Under the pieces are notes generated by a model that was not told the origin of the DNA, made no database searches, and saw only the letters and a program-made list of their open reading frames with translations. The position numbers were made by a program, and so were the translations under genes. Shown here in pieces: positions 1 through 64,000 of a stretch of 64,000 bases of DNA. The DNA is from Candidatus Contendobacter odensis Run_B_J11 (lineage in GTDB: Bacteria; Pseudomonadota; Gammaproteobacteria; Competibacterales; Competibacteraceae). Each line of letters starts with the position of its first letter. Positions within the stretch are counted from its first letter, which is position 1. The stretch is from positions 1-64,000 of the forward strand of contig NZ_CBTK010000257.1 of NCBI RefSeq assembly GCF_000531125.1, written 5' to 3'.

Positions 1-459
1 TTCGGCTGCGAACTGGCCCAGGGCTACGGCATCGCCCGCCCCATGCCAGCCGCCGACCTCCCGGGCTGGGCGGCCGCCTGGCGCCCCGATCCGCACTGGG
101 TGAATCGGTCCGCCGTCAGTCGTGACGAGGTGCCGATCCTGTTTGCCGGCGTCGAACACCGCGCCTGGATCATGGCCTTCGAGGCCTTCCTCAAGGGAAC
201 CAGGGAAGCCCTGCCGCTGGATCATCATCCGTGCCGGTTCAGCGCGTGGCTGGAGGCTGAGAGTTTGGCCGGACGGAACGCCCCGTCCGCCCTCGCAGTG
301 ATCGCCGCGCTGCATCAACAGATGCATACGTTGGCGGAGGCGCTGTTGGTGCTTCACGCTCAAGGCCGGAACCCGGAGGCGCTGGCCAGGCTGGGCGAAC
401 TCCACGCCCTGCGCGACCGGCTGCTGGAGCATCTGGCGGGTTTGCTTGAGAAATCCTGA
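1..459 (+). CDS. C-terminal part of an EAL-domain phosphodiesterase with a CZB zinc-binding tail (5' truncated)
   Basis: The frame is open from the first base, so the gene begins outside the window. The first residues (GCELAQGYGIARPM, then LPGW and W) match the last strand and helix of EAL domains, which hydrolyse cyclic-di-GMP. The remaining ~110 residues look like a CZB (chemoreceptor zinc-binding) domain: an early His in EHRAW, then DHHPCRFSAWL, which fits the H-x-x-C-x-F/L-x-x-W core, and LHQQMH as the later His pair. CZB domains bind zinc through three His and one Cys and tune diguanylate cyclases or chemoreceptors. By inference this is a zinc-responsive c-di-GMP enzyme. The catalytic EAL residues and any upstream sensor or GGDEF part lie outside the window, so whether the enzyme is active cannot be judged. 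Confidence 0.8.
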   Translation, partial: FGCELAQGYGIARPMPAADLPGWAAAWRPDPHWVNRSAVSRDEVPILFAGVEHRAWIMAFEAFLKGTREALPLDHHPCRFSAWLEAESLAGRNAPSALAVIAALHQQMHTLAEALLVLHAQGRNPEALARLGELHALRDRLLEHLAGLLEKS

Positions 460-624
460 TGCATTATGCATTCGGCGCTTCTGCCCGGTGTCCTGTTCAG
501 GGCGCTGCCGCAACGGGTCAGGAGTGCCGGCGACCCGCTGATTTGACTTGACAGCGGCTTGACCGGAAACTACCGCGCTTTCACACCTTGATCCGCTGCT
601 ACTTTCAACCGGTTACGCATCGTA

Positions 625-1473
625 ATGTCCACCAGCGCCACGCTCTCCCACACCGCACTGCCCAATAACAAACCGCTGATCACCGTGCGCGGGTTATCGT
701 TCCATCGCAGCGAGCGAATTATTTTCCAGGATGTGGACCTGGACATTCCTCGCGGCCGGATCACGGCGATTATGGGACCCAGCGGTGCCGGTAAAACCAC
801 GCTGTTGCGGCTGATCAGCGGCCAGATTCGTCCCGATGCCGGACGCATCGAGGTTGATGGGGTTTGCATTCACCAACTGGGGCGGCGAGAGCTGTACCAG
901 TTGCGCAAGCGCATGGGCATGCTGTTCCAGAGCGGCGCCTTATTCACCGACCTGAGCGTATTCGATAATGTCGCCTTCCCGTTGCGCGAGCATACCCGCC
1001 TGCCAGCGCATTTGATTCGCACCCTGGTGCTGATGAAACTGGAATCAGTCGGTCTGCGCGGCGCCCGCGAGTTGATGCCGGCAGAGCTGTCCGGGGGCAT
1101 GGCGCGGCGAGTGGCGCTGGCCCGTGCGATTGCCCTTGACCCGATGATGATCCTGTACGATGAACCCTTTGCCGGTCAGGATCCGATTTCAATGGGGGTG
1201 CTGATTAAGCTGATCCGCACCCTCAACAATGCGCTCGGTCTGACCAGCATCATCGTTTCACACGATGTCAAGGAAACCGCCGCCATCGCTGATTATCTTT
1301 ACCTGATGTCTGACGGTCGGGTGGTGGAACACGGCACACCCGCAACGCTGGGTCACTCCGCTTCACCCTGGGTCACTCAGTTCATGCACGCCCTGCCCGA
1401 CGGTCCGGTGTCGTTCCACTATCCGGCACCGCCCTACTCTGCCGATCTACTATTAGCAGGCGCGCCGGCATGA
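625..1473 (+). CDS. mlaF: MlaF, ATPase of the Mla phospholipid ABC transporter
   Basis: This is the cytoplasmic ATP-binding subunit of MlaFEDB, which moves phospholipids between the inner membrane and periplasmic MlaC to maintain outer-membrane asymmetry. The 282-residue product has Walker [12 protein letters not shown], the signature ELSGGMARR, Walker [13 protein letters not shown] and the switch His in VSHDVKE. The length fits the family. The ATG at 625 begins the conserved part after a short N-terminal leader. The stop overlaps the mlaE start by 4 bp (ATGA), so the two are translationally coupled at the head of mlaFED. The gene order mlaFED(C)B-ibaG-murA is standard in gamma- and betaproteobacteria. 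Confidence 0.95.
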
Positions 1474-2255
1474 TCGCGGTGCTAACCAAGATCGGGCAAA
1501 GCGTTCTCGATCCGCTGGCGCGAATGGGACGGGCCAATCTGTTCTTCCTGCGTCTGCTGGGTGCATTGTCCTTCCTGTTGCAACGCCCTGGCCTGCTGGT
1601 CAAGCAGTTGCACGCGGTCGGCGTCCTGTCGCTACCGATTATTCTGGTATCCGGTCTGTTTGTCGGGATGGTGCTGGGGCTGCAAGGCTACGCCAATCTG
1701 GTGGATTTCGGTGCGACCTCATCGCTGGGCACGGTGGTGGCGCTGTCGCTGGTGCGTGAGTTGGGGCCGGTGCTGACGGCATTGCTCTACGCCGGTCGCG
1801 CCGGCTCGGCGCTGACCGCCGGGATCGGACTGATGAAAGCGACCGAGCAACTCGCCAGTATGCAGATGATGGCGGTCGATCCCTTTCAGCGGGTGCTGGC
1901 CCCCCGGTTTCTGGCCGGTTTTATCGCAGTTCCCCTGTTGACCGGTATTTTCACTGCGGTCGGTATCCTGGGAGGCTATCTGGTGGCGGTGGTGCAACTG
2001 GGCGTAGATGGCGGCGCCTTCTGGGCGCAAATGCAGGCGAAAGTGCATTTCTTCACCGATGTAGTAAACGGGGTTGTCCTCAAGAGTCTGGTATTCGGCG
2101 TGGTAGCCAACTGGATCGCCCTGTTCGAGGGTTATGAGGCGCAGCCCACCTCGGAAGGCATCAGCCTCGCCACCACCCGCACCGTGGTGTCTACCTCGCT
2201 GGCGGTGCTGGGGCTGGATTTCCTGTTGACCGCACTCATGTTCGGAGTCTGGTAA
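1470..2255 (+). CDS. mlaE: MlaE, permease of the Mla phospholipid transporter
   Basis: This is the inner-membrane permease subunit of the phospholipid ABC transporter. The 261-residue product has the MlaE/DUF140 features: hydrophobic helices, the segment around GMVLGLQGY, and the conserved [18 protein letters not shown] stretch followed by the coupling region [15 protein letters not shown]. The start overlaps the end of mlaF, and mlaD follows after 2 bp, so MlaF, MlaE and MlaD are made from one message in linked ratio. The family length is about 260, so this copy is intact. Confidence 0.95.
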
Positions 2256-2257
2256 CT

Positions 2258-2740
2258 ATGGCGAAAAAGAATCTGGAACTGGCGGTAGGTCTGTTCGTCG
2301 TGCTGGGACTGGCAGCGCTCTTCCTGCTGGCGCTTAAAGTCAGCGATATCGCCAGCCTCGGCGAGGACAAAGGCTATCGAGTATCGGCGCGCTTTGAGAA
2401 CATTGGCGGCCTCAAGGTTCGTGCGCCGGTCACCTTGGGCGGAGTGCGGATCGGGCGGGTGGTGGGTATTGACCTCGATCCGCAACGCTACGAAGCCGTG
2501 GTCACCTTGTCCATTGATCCCCGCTATGATCATCTGCCTGAAGATTCCAGCGCCAGCATTCTGACCTCTGGTCTGCTGGGCGAACAATACGTTGGATTGG
2601 AACCGGGGGGGATGGACAGCGCTCTCAAGAACGGCAGCACCCTCAAGCTGACCCAATCGGCGCTGGTGCTGGAGAAACTGATCGGTCGGATGGTCACCAA
2701 CGCCGCTTCGGGCGATCCACCACCGGCCAAGACGCCCTAA
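2258..2740 (+). CDS. mlaD: MlaD, MCE-domain substrate-binding subunit
   Basis: MlaD forms a periplasmic hexameric MCE ring anchored by one N-terminal helix and passes lipid between MlaC and the permease. The 160-residue product starts MAKKNLELAVGLFV and has a single membrane segment (about residues 8-27). The MCE core follows (RFENIGGLKVRAPVTLGGVRIG), with GLLGEQYVGLEPGG and the C-terminal LVLEKLIG helix. The gene begins 2 bp after mlaE. The usual next gene, mlaC, is separated from it here by a ~380 bp insertion-like element rather than a few bases. Confidence 0.95.
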   Translation: MAKKNLELAVGLFVVLGLAALFLLALKVSDIASLGEDKGYRVSARFENIGGLKVRAPVTLGGVRIGRVVGIDLDPQRYEAVVTLSIDPRYDHLPEDSSASILTSGLLGEQYVGLEPGGMDSALKNGSTLKLTQSALVLEKLIGRMVTNAASGDPPPAKTP

Positions 2741-3119
2741 GTCAACTACCCCGCCCTAAAGGGCGAGGCTTGTGGCGACAGTGCGGCAAGCCCAGGTTGA
2801 CCAGCCTAAGCCCGCCTCACCGGGAAGTTGAAAAGGGCTACGTTGCGTAGAGGTTCAAGACCTACCTTGGGATGCTTCCTCAGTCCCAGGCTCTAGAAGT
2901 CCCGGTTGCAGACACGCATTGGGTAAGCACGAAACGGATCAGGACGTAATGCCGCTACGCAACATGGGCGAGGGGAGCGAGCCGCAAGGCTCCGTTACCA
3001 GACCCTTACGGGTTGACGGCCGGGAAAGACCGGCACCTAACATCAAAAGCGGACCGTGCTTTGCACGGTTCGCTCTACCTCCCCGGCCTAAAGGCTGAGG
3101 TTTCTCGCGGAGAATCTTG
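2741..3119 (+). mobile_element. Gene-less structured element between mlaD and mlaC: probable solo HEARO / omega-RNA (IscB-type) or IS200/IS605-type remnant
   Basis: This 379 bp stretch lies between genes that are normally almost contiguous and contains no convincing reading frame. It begins directly after the mlaD stop and ends directly before ATGA, the mlaC start. Both ends carry a small hairpin with a CCTAAAGG-type loop: CCCGCCCTAAAGGGCGAGG near 2750 and CCCCGGCCTAAAGGCTGAGG at 3081-3100. The interior has many short G/C-rich inverted repeats (for example CCGTGCTTTGCACGG), typical of a folded RNA. As I recall, HEARO elements (omega-RNA plus iscB) insert immediately upstream of ATGA or GTGA, and copies lacking iscB exist. 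No iscB or tnpB is present here. The element now supplies the GGAG ribosome-binding site of mlaC at 3109-3112. The family assignment is from memory; a TnpB-family end pair is the main alternative. Confidence 0.55.
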
Positions 3120-3731
3120 ATGAAGAAAACGATTGCTCTTGGATTGCTTCTGCTGCTGTTGAGCAGCAGCGCCCTCTGGGCTGCCGCCCGTGCGCCCCAG
3201 GATGTGGTGCAGGACACCTCGGCGCGGATGGTGGAAGCCCTGCGCAAGAATCGGGCGACGCTCGACCGTGATCCAGGTCGGCTGTACGAACTGGTCAATC
3301 AGATTGTGCTGCCAAATTTCGATTTCGAGCTGATGTCGCGCTGGGTGCTGGGCCGGGCTTGGCAACAGGCCACGCCGGAACAGCGCCGCAGCTTCACCGA
3401 GGAATTCCGCATCTTGCTGGTTCGTACCTATGCCAAGGCGCTGCTGGAATATGCCAACGAGGAGATTCGAGTGTTACCACAACCCACGGGGGCGGACGGC
3501 AACGAAACCACGATCAGGACCGAGGTTAAACCAAGAACCGGTCAGCCGATTCCGATCAATTACAGCATGCATCTTGGCAATGACGCCTGGAAGGTCTATG
3601 ACGTGACCGTCGAAGGGGTCAGTCTGGTCACCAACTATCGCGGCACCTTTGCCAGCCAGATTCGTAGCAATGGCCTGGATGCCGTCATTGCGGATCTACG
3701 GCAACGCAATAGCATCCCGGGCGGACGCTGA
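3120..3731 (+). CDS. mlaC: MlaC, periplasmic phospholipid shuttle
   Basis: MlaC carries phospholipid across the periplasm between the MlaA complex and MlaFEDB. The 203-residue product has a Sec signal peptide (MKKTIALGLLLLLLSSSALWA, cleavage likely after ALWAAA) and the MlaC/Ttg2D fold region with VLPNFDFELMSRWVLGRAW and KVYDVTVEGVSLVTNYR. I place the start at ATG 3120, with GGAG 7 bp upstream; an in-frame TTG lies immediately before it. The stop overlaps the mlaB start by one base (TGATG). Both the ribosome-binding site and the 5' flank lie within the inserted element. Confidence 0.93.
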   Translation: MKKTIALGLLLLLLSSSALWAAARAPQDVVQDTSARMVEALRKNRATLDRDPGRLYELVNQIVLPNFDFELMSRWVLGRAWQQATPEQRRSFTEEFRILLVRTYAKALLEYANEEIRVLPQPTGADGNETTIRTEVKPRTGQPIPINYSMHLGNDAWKVYDVTVEGVSLVTNYRGTFASQIRSNGLDAVIADLRQRNSIPGGR

Positions 3732-4027
3732 TGGCAACAACCACCACCGACCGCGACGGTGAGACCCTGTGCATCCGGGGCGATCTGGATTTTGATTCGG
3801 TCGCTGAGTTATGGAACGCGACTGAATCCCTGTTTGCCGCTACCCCACCCTCCCGGATTGACCTGAGTGGAATCCGTCGCGCCAACAGCGCCGGGGTCGC
3901 GCTATTAGTGGAATGGTTCGGTCAAGCCCGGCGTCAAGGGCAAGCATTGGTTTTTGTCAACGTCCCGGAACAGATGCGGGCAATCATCGCCATTGCTGAC
4001 CTGGATACGGTACTTCCGCTGGCCTGA
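3731..4027 (+). CDS. mlaB: MlaB, STAS-domain regulator of the Mla ATPase
   Basis: MlaB is a small cytoplasmic STAS protein that binds MlaF and is needed for assembly and ATPase activity of the transporter. The 98-residue product has the STAS pattern: an N-terminal strand (ETLCIRGDLDFDSVAELW), then RIDLSGIRRANSAGVALLVEWF with the conserved Asp-Leu-Ser and Ser-Ala-Gly, then a C-terminal helix. It overlaps mlaC by one base, and a MAPEG gene follows after 15 bp. Confidence 0.9.
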   Translation: MATTTTDRDGETLCIRGDLDFDSVAELWNATESLFAATPPSRIDLSGIRRANSAGVALLVEWFGQARRQGQALVFVNVPEQMRAIIAIADLDTVLPLA

Positions 4028-4042
4028 TGGGCGCCAAAAACC

Positions 4043-4441
4043 ATGCACACTCTGTCGCTTTACGCTGCCCTTCTGGCGCTCCTGTTTGTGGCGCTCAGCA
4101 TCCGTATCATCCGTCTGCGGCGAAGCCTGCACATCGCGCTGGGCGACGCTGGCAACGACGCATTGCTTCGCGCCATCAGCGTTCATGCCAACTTCGCCGA
4201 GTATGTGCCGCTGAGTCTGATCCTGCTGTACTTGCTGGAAGGGCAAGGCGCGCATCCAGCATTGCTGCACGGCTTGGGCGTGAGCTTGTTGATGGGCCGG
4301 CTTTCACACGCATTTGGCGTTAGCCAAGCCAATGAAAACTTCAGATTTCGGGTTTTCGGCATGGCCTTGACCTTCACCACCCTTATTACCTCGTCGGCGT
4401 ATCTGTTGGTTGCCTATTTGCTGCGAATGGGTGGCGCTTAG
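4043..4441 (+). CDS. MAPEG-family membrane protein
   Basis: The 132-residue product has four hydrophobic segments and the MAPEG pattern: RRSLHIALGDAGNDALLRAISVHANFAEYVPLSLIL, then GRLSHAFGVSQ, then the RFRVFGMALTF helix. MAPEG proteins are inner-membrane enzymes of glutathione and eicosanoid metabolism in eukaryotes. In bacteria the related YecN-like proteins are mostly uncharacterised, and some have glutathione transferase activity. The gene sits between mlaB and ibaG, 15 bp after mlaB, and is probably cotranscribed, but this position does not define a role. The family call is firm; the function is open. Confidence 0.85.
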   Translation: MHTLSLYAALLALLFVALSIRIIRLRRSLHIALGDAGNDALLRAISVHANFAEYVPLSLILLYLLEGQGAHPALLHGLGVSLLMGRLSHAFGVSQANENFRFRVFGMALTFTTLITSSAYLLVAYLLRMGGA

Positions 4442-4511
4442 CTTGGTACCCAGCGCGAATAGAGCCAGCCCCCACTGTCTCATCATTTTAATCAAAAGGT
4501 TGAATTACGTT

Positions 4512-6036
<1,525 letters not shown>

Positions 6037-6042
6037 CCACTG

Positions 6043-6675
6043 ATGACCATGCTATTGACTATTGCCTTATCCAAAGGCCGCATCTTCCAGGAAACCCTGC
6101 CACTGCTGGCGGCAGCCGGCATTCTGCCGGTGGATGATCCCGAAACCAGCCGTAAGTTGATTCTCGACACCAACCAGCCTGATGTAAAACTGGTGATCAT
6201 TCGAGCCACCGACGTGCCGACCTATGTGCAATATGGCGCGGCTGATCTCGGGGTGGCGGGGAAGGATGTCCTGATTGAACACGGTGGGGAAGGGTTGTAC
6301 GAGCCGCTGGATTTGAACATTGCCCGCTGCCGATTGATGGTCGCGGGCCACCCCGATCACCGCCCACAGCGGAGCCGGCCCCGAATCGCCACCAAATACC
6401 CCAACACCACTCGCCGCTATTTCGCCGATCAGGGTCGCCAGGTGGAAGTGATCAAGCTGTACGGTTCGATGGAACTGGCACCGCTGGTCGGGCTGGCTGA
6501 CTACATCGTCGACGTGGTAGACACCGGCAATACTCTGAAAGCCAACGGGCTGGCGCCGCTGGAACACATCGCCGACATCAGTTCGCGGCTGATCGTCAAT
6601 AAGGCCGCCATGAAGATGAAACACGCTCGGATCAAGACGATCATCGAACGAATGGCGGCGGCGGTCGCGGCGTAG
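6043..6675 (+). CDS. hisG: HisG, ATP phosphoribosyltransferase (short form)
   Basis: HisG condenses ATP with PRPP in the first step of histidine synthesis. The product is 210 residues: it has [29 protein letters not shown] and the PRPP-binding stretch [18 protein letters not shown], but lacks the ~80-residue C-terminal regulatory domain of long HisG. Short HisG works as an octameric complex with HisZ, a HisRS-like regulatory subunit, and no hisZ is in this window. ATG 6049 is an equally plausible start, because the sequence reads ATGACCATG. A short GC-rich inverted repeat separates it from hisD. Confidence 0.94.
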
Positions 6676-6690
6676 ATTCCCTCACCTCCA

Positions 6691-6719
6691 ACCCCTCTTC
6701 CAAACGGCGAGGGGTGTTT
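6691..6719 (+). terminator. Weak terminator-like hairpin between hisG and hisD
   Basis: ACCCCTC (6691-6697) pairs with GAGGGGT (6709-6715) around an 11-base loop and is followed by GTTTTC. The T run is short, so it may only attenuate read-through into hisD, 24 bp downstream. Confidence 0.4.
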
Positions 6720-6739
6720 TCAAGCCCGGAATACCGCTC

Positions 6740-8038
6740 ATGCCGAACATTCAACGCCTGAACACTATTGATGCCGATTTCTGGCCGCGCCTGGAAGCGC
6801 TGACCGCTTGGGAAGGCGTTGCCGACCAGACAATAACCGCCACGGTGCGCGAAGTTCTCGCCCAGGTGCGCTCACGCGGCGACGACGCACTGCTGGAATA
6901 TAGCTGCCGTTTTGACCGGCTGAACCTGGCTCATGCCGCCGATCTGGAAATTCCTGCGGCCCGGTTGCATCACGCGCTTACCGTTATTTCCGCTGAACAG
7001 CGCACGGCGTTGGCAATGGCCGCTGCCCGTATCCGCAGCTACGCCGAACGGCAGAAGCTGGAATCCTGGCGCTTTACCGAAGCCGACGGCACCGTGCTTG
7101 GGCAGCAGGTAACACCACTGGATCGGGTGGGCGTGTATGTGCCGGGCGGCAAGGCGGCGTATCCATCTTCCGTGTTGATGAACGCCATTCCGGCCAAAGT
7201 CGCCGGAGTGCCGGAAATCATCATGGTTGCGCCCACGCCGGATGGTGCGTTGAATGAACTGGTCTTGGCCGCCGCTGCGGTGGCGGGCGTAGATCGGGTC
7301 TTCACTCTTGGCGGGGCGCAGGCGGTAGCGGCGCTGGCCTATGGCACGGCGACCGTGCCACGAGTGGATAAAATTGTCGGGCCGGGCAACATCTATGTCG
7401 CCGCCGCGAAACGCCAGGTCTTCGGCACCGTGGGGATTGACCTGATCGCTGGCCCGTCGGAAATCCTGGTGCTGTGCGATGGGCGAACTGACCCGGATTG
7501 GATCGCCATGGATTTATTCTCCCAAGCCGAACACGATGAAGACGCGCAGCCAATTTTAATCAGTCCCGATACAGCGTTTCTGCAACGGGTTCAGGAAGCG
7601 ATTAGCCGACTGCTGCCGAAGATGGAACGGGCGGAGATTATTACTGCTTCGCTGCACCGGCGGGCGGCGATGATTCAGGTGCGGGATTTAAGCGAAGCGG
7701 CGCAGGTGGTGAACTTTATCGCGCCAGAGCATTTAGAGTTGTCGGTAGAAAGGCCGGAGGAATTACTGCCACTGATTCGTCATGCCGGTGCTATTTTCAT
7801 GGGTCGCTATACCGCCGAGGCTCTAGGAGATTACTGTGCTGGCCCTAATCACGTGTTACCGACTTCACGCACCGCCCGGTTTTCTTCGCCGCTGGGCGTG
7901 TACGATTTCCAGAAACGAACCAGCCTGATCTATTGCTCGCCCATTGGAGCCACGACCCTGGGTCGAACCGCTTCGATATTGGCACGAGGGGAAGGTTTAA
8001 CGGCTCACGCCCGGTCGGCGGAATTAAGGCTTCCTTAA
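6740..8038 (+). CDS. hisD: HisD, histidinol dehydrogenase
   Basis: HisD is a zinc enzyme that oxidises L-histidinol to L-histidine in two NAD-dependent steps. The 432-residue product shows the family landmarks: [50 protein letters not shown], the signature [15 protein letters not shown], the zinc-site [10 protein letters not shown] and the C-terminal [25 protein letters not shown]. The length matches other HisD proteins. It follows hisG by 64 bp, and no further his genes lie downstream, so the pathway is scattered, as is usual in such genomes. Confidence 0.95.
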
Positions 8039-8118
8039 ACAAGCGGGCCTACCTTCCTTGAGATAGGCCACCTGCGGATTCAGCGCCTATCCGCCTACTT
8101 GAGCGAAAGTGCTGTGCG

Positions 8119-10266
8119 ATGAAATTACCGGTTGATCTGCTCGCCGATCTGCGCGGGGGTCTGGTCGCTGCTGCCGTGGTGTTGCCGCAAGCCACCGCTT
8201 TCGGCGTCACCGTGTTCGCTGTCTCCCTTGGCACTGCGTCCGGCGCGCTGATCGGTCTGGTCGGCGCGATTCTCCTGCTGCTGATTTCCGGTAGCATCGG
8301 CGGCACAGTTGGCCTGATCAGCGGCCCAACTGGCCCCAGCATGGCGCTGTTGAGCGGGACGGCAGCTTTGCTGGTTACCGCCGGCCTCGCCCCCGCTGCG
8401 ATTGCTCCAGCCCTGTTTGCCATCACCGTCCTCGCCGGCCTGATGCAGCTACTGATCGCCCTCGGCGGGGGCGGTCGGCTGATAAAGTTTATCCCTTACC
8501 CGGTCATTGCCGGCCTCACCACCGGTACCGGCCTGCTGATGATCAAATCCCAGTTCAAACCGCTGCTTGGCATCGGCCATGATGGAGCGTGGGCACAAGG
8601 GCACTGGTTGCCTACCGTCACTGCAATCACCACCTTCGGCATCACCCGTTACGCCCCGCGCCTTTTTCCGCGCCTCCCCGGCCCTATTGCCGGCCTGATC
8701 GGGGGCACGGTGCTGTTTCAGATCATCCTCCATCACCCCAATTTGCCCGCCGCACCGGATCACTGGGTCATCGGCGCCCTGCCCAGCCCGGATCAATTCC
8801 ACTTTGCCGCCCACTCATTCACCGCTTGGCGGGCATTGCCTTGGCCGCTGGTACTCAATGCCGCCTTCGCTCTGGCGGTGCTGTCCTCGCTGAATACCCT
8901 GCTGACCTCTGTGCTGGCCGATACCACCACCGGCCTGCGCCACCATGCCCGCCGTGAGTTGCTGGCGCAAAGCATCGGCCAGATCGCGGTGGGTCTGATT
9001 GGCGGCATGGCCGGATCGGCCAGCATCGGCGGCACTGTCACCGCTGTCCGGGCTGGTGCTCGCCGTTGGGCCGCGCCCGCCGCCGGAATCGTATTGCTGC
9101 TCTTGCTGCTGTTATTCGGCCAAGTTGGACAGTGGCTGCCGACCAGCGCCCTGGCCGGCATCATCATCGCTTCGGCCCTCGGCCTGCTGGAAACCGACAT
9201 CTTCGCCTGGGCTCGCCGTCGCCGCATCCGGCTGGACGCAGCAGTCGCCCTGCTGGTCACCGGTATCACCCTCGGCTATGACCTGATGATTGCGGTGCTG
9301 GTGGGACTGGCGATTACGATTCTGCTGTTCATTCGTGAGCAAAACCGGGTTTCGATTATCCATCGCCGGCTGACTTCCACTGAACGGCCCTCGGTGCGGC
9401 AGCGCCCGGCGGAACAAGCGGAACTCCTCGCCCACCACGGTGACCGCATCGTGGTCTACGAACTGCGCGGCACCCTGTTCTTCGCCAAGGCTGACCAATT
9501 GTTTGAGGAAATGCTGCCGGACCTCGACCGACCGGCCTGGATCATCCTGCACCTGCGGCGGGTGATTCAGATTGATTTCTCCAGTGTGCGGCTGCTGCAA
9601 CAGATCGCAGCCCGGCTGGAGGCGCATGGCGGCGAACTGCTGTTCTGCGAAGTCCGCGAAGACCATGGGCTGGGTCGCGAAGTCGAACGGACCCTGCGCC
9701 GAATCAGCCTGAATCACCGCAAGCTGAACGTCAAAACCTTCGCCAGCACCGATCTAGCTCTGGAATACGCCGAGAACGCCCTGCTGGGCGCGCTGGGATA
9801 TGCACCGACGGTGCTGGAGCAGCGCGTCGCGCTGGCAGCGCTGGATTTGTGTCGCGACATGAAGCCGGTGGAAATTGCCGCACTGGTTGCGGTGCTGCGT
9901 CCCTGCAACCTTGACCAGGGCGAACAGCTATTCGCGGCGGGTGATTCCGGTGAGACCCTGTATCTGGTACTGCGAGGCCGAGTGGATATCCGATTGCCCG
10001 CCACCGCCGATCGCTACAAACGACTGGCCATTTACGGACCGGGCACGGTGTTCGGTGATATTGCCTTCCTTGATCCCGGCCCACGCGCCGCCGAAGCGGT
10101 AGCGGTCAAACCCAGTGAACTGCTGGTGCTGGATCGGGCTGATTTCAACCGCTTGCGCGATATCCATCCCAACGCCGCCATCGCCTTGTTGCTGGCGCTC
10201 GGTCGGCAACAGAGCCGCACCCTGCGTTGGAGCGCCAAGGAAATCCAGCGGTTGATTCAGTGGTGA
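8119..10266 (+). CDS. SulP-family anion transporter with STAS and cyclic-nucleotide-binding domains
   Basis: The 715-residue membrane protein has three parts. Residues ~5-415 are a SulP/SLC26-type transport domain with multiple helices (QATAFGVTVFAV, GTVGLISGPTGPSMALLSG, GGMAGSASIGGTVTAVRAG). Residues ~440-560 are a STAS domain (IVVYELRGTLFFAKADQLFEEM ... RRVIQIDFSSVRLLQQI). Residues ~580-700 are a cNMP-binding domain (LVLRGRVDIRL, GPGTVFGDIAFLDPGPRAAEAVA). SulP proteins carry sulfate, bicarbonate or dicarboxylates; the substrate cannot be read here. The FGDIAFLD...R-A cassette keeps the phosphate-binding pattern, so gating by cAMP or c-di-GMP is an inference. The gene starts 80 bp after hisD and appears to be a separate unit. 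Confidence 0.88.
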   Translation: MKLPVDLLADLRGGLVAAAVVLPQATAFGVTVFAVSLGTASGALIGLVGAILLLLISGSIGGTVGLISGPTGPSMALLSGTAALLVTAGLAPAAIAPALFAITVLAGLMQLLIALGGGGRLIKFIPYPVIAGLTTGTGLLMIKSQFKPLLGIGHDGAWAQGHWLPTVTAITTFGITRYAPRLFPRLPGPIAGLIGGTVLFQIILHHPNLPAAPDHWVIGALPSPDQFHFAAHSFTAWRALPWPLVLNAAFALAVLSSLNTLLTSVLADTTTGLRHHARRELLAQSIGQIAVGLIGGMAGSASIGGTVTAVRAGARRWAAPAAGIVLLLLLLLFGQVGQWLPTSALAGIIIASALGLLETDIFAWARRRRIRLDAAVALLVTGITLGYDLMIAVLVGLAITILLFIREQNRVSIIHRRLTSTERPSVRQRPAEQAELLAHHGDRIVVYELRGTLFFAKADQLFEEMLPDLDRPAWIILHLRRVIQIDFSSVRLLQQIAARLEAHGGELLFCEVREDHGLGREVERTLRRISLNHRKLNVKTFASTDLALEYAENALLGALGYAPTVLEQRVALAALDLCRDMKPVEIAALVAVLRPCNLDQGEQLFAAGDSGETLYLVLRGRVDIRLPATADRYKRLAIYGPGTVFGDIAFLDPGPRAAEAVAVKPSELLVLDRADFNRLRDIHPNAAIALLLALGRQQSRTLRWSAKEIQRLIQW

Positions 10267-10332
10267 AAAATAGAGTATTTATGCTGTATGACTCCATGCC
10301 AACGATCACCTGATAATTACAGGTTCACCATC

Positions 10333-12420
10333 ATGCCGGCGCTGGCCCTGAAAACAAAAATGACTTTGGCGGTCTCGCTGCTGGTGGCTGGCATTGCCCT
10401 TTTTATCGGTTTCGTCAATCTGTTTGAGTTCGAGCGTTATTACAAAAAAATGCTCGCTGATCAACAGTTCCTGCTAATTTCAGCATTGGTGGATGAAATT
10501 GATGACAAATTAGCAACCGCACAAAATTCGCTGGTTGCTGTTTCCAGGCTAATCACGCCTGGTATGATTAGTGACAAACAGGAAGCTCAACATTTTATTG
10601 AGGATCGAGTAGGAATTTCTTCCATTTTTGAAGGTGGCCTGTTCCTTTTTTCCACAACCGGAAAAGTCATCACGCATAACACCCATCATGAGATTAGTAG
10701 TAATAACTATTCCTATCGTGACTACTTCAAACAGACAATGGCCACTGCCAAGCCCGTCATTTCTGAACCGTTTCTGGCTTCGTTTGCACCTTATAACCCT
10801 GTTATTGTCTTTACTGCTCCAATTCTGGATAACCAAGGAAAGGTGATCGCAATATTCGCCGGCGTGATAGATCTGACTAAAGACAATTTCATCAGTAAAT
10901 TATCCAGTATTAGAATCGGTGAAAGCGGTTATCTCTATCTTTTCAACCGTGACCGGATGATGATTATGCATCCCGACAAGAATCGCATCTTTGCAAAAGA
11001 TGTATCAATCGGCACTAATAAACTCTATGATGCTGCAATGAAAGGCTTTGAAGGTTCGGGTGAAACGGTTAATTCTCGTGGTACCCCAATGCTGGCCAGT
11101 TTCAAGAGTTTGAAAAAGAGTGGATGGATTCTAGCGGCTACTAATCCCCAAAGGCAGGCTTATGCACCACTGGTCGCAGCACGGCGACAGTTTTATCTAT
11201 TGCTGAGTACGGTGATTGGGATGGCGATGGCGCTCACCTGGCTATTGATGAGCCATCTCACTGCACCTTTGCTGGCGGTGATCGATCATATCGCAGTAAT
11301 GCCCTTAAAACAGGGCGATGACCGCTTCCTGCATGTTCAGACCCGCGATGAAATTGCGGTACTCGCCACTCGCTTCAACCAGATGATCATGGAATTTGAC
11401 AGTCAGACCGAAGCCGCTCAGCGTTTAGCTGCGTTCAAAAAAGCGATTGAAGCAGACGACAGTCTGGAAGATGTCTATGTGCGACTGGGCTGTATTTTCC
11501 AGCAATTCGGTTTACGTGATAGCCTGATTTATCAGATCAGCGATGATCAACATAAAATGCGGCTCATTTATCCGTCCATCCGTGACTATGAACAAATTCC
11601 CGGCGATAACGTCACTCCGAATCAAAGCAGATTATGCGAGAAGCAACCCGCAACCGATGATAGAGCCAGGGCTTCACTGATATTTCAACGGCTTTGCAGC
11701 CCGTTTCCTGGCGAATCCGCCAGTCCTTATCACTGCATCCCTATTATCGCCGGTAACAGCCTTATCGGCATCGCCCGATTTCCAGTCAATCCATTAGCGG
11801 CTAACTCCCCGGAAATGACCCGGAAGATTGCCCAGGCTGAACAATACATCCAGGAATCGCTCCCGGTCATTGAAGTCAAACGACTATTGCGTAAACTCAA
11901 GGAATCAGCGCTCACCGATTCCTTAACGGGTTTACACAACCGTCGCTTTCTCCAGGAGTACACCGAAAATCTGGTTGCCAGCATGCAGCGGCATCAGAAG
12001 ACGATTGGCCTGATCATGTGTGATCTGGATCACTTCAAGCAAGTGAATGACCAGTACGGTCATGATGTCGGTGACATCGTGCTAAAGAAAACCGCACAGA
12101 CGATTAAAAAAAGCATACGGGATTCTGATCTGGTAATTCGTTTCGGCGGCGAGGAATTTCTGGTCGTATTATTGGATATTGAAACCGGCAGCGCGGCGGC
12201 TATTGGTGAAAAAATACGGGAAACCATACAAAAGACTACTTTCCCATTAGCAAAAGGCACCCTCAAACAAACCATCAGCCTTGGCATCAGCGAGCTACCC
12301 CACGATACCGATAGATTCTGGCAATCCATCAAATTCGCCGATGTCGCTCTCTACCAAGCCAAGGCGGCGGGCCGTAATTGTGTTGTTCGGTTCACGGAAG
12401 CGATGTGGCGAAAGACTTAA
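10333..12420 (+). CDS. Membrane diguanylate cyclase with Cache sensor, HAMP and GGDEF domains
   Basis: GGDEF enzymes make cyclic-di-GMP from two GTP. From ATG 10333 the product has ~695 residues: an N-terminal helix (TLAVSLLVAGIALFIGFV), a periplasmic double Cache-like sensor (YSYRDYFKQTMATAKPVISEPF, GESGYLYLFNRDRMMIMHP), a second helix (FYLLLSTVIGMAMALTWLLM), a HAMP-like linker, a GAF-like middle part and a C-terminal GGDEF domain with LTDSLTGLHNRRFL and the active GGEEF loop. An RxxD inhibitory site (IRDSD) lies five residues before GGEEF, so product feedback is expected. I prefer 10333 to the ATG at 10288 because the membrane helix begins near it. By eye the gene is richer in A/T than its neighbours. 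Confidence 0.88.
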   Translation: MPALALKTKMTLAVSLLVAGIALFIGFVNLFEFERYYKKMLADQQFLLISALVDEIDDKLATAQNSLVAVSRLITPGMISDKQEAQHFIEDRVGISSIFEGGLFLFSTTGKVITHNTHHEISSNNYSYRDYFKQTMATAKPVISEPFLASFAPYNPVIVFTAPILDNQGKVIAIFAGVIDLTKDNFISKLSSIRIGESGYLYLFNRDRMMIMHPDKNRIFAKDVSIGTNKLYDAAMKGFEGSGETVNSRGTPMLASFKSLKKSGWILAATNPQRQAYAPLVAARRQFYLLLSTVIGMAMALTWLLMSHLTAPLLAVIDHIAVMPLKQGDDRFLHVQTRDEIAVLATRFNQMIMEFDSQTEAAQRLAAFKKAIEADDSLEDVYVRLGCIFQQFGLRDSLIYQISDDQHKMRLIYPSIRDYEQIPGDNVTPNQSRLCEKQPATDDRARASLIFQRLCSPFPGESASPYHCIPIIAGNSLIGIARFPVNPLAANSPEMTRKIAQAEQYIQESLPVIEVKRLLRKLKESALTDSLTGLHNRRFLQEYTENLVASMQRHQKTIGLIMCDLDHFKQVNDQYGHDVGDIVLKKTAQTIKKSIRDSDLVIRFGGEEFLVVLLDIETGSAAAIGEKIRETIQKTTFPLAKGTLKQTISLGISELPHDTDRFWQSIKFADVALYQAKAAGRNCVVRFTEAMWRKT

Positions 12421-12421
12421 T

Positions 12422-12539
12422 TTCAGGACTTTCGCTAAACCCGTAAATTCGTCATACCCGCGAAAGCGGGTATCCAGGCTTTTCAGCGGCTGACTGGATT
12501 CCCACCGACGCGGGAATGACGGAAAGCGAACGTCCTGAA
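12422..12539 (+). repeat. Short inverted-repeat (MITE-like) element, copy 1
   Basis: Terminal inverted repeats TCAGGACTTTCGCT (12423-12436) and AGCGAACGTCCTGA (12525-12538) differ by one base and enclose two REP-like hairpins (CCCGCGAAAGCGGG, and CCC-ACCGACG-CGGG next to GTCAT/ATGAC boxes). The element starts within 2 bp of the stop codon of the diguanylate cyclase gene. A second copy lies at 57059-57177 in the opposite orientation. No protein is encoded. Confidence 0.75.
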
Positions 12540-12606
12540 TTTTAGGAGATTGCCGCTTTTGTTGCTGGGTACCGGGCGCTGGAACGCTTACAGCCCAGCA
12601 GCAAGA

Positions 12607-14427
12607 TCAACGCTCCACCCGGAAATACGCCGCCCGTTCGGGGAGATCAACCCCGGTCAGCCGCAACGGCAGCACGCTATCCAGCGCCACATCCTCCGCG
12701 ACTTTCACTCGCGTCTCAAAAGCCAGGGCCGGAATCAGTACCGCCCCGCGTGGCTGCCGTTTCTCAACCAGCACCCCTTCACCCCGCCAATCGGGATGTT
12801 GCTGGAAATAGACCATCATCCAATGCTCGCGTGACAGCCGCTCGGCCCGACGCACTCCCGCCGCTACCGTTTCCGCCGCCCCGATTCGTTCAACGACTGC
12901 TTGAGCATCCAGCAGCATGTCGCCACGCAGGAATGCCCGCAACTGCTGATGAGCGACCAAATCCAGATAACGCCGGAGCGGGCTGGTCACCTGAGCGTAA
13001 AGCTCCAGTCCCAACCCACCGTGCGGCCCGGGCAGACTGCTGTATTGACGCGGACGCAGACTACGTCGCAACGCGCACATCGCCGCTAATCCAACCGGTT
13101 CGCGACTGGGTATGTCAACCGCTGCTTCCTGGGTCGTAAATGGAAACGGCAGACCCTGTTCCAGCGCAAACCGCGCTGCGGCCTCGCCCGCCATCACCAT
13201 CGCCTCGCTGACCAGCAACCGGCTGCGCAAGCGGGGCAGTGGCTGGATACTCACTCGCCCATCGGTCACCTGCATTTTCACTTCCGGCAAATCGATAAAG
13301 ATCGCCCCATTGGCGCGGCGACGATCCCGGTGTTGCTGGGCCAATCGGTATAAACGGAGGAACGGTCCTTCCTCATCCAGCCGTTCCTCGACCTGTTCAT
13401 AGCTGAACCGCTGCACCCGCACCCAACTGGGCACAATATCCACCTCGGCCACGACGCCGTTCGCATCCAGCCGCAACCCAAACGAGAGCGCTGGCGAACG
13501 ATCCGCCAGTCCCAATCCCAACCGCTGCACCGCTGCCTCCGGCACCATCGGGACGGTGGTTTCCGGCAGATACAGCGTGGCTCCCCGCGCCCGCGCTTCC
13601 AAATCAGCGGGACTGTCCGGCGGGATCAACGCAGCTACATCAGCGACGTGCACCCATAACCAGTCACCCTCTAAACTGAGTGCATCGTCTGGATCCGTGT
13701 TACCTGTGTCGTCAATCGCAAAAGTGGCTAAAGCGGTTAAATCCCGCCGTGCTTCCTCCGGCAGTTCCGGCAATTCCACCACCGGCGCGGTCAATAGGGC
13801 TGCGACCCGGCGCGGCCACGGATTCGCTGTTACCTCCCAATAACCCAGTCGTAACAGCAGGGCATGAGCATTAACCGGCGTCTGACTGCAATCCAGCGCC
13901 TGCAATACTCGGCTCTGCTCCCGCTGCTTCCAGGCCACCTCCTCAACCTCGCATAAGTAGCGGGCATCCTCCACCCCGCAACGACCCGCCCGCGCCCGTG
14001 CTAGAAAACGGTTCCACGCCTCCCGCTCAGCGGCTTTCGCCACCCGCTCGGTCTGTTCCCTCGCCACCTCAGTCAGCGACCGAGGCGTGATCCGCTCTGG
14101 CGTACCGTGGAAGTACAATCCCTCATGCAGCAACTGCCAGGTGGCCCAAGCGGTCGCCGGGGTGTAAGCGCCATAGACCAGATCGGCCAAATCGGCCAGC
14201 GTGGTCGAATTTCCTTCCAGTAGTTCGCAGGCCGCTTCCGCCTCACCGGCGGGTGCATCCAAGCCACTCAGCCCGCTCAACGGACCGGGATGCAGCAACA
14301 CCACATCCTTGGGGCGAACCCGCAACAACCGACCGTCTTCCAGTTCGATGTCCAGCTTGTCGCCGAGGGTGATGACCCGGGCCGGGCCGTTTTTGTAAAG
14401 CACGAGGCTATGTTGCAGGATATTCAT
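12607..14427 (-). CDS. RNB-domain 3'-5' exoribonuclease (RNase II family)
   Basis: The 606-residue product carries the RNB catalytic domain of RNase II/R enzymes, which hydrolyse RNA processively from the 3' end. The signature AIDDTGNTDPDDALSLEGDWLWVHVADVA contains the clustered Asp residues that bind Mg. It is followed by ATLYLPETTVPMVP and the C-terminal YAQVTSPLRRYLDLVAHQQL. The N-terminal ~200 residues (start MNILQHSLVLYKNGPARV) are unlike the paired cold-shock domains of E. coli RNase II. This layout is typical of the shorter RNB proteins annotated as RNase II-like in environmental gammaproteobacteria. It is a single gene, read away from pccB. I cannot assign it firmly as rnb or rnr. Confidence 0.88.
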   Translation of the reverse strand: MNILQHSLVLYKNGPARVITLGDKLDIELEDGRLLRVRPKDVVLLHPGPLSGLSGLDAPAGEAEAACELLEGNSTTLADLADLVYGAYTPATAWATWQLLHEGLYFHGTPERITPRSLTEVAREQTERVAKAAEREAWNRFLARARAGRCGVEDARYLCEVEEVAWKQREQSRVLQALDCSQTPVNAHALLLRLGYWEVTANPWPRRVAALLTAPVVELPELPEEARRDLTALATFAIDDTGNTDPDDALSLEGDWLWVHVADVAALIPPDSPADLEARARGATLYLPETTVPMVPEAAVQRLGLGLADRSPALSFGLRLDANGVVAEVDIVPSWVRVQRFSYEQVEERLDEEGPFLRLYRLAQQHRDRRRANGAIFIDLPEVKMQVTDGRVSIQPLPRLRSRLLVSEAMVMAGEAAARFALEQGLPFPFTTQEAAVDIPSREPVGLAAMCALRRSLRPRQYSSLPGPHGGLGLELYAQVTSPLRRYLDLVAHQQLRAFLRGDMLLDAQAVVERIGAAETVAAGVRRAERLSREHWMMVYFQQHPDWRGEGVLVEKRQPRGAVLIPALAFETRVKVAEDVALDSVLPLRLTGVDLPERAAYFRVER

Positions 14428-14845
14428 GGGGACTCGTTGAGGCTGCGAGCAAAGGCCAGCTGTTGACGGACGGTGGAAAACCCGGGAAGTGATGACGATT
14501 AAAATATCGGTTCACGACTGCGAAAATGGCTAAAAACCCTATTATAATTGGCGAACCTAGCGCAGGCTGTTCATCCCGCTGCTATGCCCACAACGACAAT
14601 CCAAAAAATTGAAAAGACAAATAAATTTGGATCCTCTATCCCGAATTGCCGCCCATCCGCCCTTTGCGGATTGCGTCTTTTGCCGTCGGAAGTTCCGCTT
14701 TACCATCGCGCTGGGCGGATCACCGCCCGCAGTGTCTGGATTCGTCCCCGCGATCCGGCAGGTTCAATCGTGGGATCTGATCCCCCCAAGCCTCCGGCGC
14801 CGTTAGTCCGCTACTGGTGCCTGTATCCGTGAGGAGAAAGTGTTC
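14428..14845. other. Intergenic region between divergent RNB and pccB genes
   Basis: These 418 bp hold no convincing gene: the short frames inside lack family features. It must contain the promoters of both flanking genes. A TATAAT hexamer lies near 14544-14549 on the + strand, but I see no clear -35 at the right distance. AGGAG at 14832-14836 is the ribosome-binding site of pccB. Confidence 0.6.
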
Positions 14846-16378
14846 ATGCATGACATTATTAACCAACTGGACCAAAAACGCGCTGCTGCCCGTCTTGGCG
14901 GCGGGCAACGCCGGGTTGACGCCCAGCATAAGCGCGGCAAGCTCAGCGCCCGCGAGCGCATCGAAGTGCTGCTCGATCCGGGCAGCTTCGAAGAATGGGA
15001 TATGTTCGTCGAGCATCGCTGCAACGACTTTGGCATGGCCGACACCAGCACGCCGGGCGATGGCGTCGTCACCGGCTACGGCACCGTCAATGGCCGGGTG
15101 GTCTTCGTATTCAGCCAGGATTTCACCGTGTTCGGCGGTTCGCTGTCGCAAGCCCACGCCGAGAAAATCTGCAAGATCATGGATCACGCCATCAAGGTCG
15201 GCGCGCCGGTGATCGGCCTTAACGATTCCGGCGGTGCTCGCATCCAGGAAGGGGTGGACTCACTGGCGGGTTACGCCAATGTGTTTCAGCGCAACGTGAT
15301 GGGATCCGGGGTGATTCCGCAGATTTCCGTGATTATGGGGCCATGCGCCGGCGGCGCGGTGTATTCGCCGGCGATGACCGACTTCATCTTCATGGTCAAG
15401 GACACGTCGTACATGTTTGTGACCGGCCCCGACGTGGTCAAAACCGTCACCCATGAGGAAGTCACCGCCGAGGAACTGGGCGGCGCGATCTCGCATTCGA
15501 CCAAATCCGGCGTGTGCGACCGGGCATTCGAGAATGACATTGAGGCACTGCTGATGGTGCGGCGCTTCATCAACTTCCTGCCCGCCAACAATCAGGACAA
15601 ACCGCCATTCCGGCCCACGCCCGACCCGGCTGACCGGACCGACTACTCGCTGGACACCCTGATCCCCGACAGCCCCAACAAGCCCTATGACATGAAGGAG
15701 TTGATCCTGAAGGTCGTGGACGATGTGGATTTCTTCGAGGTTCAGCCGGAAAACGCCAAGAACATCATCGTCGGCTTCGCCCGCATGGACGGCTGGCCGG
15801 TGGGCATCGTGGCCAATCAGCCGATGGTGCTGGCGGGTTGCCTGGACATCAAGTCTGCGATCAAGGCCGCCCGCTTCGTTCGTTTCTGCGATGCGTTCAA
15901 CATCCCGGTCGTCACCTTCGTGGATGTGCCCGGCTTCATGCCCGGCACCGCCCAGGAATACGGCGGCATCATCAAGCATGGTGCCAAGCTGCTCTACGCC
16001 TATGCCGAATGCACCGTCCCTAAAGTCACCGTCATCACCCGCAAGGCGTATGGCGGTGCCTATGACGTAATGAGTTCCAAGCACCTGCGCGGCGATGTCA
16101 ACTTCGCCTGGCCAACCGCTGAAATCGCAGTGATGGGACCCAAAGGCGCGGTGGAAATCATCTTCCGCCAGGACATCGGCGATTCGGAAAAGATTGCCGA
16201 ACGCACCGAAGAATATCGTAAGAAATTCGCTAATCCGTTCATCGCCGGCCACCGTGGCTTTATTGATGACGTGATCATGCCGCACGGCACCCGTAAGCGC
16301 ATCTGCCGCTCTCTGGCGATGCTGCGGGATAAGCACCTCGAAAATCCGTGGCGCAAGCACGGCAACATTCCGCTGTAA
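14846..16378 (+). CDS. pccB: Propionyl-CoA carboxylase beta chain (carboxyltransferase)
   Basis: This is the biotin-dependent carboxyltransferase subunit, 510 residues from ATG 14846 with AGGAG 9 bp upstream; a GTG two codons earlier is too close to that site. It has the two crotonase-like halves, with [45 protein letters not shown] and [30 protein letters not shown], close to bacterial PccB rather than AccD. It probably converts propionyl-CoA to (S)-methylmalonyl-CoA together with the alpha subunit 12 bp downstream. Acetyl-CoA or broader acyl-CoA specificity cannot be excluded by eye. In a PHA storer this step balances propionyl-CoA between central metabolism and 3-hydroxyvalerate. Confidence 0.9.
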
Positions 16379-16390
16379 GGGGTTAGGCGC

Positions 16391-18376
16391 ATGTTCAAGA
16401 AAATTCTCATCGCCAATCGTGGCGAAATCGCCTGCCGCGTGATCAAAACCGCCCGCAAAATGGGTATCAAGACGGTGGCGGTTTACTCCGAGGCTGACCG
16501 GGATGCCCTGCATGTCGAGATGGCCGACGAGGCGGTGCTGATCGGCCCGCCGCCCACCGCCCAGAGCTATCTGGTGATGGAACGCATCCTCCAGGCCTGT
16601 AGGGATACGGGTGCCGAAGCGGTGCATCCGGGCTACGGTTTCCTGTCCGAACGGGCGGCGTTCTGCGAAGCACTGGAAAAGGAAGGGATCGCGTTCATCG
16701 GCCCCAAGGTTCGCGCCATCGAAGCCATGGGCGACAAGATCACTTCCAAGAAACTGGCTAAGGAAGCCGGGGTCACCACCGTGCCCGGCTACACCGAAGT
16801 CATTAAAGACGCCAAGGAAGCGGTGGAGATCGCGCTGGAGATTGGCTATCCGGTGATGATCAAGGCCAGCGCCGGCGGTGGCGGCAAGGGCATGCGCGTC
16901 GCCTGGAACGACAACGAATGCCGCGATGGCTTTGAACGCTCTACCAATGAAGCCCGCTCCTCCTTCGGTGACGACCGCGTGTTCATCGAAAAATACATCG
17001 AAGAGCCGCGCCATATCGAAATTCAGGTGTTGGGCGACAGCTACGGCAATATCGTCTATCTGGGCGAACGTGAATGCTCGTTGCAACGCCGCCACCAGAA
17101 GGTGATCGAGGAAGCGCCTTCCCCGTTTCTGGACGAAATCACCCGGCGGGCGATGGGCGAGCAGGCGGTGGCACTGGCGCGGGCGGTGGATTATCAATCC
17201 GCCGGTACCGTCGAGTTCATCGTCGATTCCAAGCGCAATTTCTACTTCCTGGAGATGAATACCCGCCTGCAAGTAGAACATCCAGTCACCGAGTACATCA
17301 CTGGACTGGACTTGGTGGAGCAGATGATTCGGGTGGCCGCCGGCGAGCCACTGAGCTTCACCCAAGATGACGTCAAGCTCAAGGGCTGGGCGATTGAAGC
17401 GCGGGTTTATGCTGAAGATCCGTTCCGCAATTTCCTGCCGTCGATTGGCCGGCTGGTCAAGTACATGCCGCCCAAGGAAAGCGAGGTGGTACGGGTAGAC
17501 ACCGGCGTCTACGAAGGCGGCGAAGTGTCGATGTACTACGATCCGATGATCGCCAAGCTGATCACCTACGGCGCAACCCGCGACCGCGCCATCGCCCACA
17601 TGCGGGACGCGCTCAACGAGTTCTTCATTCGTGGTGTCGCCCATAACATCAGTTTCCTGGCGGCGTTGATGGTGCATACCCGGTTTATGACCGGGCGGAT
17701 CAGCACCAACATGATCGCCGAGGAATATCCGCATGGTTTTCATGCCGCCGACGCACCGCACGACGATCCGGCGCTGCTGATTGCGGTCGCAGCCTTCCTG
17801 CACCGCCGTTACATGGATCGCGCCGCCCAGATCAGCGGCCAATTGCTGGGTCACGAGAGTACGGTCAGCAATGACTGGGTGGTGCTGATGGGTGGTCAGT
17901 CCTACCCGGTACATATCGATCCCGCTGAGGGCGGTTACGATGTGGATTACATGGGTGAAACCTATCAGGTGCGCAGCGACTGGCAGTTTGGTCAGCCGTT
18001 GTTCAAGGGGACGCTGAACGGCACGGATATCTGCATCCAGGTCGAACGCCGTGATCTGCATTACCGGCTGTTCCACTGGGGTTCGCAAGCCGATGTGATG
18101 GTGATGTCGCCCCGGGTAGCCGGCTTGCAAGCGCTGATGCCAGAAAAGGCACCACCGGATATGTCCAAGTATCTGCTGTCGCCGATGCCGGGTCTGCTGA
18201 CCAAGATCGCGGTACAGATCGGGCAGGAAGTCAAGGCTGGCGAGGAACTGGCCGTCATCGAGGCCATGAAGATGGAGAACGTGCTGCGCGCCGATCAGGA
18301 CGCCAGGGTCGCCAAGATTCTGGCGGCGCCGGGTGATAGCTTGGCAGTGGATCAGTCGATCATCGAGTTCGAGTGA
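16391..18376 (+). CDS. pccA: Propionyl-CoA carboxylase alpha chain (biotin carboxylase plus biotin carrier)
   Basis: The 661-residue subunit carboxylates its own biotin and presents it to PccB. The N-terminal biotin carboxylase begins FKKILIANRGEIACRVI and has the ATP-grasp glycine loop KASAGGGGKGMRVAW, the EKYIEEPRHIEIQVLGD stretch and EMNTRLQVEHPVTE. A PccA-type linker with a BT-like domain follows (about residues 500-580). The C-terminal carrier ends with EAMKMEN, whose Lys (about residue 627) receives biotin. It starts 12 bp after pccB in the same operon. A biotin synthase gene (bioB) lies at the right edge of the window. Confidence 0.92.
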   Translation: MFKKILIANRGEIACRVIKTARKMGIKTVAVYSEADRDALHVEMADEAVLIGPPPTAQSYLVMERILQACRDTGAEAVHPGYGFLSERAAFCEALEKEGIAFIGPKVRAIEAMGDKITSKKLAKEAGVTTVPGYTEVIKDAKEAVEIALEIGYPVMIKASAGGGGKGMRVAWNDNECRDGFERSTNEARSSFGDDRVFIEKYIEEPRHIEIQVLGDSYGNIVYLGERECSLQRRHQKVIEEAPSPFLDEITRRAMGEQAVALARAVDYQSAGTVEFIVDSKRNFYFLEMNTRLQVEHPVTEYITGLDLVEQMIRVAAGEPLSFTQDDVKLKGWAIEARVYAEDPFRNFLPSIGRLVKYMPPKESEVVRVDTGVYEGGEVSMYYDPMIAKLITYGATRDRAIAHMRDALNEFFIRGVAHNISFLAALMVHTRFMTGRISTNMIAEEYPHGFHAADAPHDDPALLIAVAAFLHRRYMDRAAQISGQLLGHESTVSNDWVVLMGGQSYPVHIDPAEGGYDVDYMGETYQVRSDWQFGQPLFKGTLNGTDICIQVERRDLHYRLFHWGSQADVMVMSPRVAGLQALMPEKAPPDMSKYLLSPMPGLLTKIAVQIGQEVKAGEELAVIEAMKMENVLRADQDARVAKILAAPGDSLAVDQSIIEFE

Positions 18377-18385
18377 TCGGAAACG

Positions 18386-18410
18386 AAAAAGGGGCGGTTA
18401 CACCGCCCCC
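18386..18410 (-). terminator. Terminator between convergent pccA and hemerythrin genes
   Basis: GGGGCGGT-TAC-ACCGCCCC at 18391-18410, with a run of A at 18386-18390, reads on the minus strand as a stem followed by TTTTT. It serves the leftward hemerythrin gene and may also act on the pccBA transcript. Confidence 0.8.
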
Positions 18411-18468
18411 ACGGTTTTGCCAGAACCGGTTGTGCCATAGTGGACAATCGGTTTTTTGTTTTCTTGCC

Positions 18469-18936
18469 TTAATTCCCGCCCAGCGACCGCCAAAACCGCT
18501 GTGACCAAGAGCTTTTCGACAATTCCGGCTTGATCCCCTGAGCCAGAAAATGCGCGGTGTAACGCTTATCTCCCTCCATAATGTGTTTGGTCAGCCACAT
18601 CTTGAGGAACTGGGCCAGATCGAAGCTGATCGAACTTTTTCCCGCGTTCATTTTGTTGCGCAGTTCGGTCAATTGCCCAATCAGTTTATCGTGCTCTTCC
18701 TTGTGCCGCTCGTATTCGGGATAGTGGAGAATTCGCATCAGGCTCTCCTCGACGGCGAAATGCACCCGGGTGTATTCATCCAGCCGCCGGATAATGTCCT
18801 GGGTGACTTCCACCCCCTGCCGCCGCTGGATCGCTTCGTGAACCTCGTTCAGTAAATCCACGAGAATCTGATGCTGGGCATCAATTTCCTCGATGCCGAC
18901 GCTAAGTTCGTTAGACCATTCGACGAATTTGCTCAT
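18469..18936 (-). CDS. Bacteriohemerythrin
   Basis: The 155-residue cytoplasmic protein has the hemerythrin four-helix layout with its diiron ligands: W-SNELSVGIEEIDAQHQILVDLLNEVH (first His), YTRVHFAVEESLM (His and Glu), HYPEYERHKEEHDKL (two His) and KHIMEGDKRY (His and Asp). Bacteriohemerythrins bind O2 reversibly and deliver or sense it in microaerobic cells. The C-terminal ~25 residues are a short extension. It stands alone, converging on pccA with a shared terminator. A role in oxygen storage under alternating aerobic and anaerobic conditions is inferred. Confidence 0.92.
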   Translation of the reverse strand: MSKFVEWSNELSVGIEEIDAQHQILVDLLNEVHEAIQRRQGVEVTQDIIRRLDEYTRVHFAVEESLMRILHYPEYERHKEEHDKLIGQLTELRNKMNAGKSSISFDLAQFLKMWLTKHIMEGDKRYTAHFLAQGIKPELSKSSWSQRFWRSLGGN

Positions 18937-18967
18937 GGCTTCCGATTCGCCCTCGCTGTTTTATAAC

Positions 18968-19000
18968 GGCAAAAACGGCCACCGTTTGTACGGCAGCCGT
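18968..19000 (-). terminator. Terminator downstream of phaC
   Basis: On the minus strand, ACGGCTGCCGT and ACGGTGGCCGT form an imperfect stem around ACAA, followed by TTTTTGCC. It lies about 35 bp beyond the phaC stop. Confidence 0.6.
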
Positions 19001-19034
19001 TCGGATCGTTCACTGACCGATTGGGATGGTGAAG

Positions 19035-20849
19035 CTATTTGACCAATCGCGCCTTGACGTAACTGCCTGGCGCATCCTCAATCACCGGCAGTTTGCCAGT
19101 GCCAGGGACGCGGGCCGGCACTTTCTCACCGGAGAGTTTACCCAGCCACTTCGCCCAATCCGGCCACCAGGAGCCGTCGGTCTGCTTGGCTTCCTTCAGC
19201 CATTCATCCGCATCGGCAGGGTGCTTGGGATTAGTCCAGAAGAAATACTTATTGGCTGCCGGCGGATTGATCGGGCCGGCGATGTGACCGGAACCGCTCA
19301 GTACGAATTTCACCGGGCCAGTAAACAGCAGGCTGCCGCTATAAGTAGAAGTCCACGGGGCGATGTGGTCTTCAATCGCCGACAGGAAATAGGTCGGCAC
19401 CTTGACCTTGCTCAGATCAATCGGCGTACCCAGCAGGGTAATGCCGCCTGGATCTTTCAGCCGGTTGTGCTGGTACAGATTGCGCAGATAGAAACTGTGC
19501 ATCTTGGCTGGCATCCGGGTGGAATCCGAGTTCCAGTACAGCAGATCGAAGGGGAACGGATCCTTGCCGAGCAGGTAGTTGCTGATAAAGAACGACCAGA
19601 TCAGGTCATTGGCGCGCAACATGCTGAAGGTGGTCGCCATCTCGCTGCCGTCGAGATAGCCCTTGAGTTCCATCCGTTTCTCCAGCGAGGCGATTTGCTC
19701 TTCCTCGATGAAGACCTCCAACTCGCCGGGCTGGGCGAAATTCAGCATGGTGGTGAGATGAGTGCCGGAGGTGATGCGCGGCGTGCCTTGAGCCGCCAGA
19801 TAAGCATTAGTGACCGACAGCAGGGTGCCGCCCAAGCAGTAGCCCAGCGCATTGACCTCAGCCTCGCCAGTCGCCTGTTCAATGGCCTCCAGCGCCGCCA
19901 GCGGGCCATCCTTCAGATAGTCGTCGAAGGCTTTTTCGGCCATCTTCTCGTCTGGATTGATCCAGGACATCAGGAACACGGTGAAGCCCTGATCCACGCA
20001 CCATTTGATCAGCGAATTCTTGGGCCGCAGATCCATGATGTAGAACTTGTTGATCCACGGCGGGAAAATCAGCAACGGCTTCTTGAACACATCCGGTGTA
20101 CTGGGATCGTATTGCAGAAGCTGCATCATCTCGTTCTGGTAAACCACCTTGCCCGGCGTGGTGGCGACGTTCTTGCCCAGTTCAAAGGCATCGAGGTCGG
20201 TCATCCGCATACTGAGCTTGCCCTTGCCGCGTTCGAGATCGCCCAGCATATTCTTCAGGCCATTGATCAGGTTCTGACCACCGGACTCAATGGTAGCGCG
20301 CACCACTTCCGGGTTGGTCATCGCGAAATTGCTGGGCGACAACGCATCTACGAACTGGCGAGTATAAAATTGCAGCTTTTTCTTGGTCTTGTCGTCGAAA
20401 CCTTCGACATTGGCGACCATGTCGTAAATCCAGCCTGACGTCAGCAGATAGGACTGCTTGATATAGGAAAACAGTACATTGTCCTGCCAGTCGTCGTGCT
20501 TGAAGCGCTTATCCCCCTTCGGTTCACGCACTACCGACTCCATCGGCTGGCCGAACATGGCGGGCAGCGTCTTCTGCCACAGCTCCATGTAGTTCTTCCA
20601 CAGATCCATCTGGGCCTGCGCCAGCTTCGCCGGATCAGCCATGATTTTCTGGGTCATCTCCATGAAGGATTTGCCCAGAGCCATGGTGTCCTTCATGTCG
20701 TGGGCGCCGTCGGTGCTCTGGCGGCTCAGGAAATCCTTGACGATCACCTGGCTCTTTTCGGCAATGTGGGAGAAAAGCTGCGCCATCTCCGCCGGATCCG
20801 GCATCTTGATTTCCGGCAGTTTCAATTCAGGTTTTTTTTGCTCAGCCAT
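19035..20849 (-). CDS. phaC: Class I poly(3-hydroxyalkanoate) synthase PhaC
   Basis: PhaC polymerises 3-hydroxyacyl-CoA into polyhydroxyalkanoate at the granule surface. The 604-residue product has the PhaC N-terminal domain (WKNYMELWQKTLPAM), the GGQNLINGLKNMLGDLERGKG stretch and the alpha/beta hydrolase core with the lipase-like box GYCLGG, whose Cys338 is the nucleophile. PPWINKFYIMDLRPKNSL and the C-terminal His region SGHIAGPINPP are also present. The length and the absence of a PhaE or PhaR partner gene point to class I (short-chain monomers). It lies 170 bp downstream of phaP, beyond a strong hairpin, so the two are probably regulated separately. Confidence 0.93.
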   Translation of the reverse strand: MAEQKKPELKLPEIKMPDPAEMAQLFSHIAEKSQVIVKDFLSRQSTDGAHDMKDTMALGKSFMEMTQKIMADPAKLAQAQMDLWKNYMELWQKTLPAMFGQPMESVVREPKGDKRFKHDDWQDNVLFSYIKQSYLLTSGWIYDMVANVEGFDDKTKKKLQFYTRQFVDALSPSNFAMTNPEVVRATIESGGQNLINGLKNMLGDLERGKGKLSMRMTDLDAFELGKNVATTPGKVVYQNEMMQLLQYDPSTPDVFKKPLLIFPPWINKFYIMDLRPKNSLIKWCVDQGFTVFLMSWINPDEKMAEKAFDDYLKDGPLAALEAIEQATGEAEVNALGYCLGGTLLSVTNAYLAAQGTPRITSGTHLTTMLNFAQPGELEVFIEEEQIASLEKRMELKGYLDGSEMATTFSMLRANDLIWSFFISNYLLGKDPFPFDLLYWNSDSTRMPAKMHSFYLRNLYQHNRLKDPGGITLLGTPIDLSKVKVPTYFLSAIEDHIAPWTSTYSGSLLFTGPVKFVLSGSGHIAGPINPPAANKYFFWTNPKHPADADEWLKEAKQTDGSWWPDWAKWLGKLSGEKVPARVPGTGKLPVIEDAPGSYVKARLVK

Positions 20850-20938
20850 ACCTCATTCCTCGCGTCATTATGGTGGTTAGCGGGTACCCGCTTCATTGTA
20901 ACTCATGGTGCATCTCTAGCGTCAGCAGCGGGAACCCC

Positions 20939-20991
20939 AAAAAAAATAAGCGGACAGGCCACCACGGAAAATCCGTGCGGCCTGTCCGCTT
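20939..20991 (-). terminator. Strong terminator/attenuator between phaP and phaC
   Basis: On the minus strand AAGCGGACAGGCC pairs with GGCCTGTCCGCTT around an inner stem (CACGGA/TCCGTG), followed by ATTTTTTTT. It sits 29 bp after the phasin stop and ~90 bp before the phaC start, so the abundant phasin transcript should mostly end here. Confidence 0.85.
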
Positions 20992-21019
20992 CATTAAACG
21001 GGCTTGCGAACCCGCTGCC

Positions 21020-21481
21020 TTATTTGACGACCAGTGATTTGAGTTCTTGCAGGCTCTCGGTCACACGCTTGTTGATGATGGCAAACGCTTCGGTGTTGGA
21101 CTTACTGACCATCTCGGCCAGCTCGCGCGCATTAGCCAGCGCCTGCTCAAAACCCTTACGGGCCAGTTCGGCCTGCTTGGCGGTCATTTCCTGGGGATTG
21201 CTGCCCGCGCTGGATAGTTGCTGCACGACCGCAGACACTTCGCTCATGGCCTGGCTCAGAATTTCCGCCTGCCGCTGCGCCACCGCCTGCATGCCCTGTA
21301 CCGCAGTCTGGTTGGCGGCAGTCAGCGCTTCAATGTTCTTGCGCTGCGCGGCGACAGCGGCTTCCATGTCAAAACCGGGAATCTTGAGATCGCCCAGCAT
21401 TTTGCTCATGTCAAACTTGTTCATATCGAACTTGGCGAAATCAACATTGGCGAATGGATTGAAGGGATTGTTAGCCATCAC
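21020..21481 (-). CDS. phaP: Phasin (PHA granule-coating protein, phasin_2 type)
   Basis: This 153-residue, mostly helical, amphipathic protein starts MMANNPFNPFANVDFAKFDMNKFDMSKMLGDLKIPGFDMEA and continues AAVAAQRKNIEALTAANQTAVQGMQAVAQRQAEIL, the PhaP/phasin_2 pattern. Phasins coat PHA granules and control their number and size. It is encoded just upstream of phaC in the same direction, with its own terminator and a set of TGC-rich palindromes in front. A second, unrelated phasin of the PhaI/PhaF type is encoded at 46827-47216. Confidence 0.9.
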   Translation of the reverse strand: MMANNPFNPFANVDFAKFDMNKFDMSKMLGDLKIPGFDMEAAVAAQRKNIEALTAANQTAVQGMQAVAQRQAEILSQAMSEVSAVVQQLSSAGSNPQEMTAKQAELARKGFEQALANARELAEMVSKSNTEAFAIINKRVTESLQELKSLVVK

Positions 21482-21512
21482 ATACTCTCCTGATTCATGG
21501 GTTCAAAGGTTA

Positions 21513-21590
21513 TTGTGCAACGCAACATCGGTTTGAGTATTTTGCATCGCGCAATTCCGGGAGTCAACCGAAATTTTTGCAATGCAGCAA
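21513..21590. promoter_or_regulatory. Three TGC-rich imperfect palindromes upstream of phaP: candidate PhaR operators
   Basis: TTGTGCAACGCAACA (21513-21527), TTGCATCGCGCAA (21542-21554) and TTTTGCAATGCAGCAA (21575-21590) lie 32-110 bp ahead of the phasin start. PhaR repressors of PHA-storing proteobacteria bind TGC/GCA-rich palindromes before phaP and are released by the polymer. The match is to the general form of such sites, recalled from memory, not to a scored motif. Confidence 0.5.
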
Positions 21591-21613
21591 ACTCATCGCG
21601 ATCCTGGATCCGG

Positions 21614-24268
21614 TCACCCTTCCCGCCCCAGACTTTTGGCGGCGATCTCATAGACATCCGGCGATAGCTCCGGCGTGGTCAAGATTCGCTCGATCTGGTT
21701 TTGCATCCTCTGCTGGCGATCCGGATCATACTTGCGCCATCGAGTGAACGCCGCCATCAGCCGTGCAGCGATCTGGGGATTGAAGGCATTGAGTGCCAGA
21801 ATCTGATCGGCGAGGAAAGTATAGCCGCTGCCATCAGCAGCGTGAAAATGTACGGGATTGGCCTGACTAAACACACCGATCAACGCCCGGACCTTGTTCG
21901 GGTTACGCAGGCTGAACGCCTCATGCCGCATCAGACCCTGAACGACCGCCAACGTACCGGAAAGCCGGGAGCTTGCTTGCAAGCTCAACCACTTGTCCAT
22001 CACCAGCGCCTCCTGCCGCCAGCGGTCATAAAATTCTGTCAGTGCTTCCACCCGTTCCGGGCCAGCGCAATGAGCCAGCGGCGCCAGCGCTCCGATCTGA
22101 TCCGTCATGTTGCCCGCTTCCCGGAACTGGCGCAGGCAGAGAGTGCGCAAATCGGCATCGTCGAGCTGCATCAAATAATCGAGGCAGATATTTTTTAGCG
22201 CCCGCTGACCGATAGCAACGGCATCAATCCGGTAGCCGTCCCGTTCCCGCTGATGCAAAGTCTCATAGGTCGCCAGTAATGAATCGCGCAGCCGTTCCGC
22301 CAGTGTCCGCCGCACGAAGCTGTGGGCAGCGTGGATACCGTCCACGTCCACGATCGCCATCTGTTCAGCGAGATAGTTTTCACTGGGTAGAGTCAGCACC
22401 TGAGCCAACAGCGCCGGATCGGCGGCAGAAGTGAGTGCCCGGCTAAACGCAGCGCTGAACGATTCCGGCAGCATCCACGTCCGCCCCTGCCGACGATCTT
22501 CGACCAGGGCGAGAAGTGCACGGATCGCCAAAGTCTGGCCGGCATCCCAGCGATTAAAATCATCGCGGTCATGCGCCAGCCGGAAGCGCACATCATCGTC
22601 GCTTTCCGTCGTGTTCAACTTTACTGGCGCGGAGAAGTCGCGCAATAGCGAGGGCACCGGGCGCTCCGGCACATTGACGAAGTGGAACACCTGTTCCGGT
22701 TCGCGCAATTCCAGTAGCCGGGTGGTTCCTTGCGGCTCATCGTCTCCCACCTGTTGCAGCGGCAAATCCTGTCCGTTGCGGTCCAGCAAGCCTAGCAGCA
22801 GTGGAATATGAAACGGTTCCTTGTGCGGCTGCCCCGGCGTCGGCGGGCAGGATTGGCGCACGGTGAGGGTGTAGGTGCGAGTTGCTGCATCGTAAGCGTC
22901 GCTGACGGTCAGTTCCGGGGTTCCAGCCTGGTGATACCAGCGCTTGAACTGAGTCAGATCAGCGTCATTGGCATCGGCCATTGCGGCGACGAAATCATCG
23001 CAGGTGACTGCCTGGCCGTCATGGCGCTGAAAATAGAGATCCATGCCGCGCCGGAAGCCGTCCCGACCGAGCAGGGTTTGGATCATCCGAATCACTTCGG
23101 CGCCTTTGTTGTAAACGGTAACGGTGTAGAAGTTGTTGATTTCGATGTAGGAATCCGGGCGCACCGGATGGGCCATCGGCCCGGCGTCCTGCGGAAACTG
23201 GCTGCTGCGCAGAATTCGCACGTCTTCAATCCGCTTGACCCCGCGTGAGCCGAGATCGCTGGAAAATTCCTGATCGCGAAATACGGTCAGCCCTTCCTTG
23301 AGGCTAAGTTGGAACCAGTCGCGGCAGGTCACCCGATTGCCGGTCCAGTTGTGAAAATACTCGTGGCCGATCACGCCGAGAATGCCCTGATAATCGACAT
23401 CGGTAGCGGTTTCCGGCTTGGCCAGCACATATTTGGTGTTGAAGACGTTGAGGCCCTTGTTCTCCATCGCGCCCATGTTGAAATCGCCTACCGCCACGAT
23501 CTGATACAGATCGAGATCGTATTCCAGCCCGAAACGGCGCTCGTCCCAGGCCATCGCCTGCTTCAACGAGTACATGGCGTGATCGCACTGGCTGATGTTG
23601 TCCGGTTCGACGTAAATTCGCAGCGTCACCGCCCGCCCGGAACCGGTGATGAACTGGTCTTCAATCCAGCGCAAATGACCGGCCACCAGCGCGAACAGAT
23701 AGCAGGGCTTGGGAAAGGGATCATGCCAGGTCGCCCAATGATGGCCGTCGGCCCGGTCACCGCTGGCGACCGGATTGCCATTGGACAGCAGCACCGGATA
23801 GCGGCTTTTATCCGCCGCCAGCGTGGTAGTAAAAATCGCCATCACGTCGGGGCGGTCGAGGAAATAGGTGATTTTGCGGAAACCTTCCGCTTCGCACTGG
23901 GTGCAGAAGTTGCCGCTGGACTGATAGAGACCTTCCAACGAAGCATTGTCCTGCGGGCGGATGCGGGTTATCACCGCCAGTTCAAAGGCTTCGGGCGGAT
24001 AGAGCAGGCTTAATTGGTCGGCGTCCACTTGATAGCGGTCGGTTGCCACGGGTTCGCCGTCCAGTTCCAGCGAAACCAATTCCAACTGTTGACCATCCAG
24101 CACCAGTGGCGTACCGGCGGGCGTGGCTTCGGCGCGGACGATCCGCAGCCGGGAATAGACTGTGGTGAAGTCATCGCCCAGTTCAAACCGCAGTTCAACC
24201 GTCGGAATGCAGTAGGCGGGCGGGGTGTACTCATTCAAATAAGTGGTTTTAGGGGTATGGGTCGGCAT
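21614..24268 (-). CDS. pepN: Aminopeptidase N (PepN, M1 family)
   Basis: PepN is a cytoplasmic zinc metallopeptidase that removes N-terminal residues from peptides. The 884-residue product has the exopeptidase motif GAMEN (266-270) and the zinc site HEYFH (302-306) with the downstream Glu325 in SLKEGLTVF. The order and spacing are those of E. coli-type PepN (~870 residues), including the C-terminal superhelix ending RIEXILTT-like (IERILTTPELSPDVYEIAAKSLG). It is a single gene, with no obvious link to the phasin gene 132 bp downstream or to the defence operon upstream. Confidence 0.95.
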   Translation of the reverse strand: MPTHTPKTTYLNEYTPPAYCIPTVELRFELGDDFTTVYSRLRIVRAEATPAGTPLVLDGQQLELVSLELDGEPVATDRYQVDADQLSLLYPPEAFELAVITRIRPQDNASLEGLYQSSGNFCTQCEAEGFRKITYFLDRPDVMAIFTTTLAADKSRYPVLLSNGNPVASGDRADGHHWATWHDPFPKPCYLFALVAGHLRWIEDQFITGSGRAVTLRIYVEPDNISQCDHAMYSLKQAMAWDERRFGLEYDLDLYQIVAVGDFNMGAMENKGLNVFNTKYVLAKPETATDVDYQGILGVIGHEYFHNWTGNRVTCRDWFQLSLKEGLTVFRDQEFSSDLGSRGVKRIEDVRILRSSQFPQDAGPMAHPVRPDSYIEINNFYTVTVYNKGAEVIRMIQTLLGRDGFRRGMDLYFQRHDGQAVTCDDFVAAMADANDADLTQFKRWYHQAGTPELTVSDAYDAATRTYTLTVRQSCPPTPGQPHKEPFHIPLLLGLLDRNGQDLPLQQVGDDEPQGTTRLLELREPEQVFHFVNVPERPVPSLLRDFSAPVKLNTTESDDDVRFRLAHDRDDFNRWDAGQTLAIRALLALVEDRRQGRTWMLPESFSAAFSRALTSAADPALLAQVLTLPSENYLAEQMAIVDVDGIHAAHSFVRRTLAERLRDSLLATYETLHQRERDGYRIDAVAIGQRALKNICLDYLMQLDDADLRTLCLRQFREAGNMTDQIGALAPLAHCAGPERVEALTEFYDRWRQEALVMDKWLSLQASSRLSGTLAVVQGLMRHEAFSLRNPNKVRALIGVFSQANPVHFHAADGSGYTFLADQILALNAFNPQIAARLMAAFTRWRKYDPDRQQRMQNQIERILTTPELSPDVYEIAAKSLGREG

Positions 24269-24419
24269 GAGGGGCGTCTTGAGAGTGAGGTTTAGGCGTA
24301 GTTAGAGGGTCTTGCTGCAAAATTTATCGAGACTGGATATGCGCGTGAGTTCCGGCAGCGAGTGGCACTTTCTTGGAGTCAGACCGCTAAATCGCAGAAC
24401 TTGACGACCCGTTAGCACC

Positions 24420-27400
24420 TTATGACCCATTAGGTGCTTCTGCCAGCAAAGCCACGTTCAGCGGCACTCTTAACCCCTCGCCGTAATACATTCCCCGGTA
24501 TTTGGGCATCTGCTTGATGCGGTCAGCATACAACCCGACTTTATCAGTAGCCGCGAAAGTCTTGGCCATCAATTTGGCGTCGGCCTCGCCCAGGCGCAGC
24601 GCCAGATAATTCGCTACCGCCATGAACAGCGACGGATCAAAATCCTTGGCTTCCTGCGACGCCACCACAAACGCAATCCCGTATTTGCGGCATTCCTTGA
24701 CCATGGTGGGAATCAGCTTGAGCCGGGCCGCCCGGTGCGCTTCGTCGAAAATGATCGCGTGGGTGATGCGCGGCGCGAGACCACGGCGAAACATGGTCTG
24801 GTAAAGGTTATACAGCACGAAGGTGGCGAAAGCGCGTTGCAGGACATCGTTGCGAGCATCGTGAATCTGGATCAGCACTGGACGATTTTGATCCAGCAGA
24901 CTGGGCAATTCGCCGCCGGTGCCGAACAGGCCGTAGTCGTCCAGTTCCGCCAGACGGTTCAGCAGCTTTCGGTCGGTTCGAGCATCGGCGCGGAGCAGGT
25001 CGAGGAAAGCGCGAAAGGCGGGAACCTCGCCGCGCTGGCTCGGCCCCCAGCCTTGATCCAGATAACTTTGCTTGAGCGCCTCACGCAACGAACCCAACTG
25101 CAATTCGCCCAGATCGGGGAAGATGGCGGCGAAAATGTCCCGCAACTGGCCGGCGTTGTCGAGATATGCGGTTGGGGTGACGCCGTTCACCTGCATCGGG
25201 TTGAAGCCCAAGCCGTTGTAGCGCACGGTCAGCGGCAGGTCGGGTAATTGCGCGGCCAGTTGCTGGTCCAGATCCTGATGATAGGAAAAAACAATCGGGG
25301 TAATGTGTTGCGCTGCGAGTTGCTGGCACAGGTTAATCAGACAGGTGGTTTTACCCATGCCGGGCAGGCCGAGAATCATCAAGTGCGGGTTGGCTTTGAT
25401 GCTGATCCGCCAGATCACCGGCTCGTCGCCCGATTCGCGGTGGCCGAGCAGGATGGCGGCAGCGGCCTGACTCCGGTTCTCTCCTGCCAAGGGTGGGTGA
25501 TCCAAAGGGTCGGGGGTCGCGCTGGACGCATCCAACCACTCCGGCGTTTCGCGCCACCCCTCCTTATCCAAGGCGGGGAGAACGGCCAAGTTGACCGGCG
25601 GGGTTTTCGGCGCGGTTGGCGCTGGAGTGGAATCGGGACTGAGAGGAATACCCGGTTCCGGCAGCAGGTCGGGGCCAAACAACCACAAGGGCGCTTCGCC
25701 GCCGTGGCTGATTTCCGCCGGTTGCCGCCCGTGGTATTCCGGGCAGAACACGAAGCCAGCCCGTTGCAATTCACCCAGCGCCGGCGGATCGGTCTCTTTC
25801 TTCACCAGCCGGTCAATTTCCCGCATTGCCCGCTGGAAAGCGTCTTCGCTCAGGGTATGGCGACGACCCTTGCGGGCGTAGAAGCGCAGGATGCGCGCCA
25901 GCCAGGCGCGATGGACGGTCTTTTCCAAAGCCGAAGTCTTGGGGCCGAACAGTTGTTCCCAGCGTCGGCAGGAAGCGTCGATCTGCTGATCCATCGTTTC
26001 CGCCAAATCCGGGGCGCGGGCGGTTTTGAGATAGCGGCGGAATTTGACCTCGATGAAGGCAATCCGCAGTCCGCTGCCTTTTTTGGGGGTGCTGATGTGC
26101 AGCAGATCAGCGCGCTGTTCGTTGCCGGGCAGGGCTTGATCCGGTTCGCGGAACAGTTCGGGAACATCATCCAGCGGGATGAAAAAGCCTTCGGTCAGCG
26201 CCAGCCAGACTTTGTCGGTCTCGCCAGCTTGGGCGCAATGGCGATGAACCAGGGCGACCGCGATCATTTCCTGTGGAGTGTGGCCCAGACCCGCCAGCCG
26301 TAGCGCCAGCCGCCCACTCACCGCCCGCAGCGCATTCAGCAGAAATTCGCAGTTGCGTTGACTGGAGGACAGTCCCATTTCGTTCAACGCGCCATCCAGG
26401 AGATGCCGCACTTCGTCGAAGCTGCTGGTGGAAGTGATCAGTTGCAGGAAGCCGAGATCATCGCGTTCCGGCACACAGTCAATCAGGTAAGCGTCGTAGA
26501 CCAGCGGCAGGTCACGGGGAGAATCGAAATACTCCAGCCCGGCGTTGCGGTCGGCGGTGATGACCCAATCGCAGAGACCGTGCAGATTTTCCAGCAGGTT
26601 GGCCTGTTCAGTATCCACTTCGGTCAACAGCACCGGCCAGTCTTCGGCATTGCCGCCCAGATGGCGGGCGACCGCCTGTAAAATGACGCTGTGCAGCTTG
26701 ATTTGGCGGGTGGTGAGCAGTTTGGTCGCGGGATGAGATTCCCCTTTCGGATCAGCGGGAATGAAGCTGATCCAGTGCGGAGGCGGTCCGGGTTGAAACT
26801 CGCGCGTCGGCATCAGGGTGAGGCCGTGCGCTTCGAGAACGCCGCCGGCAGGCAGACTGGATAACAGGCGGCAGACCACGCGGGAGGTGAACACATCGAA
26901 GGTCAGCGCCAGATGCGCGGGAGTCTCCGGGATTGGAGTATCGCGCCGCGCCCAGCGCAAGCGGGGCAAATTGACGCTGCCGGGGCGCGATACGCTGGTC
27001 ATGAACCAGCGATCTTCTTCTGGCACCGAACCGGCGCCGCTGCGGCGGCGTTCTACCGTAGCGGACAGGAAGCGCCCGGTCAGCTCGGTCGCCTGCCCTG
27101 CTGCGGGATACAGATCGAGTTCGTAGCAGAGATCGTGTTCTTCGCGGCGCAATTGCTCATGATCGGGCAACTCCGCTTCTTCATCATTATTAACCGTCGG
27201 GAGTGCCTTGCCGAGGGCGCGGGCGACCGGCATGGCATCGCCAGCCCGCAAGGCGTGAACCTGAATCCGCCGGTAATCGGGATGCAGATACAGATAGCGG
27301 CGGACTTCTTCAGCCAATGCCAGCGCCGCGCTTTTACCAACCGTGGGGGCAGCGTTATCGCCGTCGCCGATTAACCGCGCCAGCAACGCCACGGTCGCTT

Positions 27401-29405
27401 TCGGCTCTGGATCGCTAATCGGGGTCAGGGCAATGGCGTGAAAACCGAGGGTGTCGGCAAACACAAAGGTTTCGCCGGGATTCAGTCCGGGCAGAAAGGC
27501 CGGGTGGTGAGCGCCGGTGACGGTTTCCAGCAGATGCTTGATTTTAGGCGCAGCCAGATCTTCGGTGTAGCGGTGGTACTCGACCAACAGATCGAAACTC
27601 TGTTGCCACGCGACGCGCAACGGGTGAGTCGGTAGCACAATCAATCCCAGACAGCGCCCGGCCAGAGAGACCACTTCCAAGGTGTGAATCAGGGTTAATT
27701 CGGGGGGGCTAGTTTTCCAGACTTCATTGGCCGCCGACACATAGTCATTAAAAACTTTTGCATCGTTATAAATGATGCCCAGTGGCCCTTGACTGCCCTT
27801 GAGCCAATCAGCGAACTTGCGTGATGCTTGAATCAGCTTTTCCGCTGATAAATCACTATCAGCCGGAATAAATTCCGCTGCGCCAACTTGCGTGCCATCG
27901 GCCCGAACCCGTAATCGCCAGCGCCCCAACGCGCCGTCATGCGCAGTCCATTCTTTTGCCAGTTCAGCCAGTAATGGCGAACCAAAGACTCGTGCGATCT
28001 TATTTTCCCAGCGACAGGTGATATAGCCGTTTTTGTCATGACTAAAGATCTGCCCGTCGTAAAACTGCTTCAACAAGCGTTTATACGATTCGCCCTCCGG
28101 GACAATATGGGCCACGGCTAAGGCCAGGGTTGGATAAACCTTACCGCTACCTCTAGTGACTGTTTCTGAATTGTCTTGGCCGAAACAGAGGATGAAATCT
28201 TCGCTCTCGGTTTCACCAGCATTATCACCCAAAGCGCGAATGACTACTTGTGGTTCAAATAGCGCCTTCTCATCCAATTCATCGAAACTGTCTTGAGTGA
28301 ATACCGCTTTCTGGATTGGCTTGCCGGAATGTGAAATATGAGTTTCCGCCAATATATCCTGCTCGGTGCGAACTGAAACCACATAATCGACGGCTCCCTT
28401 AGCTAGGGTGTCTGGTTCCACGCGCCAACGAACTTCAAGGCGGGCGCGTTCCTTGGGATTATCGCCATCGGGATTGAGTAAGAGCATCAAACGCCGTTGG
28501 GTTTTTTTATTTTCCGCAGATTCGCTGTTTTCGGATAGGCCGGACCATTTTAACGGTTTGCCGGTTTTTCCACGCCAAGGCAACCAGTGAATAGATTGAA
28601 GCGCTTGTTCTTCAAATAAACCCGGATGCAGTCGGTTGAGATAGAAACCTGCTTCCTCTTCAACTCGCGCCAGCGCTTCTAAACGTGGCAGTCGTTCAGT
28701 TTCACGGAGAAAGTGGATTAGGCGATGTTCAGTTTCTTTGTCAGTAGCATCGAGCTTGAGGGTTTCTACCCGCTGTTCGGGAGTCAGGCGCACTCCTTGG
28801 ATAGGAAACAGTTTTTCGGCCAAAATAGCGGATCGATCCAAATCCTGTTCACTGGGTTTGTCGCCGATAGCGATTGGCCATAAGCCAATTTCCGGCAATC
28901 CTTTGCCGACTTCGGCTTTATCCTGAGCAGCGCGGCATAGATAAATAAAAACGCTCCAAGGAACCAAGGCGCGTTGGCGTCCGGCTCGCCAGGCTTTAGT
29001 GAGGGCTTTTTTGACAAACAGTTTGTAATTGCGCGGTAAATGATTGCGGGCTAAATCATGGGCGGTATCAAATAACTCGCGTTCATTGATTTCCCGTGCT
29101 GCGCTATAAATACCGTCCATTCCCGCACCGGCGACGGCAGAATCGACCAGCAACAGCGTAGCATCTTGTTTATCCTCACGCCATTCCACTGCCCGATCCG
29201 CAGTAATCAAGCGGTGATCAGTTTGTTCTAATTCAACCACGGCGGCAATTTGCCAACCCGTGATTTTGAAACGTAAATCTTTCGCCAAAGTACGAACTAT
29301 ATCGGGCGGCAGACAGCGAACATAAGCCATGCCGCCTAATGTGGGTCGTCCTAGCAGCTTGGTGAATGCTTTAGCGAGCAGCGGAACTGCATTGTCAGGC
29401 AACAT
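24420..29405 (-). CDS. Giant HerA/DptH-like ATPase of the putative defence operon, with a buried D...ExK motif
   Basis: From the ATG at 29405 (GGAG 7 bp upstream) the product has 1661 residues; a GTG 15 bp earlier is the alternative. Numbering below counts from that GTG. The last ~330 residues are a HerA/FtsK-type P-loop ATPase: Walker A LGLPGMGKTTC (~1350-1360), Walker B HAIIFDEAHRAAR (~1554-1565) and VVASQEAKDFD as the sensor strand. At 1105-1126, RADLL and AFIEVKFRR form a D-x(n)-ExK pattern like PD-(D/E)XK nucleases. The ~1000-residue N-terminal part is unassigned, with VLLVDSAVAGAGMDGIYSAAREI near 90. From memory, the size and layout match DptH of phosphorothioate restriction and MAD8 of MADS. 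It is the last gene of the operon, overlapping the previous gene by 11 bp. A DNA-translocating effector is inferred. Confidence 0.75.
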   Translation of the reverse strand: MLPDNAVPLLAKAFTKLLGRPTLGGMAYVRCLPPDIVRTLAKDLRFKITGWQIAAVVELEQTDHRLITADRAVEWREDKQDATLLLVDSAVAGAGMDGIYSAAREINERELFDTAHDLARNHLPRNYKLFVKKALTKAWRAGRQRALVPWSVFIYLCRAAQDKAEVGKGLPEIGLWPIAIGDKPSEQDLDRSAILAEKLFPIQGVRLTPEQRVETLKLDATDKETEHRLIHFLRETERLPRLEALARVEEEAGFYLNRLHPGLFEEQALQSIHWLPWRGKTGKPLKWSGLSENSESAENKKTQRRLMLLLNPDGDNPKERARLEVRWRVEPDTLAKGAVDYVVSVRTEQDILAETHISHSGKPIQKAVFTQDSFDELDEKALFEPQVVIRALGDNAGETESEDFILCFGQDNSETVTRGSGKVYPTLALAVAHIVPEGESYKRLLKQFYDGQIFSHDKNGYITCRWENKIARVFGSPLLAELAKEWTAHDGALGRWRLRVRADGTQVGAAEFIPADSDLSAEKLIQASRKFADWLKGSQGPLGIIYNDAKVFNDYVSAANEVWKTSPPELTLIHTLEVVSLAGRCLGLIVLPTHPLRVAWQQSFDLLVEYHRYTEDLAAPKIKHLLETVTGAHHPAFLPGLNPGETFVFADTLGFHAIALTPISDPEPKATVALLARLIGDGDNAAPTVGKSAALALAEEVRRYLYLHPDYRRIQVHALRAGDAMPVARALGKALPTVNNDEEAELPDHEQLRREEHDLCYELDLYPAAGQATELTGRFLSATVERRRSGAGSVPEEDRWFMTSVSRPGSVNLPRLRWARRDTPIPETPAHLALTFDVFTSRVVCRLLSSLPAGGVLEAHGLTLMPTREFQPGPPPHWISFIPADPKGESHPATKLLTTRQIKLHSVILQAVARHLGGNAEDWPVLLTEVDTEQANLLENLHGLCDWVITADRNAGLEYFDSPRDLPLVYDAYLIDCVPERDDLGFLQLITSTSSFDEVRHLLDGALNEMGLSSSQRNCEFLLNALRAVSGRLALRLAGLGHTPQEMIAVALVHRHCAQAGETDKVWLALTEGFFIPLDDVPELFREPDQALPGNEQRADLLHISTPKKGSGLRIAFIEVKFRRYLKTARAPDLAETMDQQIDASCRRWEQLFGPKTSALEKTVHRAWLARILRFYARKGRRHTLSEDAFQRAMREIDRLVKKETDPPALGELQRAGFVFCPEYHGRQPAEISHGGEAPLWLFGPDLLPEPGIPLSPDSTPAPTAPKTPPVNLAVLPALDKEGWRETPEWLDASSATPDPLDHPPLAGENRSQAAAAILLGHRESGDEPVIWRISIKANPHLMILGLPGMGKTTCLINLCQQLAAQHITPIVFSYHQDLDQQLAAQLPDLPLTVRYNGLGFNPMQVNGVTPTAYLDNAGQLRDIFAAIFPDLGELQLGSLREALKQSYLDQGWGPSQRGEVPAFRAFLDLLRADARTDRKLLNRLAELDDYGLFGTGGELPSLLDQNRPVLIQIHDARNDVLQRAFATFVLYNLYQTMFRRGLAPRITHAIIFDEAHRAARLKLIPTMVKECRKYGIAFVVASQEAKDFDPSLFMAVANYLALRLGEADAKLMAKTFAATDKVGLYADRIKQMPKYRGMYYGEGLRVPLNVALLAEAPNGS

Positions 29406-31203
29406 TACATGTCTCCACACGATAATGCGATTTTAATTGTTTCATGCTTTCAGCGTCATTCACCCCAATCAGCAATCCCAAATCACGCAATCGCCGCTCC
29501 AAATAAGCCTTGTTACGCAACAGCATTTCCTGGGGAATTGGTTGACCGGGCGGTTCCTGGGCAATATAAAGACCGTAGCGATCTCGCAACAATTTAATGA
29601 AGCCCTGCAAAGACAAAGATACAGGGTCTGTGGCTGTCCGGCGCAGGTGACGATGCACTAAAAACTCCAATAATGGCGTGGTGAGTACAATAGAGCGTAA
29701 ATCCATCCGACGATTTGATCCAGATTGGCTGCGTTGCACTCGGCGCTTGATGGCAAAACCATTAGGCTGATCAGTCATCAGTGCATTTTCCAGACATTTC
29801 ACGTAGTGAGTGCGTTGAAGTTTATCACCCATTAGTTCGCATAAAGTCTCAGCCAAGCGCAAAGCAGGGTTGCCCCGGCTATGACGAAGATGATGAGCTA
29901 TTTCAGGTTCAGCTATGTCTGGATCGTTTTCCAACGGTTCAGCCAAACGCTGGCAATCCTCATCCAATGCGTTTGTAATAGCATCGGATCGCGGGTGCCG
30001 TTCCTGATAGATTTCACCTAACAGGTTGATCCAGTCAGTGGCATCTGGAATGTTAGCGGGAAGGGAATCACGTAGTTTTCGATCAATCCGTACCCGGTCA
30101 TCCAGTACCCGCAGCAACATCATCAACAGCGGTAGCCGTTCAAAGCGGCGAATACCTTCCGATGTAGAACCTTCGGATAGATCACGCAATATCTTATCTT
30201 GGCCTTGGGAACAATCCACAAATAGCGGTAGGGAAATCTGTTGGGTGGCTTCAGGAACTTGACCGGTAACTTCCCAAACTGTGAGCAGACTGGTAGTGGA
30301 CAGCAGCAAGTTGGTCATTCCCACGCTGATCCCTGCCTCCAGCATTTGTAGAAAGGCTTGGCGGGGTACAACATCGCCATACGCCATGATGAATATGCTT
30401 AGGTCTTCCCGCAACGCTTCAGCGGCGCGATGCGCCAGGGGATGCCGATTAAAAATACGCTCGACATCAATACCCTTTGCTTTGAGTGGTGCGCTACCAC
30501 AGGCTTGCGCTGTACGCACAGCCAGCAGTTCATCTATACCGATATTGGTTGCATTTTCTTCAACAAAAAAATCCGAAGTTAAATTGCTGGCATTTTGACC
30601 TTGAATAAGCATCTGTTGTCCAAACAGGGTCAGCAGCGCATTATCAGAAAAACCTGCTCCAATAGCGAATTTTTCTTTCCGATTTTGGTTGCCTGATTCA
30701 AGATACTGACCAGTCTTCTGTTGATTTAGTAAAACTGTCAATAACTCAGGTACGCCACGTAGATGATTTGCTTCCTTGGGCAAATCAACCCAGCTTGACA
30801 GGTAATGAGCAGGAAAAATCCGTTGCACTTGTTCATTATGACCCAAGGCACGTCCTTTGTTTTCCAAACAATACGCCAACAATAAATCACCGAGTAGATA
30901 TTGCCCTATTGCATCGTTAAAACTACCCAAAGTTGATTCTGGTTGGACTAATCGTCTGGCGACATCAGCAATCGTCGGGGGTTTTTGAATTTTCCCTTCC
31001 TGCTGACCGAAAGTTGCGGCGAATCTACCAACACCACGACGATGACCCCAACGAGCTAGATACAGCATTGCTGGCAATAAAGCACCGACATCAAAATTCT
31101 GCGGAGTCATCGGCAAAGCTGGCAAATAATTCGCCGTCCAAAGCGCGTCAGCGCGTTGTTTGGTCAACGATTCTTCAACGATGTTGCGAGCGGTGCGTGG
31201 CAT
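29395..31203 (-). CDS. Unassigned 602-residue component of the putative defence operon (MAD7/DptG-position protein)
   Basis: I do not recognise a catalytic domain. The 602-residue product is soluble and mainly helical. Notable stretches are PQNFDVGALLPAMLYLARWGHRRGVGRF near the N-terminus, LPLFVDCSQGQDKILRDLSEGSTSEGIRRFERLPLLMMLLRVLDDRVR in the middle, and LRSIVLTTPLLEFLVHRHLRR before the basic C-terminus, which looks like a winged-helix or tether region. The start ATG 31203 has GAGG 7 bp upstream. Placed between the kinase-NTPase and the giant ATPase, it holds the position of DptG in Dpt and, as I recall, of MAD7 in MADS. A scaffold or adaptor role is inferred. By eye it and the start of the next gene are more A/T-rich than the flanking chromosome. 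Confidence 0.6.
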   Translation of the reverse strand: MPRTARNIVEESLTKQRADALWTANYLPALPMTPQNFDVGALLPAMLYLARWGHRRGVGRFAATFGQQEGKIQKPPTIADVARRLVQPESTLGSFNDAIGQYLLGDLLLAYCLENKGRALGHNEQVQRIFPAHYLSSWVDLPKEANHLRGVPELLTVLLNQQKTGQYLESGNQNRKEKFAIGAGFSDNALLTLFGQQMLIQGQNASNLTSDFFVEENATNIGIDELLAVRTAQACGSAPLKAKGIDVERIFNRHPLAHRAAEALREDLSIFIMAYGDVVPRQAFLQMLEAGISVGMTNLLLSTTSLLTVWEVTGQVPEATQQISLPLFVDCSQGQDKILRDLSEGSTSEGIRRFERLPLLMMLLRVLDDRVRIDRKLRDSLPANIPDATDWINLLGEIYQERHPRSDAITNALDEDCQRLAEPLENDPDIAEPEIAHHLRHSRGNPALRLAETLCELMGDKLQRTHYVKCLENALMTDQPNGFAIKRRVQRSQSGSNRRMDLRSIVLTTPLLEFLVHRHLRRTATDPVSLSLQGFIKLLRDRYGLYIAQEPPGQPIPQEMLLRNKAYLERRLRDLGLLIGVNDAESMKQLKSHYRVETCNVA

Positions 31204-31262
31204 AGTGTGGCCTCAAGTGAAGTTGAAAATGATGCTTAAACTGCTAACTCCTGTAAAACGAC

Positions 31263-34200
31263 CTAAAGTATTTCCCGAATCAACGTCTGCCGGCCATTCT
31301 GCAATTCCACCCGTAACCGGAATACTTGTTCTTCCTCAGCCGGATGCCAGCCATACAACTCACGCGCATCTTCTCGCGCCAAGCGCTGTGTAAAAATCTT
31401 TAGATTGGCGAAAACTCCTTCCTGGGCAATTCCAGAAATTTGCACTCCGCTTTTTAACTCCATCAGTCGCTGAAACAGTTCCAGATTGATCAGCAACGCC
31501 TCGGTACTGCCGTTACCGTAGCGATAAATCAGCCGCAAATGCGTATGCAACGTCTCCAAACCCTCGGCGCTATCCGGCAATGGCGCTTCCAGACTAAAGC
31601 GCGCCCAAGGCTTTACAACCCAAAAGGCGCTTTCAATCGGGGTTCGTGGCGTAATCCGCAACGGCGCTCCACTTTCCAGATACTGGGAATCGAAAGCGAT
31701 AGGCGGCAAATCTTCCAACCGCGCCATGCCTAAACAAAGTTCCCGACCCAGCGCGTTCAGTTCCTCGACGGAACACAACGGCGCATTGCGGAAGCAATTC
31801 AGATGACGACCATCAGCTAATTGAATCACCGCGTCCGGTTGCTCAAAATAAGCCCGGCGGCGAACTTCCGCCAAGCGATTCAGCGAATGTAGTGGCGCGT
31901 CTTTGAGCAATTGCCGATCCAGCGCTGGATTCGCCTCCAGCGCCGGATCAAATCGAACCAGTTCCGCCAGTAACTCACCTTGTCGTTGCGGAGAATGTGC
32001 ATCAAAGGCCCGTTGGTAATAGCGGGGCGGACACAATTCAGGGTTTTCATGCAACTCGGCGCAATCATGAACGCCAAACAGGATATAGGACAATGCGGCT
32101 CGCAATTCACGGGCGGTAATATGAACCTCACCGCGCTGGTGACAGGCTTGCAAAGCGTCAGTCAACCGTGATCGCAAACGCGGCCCGGATTCAGCATTCC
32201 GCAGGGTTTGCACGGAATACCAAGCGGTGCAGCGAGATTGGGCGCTGCAATTCCGGCAGGGTTGCCAATAATCAGCATCAACTCCGAGCAACCGATCCAG
32301 CAGCGCATTAAGAAAAGCAGTCGTCACCTGCTTCGATGCGCCCTCCACACCACCGACCAGAGAGCGCTGGTTGAGATCAATCAGGCGGAAACCGGGATCA
32401 AGCTTGACTTCTTCGCCCAATAAAACCTGGCGTAATTGCCGGGTCAGATAGGTTTCCTGTTCATGCGATTCAATCCATTCCAGTAACTTGCCACTGTTAA
32501 TGGCAACAATATGGACATTCTCGCGTGGATAGTCCGGTTGCTGGAAAGGCGCAAATAACTCATCGAGCAACTGATTCGCCGATCGGCCTTGCCATGCGGC
32601 GGAACCATCCAGATTGACCCGCAGCATTCGATCATTTGCCAACCGACATTCCCAAATCCGGCGTGAAGAATGAACCTCCTCAACTCCCAATTTTCGAGCC
32701 AGATGTTGCAGAAATGCGGTCTTGCCGTCGCCAGCATTGCCAAACAGGATCGCCAGATTAACGTGTCCGGCTTCAATTTCCGCCAGCAGGGTAGAATCCA
32801 GTCGGGTTTCGACATAAGTTTCGACCGCAAACGGGGAATCCAGACCACGGGTTTCGCTATTACCGTGGCGGGAACCGGGATAAGCCGACAGCAGGTTATT
32901 CAGCCAAGGTGCGGTATTGGGCGTCAGCGGCGCTGCTGGCTCCGGGGAGCCGATGAATGGCTCGGCATTCCCGTCATCCGTCCGCAATCCCCATAGAAAT
33001 TGCCGGGCCACCGCAGCATTAGCAAAGCGTTGTTCGGGCTGGGGATGAGTGGCGCGTTCCAGAAAGGGCCGCAACCGTTCATAACCGGCCAAACCCGGCC
33101 AGCTCAACCCCTGCTCCGGGCCACTCGGTACCGGTTCACAGTCGAACAGCAGGTGAAAGAAACTGGCGGCCAGTGCATAAACGTCATCGGCAGGATACAG
33201 CGTGGCCCGATTTTGCACTCCTGGACTGGCGTAACCGGGGGTGCCGCCGCGCGATAAACCACCCGCTGCGCTGGCCTTGTCGTAATCAGTCAGCACCACC
33301 GTTCCGCCCTGGACAATGATATTGCGCGGGCTGACATCGCCATGCGCCAGACCGTGTTGATGCAACTCGCCCAAACCGGCGCAGAGTTCCAGCAGCCAGC
33401 GCAACGCTAATGTTTCTGCCGAAGATTCGCCTAAATCCTCGGCGTAGAGCGGCAATACCCCAATCAAATCCTGTAACGGCATTCCCTCAATCCATTTCAG
33501 CAACGCCACAAAACCATTCGCCCGCCATTCCGGGGCAATCTCGTGAATGGTGGACAAATTGGGGTGGGTGGTATGGGCGCGAACCTGACGATACGCCCGC
33601 AAGGCCGCTTCGCCGTCCTCCTGATGACGCACGGTTTTGGCGACATAAGCTCCGAACCGTTCATCGGAATGAATATCCAGCTCCACCACTTTGAAAGTCT
33701 GGCCGATCCCGCCCGAACCCAGCCGGCTGAGGATTTTATAGCGGGAGTTCTGGAACGGAATCAGGGTGTCCTCATCCCAGTAATCCGGCGCGGGCAAATC
33801 CGGCGTGGGGAGCACGACGCCTTGCAACGCATCCAGCGCCGTCGCCAGCTCGGTCAGCGTGGCCCGCTCCGCCGGCTGCGGACGACAACCCCGCGCCAGA
33901 ACCTCCCGTGCCGCTCCCGCCAAAGGATCAACGCCGGTAAACAGCGTCGTCAGCGTGGCGCACAGCGCGTAAACATCGGCGGGCGAGGTCGCCGCCGCTA
34001 ACCCGCCAGTCAGCAGTTCCGGGGCGACATACGGCGTCATCGCCCCGAAATCCACCGTCACGGCGGAAATACTTGGCGCATCGGTCAACCGGCTCAGGCT
34101 GAAATCGGTGAACAGCGGACGGTTGTTGTGCCGCACCCGCAGACTGGCTGGCGTTATCCGCCGATGGAGCAAGGGCGGCTGGTCAGGCTGGTCGGGCTGA

Positions 34201-35132
34201 TGAAACCCGGCCAGGGCGCGGATCGCATCGCTGGCAAACGCCAGCCGGGCCGGAGGATCCCAAGTCATATCCTGAGCGCGTTGGATCAGGGTTGGGGCGG
34301 CGGGATCCACCAAGGAGAAAAAGCACAACTCGCCCGGATAGCCGTCGGCATCCTGAAAAGAATCCAGCAGGCTCGGCACGAACGGCGATTTTTGCCAGCG
34401 TTGCAGGGTATCGAACTCCCGGCGGGCCAATTCCAGCGGTTGCTTGTCGGCGCTGGCGGACAGGTCGTACAGATGCAGAATCACCCGGTCGCGGCGGGTC
34501 GGATGCTGGCCGCGGTAGCTGCGATGAAAGGCATCGGCTTTATCCGACAGCCGTTCCAGGTTGATCAGGCTGGCGAAGGTTCGCAACTCCCCGTTCAAGG
34601 TCACCTTCACCATTGGCTCCAGCAGTTGAGCCGCCTGTTCCACTTGCGCCGGGGTCAGGCGAACCGGCCCGTCCACCGTGAGCAATTCGCGCCATTCCGG
34701 CAAACCGAACACGGCCACTCCACGGACTTGGGATCGCGCTTTGCCGGCAGTTTCCAGATGCAATTCGCCTCGAGTCAATAACAGTCGGGCAGTGACGAAA
34801 CCCGGATCAAAATGCCGGCGTAACTTGCCGGCGATTCGCTTGGCCTTGGCGTTGATTCGCTCCGCTTCCGGTTCGGCAACCGGCGCCTGCTGCCGCAGAT
34901 AAGCAGCGTCCCAATGCTTAATTTCGATGACGTAGACGCCGGGTGAGCCAATGGCGATCAGATCAATCTCGTCGGAACGTGAACCAGAATGTGCGGAATG
35001 ATTCAGGTTGGAGAGCAGAATCCAGAACGCCTCGACGCTGTGCAATTTGGAGCGTAATCGATCAACGGCGATGCGCTCACTCTCATTGACGAACTCTCCA
35101 CAGGGAATAAAACGGACACCGGTCTGGTTCAT
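31263..35132 (-). CDS. NERD - pseudokinase - Ser/Thr kinase - P-loop NTPase fusion protein of the putative defence operon
   Basis: This 1289-residue protein has four parts. (1) NERD nuclease-related domain, ~15-170, with DEIDLIAIG and VIEIKHW giving D57...E70-x-K72. (2) A kinase-like domain, ~205-400, with degenerate motifs (HRRITPASL for the catalytic loop, FTDFSLSR for DFG), probably a pseudokinase. (3) A second kinase, ~464-690, with glycine loop LGSGGIGQTF, Lys499, catalytic loop HGDVSPRN (597-604), DYD at 616-618 and GTPGYASP, probably active. (4) A P-loop NTPase with ILFGNAGDGKTAFL (Walker A 798-805), a CxxCx5C cluster (959-968) and a C-terminal region reminiscent of DptF. NERD plus kinase recalls PglW of BREX type 2 and the MADS kinase. 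It starts 20 bp after the methylase gene, with AGGA 6 bp before ATG. Confidence 0.8.
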   Translation of the reverse strand: MNQTGVRFIPCGEFVNESERIAVDRLRSKLHSVEAFWILLSNLNHSAHSGSRSDEIDLIAIGSPGVYVIEIKHWDAAYLRQQAPVAEPEAERINAKAKRIAGKLRRHFDPGFVTARLLLTRGELHLETAGKARSQVRGVAVFGLPEWRELLTVDGPVRLTPAQVEQAAQLLEPMVKVTLNGELRTFASLINLERLSDKADAFHRSYRGQHPTRRDRVILHLYDLSASADKQPLELARREFDTLQRWQKSPFVPSLLDSFQDADGYPGELCFFSLVDPAAPTLIQRAQDMTWDPPARLAFASDAIRALAGFHQPDQPDQPPLLHRRITPASLRVRHNNRPLFTDFSLSRLTDAPSISAVTVDFGAMTPYVAPELLTGGLAAATSPADVYALCATLTTLFTGVDPLAGAAREVLARGCRPQPAERATLTELATALDALQGVVLPTPDLPAPDYWDEDTLIPFQNSRYKILSRLGSGGIGQTFKVVELDIHSDERFGAYVAKTVRHQEDGEAALRAYRQVRAHTTHPNLSTIHEIAPEWRANGFVALLKWIEGMPLQDLIGVLPLYAEDLGESSAETLALRWLLELCAGLGELHQHGLAHGDVSPRNIIVQGGTVVLTDYDKASAAGGLSRGGTPGYASPGVQNRATLYPADDVYALAASFFHLLFDCEPVPSGPEQGLSWPGLAGYERLRPFLERATHPQPEQRFANAAVARQFLWGLRTDDGNAEPFIGSPEPAAPLTPNTAPWLNNLLSAYPGSRHGNSETRGLDSPFAVETYVETRLDSTLLAEIEAGHVNLAILFGNAGDGKTAFLQHLARKLGVEEVHSSRRIWECRLANDRMLRVNLDGSAAWQGRSANQLLDELFAPFQQPDYPRENVHIVAINSGKLLEWIESHEQETYLTRQLRQVLLGEEVKLDPGFRLIDLNQRSLVGGVEGASKQVTTAFLNALLDRLLGVDADYWQPCRNCSAQSRCTAWYSVQTLRNAESGPRLRSRLTDALQACHQRGEVHITARELRAALSYILFGVHDCAELHENPELCPPRYYQRAFDAHSPQRQGELLAELVRFDPALEANPALDRQLLKDAPLHSLNRLAEVRRRAYFEQPDAVIQLADGRHLNCFRNAPLCSVEELNALGRELCLGMARLEDLPPIAFDSQYLESGAPLRITPRTPIESAFWVVKPWARFSLEAPLPDSAEGLETLHTHLRLIYRYGNGSTEALLINLELFQRLMELKSGVQISGIAQEGVFANLKIFTQRLAREDARELYGWHPAEEEQVFRLRVELQNGRQTLIREIL

Positions 35133-35152
35133 CTGACTTCCTACCTTTTTGA

Positions 35153-37984
35153 TTATTTTGATAATACCGCCGATTTCCCCGTCAGTCCCGGTTCCCGCGC
35201 CAGCATTTCCCGCAGCGGCGCTAAATCCGGCAAACCCAGCGCCGCGATCAACGCCTCGTCAATCGCCTGCCGCACCGGATCAACATTCAGTTGGGCGAGC
35301 GCCAGCAGTTCCCGGTCGCACAGCGCGTCATAGGCCGCAGCCAGACTTGTAACCTGCGCATCGCTCAACACCCGCACATCCAGAACCGGCATTGCTGCCC
35401 AAGCGGGTTTTTTCATCTGCATCCAGGCGCTGCGAGTGGCTACCCGACTTCCGAAAAAGGCGAGCAACGATAAGCTGCCATTGAGCCAGAGCAATAGCGC
35501 CTTGCGGCGTTCCGGCGAAACCTCGGTTTTAAGCGCCCACCAGGTATTGCCCAGTACGGGTTGATCGAAACTCACTGCCAGAACCCGATGAGTGATCGGC
35601 CATAGCCGCTCGGTCAAAAGAATGTCACCGGCCATGCTCCACAGTTGATAAGGATAAGCGGCGTAGTCCGCCGTAGCGGCTCGGTCGGCATAGCGCGGAG
35701 TCGTTCGAGGTTGCAGCCAGGCGTTGGGCTGTTGCCGAAGCGTTCTGACCTTATCGGCCTCGTGATCCCAGAATGCCGGATGCAGCGTCGGAACATCGTT
35801 ATACAGATCGAACGCTTCGTGGATGCGTCGCCGGTCGGGGCCAATGCTGCCGATCTTGCTGACCGGACACAGAGCAACGGAAACTGCCGCTTGTCCTGGC
35901 CAACGCACTTGCCCCTGTCGCAGCGCTAAAAACGCTTTCGCCAAATCGCTGCGGGCGAACAACGCGCCGTGCCAGTTTTCTGCGCTGGTCGTGGCAGGCA
36001 GGTTGAATGCCTCGCCGGTACTGCCGGACGGTGGACGGATGATGCCTTCCGGCAGGGTTTTCAATCGTTCGGCCAGATCAAGCGCCTCGTGGATGGTGGT
36101 CGGATTGCGCCACAAATTGATGTAGGTCGTAGTCTCTGCCGCTTCCATACCCGTCTGCTTCTTGCGGGCGATGAACAGCAGTTCGGATAAGTCGGTATTT
36201 TCGGAGAAGTTGGGGCGCTCAGCATCGTAGCTCGACACCACAATTTCCAGATGATAGCGATCCGCCAGCAGTTTCCGGGTTGCACCCCACGCCTCGCCGG
36301 AAGCCAGCGCGTGCGGCAACACAAAAGCCAGCCGCCCGCCGGGTTTGAGCGACGCATCCGCCAGCGCCACAAACACCGCGCCCAGCCCCGCCGTGATATT
36401 GGCTTGAAGATTCTTGACCCGCTTTTTCAGTTCGCTTTGCATCGCGCCGCGTTCGTCGGGCAGCGAACCAAACAGCAGATTACCGCCGACGCTGCGCACA
36501 AATGGCGGATTCATCACGCACAAATCCAGTTCGGGTATCGTTGCGCTAGTCGCTTGGGTCTGATCAGCGCCGGCGCGGATGATTTCGATTTGTGATTGAT
36601 CCAAAGTGATTTGCGTCTGTACTTCGCTTTTGCCGATGAAATCCAGACTGCCCAGCCGTGGCGTGCCGCCGTCCAGCCCTAGCGGCATGACGTAGAGATT
36701 CATCCGCACGAAAGCGATTTCCGGGGCCAGCAACGCCAGCGTGGAAGCGGTGAGATGGACGGCGGTCGGCAGCACGTCATAGCCGTACAGGATGTTTTCC
36801 ATGATCGCCCGATGCAGGGTTTGCAAATCCACCGGCGACAGACTGCGCCCGGTGTTGGCCCGCGCCAGAATATAAGCATCCGACACCGCCTGCGCCGTCG
36901 CCATCAGCAACGTCCCGGTGCCGCAGGCTAAATCCGCCACTTTGAATTTGGCGAGTTGCGCCGGGTCGCCGAAATCGCGGTTCCAGGGTCGGCTCAGCGC
37001 CAGCTTGAGCAACAAAGTCGCCGCCGATACCGAGGTATAGTAGGTGCCGAGATATTTGGCGTGATGCAACAGCCAGTGATAAATCCGCCCCATCAAATCA
37101 TGGCGCAGCGCCGATTGATGGGTGCAGATGGCTCTGGCTTCTCTCAGCAACGCTCTGAATGCGGTTAAGGTCGCCGGGCTGGACGGTAATTCTTCCAACA
37201 CCCGCTCGCCCAGTTGGAAGATCGGCACATAGTTGATGTTCTGCCAAATCCACTGCCAATGATCGTGAGCAGCATCCACCAGATTATGTCGGCCTTCCAG
37301 CTTACGCAGGGGCGTCACCCGGCTATCGGTGATCGCTAACTGCTCTTGAAAGATGAGCGCGTTCGCCAGCACCAAGGCGGACACTTTGGCCGCTGTAGTG
37401 CGCCGTCCTTCGGCTTTGTCCTCAGTTTCGCCCTTCGGCGCGGGCATCCCCAACAGATCGGACAAACGGTCGCAAGCGCCGGTTTGCCCGATCCAGATCA
37501 GCACCACGCCAGTCAGTTGTTCCAGCAGGGATTGGGCGATTTTGGCCACGGTGTCATCCTGGGCCATCGTTTCCTGAGTCCGGCGCAAGGCATCCATGAT
37601 CGCGGCGGGCGTCCCCTCGAACCACGTGGTTTCTTCGCTCTCCGAAATCATGCAATACGCCAAAACCGACGATTCAAGCGAGTCGAGCAGTTGCGGGGTC
37701 GCTACGATGCGGAGTGAGCTGGGATAAACTACGGCGGCGGCGATATTGGCGATGCCGCGCTGCACTCGCCCCCACGCATCGCCCAGCACCACCTCCCGCG
37801 CCTGCGGGTGATCGGCGAACTTGCCTTCGATCACTACGCGCAACCCGCGCCAGTTGAACAGCACATCGGGCCGCTCCCGTCCCTTGGCTTGGATCGTCTC
37901 GGCATCCGCATGAACCCCAAACCGGGACAGCAGAATGGCGAGTTGGGTATTGAGAGTTTCTTCCCGGTGTCGGTAAGCAGTCAT
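35153..37984 (-). CDS. PD-(D/E)XK-like nuclease fused to an N6-adenine DNA methyltransferase; first gene of the putative defence operon
   Basis: The 943-residue product begins with a small domain containing RPDVLFNWRGLRVVIEGKF, that is P39-D40...E53-G-K55, the PD-(D/E)XK arrangement. It is followed by a helical linker and a class I methylase core. That core has YYTS near 316, motif I VADLACGTGTLL (~349-360), motif IV CVMNPPF (~489-495) and PGGRLAFVLPHALASGEAW, the gamma-type N6-adenine order of HsdM and type IIG enzymes. The C-terminal ~280 residues (from about NLPATTSAENWHG) probably recognise DNA. The ATG at 37984 has AGGG 7 bp upstream and leads the four-gene leftward operon. By inference it marks self DNA. 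Whether the N-terminal motif cleaves cannot be told from sequence alone. Confidence 0.8.
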   Translation of the reverse strand: MTAYRHREETLNTQLAILLSRFGVHADAETIQAKGRERPDVLFNWRGLRVVIEGKFADHPQAREVVLGDAWGRVQRGIANIAAAVVYPSSLRIVATPQLLDSLESSVLAYCMISESEETTWFEGTPAAIMDALRRTQETMAQDDTVAKIAQSLLEQLTGVVLIWIGQTGACDRLSDLLGMPAPKGETEDKAEGRRTTAAKVSALVLANALIFQEQLAITDSRVTPLRKLEGRHNLVDAAHDHWQWIWQNINYVPIFQLGERVLEELPSSPATLTAFRALLREARAICTHQSALRHDLMGRIYHWLLHHAKYLGTYYTSVSAATLLLKLALSRPWNRDFGDPAQLAKFKVADLACGTGTLLMATAQAVSDAYILARANTGRSLSPVDLQTLHRAIMENILYGYDVLPTAVHLTASTLALLAPEIAFVRMNLYVMPLGLDGGTPRLGSLDFIGKSEVQTQITLDQSQIEIIRAGADQTQATSATIPELDLCVMNPPFVRSVGGNLLFGSLPDERGAMQSELKKRVKNLQANITAGLGAVFVALADASLKPGGRLAFVLPHALASGEAWGATRKLLADRYHLEIVVSSYDAERPNFSENTDLSELLFIARKKQTGMEAAETTTYINLWRNPTTIHEALDLAERLKTLPEGIIRPPSGSTGEAFNLPATTSAENWHGALFARSDLAKAFLALRQGQVRWPGQAAVSVALCPVSKIGSIGPDRRRIHEAFDLYNDVPTLHPAFWDHEADKVRTLRQQPNAWLQPRTTPRYADRAATADYAAYPYQLWSMAGDILLTERLWPITHRVLAVSFDQPVLGNTWWALKTEVSPERRKALLLWLNGSLSLLAFFGSRVATRSAWMQMKKPAWAAMPVLDVRVLSDAQVTSLAAAYDALCDRELLALAQLNVDPVRQAIDEALIAALGLPDLAPLREMLAREPGLTGKSAVLSK

Positions 37985-38049
37985 TGCTATGCCCTATGTT
38001 GTGTCAGCTCTACACGCAAGCAAAAGTCCTGATTCATCATCTACTCTGA

Positions 38050-38077
38050 TGGATACTGGCCTTATTTTCAAAGTCAA
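38050..38077 (-). promoter_or_regulatory. Candidate promoter of the defence operon
   Basis: On the minus strand TTGACT (38077-38072), a 16 bp spacer and TATCCA (38055-38050) lie ~65 bp before the methylase ATG at 37984. The -35 matches the sigma-70 consensus at five of six positions and the -10 at four. The spacer is one base short of optimal, so this is a tentative call. Confidence 0.35.
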
Positions 38078-38116
38078 ACCACTGCATCGCAAAAACACGC
38101 ACTCCCCTACACAGCT

Positions 38117-39607
38117 ATGTCACATCCAGAATGGCTCGAAAATCTCCACCTTGATTTTATCGGCCTCGACACCCGCTACTGGCTGGCTGACGGTCGAGAG
38201 ACGCGCCGTCATTACCTCGATTCCGCCGCTTCGACGCTGGCGCTACGCAGCGCCCACCACGTCGCCGGCGAGTTGTTGCACCATTACGCCAACACCCATA
38301 GCCAAGCGCATTTTTCCGCCCGGATTGCCAACCACGCCTACGCCTGGGCGCATGAGCAAGTGCTGCAATTCATCCAGGCTGACTCGGATCGTTACGCCGC
38401 GTTCTTCGCCGGCAGCGGCTGCACTGCCCCGCTCAACCGGCTGGCGCGGACGCTGGCAGCGCGGCGACCGGAGCGGGATGTGGTGCTGGCATCGCTGCTG
38501 GAGCATCACGCTAACGACCTGCCCCACCGCAAACACGCTGGAACCGTCATCCATATTCCGCTTACGGGCATCGCGCCGACTTTGGGCGCAGTAGACCTGG
38601 CGGCGCTGGAACGGCTGCTGGAACAGCATCGCGGGCGGGTCAACTATGTCGCGATCTCAGCGGCCAGCAATGTGACCGGCATTTGTAATCCGGTCCATGA
38701 GATCGCCGCGCTGGCTCACGCCGTTGACGCTTGGATCGTGATCGACGCCTCGCAACATCTCGCTCATGCACCGCTGGCTATGAGCGACACGGGTGCGGCA
38801 GAGCGGGAACTGGACGCGGTGGTGTTCTCCGGTCACAAGCTGTACGCGCCGGGATCGCCGGGCGTAGCAGTGGTCCGGCGCGCGTTGCTGGACGGGTGCG
38901 AACCGGACGAAGTCGGCGGCGGCATGGTGGAGGACGTGCATCTCGGCGATTACCGAATCACCGCGCAATTCCCGGATCGGGAAGAAGCCGGCACCCCCAA
39001 CATCATCGGCGCCGTGCAATTGGGTGCCGTGCTGAACGTCCTGCAACGAGTCGGGATGGAGCGGATTCATACTGCCGAACAGCAGCGGTTGCGGCAATTA
39101 CTGGCCGGACTGGCGGCGATTCCGGGGCTGCGGGTCTACGGCGATCCCGACCTTGACCGCACGCCGCGCCTCGGCACGGTCGCCTTCAATCTGGACGGGC
39201 TGGACCATGGTCTGGTCGCTGCTGTACTGAACGACTATCACAACGTCGCCGTCCGCAATGGCTGCTTTTGCGCCCATCCTTATGTGCGCGAGTTGCTGAA
39301 GCCGGAACTGTGGGCGCTGGATCTTGATCCCGACGCCGAGGATGCCGCTACCCTGATCCAGCGCCGGCAAGGCATGGTGCGGGCCAGCCTCGGTCTGTAC
39401 ACCACCGATGAAGATATTGCAGCGCTGCTGGGCGGCATCCGCGATCTGCGGGCGCAGCCGGAGTATTACCGGGCACAGTATGACGCGGATAGCGAGGGCA
39501 ACGTCCACCACCGCGAGTTCGCCACGCCTACAGAAACCCTGTTCGACCCCGCAGCGGCGCTCGACCGGGCGCTGGCGCAGCTAAGTGCAAGCAGTGGCAT
39601 GTTATAG
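38117..39607 (+). CDS. Class V aminotransferase / cysteine desulfurase-like protein
   Basis: This PLP enzyme of fold type I has 496 residues, longer than NifS/SufS (~400). It shows YLDSAASTLALRSA near the N-terminus, FAGSGCTAPLNRLA, DASQHLAHAP and the PLP lysine in FSGHKLYAPGSPG (Lys241). R380-N-G-C-F-C385-AHP aligns with the R-x-G-x-x-C loop whose Cys carries sulfur in cysteine desulfurases, so a desulfurase or a related C-S or C-N lyase is likely. It diverges from the defence operon, with 132 bp between the start codons. DndA-type desulfurases feed sulfur to DNA phosphorothioation, but no dndBCDE is present, so a link to the defence genes is unproven. Confidence 0.78.
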   Translation: MSHPEWLENLHLDFIGLDTRYWLADGRETRRHYLDSAASTLALRSAHHVAGELLHHYANTHSQAHFSARIANHAYAWAHEQVLQFIQADSDRYAAFFAGSGCTAPLNRLARTLAARRPERDVVLASLLEHHANDLPHRKHAGTVIHIPLTGIAPTLGAVDLAALERLLEQHRGRVNYVAISAASNVTGICNPVHEIAALAHAVDAWIVIDASQHLAHAPLAMSDTGAAERELDAVVFSGHKLYAPGSPGVAVVRRALLDGCEPDEVGGGMVEDVHLGDYRITAQFPDREEAGTPNIIGAVQLGAVLNVLQRVGMERIHTAEQQRLRQLLAGLAAIPGLRVYGDPDLDRTPRLGTVAFNLDGLDHGLVAAVLNDYHNVAVRNGCFCAHPYVRELLKPELWALDLDPDAEDAATLIQRRQGMVRASLGLYTTDEDIAALLGGIRDLRAQPEYYRAQYDADSEGNVHHREFATPTETLFDPAAALDRALAQLSASSGML

Positions 39608-39644
39608 TTAACAATGTTCACTGTTACCCAGCGAGTTCGCCGCC

Positions 39645-39776
39645 ATGCCCGATTTTCTGCGTAAATTCATTGGCCTGCTATTGATCGTTGCCGCTGTTGG
39701 CGTCGCCTCCTGTCAAGCGCTCATGGTGTCATGCTCGTCCAGCGCGACCGCCGTTTCTTCTTCACTCTTGCGCTGA
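39645..39776 (+). CDS. Small putative lipoprotein (43 residues)
   Basis: This short frame begins MPDFLRKFIGLLLIVAAVGVASCQ: basic residues, a hydrophobic stretch and a lipobox-like VASC, suggesting export and lipid attachment at Cys23. The mature tail is ~20 residues rich in Ser and Ala (SCSSSATAVSSSLLR). It lies 37 bp after the aminotransferase gene and ends 17 bp before the next start. No family is recognised. The signal-peptide look is the only support, so it may not be expressed. Confidence 0.4.
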   Translation: MPDFLRKFIGLLLIVAAVGVASCQALMVSCSSSATAVSSSLLR

Positions 39777-39793
39777 CTCCAGGAATCGCCTGT

Positions 39794-40711
39794 ATGGGCC
39801 GTCTTCTGCTGCTGGCCGGTGTTGTTCTAATCCTGCTCACCGCCTTGATCCTGCTGATTAAACGGGTAACTCGCTCCATGGCCGAACGCTTCCAGCAAAC
39901 CCCCAGCCCCTTCCCGTCCCTCAAGGGCATGTTAATGTTCCTGTTGCCACTGCCAGTATTGATCGCCGCCATCGTCTCACTGGGGCGCGGCAGCCTGGAC
40001 GGTTTAATCGGTAACGCCGCCGGTTACGGGCTATTTCTGGCCGGCGCGCTGCTGCTGCGGCACGGTCTGCAGTCCGAAGTGGAGTATGACCGCCGCCGAG
40101 TGGCGCGCACGCCCTGGCCGTTCAAAACCCTGGGCGGCACGGTGATTGCGCTGGCCACCAGTGTCACTGCCTGGCTTGGCGCTGATCATCACCCCGCAAT
40201 TGCGGTCGCTTTCGGGTTAGCCGCGCTGCTTGGTTGCTACCTGAGCTACGGCTTTGATCCGCGCACCGCCAAACGCTTTACCGACAGCGAAGGGGTGGAC
40301 ACCACCGACCGAGTGTTGGAAGCTCTGGCGCAGGCCGAACGCGGTATCGCCGCTATCGAGCAGGCAACCCGCAACATCCGCAATGCCGAACTCAATGGCC
40401 GGTTACGACGCATCGCCGCGTTGGCCCGACAGATTTTGACCCTGGTGGAAGAGGATCCGCGTGATCTGCGGCGCGCCCGCAAATTTCTGAATGTCTATCT
40501 GGACGGCGCCAAGCAGGTGACGGAGGGCTACGCCAAGACCCACGGGCGGGTTTCCGCACCCGAACTGGAAGACAATTTCCGCCGGGTGCTGATCACGATT
40601 GAGGAAGTTTTTACGGAACAGCAGCAAAAACTGCTGGAAAGCGATGTCAACGACCTCGATGTACAAATCGAAGTGCTGACCACGCAATTAAAGCGGGAAG
40701 GCGTTGTTTAG
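39794..40711 (+). CDS. XpaC-like protein (5-bromo-4-chloroindolyl phosphate hydrolysis family)
   Basis: From ATG 39794 (AGGA 9 bp upstream) the product has 305 residues. The N-terminal half has about four to five membrane helices (LLLLAGVVLILLTALILLI, MLMFLLPLPVLIAAIV, GYGLFLAGALLL, ALATSVTAWLGA, AIAVAFGLAALLGCYLSYGF). The C-terminal half is a soluble helical region (RVLEALAQAERGIAAIEQATRNIRN ... ARKFLNVYLDGAKQVTEGYAKTHG), the pattern of the XpaC/YceH-linked family. XpaC genes usually precede a TelA/YceH toxic-anion resistance gene; none follows here. The biochemical function of the family is not established. A longer start at 39731 is open but overlaps the small lipoprotein frame. Confidence 0.72.
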   Translation: MGRLLLLAGVVLILLTALILLIKRVTRSMAERFQQTPSPFPSLKGMLMFLLPLPVLIAAIVSLGRGSLDGLIGNAAGYGLFLAGALLLRHGLQSEVEYDRRRVARTPWPFKTLGGTVIALATSVTAWLGADHHPAIAVAFGLAALLGCYLSYGFDPRTAKRFTDSEGVDTTDRVLEALAQAERGIAAIEQATRNIRNAELNGRLRRIAALARQILTLVEEDPRDLRRARKFLNVYLDGAKQVTEGYAKTHGRVSAPELEDNFRRVLITIEEVFTEQQQKLLESDVNDLDVQIEVLTTQLKREGVV

Positions 40712-40728
40712 CGGCTGTTCCTTGCGAA

Positions 40729-41601
40729 TCAGCCGGTGGTTTGGCTACGTGCGTCGGGCTGCAAAAGGAAAGACAAGGGGATATCCGCCCGTGCGCGCCA
40801 AGCCCGTTCGGAATGTTCGGCTCCATCAAACGCACGGGTGAGCCAATCCCGACCCGCTGTATAACCCGCTGTTTGCAACCATGTGTCCATTCGTTGCTGA
40901 TAGGGTTCATAGTCTGCATCTAATGTTGCAGTGCCATAATCGAAATACAGTCGGTGCTGGCCCGCTTTCGGCAAAGCCGCGCCGAAATAATCCACCATCG
41001 CCTCTTGTCCAATGGTCCAGTGTGTTGACAAGCACCCTGCTCCGCCAAAAATATCGGGATATTCGGTTAGAGCATAAAGCGAAATTAATCCGCCCATGCT
41101 CGATCCCATGATAAAAGTGTTTGCCCGATCCGCTAAGGTGCGATGCGTCTTATCAATAAAGGGTTTTAGTCCGGTAGTGATGAATTTGAGATAATAATCT
41201 GATAAGGGCGCGCCCCCAGCATCCTGGCTAAATCGGGTCAGCAGTCTTCGCCCCGGTGACATAATGAGCGGCTTACAGGGCATATATTCTTGCAAGCGGC
41301 GGGGACTGTTCCAGATACCAACAATGATTGCACCGGGGAATTGATGCGCATGGATCAAGCGCATCATAGCTTCATCCATACCCCAATCCACTCCGATATA
41401 AGAGGAATCTGGATCGAAAAGATTTTGCCCATCATGCATATAAATAACCGGATAACGTGCTGTAAGCGCTGTCTCATAGTCAGGCGGTCGCCAAATGTCC
41501 ACATGACGAGGAAGAACATAATGTGAGGCAAAATCAGCGTAGCGCCTCACCACTCCAGTTTCACCGGAAAGCGGAATCGTAATGACTGTCGAAGCGGACA
41601 T
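40729..41601 (-). CDS. Alpha/beta-hydrolase of the enterochelin-esterase-like family
   Basis: The 290-residue protein has the esterase (Fes/YbbA-like) pattern: strand and oxyanion region YPVIYMHDGQNLFDPDSSYIGVDWGMDE, the nucleophile elbow FIMGSSMGGLISLYAL (Ser in G-x-S-x-G) and a late His in FDGAEHSERAWRARADIPLSFL that would complete the triad. There is no signal peptide, so it is probably cytoplasmic. The substrate is unknown; homologues range from siderophore esterases to S-formylglutathione-type hydrolases. It lies 8 bp downstream of the modD-like gene on the same strand, so the two are probably cotranscribed. No iron-uptake genes are nearby to suggest siderophore processing. Confidence 0.78.
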   Translation of the reverse strand: MSASTVITIPLSGETGVVRRYADFASHYVLPRHVDIWRPPDYETALTARYPVIYMHDGQNLFDPDSSYIGVDWGMDEAMMRLIHAHQFPGAIIVGIWNSPRRLQEYMPCKPLIMSPGRRLLTRFSQDAGGAPLSDYYLKFITTGLKPFIDKTHRTLADRANTFIMGSSMGGLISLYALTEYPDIFGGAGCLSTHWTIGQEAMVDYFGAALPKAGQHRLYFDYGTATLDADYEPYQQRMDTWLQTAGYTAGRDWLTRAFDGAEHSERAWRARADIPLSFLLQPDARSQTTG

Positions 41602-41609
41602 TGATGATT

Positions 41610-42455
41610 TTACCGCGCTGAAATGACGACTTTGATATCAGAAGGCGGCGCAAAATAAGGAGCCGATGTGACCAGGATGTGTGCACCAGCGCGGGCGTAG
41701 TCGGCAGCATTAGCCGGATTCACTCCGCCAGCAGCGGCTACTTTGGCATGAGGCGTCACCTCAGCCATTCGGGCCACAAGAGTAGCCACCACATCAGGCG
41801 AGAATTTCTCCAATTGCACCACATCCGCTCCAGCTTGAGCAGCCAGCAGTGCTTGGTCTGAGCTATTGATCTCAATCACGATCTTACGCTCAGGGCAGAC
41901 GCATTTTAATCGCGCCAACGCTGAAGCCAGGCTTTCACCAGTCAGAAAGACGCAATGTTCCGGGAATACCAATACGGTCTCGGATAAGCCAAGGCGGTGT
42001 GGCACCGCGCCTGCCACCATGATGGCTTTCAGCGAAATTGCTTTAGCGCCGGGAAAGGTTTTTCGAGTACAAGCCACCACAACCTTTGGATTGACAGCAC
42101 GCGCCGTCTGAACAATATCGGCGGCCACGGTGGCAATGCCTGAGGCGTACTCCATCAGTGTCTGTGCGACTTTCCAGCCCGCCAACAGGGCGGCAGCAGG
42201 CCCATCGGCCACCAGCAACCGGGTACCTGCTTCGACCTTGGCGCCACTTGGGCAGACCTCATTCACTGTGCAACCCACGCGCACCAGCAGGCGAGCGGCT
42301 TCCTCAGATGCCGCTACCACCAGGGTTTCGCGGGCCTGGAACGTCATGCGCCCTGGCCGCTCACCGATACCCAAGGCGTGGGTGGTCAGGTCGCCAAAGG
42401 GGACATCCTCAACCAGCCAGCGGTCGATCTCGGCATCAGGAATCAACATCAACAA
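41610..42455 (-). CDS. modD: ModD-like protein (quinolinate phosphoribosyltransferase family)
   Basis: The 281-residue product resembles NadC but fits the ModD branch: start MLMLIPDAEIDRWLVEDVPFGDLTTHALGIG, the core LMEYASGIATVAADIV, VVACTRKTFPGAKAISLKAIMVAGAVPHRLGLSETVLVF, and the TIM-barrel end VQLEKFSPDVVATLVARM ... VAAAGGVNPANAADYARAGAHILVTSAPYFAPP. ModD genes usually accompany molybdate transport genes (modABC) and their function is unproven; a pyrophosphorylase activity is expected from the fold. No molybdate genes are in this window. A role as a second NadC cannot be excluded. Confidence 0.78.
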   Translation of the reverse strand: MLMLIPDAEIDRWLVEDVPFGDLTTHALGIGERPGRMTFQARETLVVAASEEAARLLVRVGCTVNEVCPSGAKVEAGTRLLVADGPAAALLAGWKVAQTLMEYASGIATVAADIVQTARAVNPKVVVACTRKTFPGAKAISLKAIMVAGAVPHRLGLSETVLVFPEHCVFLTGESLASALARLKCVCPERKIVIEINSSDQALLAAQAGADVVQLEKFSPDVVATLVARMAEVTPHAKVAAAGGVNPANAADYARAGAHILVTSAPYFAPPSDIKVVISAR

Positions 42456-42565
42456 GTGATTACCTCCCCTGCAATCACAGCGAACTGCCCGGATAGAGCA
42501 AAACGAAATCGGGAACAGGTTGATTGATTCCGCCCAATTCCAGATCCCGCTTCACGTCATCCATA

Positions 42566-42736
42566 CTATTCCGGCTGAGTGGGTGTTTCCATAGTTTCCG
42601 CTGCTTCCATGTCTTCAGTAGCTTGCTCAGGTGGGACACTGCTTTTATCTACCTTCTTCTGTCGTTTCTCTTCCTGTTTTTTTTTCTTCGCAAGGTCCTT
42701 TTGGCGTTTCTCATACTGATAGTTAGGCTTAGCCAA
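42566..42736 (-). CDS. Small highly charged cytoplasmic protein (56 residues, TTG start)
   Basis: On the minus strand a TTG with AGGA 7 bp upstream opens a frame starting MAKPNYQYEKRQKDLAKKKK, continuing QEEKRQKKVDK and ending in an acidic, Thr/Pro-rich tail. No ATG is available in frame. I recall closely similar short proteins, with the MAKPNYQYEKRQKELAKKKK-type opening, in many gamma- and betaproteobacteria, of unknown function. The charge pattern (basic helix, acidic tail) suggests a nucleic-acid or ribosome contact, but that is speculation. It lies between modD and the truncated haemoglobin gene. Confidence 0.6.
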   Translation of the reverse strand: MAKPNYQYEKRQKDLAKKKKQEEKRQKKVDKSSVPPEQATEDMEAAETMETPTQPE

Positions 42737-42830
42737 GGTATTATCCTTATGGGTTGTGTGGTGACGGGTGAACAGGAGAACTACAAGTAGCCCCTTGATA
42801 ACGGCTTATGGCATTCCAATCAATCTTTTA

Positions 42831-43259
42831 CTATTGCTCTCGATTTCTGCTACGTTCCGCAGGCACATAGAGTTGTTCCATCAGGTAGTTCTTGAATTCG
42901 GCTGGGTATGACTGTCTGTTTAGCGCTTTCTGCATACATAGCAACCAGGCATCGCGTTCACTCGGTCCAATTTCTAAATGACTATGTACCTGCGGTATTC
43001 TAATTTGACCATATTTTTCTGCAAAAAGTTTTGGGCCACCCAACCAGCCGCATAAAAACAGGGTCAGCTTATCCCTTGAAATCGTCAAGTTTTGCGGATG
43101 CATGTTTCTGATTTTTGCAGCTTCGGGAAGCTGCTCCATGGCATCATAAAAATCATCAACCAGCTTTCTAATACCGGCTTCGCCACCTGCTGCTTGGTAG
43201 GACGCATCCTCAATCCCGTATTCAGGCTTATCTTTGCTTTGTGAGTCTGAGTTTTCCAA
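42831..43259 (-). CDS. Group II truncated haemoglobin
   Basis: This 142-residue 2-over-2 globin has YGIEDASYQAAGGEAGIRKLVDDFYDAMEQLPEAAKIRNMHP (with the YGxxDxSYxAAGG start typical of group II), FLCGWLGGP with the distal Trp, and a proximal-side IPQVHSHLEIG. Such proteins bind O2 or NO, often in stress or redox protection. I prefer a TTG start at 43259 with AGGAG about 9 bp upstream, because it matches the usual length. The frame is also open back to an ATG at 43328, which would add 23 atypical residues and overlap the Uma2 gene. The region from here to gloA is A/T-rich by eye. Confidence 0.85.
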   Translation of the reverse strand: MENSDSQSKDKPEYGIEDASYQAAGGEAGIRKLVDDFYDAMEQLPEAAKIRNMHPQNLTISRDKLTLFLCGWLGGPKLFAEKYGQIRIPQVHSHLEIGPSERDAWLLCMQKALNRQSYPAEFKNYLMEQLYVPAERSRNREQ

Positions 43260-43317
43260 TACTCCTAACTCCTGATGAAAGTGTTTACTATAACAAATGG
43301 TGATTAGAAAATTGTTA

Positions 43318-43797
43318 TCAAAATTCAATTTTTCTCGGGAAGTTTGGAAAAAAATTTGAATCCTCCAATAGTCCTTGATAGGAATAAACTACGAGCAACC
43401 CATTCTCATCACATATCCAAACTTCTTTTGCGCCCTTGGATAAATAGAGTGTGGTTTTTTCCTGCATTTCCTGAGTTGAATTTGATGGTGAAATAATTTC
43501 TACACAGATTTCAGGAGCTTCCAAATAAGGAGTATCAAACCCATATTTTCTAAAAAAATCGATTGAAGCCCATGCAACATCGGCAACCTTTACCCCTTTG
43601 GGAGTATCAATAGAACACTCCGTAATAATCTTTCCAGGTTTACGATGTTCTCTTAAAAAACCCACTATTTCAGCTTGTAACATTCCATGCTTATTGCTCG
43701 CTGGACTCAAGACAATCTTTCCCCATTCGTTCATTTCAATCTTGAATGGAATATCCTGCAACGTCGGCTCTTGTAAAACATCTGACCAGTTCATCAA
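43318..43797 (-). CDS. Uma2-family (DUF820) putative endonuclease
   Basis: The 159-residue protein fits the Uma2 family, which has a PD-(D/E)XK nuclease fold: PFKIEMNEWGKIVLSPASNKHGMLQAEIVGFL at the N-terminus, VKVADVAWAS with the catalytic-type Asp, then EICVEIISPSNSTQEMQEKTTLYLSKGAKEVWICD with the E-x-x-SPSN signature and Lys. These genes are very abundant in cyanobacteria and some filamentous bacteria and are usually single, mobile-looking and of unknown role. Its A/T-rich composition suggests acquisition, though this was not measured. Confidence 0.82.
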   Translation of the reverse strand: MMNWSDVLQEPTLQDIPFKIEMNEWGKIVLSPASNKHGMLQAEIVGFLREHRKPGKIITECSIDTPKGVKVADVAWASIDFFRKYGFDTPYLEAPEICVEIISPSNSTQEMQEKTTLYLSKGAKEVWICDENGLLVVYSYQGLLEDSNFFPNFPRKIEF

Positions 43798-43814
43798 TCA
43801 TTTCACCACGCCAA

Positions 43815-44201
43815 TCACCCTTTTCTGCCAATCAATTCAATTGGATAACCATCAGGGTCTTCGATAAAGGAGATAATCGTAGTCCCCGCATTCATCGGCC
43901 CTGCTTCACGCAGCACTTTACCACCACGTCCCCTGGCTTCCGCTGTAGCCTGATAGACATCTTCTACCTCAACGGCGATATGTCCATATCCAGTTCCTAT
44001 TTCGTAGTGATCCACCCCCCAATTATAAGTCAACTCAATAACAGTGTGATCGGATTCATCACCATACCCCAGGAATGCCAAGGTAAATTTGCCACTAGGA
44101 TATTCCCGTTGCCGTAACAATTTCATCCCCAATATTTCAGTATAAAATTGAATCGAACGATCCAGATTACCTACTCTTAGCATGGTGTGGAGAATACGCA
44201 T
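43815..44201 (-). CDS. gloA: GloA, lactoylglutathione lyase (glyoxalase I)
   Basis: GloA converts the methylglyoxal-glutathione hemithioacetal to S-lactoylglutathione. The 128-residue product has [59 protein letters not shown] (metal-ligand Glu), [13 protein letters not shown] (metal-ligand His) and the end [12 protein letters not shown] with the second Glu, typical of Ni-dependent bacterial GloA. It is monocistronic, between the Uma2 gene and the argG terminator. Confidence 0.95.
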
Positions 44202-44230
44202 TTGATTGACCCTTCAAATAGAATTATAGA

Positions 44231-44265
44231 TAAAAACCGGCGTATCCTAACTCAAGCTACGCCGG
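44231..44265 (-). terminator. Terminator of argG
   Basis: On the minus strand CCGGCGTA pairs with TACGCCGG around a 13-base loop and is followed by TTTTTATC. It lies 13 bp past the argG stop. Confidence 0.85.
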
Positions 44266-44277
44266 ATTCTCTGAAAA

Positions 44278-45495
44278 TTACTGCCGTCCTTTCATTGCCG
44301 CGATCCGCATCCTCAATGCATTGAGCTTAATAAAACCGCCCGCGTCTTTCTGGTCATATGCGCCGGCATCATCCTCAAAAGTGGCGATGTTCATATCAAA
44401 CAGGCTGTCATCCGATTTGCGGCCCACGACAATGACGTTGCCTTTATACAATTTCACTCGCACCGTACCATTGACATGAACTTGCGAGGCATCAATCAGA
44501 GTTTGCAGCAGTTTCCGTTCTGGACTCCACCAATAACCGTTATAAACCAGGCTTGCGTAGCGTGGAATCAATTCATCCTTGAGGTGTGCGACTTCTCGAT
44601 CCAGCGTCAGCGATTCCATAGCCCGATGCGCCTTAAGCATAATCGTTCCACCCGGAGTTTCATAACAACCCCGTGATTTCATCCCGACATAACGATTTTC
44701 CACTAAATCCAGCCGCCCAATGCCATGCTCACCGCCCAGCTTATTAAGCTGGGTCAACACCTCTGCCGGACTCAGCGCCTCACCGTCAATTGCTACAATG
44801 TCGCCATGCCGATAACTCAATTCCAGATATCCGGGCTTATCCGGGGCTGTTTCCGGCGACACCGTCCAGCGCCACATTTCTTCCTCCGGCTCATTCCATG
44901 GGTCTTCCAACACGCCGCCTTCATAGGAAATATGCAGCAGATTGGCGTCCATCGAGTACGGCGATTTGGTGCCGCGTTTCATTTCGACGGGAATGCCATG
45001 TTGTTCGGCATAAGACAGCATCTTCTCCCGTGACAATAAATCCCATTGCCGCCACGGTGCAATGATCTTGATGTCCGGTTTTAGCGCATAGGCGCCCAAT
45101 TCAAAGCGAACTTGATCATTACCTTTACCCGTAGCGCCGTGCGAGACCGCATCGGCATGGGTCGCTACCGCGATTTCGATCTGGCGCTTGGCAATTAACG
45201 GGCGGGCGATGGAGGTGCCCAGCAGGTATTCACCCTCGTAAATCGCATTGGCCCGGAACATCGGGAAAACGAAGTCGCGCACGAACTCTTCACGCAAATC
45301 CTCGATGAAGATATTATCCGGCTTGATACCCGCCATCAGCGCCTTCTGCCGCGCCGGCTCCAGCTCTTCGCCTTGGCCCAGGTCAGCGGTAAAAGTCACC
45401 ACTTCGCACTGATACACATCCTGTAACCACTTCAGGATCACTGAAGTATCCAGCCCGCCTGAATAGGCCAGCACGACTCTGTTGATGTCGGACAT
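44278..45495 (-). CDS. argG: ArgG, argininosuccinate synthase
   Basis: ArgG joins citrulline and aspartate with ATP hydrolysis in arginine synthesis. From ATG 45495, preceded by GAGGAG, the product has 405 residues: the PP-loop [54 protein letters not shown] and [13 protein letters not shown]. The frame extends 24 codons further upstream, but those residues are not part of the family. It reads leftward with its own terminator and is divergent from pyrC. Confidence 0.97.
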
Positions 45496-45656
45496 AATGC
45501 TCCTCAATAAAATGTCAGTCAGTTCAACCATGCGGCTCGACCCAGACCCCGGCCCGAACCGCCGCAACGTGTTAGCTTAAGACTTTACTCCCGTGCGTCA
45601 AGGCGCGCCGGGCTGATAATCCGCCGCCGCAGCGCCATCAACACTCATCGGAAGCC

Positions 45657-46703
45657 ATGATGGACACCCTTCACTTTACCCGCCCCGACGACTGGCACCT
45701 GCATCTTCGCGACGGGGCAGCCCTGCGTACAGTCGTCCCGCACAGCGCTCGCCAGTTTGCCCGCGCCGTCATCATGCCCAACTTGCGCCCGCCGGTCACC
45801 ACCACTGAGCAGGCGTTAGCCTACCGGGAATGGATTCTGGACGCAGTGCCGCCAGGGTCGAACTTCCAGCCGTTGATGACGCTATACCTGACCGACCATA
45901 CCTTGCCTGCTGAAATCGCTCGCGCCAAAACATCCGGCCATATCATTGCTGGCAAGCTCTATCCCGCTGGCGCAACCACCCATTCCGATTCCGGCGTAAC
46001 CGCTATTGGCAAACTCTATCCAGTGTTGGCGGCGATGCAGGCGCACGATTTGCCGCTGCTGATTCACGGTGAGGTCACCGACCCGGAGGTAGACATTTTT
46101 GACCGTGAGGCGGTATTTATCGAACAGGTATTGATACCGCTGATCCGCGATTTTCCGGCGCTGAGAATCGTGTTGGAACATATTACGACGCAAGATGCAG
46201 CAGATTTTGTGCGAGCTGCGCCGACCACGGTCGCGGCGACGATCACCGCTCATCACCTGCTTTATAGCCGAAACGCCATTTTTCAGGGCGGGATTCGTCC
46301 ACATTATTACTGTCTGCCCATTCTTAAGCGTGCGAGCCATCGGCAGGCACTGATTCAGGCCGCCATCAGCGGCAACCCCAAATTCTTCCTCGGCACCGAT
46401 AGCGCCCCACACCCACGCCACGGCAAGGAAACCGCCTGTGGTTGCGCCGGCTGCTACACCGCTCACGCTGCGCTGGAACTGTACGCCGAAGCCTTCGATG
46501 CTGCTGGAGCGCTGGATAAATTGGAGGGATTCGCCAGCTTTTACGGCGCGGATTTCTACCGCCTGCCGCGCAACTGCGATGCCGTTACCCTGCTTCGCCA
46601 GCCCACGCCTATTCCGGCTACGTTCCCGTTTGGCGCCGATGAATTGATCCCGCTGTGCGCCGGGGAAACTATCGGCTGGCGACTGGTCAACAGGAGAACT
46701 TAA
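45657..46703 (+). CDS. pyrC: PyrC, dihydroorotase (class II)
   Basis: PyrC cyclises carbamoyl aspartate to dihydroorotate in pyrimidine synthesis. The 348-residue product has the zinc motif DWHLHLRDG, the carboxylated Lys in [46 protein letters not shown] and [15 protein letters not shown]. Both length and motifs are those of the E. coli-type enzyme. The ATG at 45660, one codon in, is an equal alternative start. Confidence 0.97.
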
Positions 46704-46826
46704 ATCGTAGGTAGTGTGCGTACTCTAATTTTGGTTGCTAGAGTGTGTCTCAACAAAGGTTGAAACCCGCCGGTAATCAATAAAGACTGGCTTAACGATC
46801 AGTATCTTGTATCGAGGAGAGTCATC

Positions 46827-47216
46827 ATGACGAACACTGCACTGCAAAACATTCTGGAAGCCCCTCTGTCCACCAACATCCGTGAATCGGCGAATCGTAT
46901 TTGGTTGGCGGGATTAGGCGCCTTCGCCAAAACCCAAGAAGAAGGCGAGAAATTATTCCAAACGCTGGTGAAAGAAGGTGAAGCTGTCGAGAAGCGCGCC
47001 AAGGAAGCTGCTGAAGCACGCTTCGAGGAAGCCAAGGGCAAAGTGGTTGAATTCCGTGGCAAGGCTAACCAGCAGTTCGACCGGCTGGAAGAGCTGTTCC
47101 AGGAACGAGTCGCCCAAGTGCTGAACCGGTTGGGGGTACCGACCCAGGATGATATTCAGGAACTGTCCAAGCGGGTTGAGGCGCTGAATGAGAGTATTTT
47201 GGCACTGAAGAAATAA
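46827..47216 (+). CDS. PhaI/PhaF-type phasin (poly granule associated protein)
   Basis: The 129-residue, highly helical protein has NIRESANRIWLAGLGAFAKTQEEGEKLFQTLVKEGEAVEKRAKEAAEARFEEAKGKV, the granule-binding pattern of PhaI/PhaF phasins, and a C-terminal coiled coil (DDIQELSKRVEALNESILALKK) suited to oligomerisation. It lacks the AAKP-rich DNA-binding tail of PhaF, so it is PhaI-like. GAGGAG precedes the ATG, and a strong terminator follows. It is unrelated in sequence to the PhaP-type phasin at 21020-21481, so the cell makes at least two granule-coat proteins. Confidence 0.9.
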   Translation: MTNTALQNILEAPLSTNIRESANRIWLAGLGAFAKTQEEGEKLFQTLVKEGEAVEKRAKEAAEARFEEAKGKVVEFRGKANQQFDRLEELFQERVAQVLNRLGVPTQDDIQELSKRVEALNESILALKK

Positions 47217-47249
47217 GCACCCGTTTCAAACCAGTTTGAATATTTGAAT

Positions 47250-47282
47250 TAAACCCTGCGGCGCGAGCCGTGGGGTTTTTCT
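47250..47282 (+). terminator. Terminator of the PhaI-type phasin gene
   Basis: AAACCCTGCGGC pairs imperfectly with GCCGTGGGGTTT around GCGA, followed by TTCTTTT. It lies ~35 bp after the stop. Confidence 0.8.
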
Positions 47283-47375
47283 TTTGTGGCTTTCGCTTTC
47301 TTTCGTTCTGACCAAAAGCTTAAATCCAGTTATCGGTTATTCGTAGTTATTGATCGTTGATGTTTGGTTAAGCTC

Positions 47376-47402
47376 AAAAAAAACCCGGCAGCAATGCCGG
47401 GC
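47376..47402 (-). terminator. Terminator of the 47442-47912 gene
   Basis: On the minus strand CCCGGCA-TTGC-TGCCGGG is followed by TTTTTTTT. It lies ~40 bp beyond the stop of the gene at 47442-47912, which supports that frame being a transcribed gene. Confidence 0.85.
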
Positions 47403-47441
47403 AAGCTTCTGTTTTACTGGAGCAGAACACCCATCGTTATT

Positions 47442-47912
47442 TTAAGATCCAGTTTGCGCCAGAGTGAACTGGCTATCGGACAGCAGAGCGCAGCCATAAC
47501 CATAGTGGTGTTGCAAATGTTGCCAATCCTCAAAGGAATATTGGCGGGAATCGTCATGCTCCATGGTGGGGGCATCAGTTGCAATTCCGAGCGGGTCCAG
47601 CACTACCAGCGTATTACCCGGCGTTGGCAGGTGGCGAGCATCCAATAGGGCAACGGCCTGGCGAGCGTAGATCCCATTAGCTTGCTCGCCAACTCCGATC
47701 CGATACAGCCGGAAACCCTTCATTCGCGCCATCCGTGGCAGATAGCGGAGCAGACGGCGGGCTGCGCCACCGCCATCGCTGGTTGGAGTAGCCGTCGTAC
47801 CCTCCTCTAAGCCGAAATGGGTGTAAACCTGTTCAATTCGATGCAACTCTTTGACTTTATCGGGATCGACGCCCTCGAACTGTTGGGCGATTTCTTGCAA
47901 GACACTGGGCAT
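47442..47912 (-). CDS. Hypothetical protein (156 residues)
   Basis: I recognise no family. The soluble product starts MPSVLQEIAQQFEGVDPDKVKELHRIEQVYTHFGLEEG, then a Gly/Thr-rich linker, then RRLLRYLPRMARMKGFRLYRIGVGEQANGIYARQAVALLDAR and LVVLDPLGIATDAPTMEHDDSRQYSFEDWQHLQHHYGYG. AGAGGTG 7 bp before the ATG and a clean terminator downstream support a real gene. A perfect TTGTGCAA/TTGCACAA palindrome, similar to the boxes before phaP, lies ~190 bp upstream, so a link to PHA metabolism is possible but unproven. Confidence 0.6.
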   Translation of the reverse strand: MPSVLQEIAQQFEGVDPDKVKELHRIEQVYTHFGLEEGTTATPTSDGGGAARRLLRYLPRMARMKGFRLYRIGVGEQANGIYARQAVALLDARHLPTPGNTLVVLDPLGIATDAPTMEHDDSRQYSFEDWQHLQHHYGYGCALLSDSQFTLAQTGS

Positions 47913-48101
47913 GGTATTTCACCTCTCGCTCGACCATGACATGGGCGATAGCTAAAAATCATCGGAGGAGAATTCATTCGCGCCTCTGGGGCGGATTCAA
48001 AGACATTGGGGTTATGATTAAATACATTCCCTAGTGCTTGAATGCTTGTATTGTAGCTTTTATGGATCGTTTGTGGGAAATTGATCGGAATTTTTTTCGC
48101 A

Positions 48102-48117
48102 TTGTGCAATTGCACAA
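48102..48117. promoter_or_regulatory. Perfect 16 bp palindrome, candidate operator
   Basis: TTGTGCAATTGCACAA is perfectly self-complementary and resembles the TGC-rich boxes before phaP. It overlaps the end of the grxD terminator and lies ~190 bp upstream of the leftward hypothetical gene. Binding by PhaR or another regulator is a guess. Confidence 0.35.
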
Positions 48118-48139
48118 AAAAGCCCGGTGGAACCGGGCG
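48114..48139 (-). terminator. Terminator of grxD
   Basis: On the minus strand GCCCGGT-TCC-ACCGGGC is followed by TTTTTTGTG, ~27 bp past the grxD stop. Confidence 0.85.
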
Positions 48140-48165
48140 AGCAGGATTGGAACAGAAATAATCGT

Positions 48166-48507
48166 TCAGGTGGGCTGATGATCGCCAGACTTGGCGACCG
48201 CGTCTTCCATCAGCTTTTGCAGATCACCGTTCTGATGGAGTTCCAAGGTGATGTCGCAACCCCCAATCAATTCACCGCCCACATAAATCTGTGGAAAAGT
48301 GGGCCAGTCGGCATAGCGGGGCAGACTCTCGAAAATTTCCGGATCGTCCAGCACGTTGACATAGGCAAAGGGCAGACCCGTGGCAGCCAGCGCTTGGGAG
48401 GCCCGCTGCGAAAAGCCGCAACGTGGCATCTCCGGAGTGCCTTTCATGTAAATCACCACCGGATTGTTTTCAACCTGTTCTTTGATACGTTCCAGAATGT
48501 CTTCCAT
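48166..48507 (-). CDS. grxD: GrxD, monothiol glutaredoxin (Grx4 type)
   Basis: The 113-residue protein has the monothiol motif CGFS in PRCGFSQRASQAL, the KGTPEMP glutathione- and cluster-binding loop, WPTFPQIYVGGELIGGCDI and a C-terminal helix. Grx4 proteins carry [2Fe-2S] clusters and partner with BolA/IbaG; an ibaG gene is at 4512-4757. The TPEMP spacing matches other Grx4 proteins. It is a single leftward gene with its own terminator, 42 bp downstream of the amidotransferase gene on the same strand. Confidence 0.95.
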   Translation of the reverse strand: MEDILERIKEQVENNPVVIYMKGTPEMPRCGFSQRASQALAATGLPFAYVNVLDDPEIFESLPRYADWPTFPQIYVGGELIGGCDITLELHQNGDLQKLMEDAVAKSGDHQPT

Positions 48508-48549
48508 TGCATCACCTCGGCAGAAGATAGATTGGCGAAATGGGGTCTA

Positions 48550-50346
48550 CTACCAGGGATTGACCCGCGTGGCTGGGTCTACGTTCAATTGCAGCCACAG
48601 TTCCAGCAGCGCCGCATGCCACAGCTTACTGCCCAGCAGCCGGGTTAGATGCGCTTCCGGTTCAGCCAGCAGAGTATCCAGATAGGCGCGCTGGAACAGG
48701 CCGCGTTCTCGGCAGGCGCGGGAGTTCACAATGTCGCGCATAAAATCCAGAAACGGCCCGCGCACGAATTTGAGCGCCGGCACCGGAAAATAGCCTTTGG
48801 GCCGATCAATCACCGCGTCGGGTAGCAAACCACGGGCGATCTTCTTCAACACGTATTTGCCATCGCCGCCAATTTTCAAGGTGGGCGGCAACTGCATCGC
48901 CAATTCGACTAACTCGTGATCCAGGAACGGCACCCGCGCTTCCAATCCCCAAGCCATGGTCATGTTGTCTACCCGCTTGACCGGATCGTCAACAATCAGG
49001 GTGGTCACATCCAGCCGTAGCACTTGGTCCAGATACTCCTCAGCGTCCGGTAGAGCCAGCCGTTCCGCAATCAGTTCGCCGGTGTAATCGGGACCGTGCC
49101 AAGCCGGTGCGACGGTTTCCAGAAACTCCGCATGATCGCGGTCGAAATAATGGCGGCGGAATCGTTCCAGATCACTGCCGGTATCCGCCGCCATACGCGG
49201 ATACCAGAAATAGCCGCCGAACACTTCGTCAGCGCCTTGGCCGCTCTGCACCACTTTAACCGCCTGGGAAACCCGCTCGGACAACAGGAAGAACGCCACC
49301 GCATCCTGGCCGACCATCGGCTCAGCCATGCAGGTGACGGCTTCCGGCAGGCGCTTGAGCACGTCGTCATTGGGAATCAGATATTTATGGTGACGAGTCT
49401 GATAGCGGGCCGCCACCGGATCGGAGTATTCAAATTCGCTGCCTTTCTCTTCCGGCTGATCCTCGAAGCCGACCGAAAAGGTCCGCAGATCGCGAACCCC
49501 GGATTCAGCCAGCAAGGCTACCAGCAGGCTGGAATCCAGCCCGCCGGACAGCAGGACGCCAACTGGCACATCGGCGACATCCAGCCGCCGCCGCACCGCC
49601 AGCCGCAGTGCGGCATGAACCGCTTCAGTCCATTCCGCCTCGGTTCGCGGCATCGCTGGGCGCATTGCCCGCAGGTTCCAATAGACCCGGCTGCGCTCGT
49701 TGCCACTGGCGTCCAGCGTCAACGTCGTAGCGGGCGCCAGCTTGCGGATACCTTGTAGAATGGTGCGCGGCGCGGGAATGACCGCATGCAGGGTCAATTG
49801 ATGATGCAGGGCGACCGGATCGAGAGTGGTGTCTACGTCAGGTGCTTCCAACAGCGCCTGACTGTTGGAAGCGAAGCGGAAGGCGTGCGGAGTGCGGCTG
49901 TAATACAGCGGCTTGATACCCAGTCGGTCGCGGGCCAGAAACAGGGTACGTTCGCGCAAATTCCAGATGGCGAAGGCGAACATGCCCATCAGATGTTCGA
50001 CGCAGTGTTCGCCCCATTCGGCATACGCTTTGAGAATAACCTCGGTGTCACCGCCGGAAAAGAAAGAATGGCCCTTGGTGAGTAAATCCTGTCGCAGTTC
50101 CCGATAGTTGTAGATGGCGCCATTGAATACCAGCGCCAGTCCCAGATCGGGATCGACCATCGGCTGGTTGGAACGGTCGCTGAGGTCAATGACCGACAGT
50201 CGGCGATGACCGAACAGCAGCGGCCCATCCGACCAAGTACCTTCGTGGTCAGGACCGCGCCGCGCCAGGCGCTTGAGCATCCGCCCCATCAGGGCCAAAT
50301 CGGGTTCGCCGCCGTCGAGGCGCAGTTCGCCACCAATGCCACACAT
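48550..50346 (-). CDS. Asparagine-synthase-like amidotransferase, probably N-acetylglutaminylglutamine amide (NAGGN) synthesis
   Basis: The 598-residue protein starts with the N-terminal nucleophile Cys (MCGIGGELRLDG) of the glutaminase domain (RRGPDHEG, FNGAIYNYRELR, GGDTEVILKAY). It continues with the ATP-binding synthetase domain (VPVGVLLSGGLDSSLLVALLAESG, QSGQGADEVFGGYFWYP). Overall it resembles, from memory, the amidotransferase that amidates N-acetylglutaminylglutamine to the osmoprotectant NAGGN more closely than AsnB of asparagine synthesis. The partner dipeptide synthetase gene that normally adjoins it is not seen; neighbours are grxD and a BON lipoprotein gene. General asparagine synthase activity remains possible. 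Confidence 0.75.
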   Translation of the reverse strand: MCGIGGELRLDGGEPDLALMGRMLKRLARRGPDHEGTWSDGPLLFGHRRLSVIDLSDRSNQPMVDPDLGLALVFNGAIYNYRELRQDLLTKGHSFFSGGDTEVILKAYAEWGEHCVEHLMGMFAFAIWNLRERTLFLARDRLGIKPLYYSRTPHAFRFASNSQALLEAPDVDTTLDPVALHHQLTLHAVIPAPRTILQGIRKLAPATTLTLDASGNERSRVYWNLRAMRPAMPRTEAEWTEAVHAALRLAVRRRLDVADVPVGVLLSGGLDSSLLVALLAESGVRDLRTFSVGFEDQPEEKGSEFEYSDPVAARYQTRHHKYLIPNDDVLKRLPEAVTCMAEPMVGQDAVAFFLLSERVSQAVKVVQSGQGADEVFGGYFWYPRMAADTGSDLERFRRHYFDRDHAEFLETVAPAWHGPDYTGELIAERLALPDAEEYLDQVLRLDVTTLIVDDPVKRVDNMTMAWGLEARVPFLDHELVELAMQLPPTLKIGGDGKYVLKKIARGLLPDAVIDRPKGYFPVPALKFVRGPFLDFMRDIVNSRACRERGLFQRAYLDTLLAEPEAHLTRLLGSKLWHAALLELWLQLNVDPATRVNPW

Positions 50347-50386
50347 AGCGTTTTACCGTTGCAGAAATTGAAGAGCCGAGCCAGGG

Positions 50387-50749
50387 CTAAAATTTTAGGG
50401 CGGTGGCGACCACCGGTGGGCGTACTCCCGGGGCGCTGCGGGCCACCGAGATCGCCCGATTATAAGTCTGGGCATTGGGCGCGTTGCCGCTCAGGGTGAC
50501 GACGCCCTTTTCAACCGTCACCGTGATACTGGCGGTAGCAAGCTGCGGGTCTTGCTTGAAGGCGTCTTTGATCGCCGCGGCAATGTCGGAATCACTCACC
50601 TTGGCGCCACCGCGCCCGCCGTCGCTAAGGCTGGCCGTGGCCGTTCCGCTGTCGCTATCGCTGCTGGAACCGCCGCCCAGGCTGGCACAGCCGGTGGTGG
50701 CTAAAGCGGCCAGGAAAACGGGAATAACGAGATTGCGTGGATTCATCAT
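50387..50749 (-). CDS. BON-domain lipoprotein
   Basis: The 120-residue protein starts MMNPRNLVIPVFLAALATTGCASLGGGSSSDSD, a lipoprotein signal with Cys21, followed by a Ser/Gly-rich linker and one BON domain (SDSDIAAAIKDAFKQDPQLATASITVTVEKGVVTLSGNAPNAQTYNRAISVARSAPGV). BON domains bind phospholipid or peptidoglycan-associated partners, and OsmY/DolP-like proteins support envelope integrity. The BON domain is slightly shortened at its C-terminal end. Outer-membrane location is inferred, as there is no Asp at position +2. Confidence 0.82.
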   Translation of the reverse strand: MMNPRNLVIPVFLAALATTGCASLGGGSSSDSDSGTATASLSDGGRGGAKVSDSDIAAAIKDAFKQDPQLATASITVTVEKGVVTLSGNAPNAQTYNRAISVARSAPGVRPPVVATALKF

Positions 50750-51011
50750 TAGGGGGAGTCTCTATGGGTGGTTACGAGGTACGCGGAGCGGCCTTGCATC
50801 GGGCCGACGCACCGGATCGGCGGCAAGAATATCACACCCGTACTGCCTGAAACCCGCGTTGCATCGGCGGGGCGACGGCGGCTAGACTAGCCCGGCATTC
50901 CCGACCGGCCCCGCGCCGCTGGCGAAACTTAATACAGTTACCGGGGTTCCAAGCAAGCGCTCATTGCTTTAACACTGATTCATCATCCACTGATTAAACG
51001 GAGAAAGACGC

Positions 51012-51590
51012 ATGGTTCATCAACTCCCCGAATTGCCCTACGCCAAGAACGCGCTGGCACCGTACATCTCGGAAGAGACCTTGGAGTATCACTATGGCAA
51101 GCATCATCAAGCCTACGTTACCAATCTGAATAGCCTGATCAAGGGCACCGAATTCGAGCCTCTGTCGCTTGAAGACATCGTACTGAAGTCCTCCGGCGGC
51201 ATTTTCAACAATGCGGCGCAGGTATGGAATCACACCTTTTATTGGAATTGCCTGAAGCCCAACGGCGGCGGCGAGCCGAGCGGGGCGCTGGCGACGGCGA
51301 TCAACCAGAAATTCGGTTCGTTCGCGGCGTTTAAGGAGGAATTCGCCAAGTGTGCGGTCGGCACCTTCGGTTCCGGCTGGGGCTGGCTGGTCAAGAATGC
51401 GGAGGGTTCGGTGGAACTGCTGAGTACCTCCAACGCCGGTACTCCGGCGACCGCCGGTAAAAAGGCGCTGCTGACCTGTGATGTTTGGGAACACGCTTAC
51501 TACATTGATTATCGCAACCTGCGCCCCAAGTACGTTGAGGCGTTTTGGAACCTGGTCAACTGGGATTTCGCGGCTCAGCAATACGCCTGA
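51012..51590 (+). CDS. sodB: Iron superoxide dismutase
   Basis: SodB disproportionates superoxide in the cytoplasm. The 192-residue product has the metal ligands in [15 protein letters not shown] and [14 protein letters not shown], then GWGWLV and [13 protein letters not shown]. The Gly/Ala-rich surroundings and length are those of the Fe-type enzyme of gammaproteobacteria. A GGAG-like site precedes the ATG. A ~118 bp hairpin follows the stop by 30 bp and may act as its 3' end. Confidence 0.95.
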
Positions 51591-51619
51591 ACTGGCAAAA
51601 TCGCCACCGGACGCTAGAC

Positions 51620-51737
51620 CAGCAGCAGTTCCCGCTGTCTTGATTTATAAGGATTTTTCGTCTAATCGGGGTTACATTTCGAAAAAATATCCTTAAAAAT
51701 CATGGTAACAAAAATAAGAGAGCGGGAACTGCTGCTG
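51620..51737. repeat. Large imperfect hairpin (possible MITE) between sodB and a broken gene
   Basis: CAGCAGCAGTTCCCGCT (51620-51636) and AGCGGGAACTGCTGCTG (51721-51737) are perfect inverted repeats, extended inward by TCTT/AAGA after one mismatch. A second nested pair, AAGGATTTTTCG (51649-51660) and CGAAAAAATATCCTT (51680-51694), lies inside. The core is A/T-rich. No gene is inside. A small inverted-repeat element or a 3' transcript structure are both possible. Confidence 0.6.
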
Positions 51738-51850
51738 AACCGCAGGCTGTCTCTGGCGGTAGGCAGCGCCGACTAAACCGCGAAAACTCGGAAGATTCGA
51801 GGTGTAAAATTTCCTGGCAAATCCCCTCAAGGCATTTTTCACGGAAGCGC

Positions 51851-52381
51851 ATGGCGATGGCAACGACATTGGATGAGGTGTGGGCCTTGTTCCGCGAAAC
51901 GGATCGCAAGTTTCAGGACACTGACCGCAAGCTTCAGGAAAGCCGCGCAGAGACTGACCGCGAGATCAATGAACTCGCCCGCGAGGCCAAGGAAGCCAGC
52001 CGCCGCGTAGACCTCCAGATCGAAAAGCTGGGTCAAAAAGTGGATCAGGTCAGCGACAACCTGGACAAACTCGGCGGTAAATGGGGCCACTTTGTCGAAA
52101 ATCGAATGGAAATTGACGTGCTGGTGGTCAACGCCGGTCATGTCGTCGCGGTAGAGGTCAAGAGCAGCCTGAGCGTCGCCGATGTCAAGGAGTTCATGGT
52201 CAATCTGGCTTAGTTCCACCGATTCTTCCCGGAATACGCCGACAAGCCGTTGTACGGGGCGGTAGCGGGGATGGCGATTGAAGAAGCGTCAGATCGCTTC
52301 GCCTATCGGCAGGGCCTGTTCATGCTGGTGGGCACTGGGCTTAAGCCACTGGATTTGCCCTTGTGTCGAGTCGTTGGGTGA
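51851..52381 (+). pseudogene. Broken DUF3782-type coiled-coil / PD-(D/E)XK-like gene
   Basis: The N-terminal part (ATTLDEVWALFRETDRKFQDTDRKLQESRAETDREI, a coiled coil) and MEIDVLVVNAGHVVAVEVKSSLSVADVKEFMVNLA match a widespread family with an N-terminal coiled coil and an E-V-K nuclease-like core. Translation stops at a TAG (52211-52213), but the same frame continues FHRFFPEYADKPLYGAVAGMAIEEASDRFAYRQGLFML to a TGA at 52379-52381, exactly as in intact relatives. In addition, ~40 residues expected between GKWGHFVEN and MEIDVLVV appear to be missing. One nonsense change plus one internal deletion make a functional product unlikely. About 250 bp without a recognisable gene follow, up to hrpA. Confidence 0.75.
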
Positions 52382-52634
52382 GTTGTACTGAGGTGATGAA
52401 GACGCTGACGATGCTGGTTTTGCCGGCCTGCGGTTCCGGTGACACGGCCGGTCACCCCGGCGAGGTACCGGCCGTGCGATGGGCTCTCATAGCGGCTTCT
52501 TTGCGCCTTGAAGAGATCCGGAGGATGCAAGAGGCTGCAGGATGCCCAAGCAACCGCCGGTTCGTCCCTCTCTTCCCTTCGCGTCCTCTCCAGAAAGGCG
52601 GCTTACCGTGGTTTGATCCCGGTGCCGGCAAATA

Positions 52635-55600
52635 TCAACCCTGTTTTATCCGCCCCCACTGCTCCTCCAATCGCTTCACTGATACCGGCGCAATGGTCTT
52701 TAATTCCTGGGCGAACAGGGACACCCGCAATTCCTCCAGCAGCCAGCGAAATCGAATCAATTCTGGATCATGCCGTTCCTGCCTGGCGTTGTGTTCCCAT
52801 TGCCGTTTGCAATGCGCCCAAAGCCGAATGACATCACCCGATTGCTGACGGTCTCTATCCGGTGCTTGCCGGATTTTTTGTAGCCGCAACGCCATAGCGC
52901 GTAGATAACGTGGTAGATGCGGTAACCACTCCGCTGGCGTCTGGCTCAGAAAACCGGGATAAACCAACCGCGCCAGTTGATCGCGACTATCGGCTATTGC
53001 CTCGGCCCAAACCAGCAATGACTCGCTATTCAACAGACGGCGGACTTCGTGATAGGCCACTAGAATTGCATCAGCGGTATCGCATACCTCGGACCGCATT
53101 GCCGCTAATCGGGTCTTGCCGCGTTCCAGTACCGCAGCGAAGGCCGCCGCATCACGCGGTAATGGTGCATCATTGAGAAAAGCCCGGTCGAGAATAGTGT
53201 TCAGCACATCCACACACAATGCCTCCTGCGTCCCCAAACCGACATAGTGCAACGTCATTCGCTGGAAATGCGGCAGATCACGGGACAGTGATTTGAATGC
53301 TGATCCCAGCCGCCAACCGATTAACCGTCGTAAACCCGCACGAGTCGCTGCTTCCGCTCGCGTCGGCGAGTCCAGTACTCGCAGCGCCAAGGTACCGGCC
53401 GTTTCTGCAATCAATGCCGGATAACCGCGCAACTGAATCCCATTGCGGACGAAACTGACCACTTCGGGTAATTCACCGAAATCCCAGTCGCGTAACTGCT
53501 CTCGTTCAAACTCCGGGGTCGGCAATGCTGCAAAACTGGACTGCGCTTCACCGCGCAACTCAGCCTGAATGGCTTGCCAGTCGCGCCCAACGGCCAGCAC
53601 CGCCCCATCAGCATCTACGATTTGAAAACGCATTCGCAAGTGGGCCGGTACGGTGTCGGGATTCCAGGCATCTTCGGGAATCCGCACCCCGGTCATTCGC
53701 TGCAAATGTTCGGTCATCACTTCGCTCAAGGCGTATCTATTCGGCTCCATTACCGCCAGCAAGGCTTGTACATAATTGGGTACAGGCACGAAATGACGCC
53801 GTAATGCTTTCGGCAACGACTTCAATAAGGCTGCCATCCGTTCCGCCCGTAAGCCCGGCACCAGCCAATCCAACTGCTTTGAATCTACTTGGTTAACTGC
53901 CGCCAATGGCACCGTTAATGTCACTCCGTCATCGTCCGCTCCCGGTGTAAAGCGATAGCTTAACGGTAACTTTAACCCGTCGAGATCGAGATGATCGGGG
54001 AAGCGTTCTCCATTCACCACCGGTCCTGCTTCCGCCAGCAGCGCGGCGCGGTCGAGAAACAGCAGGCGTGGATTTTCCCGCTCGGCCTGCTTGCGCCAGG
54101 TCTCGAAAGTCGGGCCGCTGTAAATGCCGTCTGGAACATGCGCAGCGTAGAAACGATACAGTGCTTCTTCGTCCGCCGTCAGATCACGGCGGGCGCGCAC
54201 TTCCAATTCTTCCAATTCGGCCAGCAATTGCCGATTATGCTGAAAAAACGGTGCCTTACAGTGAAATTCACCCTCAACCAGTGCATGGCGAATGAACAAA
54301 TCCCGTGCCAGTGCTGGATCGAGCGGCCCGTAATTAACCCGGCGATTGGCAATAATCGGCAAGCCGTACAGCGTGACCTGTTCAATAGCACTAACCTGGG
54401 CAGCGCGCTTCTCCCAGTGTGGCTCGGCATAACTGCGTTTGAGGAGATGCCCGGCCAGCCCTTCCACCCACTCTGGATCGATGCGCGCCACGGTGCGGGC
54501 ATACAGCCGAGTCGTTTCCACCAATTCGGCGGACATCACCCAGCGTGGCCGTTTCTTGAACAGCCCGGAACCGGGGAACAGGTAAAAACTCCGTCCGCGT
54601 GCGCCGAGATAAGTATTTTCCTCTTGTTTCAAGCCCAAATGACCTAGCAAGCCGGTTAATAACGCTCGATGCAAATTTTCATACAAGGCTGGTTCGCTAT
54701 TCAGCCGCATCCCCATTTCAGTGATTCGTCCCAATAATTCCTGATGCAGATCGTGCCATTCTCGCATCCGCACGAAGGAGAGAAAATCGGTCTGGCAAAG
54801 GGTACGCAACTGGTTTTTGGAGAGTTGCCGCGCCTGTTCATGGTAGTAGTGCCACAGATTAAGCAGTGCCACAAAATCAGAATGATCGTCGCGAAAGCGG
54901 CGATGTTTCTCATCCGCCGCCGGCTGTTTTTCCAGTGGCCGTTCACGCGGATCCTGAATCGCCAGTGCAGCCACGATGATCAACGCTTCGCTCAAACTGC
55001 CTTCCCGTTGCGCCGCCAGCAACATTCGCCCCAAACGCGGGTCCACCGGCAGTTTTGCCATCTGCCGGCCTAATTCAGCGATCCGGCGCTGTTCATCCAC
55101 TGCCTGCAACTCGAACAGCAGCCGGAAGCCGTCGCTAATCTGGCGCGAATCCGGCGGTTCCACGAACGGAAAGTCCTCCGGCTTGCCCAGATTCAATGCA
55201 CTCATTTGCAAAATCACCGCCGCCAAGTGGGTTCGCAGAATCTCCGGATCGGTGAAAGCGGGGCGGCTCTGGAAATCCGCTTCTGCATACAGGCGGATGC
55301 AAATACCGGCACTGACTCGTCCGCAGCGCCCGGCCCGCTGGTTGGCGCTGGCCTGGGAAATTTTCTCGACCGGCAGGCGCTGAATCTTGCTGCGTGGACT
55401 GTAGCGGCTGATCCGCGCTGTGCCGGGATCGATGACGTAGCGAATGCCGGGCACCGTCAGGGAGGTTTCGGCCACATTGGTCGCCAGCACGATGCGCGGG
55501 CGGCCTCGCGACTGGAACACCCGATTCTGTTCAGTGGCCGACAGCCGGGCGTACAGCGGCAACACTTCGGTATGGGGTGGATGATGTTTACGCAGGCTTT

Positions 55601-56516
55601 CCGCCGTTTCCCGAATCTCCCGCTCGCCGGACAGGAAGATAAGAATATCGCCTGGCCCTTCCATCCACACCTCGTCCACCGCGTCCAGAATCGCCTGCTG
55701 CAAATCGCGGTCGCGCTCGTCCTCATCCGCCGCCAGCAACGGCCGATAGCGAGTCTCCACCGGATAGGTTCGCCCCGACACTTCGATAATCGGCGCGTGA
55801 TCGAAATGGCGGGAAAAGCGCTCTGGGTCAATGGTCGCCGAAGTAATGATCAGCTTGAGATCGGGTCGCTGCGGCAACAACCGCTTGAGATAGCCCAGCA
55901 GGAAATCAATATTCAGACTGCGCTCGTGGGCCTCGTCGAGGATGATGACCTCGTATTGGGCCAACTGGCGGTCGCTCTGGGTTTCCGCCAGCAGAATGCC
56001 GTCCGTCATCAGTTTGACTACCGCCTCCGGCCCGGTTCGGTCGGAAAAGCGCACCTTGTAGCCGACCCAACCGCCAACCGTGGTTCCCAACTCGGCAGCG
56101 ATTCGGGTGGCTACGGAACGGGCGGCGATCCGGCGTGGCTGAGTATGGCCGATCAAGCCTGCTGCACCATAACCGAGCGCCAGGCAGATTTTCGGCAACT
56201 GAGTGGTCTTGCCGGAACCGGTTTCCCCACACAGCACGACGACCTGGTGTTCACGGATGGCGGCGGCAATGGATTCGCGATGGGCATTGATCGGCAGGCT
56301 GTCGTCGAAACTTGGCTGCGGCAGCGCAGCGCGGCGTTCCCGCAGGCGAGTAACAGCGACTTCGACTTCAGCACTCAGTTGTTCCAGAGCGCGATCAATC
56401 GGCTTGCCATCGTGTTGGCGACGGCGCAGACCATGAAGACGACGGGCGAACGCAGCGCGATCACGGGTGGGGCATTCGATCAAGCGGGCTTGCAGTGAAA
56501 CGAGCATGTTTTCCAT
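52635..56516 (-). CDS. hrpA: HrpA, DEAH-box ATP-dependent RNA helicase
   Basis: HrpA is a 3'-5' RNA helicase linked to mRNA processing and rescue of stalled ribosomes. From the ATG at 56516 the product has ~1293 residues, the usual length for HrpA. It has Walker A VVLCGETGSGKTTQLPKI, motif II VIILDEAHERSLN, SATID, the motif VI segment QRAGRCGR, an HA2/OB region and the long C-terminal DUF3418 part. An open frame extends 29 codons further upstream without family similarity; ATG 56507 is another close alternative. It is divergent from a cold-shock gene, which fits a role in RNA structure management. Confidence 0.94.
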   Translation of the reverse strand: MENMLVSLQARLIECPTRDRAAFARRLHGLRRRQHDGKPIDRALEQLSAEVEVAVTRLRERRAALPQPSFDDSLPINAHRESIAAAIREHQVVVLCGETGSGKTTQLPKICLALGYGAAGLIGHTQPRRIAARSVATRIAAELGTTVGGWVGYKVRFSDRTGPEAVVKLMTDGILLAETQSDRQLAQYEVIILDEAHERSLNIDFLLGYLKRLLPQRPDLKLIITSATIDPERFSRHFDHAPIIEVSGRTYPVETRYRPLLAADEDERDRDLQQAILDAVDEVWMEGPGDILIFLSGEREIRETAESLRKHHPPHTEVLPLYARLSATEQNRVFQSRGRPRIVLATNVAETSLTVPGIRYVIDPGTARISRYSPRSKIQRLPVEKISQASANQRAGRCGRVSAGICIRLYAEADFQSRPAFTDPEILRTHLAAVILQMSALNLGKPEDFPFVEPPDSRQISDGFRLLFELQAVDEQRRIAELGRQMAKLPVDPRLGRMLLAAQREGSLSEALIIVAALAIQDPRERPLEKQPAADEKHRRFRDDHSDFVALLNLWHYYHEQARQLSKNQLRTLCQTDFLSFVRMREWHDLHQELLGRITEMGMRLNSEPALYENLHRALLTGLLGHLGLKQEENTYLGARGRSFYLFPGSGLFKKRPRWVMSAELVETTRLYARTVARIDPEWVEGLAGHLLKRSYAEPHWEKRAAQVSAIEQVTLYGLPIIANRRVNYGPLDPALARDLFIRHALVEGEFHCKAPFFQHNRQLLAELEELEVRARRDLTADEEALYRFYAAHVPDGIYSGPTFETWRKQAERENPRLLFLDRAALLAEAGPVVNGERFPDHLDLDGLKLPLSYRFTPGADDDGVTLTVPLAAVNQVDSKQLDWLVPGLRAERMAALLKSLPKALRRHFVPVPNYVQALLAVMEPNRYALSEVMTEHLQRMTGVRIPEDAWNPDTVPAHLRMRFQIVDADGAVLAVGRDWQAIQAELRGEAQSSFAALPTPEFEREQLRDWDFGELPEVVSFVRNGIQLRGYPALIAETAGTLALRVLDSPTRAEAATRAGLRRLIGWRLGSAFKSLSRDLPHFQRMTLHYVGLGTQEALCVDVLNTILDRAFLNDAPLPRDAAAFAAVLERGKTRLAAMRSEVCDTADAILVAYHEVRRLLNSESLLVWAEAIADSRDQLARLVYPGFLSQTPAEWLPHLPRYLRAMALRLQKIRQAPDRDRQQSGDVIRLWAHCKRQWEHNARQERHDPELIRFRWLLEELRVSLFAQELKTIAPVSVKRLEEQWGRIKQG

Positions 56517-56769
56517 AAAGATTGATAAGGTTTCGTTGGGCAGGAATGAACAGCCGCCCGCTTTCAAAATGGGACTTTGCACTAAGGCAGTGCAAACGTA
56601 CATAAAATCGGCTTGCGGAACCGGATGCTTTCGCGTAATTTTTCAACGCGAATGGAAGTTTTCAGCTTCCAAGCGCCCAGCGTTGAGTGCTGGATACCGA
56701 GCTAATCCTGTATCTTGGATGTCGCGCAGATCGGCAGGAAAAATGTTTTATCTTTGAGGTCGTGCGTTA

Positions 56770-56982
56770 ATGCGTATAGGAACTGTGAAGTGGTTTGATG
56801 AAGCCAAGGGCTTTGGTTTCATTGCTCCTGAAGATGGCGGCAGCGATGTGTTCGTCCATTACTCGGTGATTGAAGGTAAAGGATTCCGAACCTTGGCTGA
56901 AAATCAAAAGGTCGAGTTCGAGGTCAAGCCTGGTCCCAAGGGTCCACAGGCCACCATGGTCAAGAAACTCGCGGAAAAATAA
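56770..56982 (+). CDS. Cold-shock domain protein (CspA family)
   Basis: The 70-residue protein is a single cold-shock domain: [42 protein letters not shown], with RNP1 (KGFGFI) and RNP2 (VFVHYS) for single-stranded RNA or DNA binding. It acts as an RNA chaperone; whether it is cold-inducible cannot be read from the sequence. The ~165 bp between hrpA and this gene could hold the long 5' leader common in csp genes. A clean terminator follows. Confidence 0.95.
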
Positions 56983-57007
56983 CATTTCCCACCCAACGAA
57001 CTCATCC

Positions 57008-57032
57008 AAAAGCCCCGTCCAGGCGGGGCTTT
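57008..57032 (+). terminator. Terminator of the cold-shock gene
   Basis: AAAGCCCCG-TCCAGG-CGGGGCTTT forms a perfect stem 25 bp after the stop, followed by GTCGTTT. Confidence 0.8.
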
Positions 57033-57058
57033 GTCGTTTACGGTCGCCCGGCTTCGTT

Positions 57059-57177
57059 ATCAGGACTTTCGCTTTTCGTCATTCCCGCGTCAGCGGGAAT
57101 CCAGTAACCTGCTGAAAAGACTGGATACCCGTTTTCACGGGTATGACGACACCAAGTTTATGAGCGAACGTCCTGAT
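57059..57177 (-). repeat. Short inverted-repeat (MITE-like) element, copy 2
   Basis: ATCAGGACTTTCGCT (57059-57073) and AGCGAACGTCCTGAT (57163-57177) are terminal inverted repeats with one mismatch around ~90 bp that hold two hairpins (CCCGCGTCAGCGGG and CCCGTTTTCACGGG). Its reverse complement aligns along its length with the element at 12422-12539, including the central CTTTTCAGC. It lies between the csp terminator and typA. Confidence 0.75.
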
Positions 57178-57371
57178 TATAATGCCCTGCCTAGCCACAC
57201 CCGAATGGCGCCGGATAAACCGAATCACGCAGGTTTCATGAAAACCGATAGAATGCAGTTAAAGAAACAAATCATTATCAAATCAACGATACTCTTTCTT
57301 CCGCTGTCCGCCCCAATAACCTTGGCCTTATTCAATGCGCTCTTATCGAGCGTAACCTACGGATTTCGTTT

Positions 57372-59189
57372 GTGATCGAACAACTGCGCAACATCGCCAT
57401 CATCGCCCATGTGGACCACGGCAAGACCACGCTGGTCGATAAGCTTTTGCAACAGTCCGGTACGCTCAGCGACCGGGGCGCCCCGGTGGAACGGGTGATG
57501 GATTCCAATGACCTGGAGAAGGAACGCGGCATCACCATCCTGGCCAAGAATACTTCACTACACTGGCGCGATTACCGCATCAATATCGTGGATACGCCCG
57601 GCCATGCCGATTTCGGCGGCGAAGTGGAGCGGGTATTGTCCATGGTGGATTCAGTACTGCTGCTAGTAGACGCCGTAGATGGCCCGATGCCGCAAACCCG
57701 CTTTGTCACCCAGAAAGCCTTTGCCATGGGATTCCGGCCCATCGTCGTCATCAACAAGATTGACCGACCCGGCGCTCGCCCCCATTGGGTGCTGGATCGC
57801 ACCTTCGACCTGTTCGACCGGCTGGGCGCCACCGAAGAGCAACTGGATTTCCCGGTGATCTACGCCTCGGCGCTGCACGGCTACGCCGGTCTTGATGAGA
57901 GTGTGCGTTCTGGCGACATGACCCCGCTGTTTGAAACCATTGTCAGTCAGGTCAGTCCGCCGCAAGTGGATCGCGAGGGGCCGTTCCAGTTGCAGGTCAG
58001 CTCACTGGGCTATAACAGCTATGTTGGCGTGATCGGTATTGGCCGCATTCGCCGGGGCACGATTAAGACCAATACCCCGGTGGTGATCCTGGATCGGCAC
58101 GGCCAGCGCCGTAACGGCCGGGTGCTGCAAGTCCTCGGTTTTCAGGGCTTGGAGCGGATTGAATTTCCTGAAGCCTCCGCCGGCGACATCATCGCCTTTA
58201 CCGGGATTGACGGGTTGGGTATTTCCGATGTGCTGTGCGATCCCAATCATGTTGAGCCGTTGCCGCCGCTCAAGGTGGACGAGCCGGCCATGAGCATGAC
58301 CTTCCAGGTCAACACCTCGCCTTTTGCCGGGCGCGATGGCAAATACGTGACCAGTCGCCAGGTGCGCGAACGGCTGTACCGGGAACTGATCCATAACGTC
58401 GCGTTGCGGATCGAGGACACCGGCGATCCCGACAAATTCAAGGTTTCCGGTCGCGGCGAACTGCATCTATCGATTCTGATCGAGAATATGCGCCGCGAGG
58501 GCTACGAACTGGCGGTGTCGCGCCCGGAAGTCATTCTGCGCGAAGTGGACGGTGAGCTGCACGAACCCTATGAGCAACTGACCGTGGACGTGGAGGAGCA
58601 GCATCAGGGTGCGGTGATGGAAAAACTCGGCGAGCGGCGCGGCGATCTGCTGGATATGCAACCCGATGGCAAGGGTCGGGTGCGACTGGATTATCTGATT
58701 CCGGCGCGGGGGCTGATCGGCTTTCAGACTGAATTCCTGACCACCACCTCCGGCACCGGCCTGATGTACCACGTCTTCGACCGCTACGGTCTGATGAAGA
58801 AAGGGACTATCGGGGCGCGCATTAACGGGGTGTTGATCGCCAACGCCACTGGTAAGGTGCTGGCTTATGCGCTGTTCAACTTGCAGGAGCGGGGACGGCT
58901 GATGGTCGCGCATGGCGACGAGGTGTATGAGGGCATGATCGTCGGCATCCATTCCCGTGAGAATGATCTGGTGGTCAACCCGCTCAAAGCCAAGCAACTG
59001 ACCAACATTCGCGCCGCCGGATCGGACGAAAACATCCTGCTGACTCCGCCGGTGCGGATGAGCCTGGAGCAGGCACTGGAGTTCATTGACGACGACGAAC
59101 TGGTTGAAGTGACGCCAAAAACCATCCGGGTGCGCAAGAAGCTGTTGTTGGAACACGAGCGCAAGAAGGCGGCGCGGCAGGGCGGTTAA
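57372..59189 (+). CDS. typA: TypA/BipA, ribosome-associated translational GTPase
   Basis: BipA is an EF-G-like GTPase that binds the 70S ribosome and aids 50S assembly at low temperature and under stress. The 605-residue product starts [26 protein letters not shown] (GTG start at 57372) and has the G1 loop, [19 protein letters not shown] (switch), [13 protein letters not shown] and [10 protein letters not shown]. Domain III ([17 protein letters not shown]) and the BipA-specific C-terminal domain ([36 protein letters not shown]) follow. The ribosome-binding site is weak (GGA about 10 bp upstream). Copy 2 of the repeat element lies ~195 bp upstream. Confidence 0.96.
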
Positions 59190-59343
59190 CTGAAATTTCC
59201 GCTGGATTCAGGGTTGTTTTACTTCCAATGTCCGATTTTTTTTCTATAGTGTTCACCGGCTGTCCGGTGCAATGTGCTTCCCCTCATTGAGGAGCCGTGA
59301 ACCGCAGCTTGATACATTTTTTCACTGGGAGAGGTTAAACGTA

Positions 59344-59910
59344 ATGGCAGAACAAAAACTTGGTAACCCGGCAGTGGTTGGCTTGGCCGGCTTCGGTCTA
59401 ACTACGCTGGTGCTGCAATTCCACAATGTCGGCTGGATGCCCAGCATCGGGCCGGTGGTCTGGCTGGGTATCGTGTTCGGCGGGATGGCGCAACTGATCG
59501 CCGGTTTGCAGGAAATGAAGACCGGCAACAATTTCGGTTATTGCGCCTTCACTTCTTACGGGGCCTTCTGGATTGCCTTGGCCCTCATGCTACTGGGCAA
59601 TAAATACGATCTGTTCAAAGCCGGCACCGAAGACGTTGGCTATTTCCTGGTGGCCTGGACCCTGTTCACAGCCATTCTGTGGATTGGTTCATTGCGGATT
59701 CATGGCGCGATGGCGTTCACCTTCACCACCCTGTTGATCGGCTTCATCCTGCTCGATCTGGCACATTTCGGTTATCCCAACCTGACGGTAGTGGCAGGCT
59801 ACGAACTGATGATCTGCGCGTTGGCCGCCTGGTACATGATGGCCCGCGTCATCCTGAACGAGATTTACGGCAGAGAACTGTTGCCGGCCGGCAAGCCCTG
59901 GGTTTCCTGA
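59344..59910 (+). CDS. SatP/YaaH-family acetate/succinate permease (GPR1/FUN34/YaaH)
   Basis: The 188-residue inner-membrane protein has six helices and the family motif NPAVVGLAGFGLTT (NPAPLGL-type). GGMAQLIAGLQEMKTGNNFGYCAFTSYGAFWIALAL and the C-terminal AAWYMMARVILNE also match. These transporters form hexamers and take up acetate or succinate with protons. I chose ATG 59344 (AGAGG 9 bp upstream), where the motif starts; the frame is open 24 codons further. In a PHA-storing organism acetate uptake feeds polymer synthesis. It is followed after 50 bp by a secreted Cache protein gene, probably in the same transcript. Confidence 0.92.
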   Translation: MAEQKLGNPAVVGLAGFGLTTLVLQFHNVGWMPSIGPVVWLGIVFGGMAQLIAGLQEMKTGNNFGYCAFTSYGAFWIALALMLLGNKYDLFKAGTEDVGYFLVAWTLFTAILWIGSLRIHGAMAFTFTTLLIGFILLDLAHFGYPNLTVVAGYELMICALAAWYMMARVILNEIYGRELLPAGKPWVS

Positions 59911-59960
59911 GCGGGCTGGTTCCTGCGCACTCACCACTGAATAACGAGGAGAATTCAATA

Positions 59961-60515
59961 ATGCGGAAAACAACGCTTGCTCTGGCCGGCCTGACTTTGG
60001 CCTTGGCCGCCGCGCCCGCCATCACGCTGGCCGCAGATCCCAACGCCGCCAGCGCCGAGGAAGTGGTCACCAAGGTTCACGAAGCCGTCCAGTACCTGAA
60101 CGACAAGGGCCTGGCCGGTTTCTCGGACTTCAATAACAACAAGGATGCCCGCTGGGTGTGGAAGGACAGCTATGTATTCATCTATAGCTGCCGGGATAAC
60201 GTCATGATCGCCCATCCACTGCGGCCTGATCTGGTGGGCAAGCCGATTTTGCAGATGAAGGACGACAAGGATCACCTGCTGTTCCAGGATATGTGCAAGG
60301 CCGGTGCTAACAAAGATGGCGGCTGGGTCGAGTATTGGTGGCCAAAACCGGGTGAAGCCAAGGCTTCGCGCAAGATCTCCTTCGTCCACAGCGCCGAGGT
60401 TTCCTTCAAACCGGATATCCAGGTCGGGGCCGGGATTTACGACGACAAGATGAGTGTCGAAGATTTGAATAAGCTCGCCGCGCAGGCCAAGCAACTGAAG
60501 AAAGACGCGCCGTAA
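59961..60515 (+). CDS. Secreted single-Cache-domain protein
   Basis: The 184-residue protein has a Sec signal peptide (MRKTTLALAGLTLALAAAPAITLAADP) and a Cache ligand-binding domain: VQYLNDKGLAGFSDFNNNKDARWVWKDSYVFIYSCRDNVMIAHPLRPDLVGKPIL, GGWVEYWWPKP and QVGAGIYDD. Free-standing Cache proteins bind small carboxylates or amines in the periplasm, but no partner receptor is visible. Its position directly behind a SatP-like acetate permease suggests it senses or binds an organic acid; this is inference. AGGAG lies 7-10 bp before the ATG, and a strong terminator closes the pair. Confidence 0.85.
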   Translation: MRKTTLALAGLTLALAAAPAITLAADPNAASAEEVVTKVHEAVQYLNDKGLAGFSDFNNNKDARWVWKDSYVFIYSCRDNVMIAHPLRPDLVGKPILQMKDDKDHLLFQDMCKAGANKDGGWVEYWWPKPGEAKASRKISFVHSAEVSFKPDIQVGAGIYDDKMSVEDLNKLAAQAKQLKKDAP

Positions 60516-60544
60516 CCCGCTTGGCATTTTGAGTTTTGAACCCC

Positions 60545-60577
60545 ACCGCCCCGGTTATTCGCCGGGGCGGTTTTTTT
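60545..60577 (+). terminator. Terminator of the SatP-Cache pair (bidirectional)
   Basis: ACCGCCCCGG-TTATTCG-CCGGGGCGGT followed by TTTTTTT. It lies between convergent genes and overlaps the last codon of the leftward DUF4124 gene by two bases. Confidence 0.9.
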
Positions 60578-60914
60578 ATGGACGCGATGCGCCGCCTTGT
60601 GGCGGTACGACGTTGGCGTCACTGCGGTAGTTGACCGTTTCGTAAGACCGACCCTTGGGCGGCTTGTCCGTTACCTGCTCGCGACCTTGGTCATCGCGCC
60701 AGCGATAAAGCGGCCCGGTGTACTCGGGCAGCCCAGGCAACCAGTGACGCGCCCAGGCCGGCACTTCCTGCGGCGTTGTGTACCAATACATCAGCAAGCC
60801 GCTGAATATGCTCAGGAGGATCAATACCCATAGAGGCACCTTGCCGGCCTGTCGCTGCGTACAGTTCAGACTCGACCGCTTGCCCATACCATTCTGCAAA
60901 CCCTGATATTGCAT
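60576..60914 (-). CDS. Membrane-anchored DUF4124-type protein
   Basis: The 112-residue protein has one membrane helix (VPLWVLILLSIFSGLLMYWY, about residues 26-45) and a C-terminal segment LYRWRDDQGREQVTDKPPKGRSYETVNY that matches DUF4124, a short domain common in proteobacterial envelope proteins, with the usual YRW.D..G...T..PP pattern. Its role is unknown. It starts 11 bp downstream of the MFS-acyltransferase gene and is probably cotranscribed. The codon at the terminator end is tightly packed against the convergent Cache gene. Confidence 0.75.
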   Translation of the reverse strand: MQYQGLQNGMGKRSSLNCTQRQAGKVPLWVLILLSIFSGLLMYWYTTPQEVPAWARHWLPGLPEYTGPLYRWRDDQGREQVTDKPPKGRSYETVNYRSDANVVPPQGGASRP

Positions 60915-60925
60915 AAGCCCTCCTG

Positions 60926-62812
60926 CTATGGCCGATCGCCCCGCAACTCCACCACCCGCTCACGCAGCAGCGCCGATGTAGCTCGCTCGGGTGGCACCGG
61001 TTCGCCCACGACCAGCTCAATCCGCGACCAGAACCGCCGGGGGAAAGCACCCATCACCTTGCCGTAGCGGCGGCTGAAGAAGCTGCCCCACAATCCGCGC
61101 AGCGCCATTGGTATGACGGGCACTGGGGTACGCTGGATAATCCGTTCGATGCCGGTTTTGAACAGGCCAATTTCGCCGTCCTGGCTTAACCGGCCTTCCG
61201 GGAAGATGCCGACCACTTCGCCGTCTGCCAAATAGTGGGCAACCCGGTCATAGGCTCGATCCAGAATTTCGGGATTCTCCCGCGCCGACGCGATAGGCAC
61301 CGCTCCGGCGGTGCGAAACACAAAACTCAACAGCGGAATCCTGAAAATCTGATGGTCCATCACGAACCGGATCGGTCGCCGGCAGCAGCCAATCACCACC
61401 AGCGCATCCATGTAGCTGACGTGATTGCAGACCACGACCGCTGGTCCCTCATCGGGAATATGCTCCAATCCGCGCGCTTTCAACCGATAGCCGATGTTCA
61501 CCAGTATCCAGACGATGAAGCGCATCAGGAATTCGGGAACCAGGGTAAAGATATAGACCGCCACTGCCGCGTTGAAGATCGCCATCACCAGCAACAATTG
61601 CGGGATGCTCAGTCCCTGATCCAGCAGCAGGACGGCAATCAGCGCCGCTGCCACCATAAAGATGGCATTGAGGACATTGTTACCGGCGATCACCCGCGAT
61701 AGGTGCGCCGGATCGCTGCGTTGCTGCACCAGCGCATACAGCGGTACGATGAAAATACCGCCGAAGATACCGATCAGCACAATGTCTGCTACGACCCGCC
61801 CACTGCCTGCTTGCGCCAAAAAAGCCAGCATTCCCAACAGCTCCGCTCCAGCGGCCGGCGGTGCGGGCGCGGCAAAAAACAGATCCACTCCAAACACGGT
61901 CAGACCGATGGAGCCGAACGGCACCAGGCCGATTTCTACCATCCGCCCGGATAAGCGCTCGCATAACAGCGAACCAATGCCAATACCAATCGCGAACAGC
62001 ATCAGCAACAGGGTAACGACGTGTTCGCCGCCGCCCAGGATGAGCTTGGTAAAGTTGGGCAATTGAGCCAGATAGACGCTCCCCACGAACCAGAACCAGG
62101 AAATACCCAGCACCGATTGGAAAACGGTGAAGTTCTGGTAAGTGAACTTGAGAATACGCCAGGTTTCGGTGGCTGGATTCCAGTTGATTTTAAGGTCTGG
62201 GGCGGCCGGCGGAGCTTGGGGAATCGCCCGGCTGCTGAGATAGCCAAGCACGGCTAACACGACCACAGCTCCGGCTACCCAAGCCGCGCCCTGCTGCTGT
62301 GCGATGAGAAGCCCACCCAACAGGGTGCCCAGCAGGATAGCCATATTGGTGCCCATCTCGATCCAGGCGTTGCCGCCGACCAGCTCTTCCGGTTTCAGAT
62401 GCTGCGGCATGATGCTGTACTTCACCGGCCCGAACAGAGTGGATTGCCAGCCCATGAGGAACAGCAGCCCGATCAGGAGCGACACGTTGTGCAAGATAAA
62501 TCCCGCTGCCGCGCCGATCATGATGATGATTTCCAGCAGCTTGACCCAGCGGATATAGCGCGATTTTTCGTATTTGTCAGAGAGCTGGCCGGCGGTGGCT
62601 GAAAACAGGAAAAACGGCAGCACAAACAGGCCGGCGCAGAGGTTAATCAGCAGGTTGGCCCGGGCGGGATCAGTCGCTGCCGCCTGAAAAGCGATCAGAA
62701 TAATCAGGGCATTCTTGAATACGTTATCATTGAATGCACCCAAAAACTGAGTGATGAAGAACGGTAGAAAGCGCCGTTGCTTTAATAGGGTAAATTCGTT
62801 GCCGTTGGACAT
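60926..62812 (-). CDS. MFS transporter - 1-acylglycerol-3-phosphate acyltransferase fusion (LplT-PlsC / Aas-like)
   Basis: The 628-residue membrane protein has an N-terminal MFS domain (~420 residues; start SNGNEFTLLKQRRFLPFFITQFLGAFNDNVFKNALIIL, as in LplT lysophospholipid flippases). It is fused to a PlsC-type acyltransferase with NHVSYMDAL (H-x4-D catalytic motif) and the acceptor-binding FPEGRLSQDGEIGLFKTGIERI. By family logic the MFS part flips lysophospholipids inward and the acyltransferase re-acylates them. The acyl-ACP synthetase domain of the longer MFS-PlsC-AAS proteins is absent, so an acyl donor must come from elsewhere. It adds to the phospholipid-homeostasis theme set by the mla genes. 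Confidence 0.9.
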   Translation of the reverse strand: MSNGNEFTLLKQRRFLPFFITQFLGAFNDNVFKNALIILIAFQAAATDPARANLLINLCAGLFVLPFFLFSATAGQLSDKYEKSRYIRWVKLLEIIIMIGAAAGFILHNVSLLIGLLFLMGWQSTLFGPVKYSIMPQHLKPEELVGGNAWIEMGTNMAILLGTLLGGLLIAQQQGAAWVAGAVVVLAVLGYLSSRAIPQAPPAAPDLKINWNPATETWRILKFTYQNFTVFQSVLGISWFWFVGSVYLAQLPNFTKLILGGGEHVVTLLLMLFAIGIGIGSLLCERLSGRMVEIGLVPFGSIGLTVFGVDLFFAAPAPPAAGAELLGMLAFLAQAGSGRVVADIVLIGIFGGIFIVPLYALVQQRSDPAHLSRVIAGNNVLNAIFMVAAALIAVLLLDQGLSIPQLLLVMAIFNAAVAVYIFTLVPEFLMRFIVWILVNIGYRLKARGLEHIPDEGPAVVVCNHVSYMDALVVIGCCRRPIRFVMDHQIFRIPLLSFVFRTAGAVPIASARENPEILDRAYDRVAHYLADGEVVGIFPEGRLSQDGEIGLFKTGIERIIQRTPVPVIPMALRGLWGSFFSRRYGKVMGAFPRRFWSRIELVVGEPVPPERATSALLRERVVELRGDRP

Positions 62813-63191
62813 GCGGCAGAGTTCTCCAAGGGTTGGAAGCGGGCGGCAAGCCGATGACCTTACCTACTCAAGCTGGATATTCATCGGGCAGCCATGATTA
62901 ACTGTATCAGGGTATGGGCTTAAACGCAGTGGTGAATTCTGCGCATTTTGGACGGGCTATGCTCGAACCCAATGGGGATGAAGTCCGCAGAAATTCCAGC
63001 ATATTTAACCAGATTATTTGTAATAAATTAGTGAGTTAGATGGTTTTTCAGGCCGGAAATGCTATCTTATGCGCTACTCAGGGGCGCAGACCTCGTTATC
63101 TTGCTACCCCGCATGTGCGGGCGCGCTGCGCCATCGTCCTCTTTTCAATGCCGTAATCAGGCTCCTTCACTCCCTAGTAGAGATCAACCTC
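62813..63191. other. Intergenic region between divergent MFS-acyltransferase and bioB genes
   Basis: These 379 bp contain no recognisable gene; a frame at 63059-63604 is a shadow of bioB. They must hold both promoters. The stretch near 63005-63045 is A/T-rich (TTTGTAATAAATTAG), but I found no clear BirA operator or sigma-70 pair. A small GC hairpin (CCCGCATGTGCGGG) is at 63110-63123. Confidence 0.5.
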
Positions 63192-64000
63192 ATGAGTCAT
63201 GCTGCAGTTCTTTCGCATACGACCCCGCAGGCAAAACCGCTTCTCTTCCACGCCCCGACCTGGACGGTGGAAGCCGTTTCGGCGCTGTTCGAGTTGCCGT
63301 TCACCGATCTGATGTTTCGGGCGCAGGAAGCGTTGCGGGCAAACTTCGATCCCAGCGCAATACAACGCTCCACTCTGCTGTCCATCAAAACTGGCAACTG
63401 CTCGGAGGATTGCGGCTATTGTTCCCAGTCCAAGCGTTACCAGACCGGGCTGGATGCTCAACCCCTGCTGTCTACCGAGGAAGTGCTGGCGGCGGCTCAG
63501 GCGGCCAAGGAACAGGGCGCGGGCCGGTTCTGCATGGGCGCAGCCTGGCGCGGTCCCAAAGAGAAGGATTTGCCCGCTGTGATGGAGATGGTGCGCGCCG
63601 TTAAAGCACTGGGTCTGGAAACCTGCGTGACGCTGGGTATCCTCAAGGACGGCCAGGCCGAACAGTTGAAGACCGCCGGGCTGGATTACTACAACCATAA
63701 TCTCGATACCGCCCCAGAGTTTTATGGTGATGTCGTCACCACTCACACCTATCAGGATCGGCTGGATACTTTGCAAAATGTGCGTGGCGCCGGCCTCAAG
63801 GTCTGTAGCGGCGGCATCGTCGGCATGGGCGAAACCCGCCAGCACCGCGTCGGCTTGATTGCCAAGCTGGCCAGCCTTGACCCACCGCCGGAATCAGTGC
63901 CGATCAACAATCTGGTGCCGATTCCCGGAACGCCGCTGGCCGGCAGCGAGCAAATTGATATTTTCGAGTTCGCCCGCACCATCGCCGCCGCCCGCATCAC
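63192..64000 (+). CDS. bioB: BioB, biotin synthase (3' end outside the window)
   Basis: BioB is a radical SAM enzyme that inserts sulfur into dethiobiotin, the last step of biotin synthesis. The frame from ATG 63192 is open to the window edge (269 codons). It has the cluster motif [14 protein letters not shown] (C-x3-C-x2-C), [45 protein letters not shown] and [11 protein letters not shown], with the conserved Cys residues of the second [2Fe-2S] cluster. The start is ~25 residues upstream of the conserved core, normal for proteobacteria. Biotin supply matters here because the biotin-dependent propionyl-CoA carboxylase is in the same window. Confidence 0.96.

Follow-up and report, generated by a model that had tools for sequence, protein, structure and literature searches.

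A solo HEARO (omega-RNA) element between mlaD and mlaC in Candidatus Contendobacter odensis and the location of related elements ahead of start codons

In the window, i.e., the whole analyzed stretch of 64,000 nucleotides from a contig of Candidatus Contendobacter odensis Run_B_J11, the gap between mlaD and mlaC is filled exactly by a 379 bp segment of the plus strand, as indicated by the sequence and the list of open reading frames (Table 1). The segment begins with GTCAAC immediately 3' of the mlaD stop codon TAA (2738-2740) and ends at the ATGA with which mlaC starts; inspection of the open reading frames found no plausible gene inside it. The match to the HEARO RNA family of Rfam (RF02033) covers model positions 1-211 (cmscan, 120.5 bits, E 2.4e-24), exceeds the gathering score of 83 bits used as the cut-off, and is the only Rfam match within the 64 kb window. 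Hairpins with a CCTAAAGG core are present at both ends (2752-2765 and 3078-3100); they are subterminal imperfect hairpins of the IS200/IS605 type and are conserved among the solo elements. The fold of the element strand is far more stable than those of shuffled sequences (-166.7 vs -137.5 +/- 5.6 kcal/mol; z -5.2), and no sigma-70-like promoter was found within the element. A preliminary description made from the sequence alone had delineated this gene-less segment, its terminal hairpins and its junction with mlaC at 3119/3120, and had proposed a solo HEARO/omega-RNA-like identity; the boundaries proved exact and the full-length RF02033 match bears out the assignment.

Table 1. Features of the mlaD-mlaC region (coordinates in the window)
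Feature	Position	Strand	Basis
mlaD, left-flanking gene	2258..2740	+	named in the preliminary description, operon context; 3' end aligns with relatives upstream of mlaC
Predicted 16-nt guide GGCCAAGACGCCCTAA, the 3' end of mlaD	2725..2740	+	5'-guide rule of IscB omega-RNA; exact match nowhere else in the genome
Complete solo HEARO (omega-RNA) mobile element, 379 bp	2741..3119	+	ends by alignment with 17 other full-length solos; homologues C206 and C35 in the same genome
HEARO / omega-RNA scaffold, RF02033	2741..2983	+	cmscan, 120.5 bits, model positions 1-211
Left-end hairpin CGCCC-TAAA-GGGCG	2752..2765	+	sequence; minimum-energy fold; pairing maintained by compensatory changes (helices 3-4)
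Solo-type 3' region including hairpin GCCGGGAAAGACCGGC, occupying the place of iscB in longer copies	2984..3119	+	conserved in solos of two families; helix 16 paired in 97.8% of cells
Right-end hairpin with CCTAAAGG loop	3078..3100	+	sequence; helix 18
GGAG, Shine-Dalgarno-like	3109..3112	+	7 nt 5' of the mlaC ATG; sole such site remaining
ATGA: insertion target, TAM-like motif, mlaC start codon	3120..3123	+	sequence; MlaC Pfam match
mlaC, right-flanking gene	3120..3731	+	PF05494, E 4.6e-58

In the genome (319 contigs, 4.6 Mb), the HEARO model yields five full matches that exceed the cut-off, in addition to three weaker matches. Three copies are full-length solos of 360-379 bp (C206, C35 and the mla copy on C257), and two contain complete iscB genes (C14 and C280). 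A search with the right-end motif, which yields 13 occurrences in this genome compared to none for a reversed-pattern control, adds a truncated iscB copy in front of accA (C24) and a damaged solo in front of a PCu(A)C gene (C12). Two further right ends, on C90 and C100, have three mismatches each and do not resemble elements of the HEARO kind. The IscB encoded in this genome extends through the HNH and RuvC-III regions and is similar to known IscB structures (best E 8e-41). Directly downstream of the mla copy, iscB is absent and mlaC follows instead; adjacency of iscB is required of a complete HEARO/iscB element, not of the RF02033 RNA family. Accordingly, the initial statement that no iscB is present stands for the 64 kb window only, given the genes on C14 and C280. 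The associated suggestion that the element depends on proteins encoded elsewhere fits an element that carries no nuclease gene in a genome with two iscB genes at other loci. Copies are present in relatives as well, whereas neither phages nor E. coli genomes gave any match.

When 18 solos of Competibacteraceae and of a second gammaproteobacterial family are aligned, they reveal a 3' region with the hairpin GCCGGGAAAGACCGGC that is common to the solos of both families and was not seen in the two iscB copies that were read in the C. odensis genome. Among the 79 predicted base pairs, 42 have changed on both sides, which exceeds all shuffled and slid controls (covariation score 0.391 vs 0.198 shuffled and at most 0.094 slid). 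In the second family, the numbers of HEARO matches per genome reach 124 (G154), 69 (G269) and 37 (G366), and the genome with 69 matches holds dozens of solos, many of them nearly identical, so the solo form multiplies as such.

In the relatives, the mlaD-mlaC junction is organized differently. The element is missing in front of mlaC in seven genomes of the same genus and in others of the family, and was found at mla in a single genome. The closest relatives have a leader of about 20-55 nt between the two genes, mostly with a motif resembling a ribosome-binding site, so that an ordinary mlaD-mlaC leader was rejected as the identity of the segment. Of the three outcomes that the preliminary description had listed as refuting (no covariance-model hit, no further copies, a spacer conserved in all relatives), none was observed. 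This type of leader of the relatives is missing in the window, where the element is flanked directly by the TAA of mlaD and the ATGA of mlaC and no SD-like motif is present in the left flank; therefore, the left junction of the mla copy is not that of a simple insertion relative to the relatives. Either the leader was already absent from the ancestor, or it disappeared during or after the insertion. With the native leader lost, the element is now the only leader of mlaC and, as originally suggested, provides its ribosome site; the GGAG near its right end is the sole SD-like site left. A clean empty site without target duplication is available for the sister copy C35, for which the sequence of relative G037 (L277) is contiguous across the junction, although this is not the empty site of the mla copy.

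Near the right end, UUCGC (3069-3073) can pair either with an upstream GCGGA, forming a strong hairpin (3049-3073), or with a GCGGA (3107-3111) that overlaps the SD. The SD-side helix 17 covaries. In the second family, a matching three-part layout is made of other letters (GGGACGG / CCGTCCCC / GGGGAC). This alternative pairing may be a translation switch or merely a DNA end structure.

Two ways in which the mla copy could be something other than a mobile solo element have to be weighed. The more remote one, which appears very improbable, is that a full iscB element lost its gene by internal deletion at mla: the genome does harbor two full iscB elements whose ends are the same, and degenerate copies occur, but the three solos of this genome are related to each other over their full length, one genome of the second family contains dozens of solos with many near-identical copies among them, and the conservation of the solo 3' region with GCCGGGAAAGACCGGC in another family argues against independent deletions. 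Because this region recurs across families, the mla copy, judged by its sequence, is not one decayed iscB element. Somewhat better, but still improbable, is the case for a sequence that has lost its mobility and is kept for the regulation of mlaC translation. Such a role would be compatible with the element being the only ribosome site of mlaC next to a missing native leader, and with the capacity of the covarying right-end helix 17 to cover the SD; however, the element is found at mla in one genome only, and the same right-end pairing occurs in solos located at unrelated genes. Given this latter occurrence, the pairing belongs to the element itself and may represent the DNA structure recognized by the transposase.

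The mla segment is very probably a non-autonomous, gene-less element of the IS200/IS605 type whose cargo is an IscB guide RNA (HEARO/omega-RNA). The full HEARO match, the defined ends, the multiple copies per genome, the precise junction at ATGA, the absence from this site in relatives and the empty site of the sister copy are all observed directly. Such an element would be moved in trans, as single-stranded DNA, by a Y1 TnpA that directs it to the complement of ATGA. The genome encodes Y1 transposases, none of them with ends matching those of the element, and no Y1 transposase match was found in G366, a genome with 37 HEARO matches that is listed as 98% complete. In G038, there are complete tnpA-tnpB IS605 elements (C69 and C180; L290 and L293), a candidate source of transposase for HEARO elements. 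Their right-end hairpin CCCCGCCCTAAAGGACGGGG-TCTTTCGC is of the same design as that of the mla element, whose host belongs to the same family, whereas their left end is GTTGACATCC and the junction is TGATAA instead of TGATGA. The comparison with IS605/TnpB ends proposed at the outset hence revealed a similar right end but not a shared left end or junction, nor a transposase with these ends in the genome itself.

In IscB omega-RNAs, the guide is located 5' of the scaffold, so the guide predicted for the mla copy is the 3' end of mlaD, in agreement with the preliminary description. The element RNA would lack a promoter of its own and would be made by read-through from the mla operon, with the 5' guide copied from mlaD; it would then load an IscB protein from one of the two iscB loci elsewhere in the genome. 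For copies with an intact left flank, the guide together with ATGA would designate the empty allele as a cleavage target and thereby favor persistence of the element. No second exact match to the guide GGCCAAGACGCCCTAA occurs in the genome, and the relatives share the same mlaD end with no NTGA after it; hence the mla copy may no longer home, and an empty allele in which ATGA adjoins a match to its guide probably no longer exists.

The right-end ATGA noted in the preliminary description for mla is confirmed, and is a start codon in most copies rather than at mla alone. All seven HEARO-type right ends of the C. odensis genome precede the ATGA start codon of a gene, namely mlaC, accA, cheB and the genes for a GATase, a DUF1269 protein, a probable secreted protein and PCu(A)C. 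With a pattern blind to the downstream sequence, each of the 23 places identified has ATG within 3 bases, and 22 have ATGA. Across Competibacteraceae, a start codon is located at 22 of the 25 junctions, a count obtained by visual inspection and supported by Pfam matches of ten proteins; Pfam domains start at residues 2-7 in SucC, Mdh, BioD, LeuB, AccA and CheB encoded after such junctions. When elements and ordinary ATGA are classified by one automatic rule, with approximate baseline gene calls and mostly draft genomes, start codons are assigned to 17/23 elements compared to 56/501 ordinary ATGA in this family (p=2.5e-11), and to 21/43 elements compared to 85/685 ordinary ATGA in two genomes of the second family. 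SD-like motifs are found in the left flank of 14 of 19 start-codon sites (vs 59/505, p=2e-9), which points to a location of the element between the SD and the ATG. Statistically, location between the host ribosome site and the start codon exceeds the chance expectation by far. The GTGA-type solos read in G154 are not at start codons.

The same placement is seen on plasmids whose hosts include Beta- and Gammaproteobacteria, Cyanobacteriota and Deinococcota: according to the RefSeq annotation, which was made independently of this analysis, the right end is followed without any gap by a coding sequence in 10 of the 21 annotated loci, two of which represent the same insertion; three of these loci are inside parA/parB or parM-type operons. 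In three plasmids, the iscB stop codon overlaps the next start (TGATGA). Partition operons appear to be used repeatedly, with HEARO/iscB elements separating parA from parB in plasmids of Trichormus and Deinococcus, and a solo located 3' of a parM-type gene in Allochromatium (L262, L266 and L193, respectively).

The excess of start codons could result simply from selection against insertions within genes, start codons as such not being favored. This explanation draws on the observation that about half of the copies in distant genomes are located elsewhere, mostly in intergenic regions, but it is rather unlikely because only 12 of the 96 non-coding ATGA in the window are start codons compared to 22 of the 25 junctions (binomial p about 2e-17, with approximate gene calls). 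These observations suggest that HEARO elements live by inserting immediately 5' of start codons in active genes. Integration before ATGA or GTGA was reportedly noted already in the original description of HEARO, and solo HEAROs are known. That the right-end ATGA usually is a real start codon is apparently new; this novelty is provisional, as the literature search that found no prior report of such placement had the original HEARO/IscB papers outside its coverage.

A more general proposal, offered tentatively and with somewhat less than even confidence, is that IscB/HEARO elements are dwellers of start codons. Under this proposal, ATGA would be a start codon plus A, the guide would derive from the host leader including the Shine-Dalgarno sequence, the RNA would come from the host operon, and the right end would re-supply translation, through either its own SD-like site or the TGATGA overlap with iscB, with solos using the same niche without a nuclease by means of their own 3' region. 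A site between SD and start would be transcribed in the right direction and would entail no loss of coding sequence, and the right end would restore downstream translation by GGAG/GGGG or by the overlapping iscB stop. IscB is considered to be ancestral to Cas9. Neither the choice of sites by IscB elements nor the source of their transcripts with a host-derived 5' guide is obvious, given that a promoter could only be located in host DNA; if the proposal is correct, placement between SD and start would answer both questions and would fit the NTGA target motif.

Among the known systems, the HEARO RNA (RF02033) is matched by the mla element over the full model, in the right junction at ATGA and in the presence of several copies per genome, but the mla element is not followed by iscB and has the solo-type 3' region instead. 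Standalone omega-RNAs, which can work with IscB in trans (PMC9581776), are similarly guide-RNA loci without an adjacent nuclease gene and with iscB elsewhere in the genome; compared to these, the ends, the empty site of a sister copy, the shared 3' region and the start-codon placement are additionally described here. The TAM of the DtIsrB nickase, NTGA (PMC9581776), includes the ATGA of the mla junction, whereas the C. odensis genome encodes IscB with an HNH region, not IsrB. Finally, a second gene-less element of ~380 bp is present in G000 (C271:21514, C82:2404 and C247:806; L143, L145 and L146), whose left end is close to GTTGACATCCTCCCCGCCC and whose right-end motif is similar. None of its three copies is clearly at a start codon, and it is possibly a solo guide RNA element of the TnpB type.
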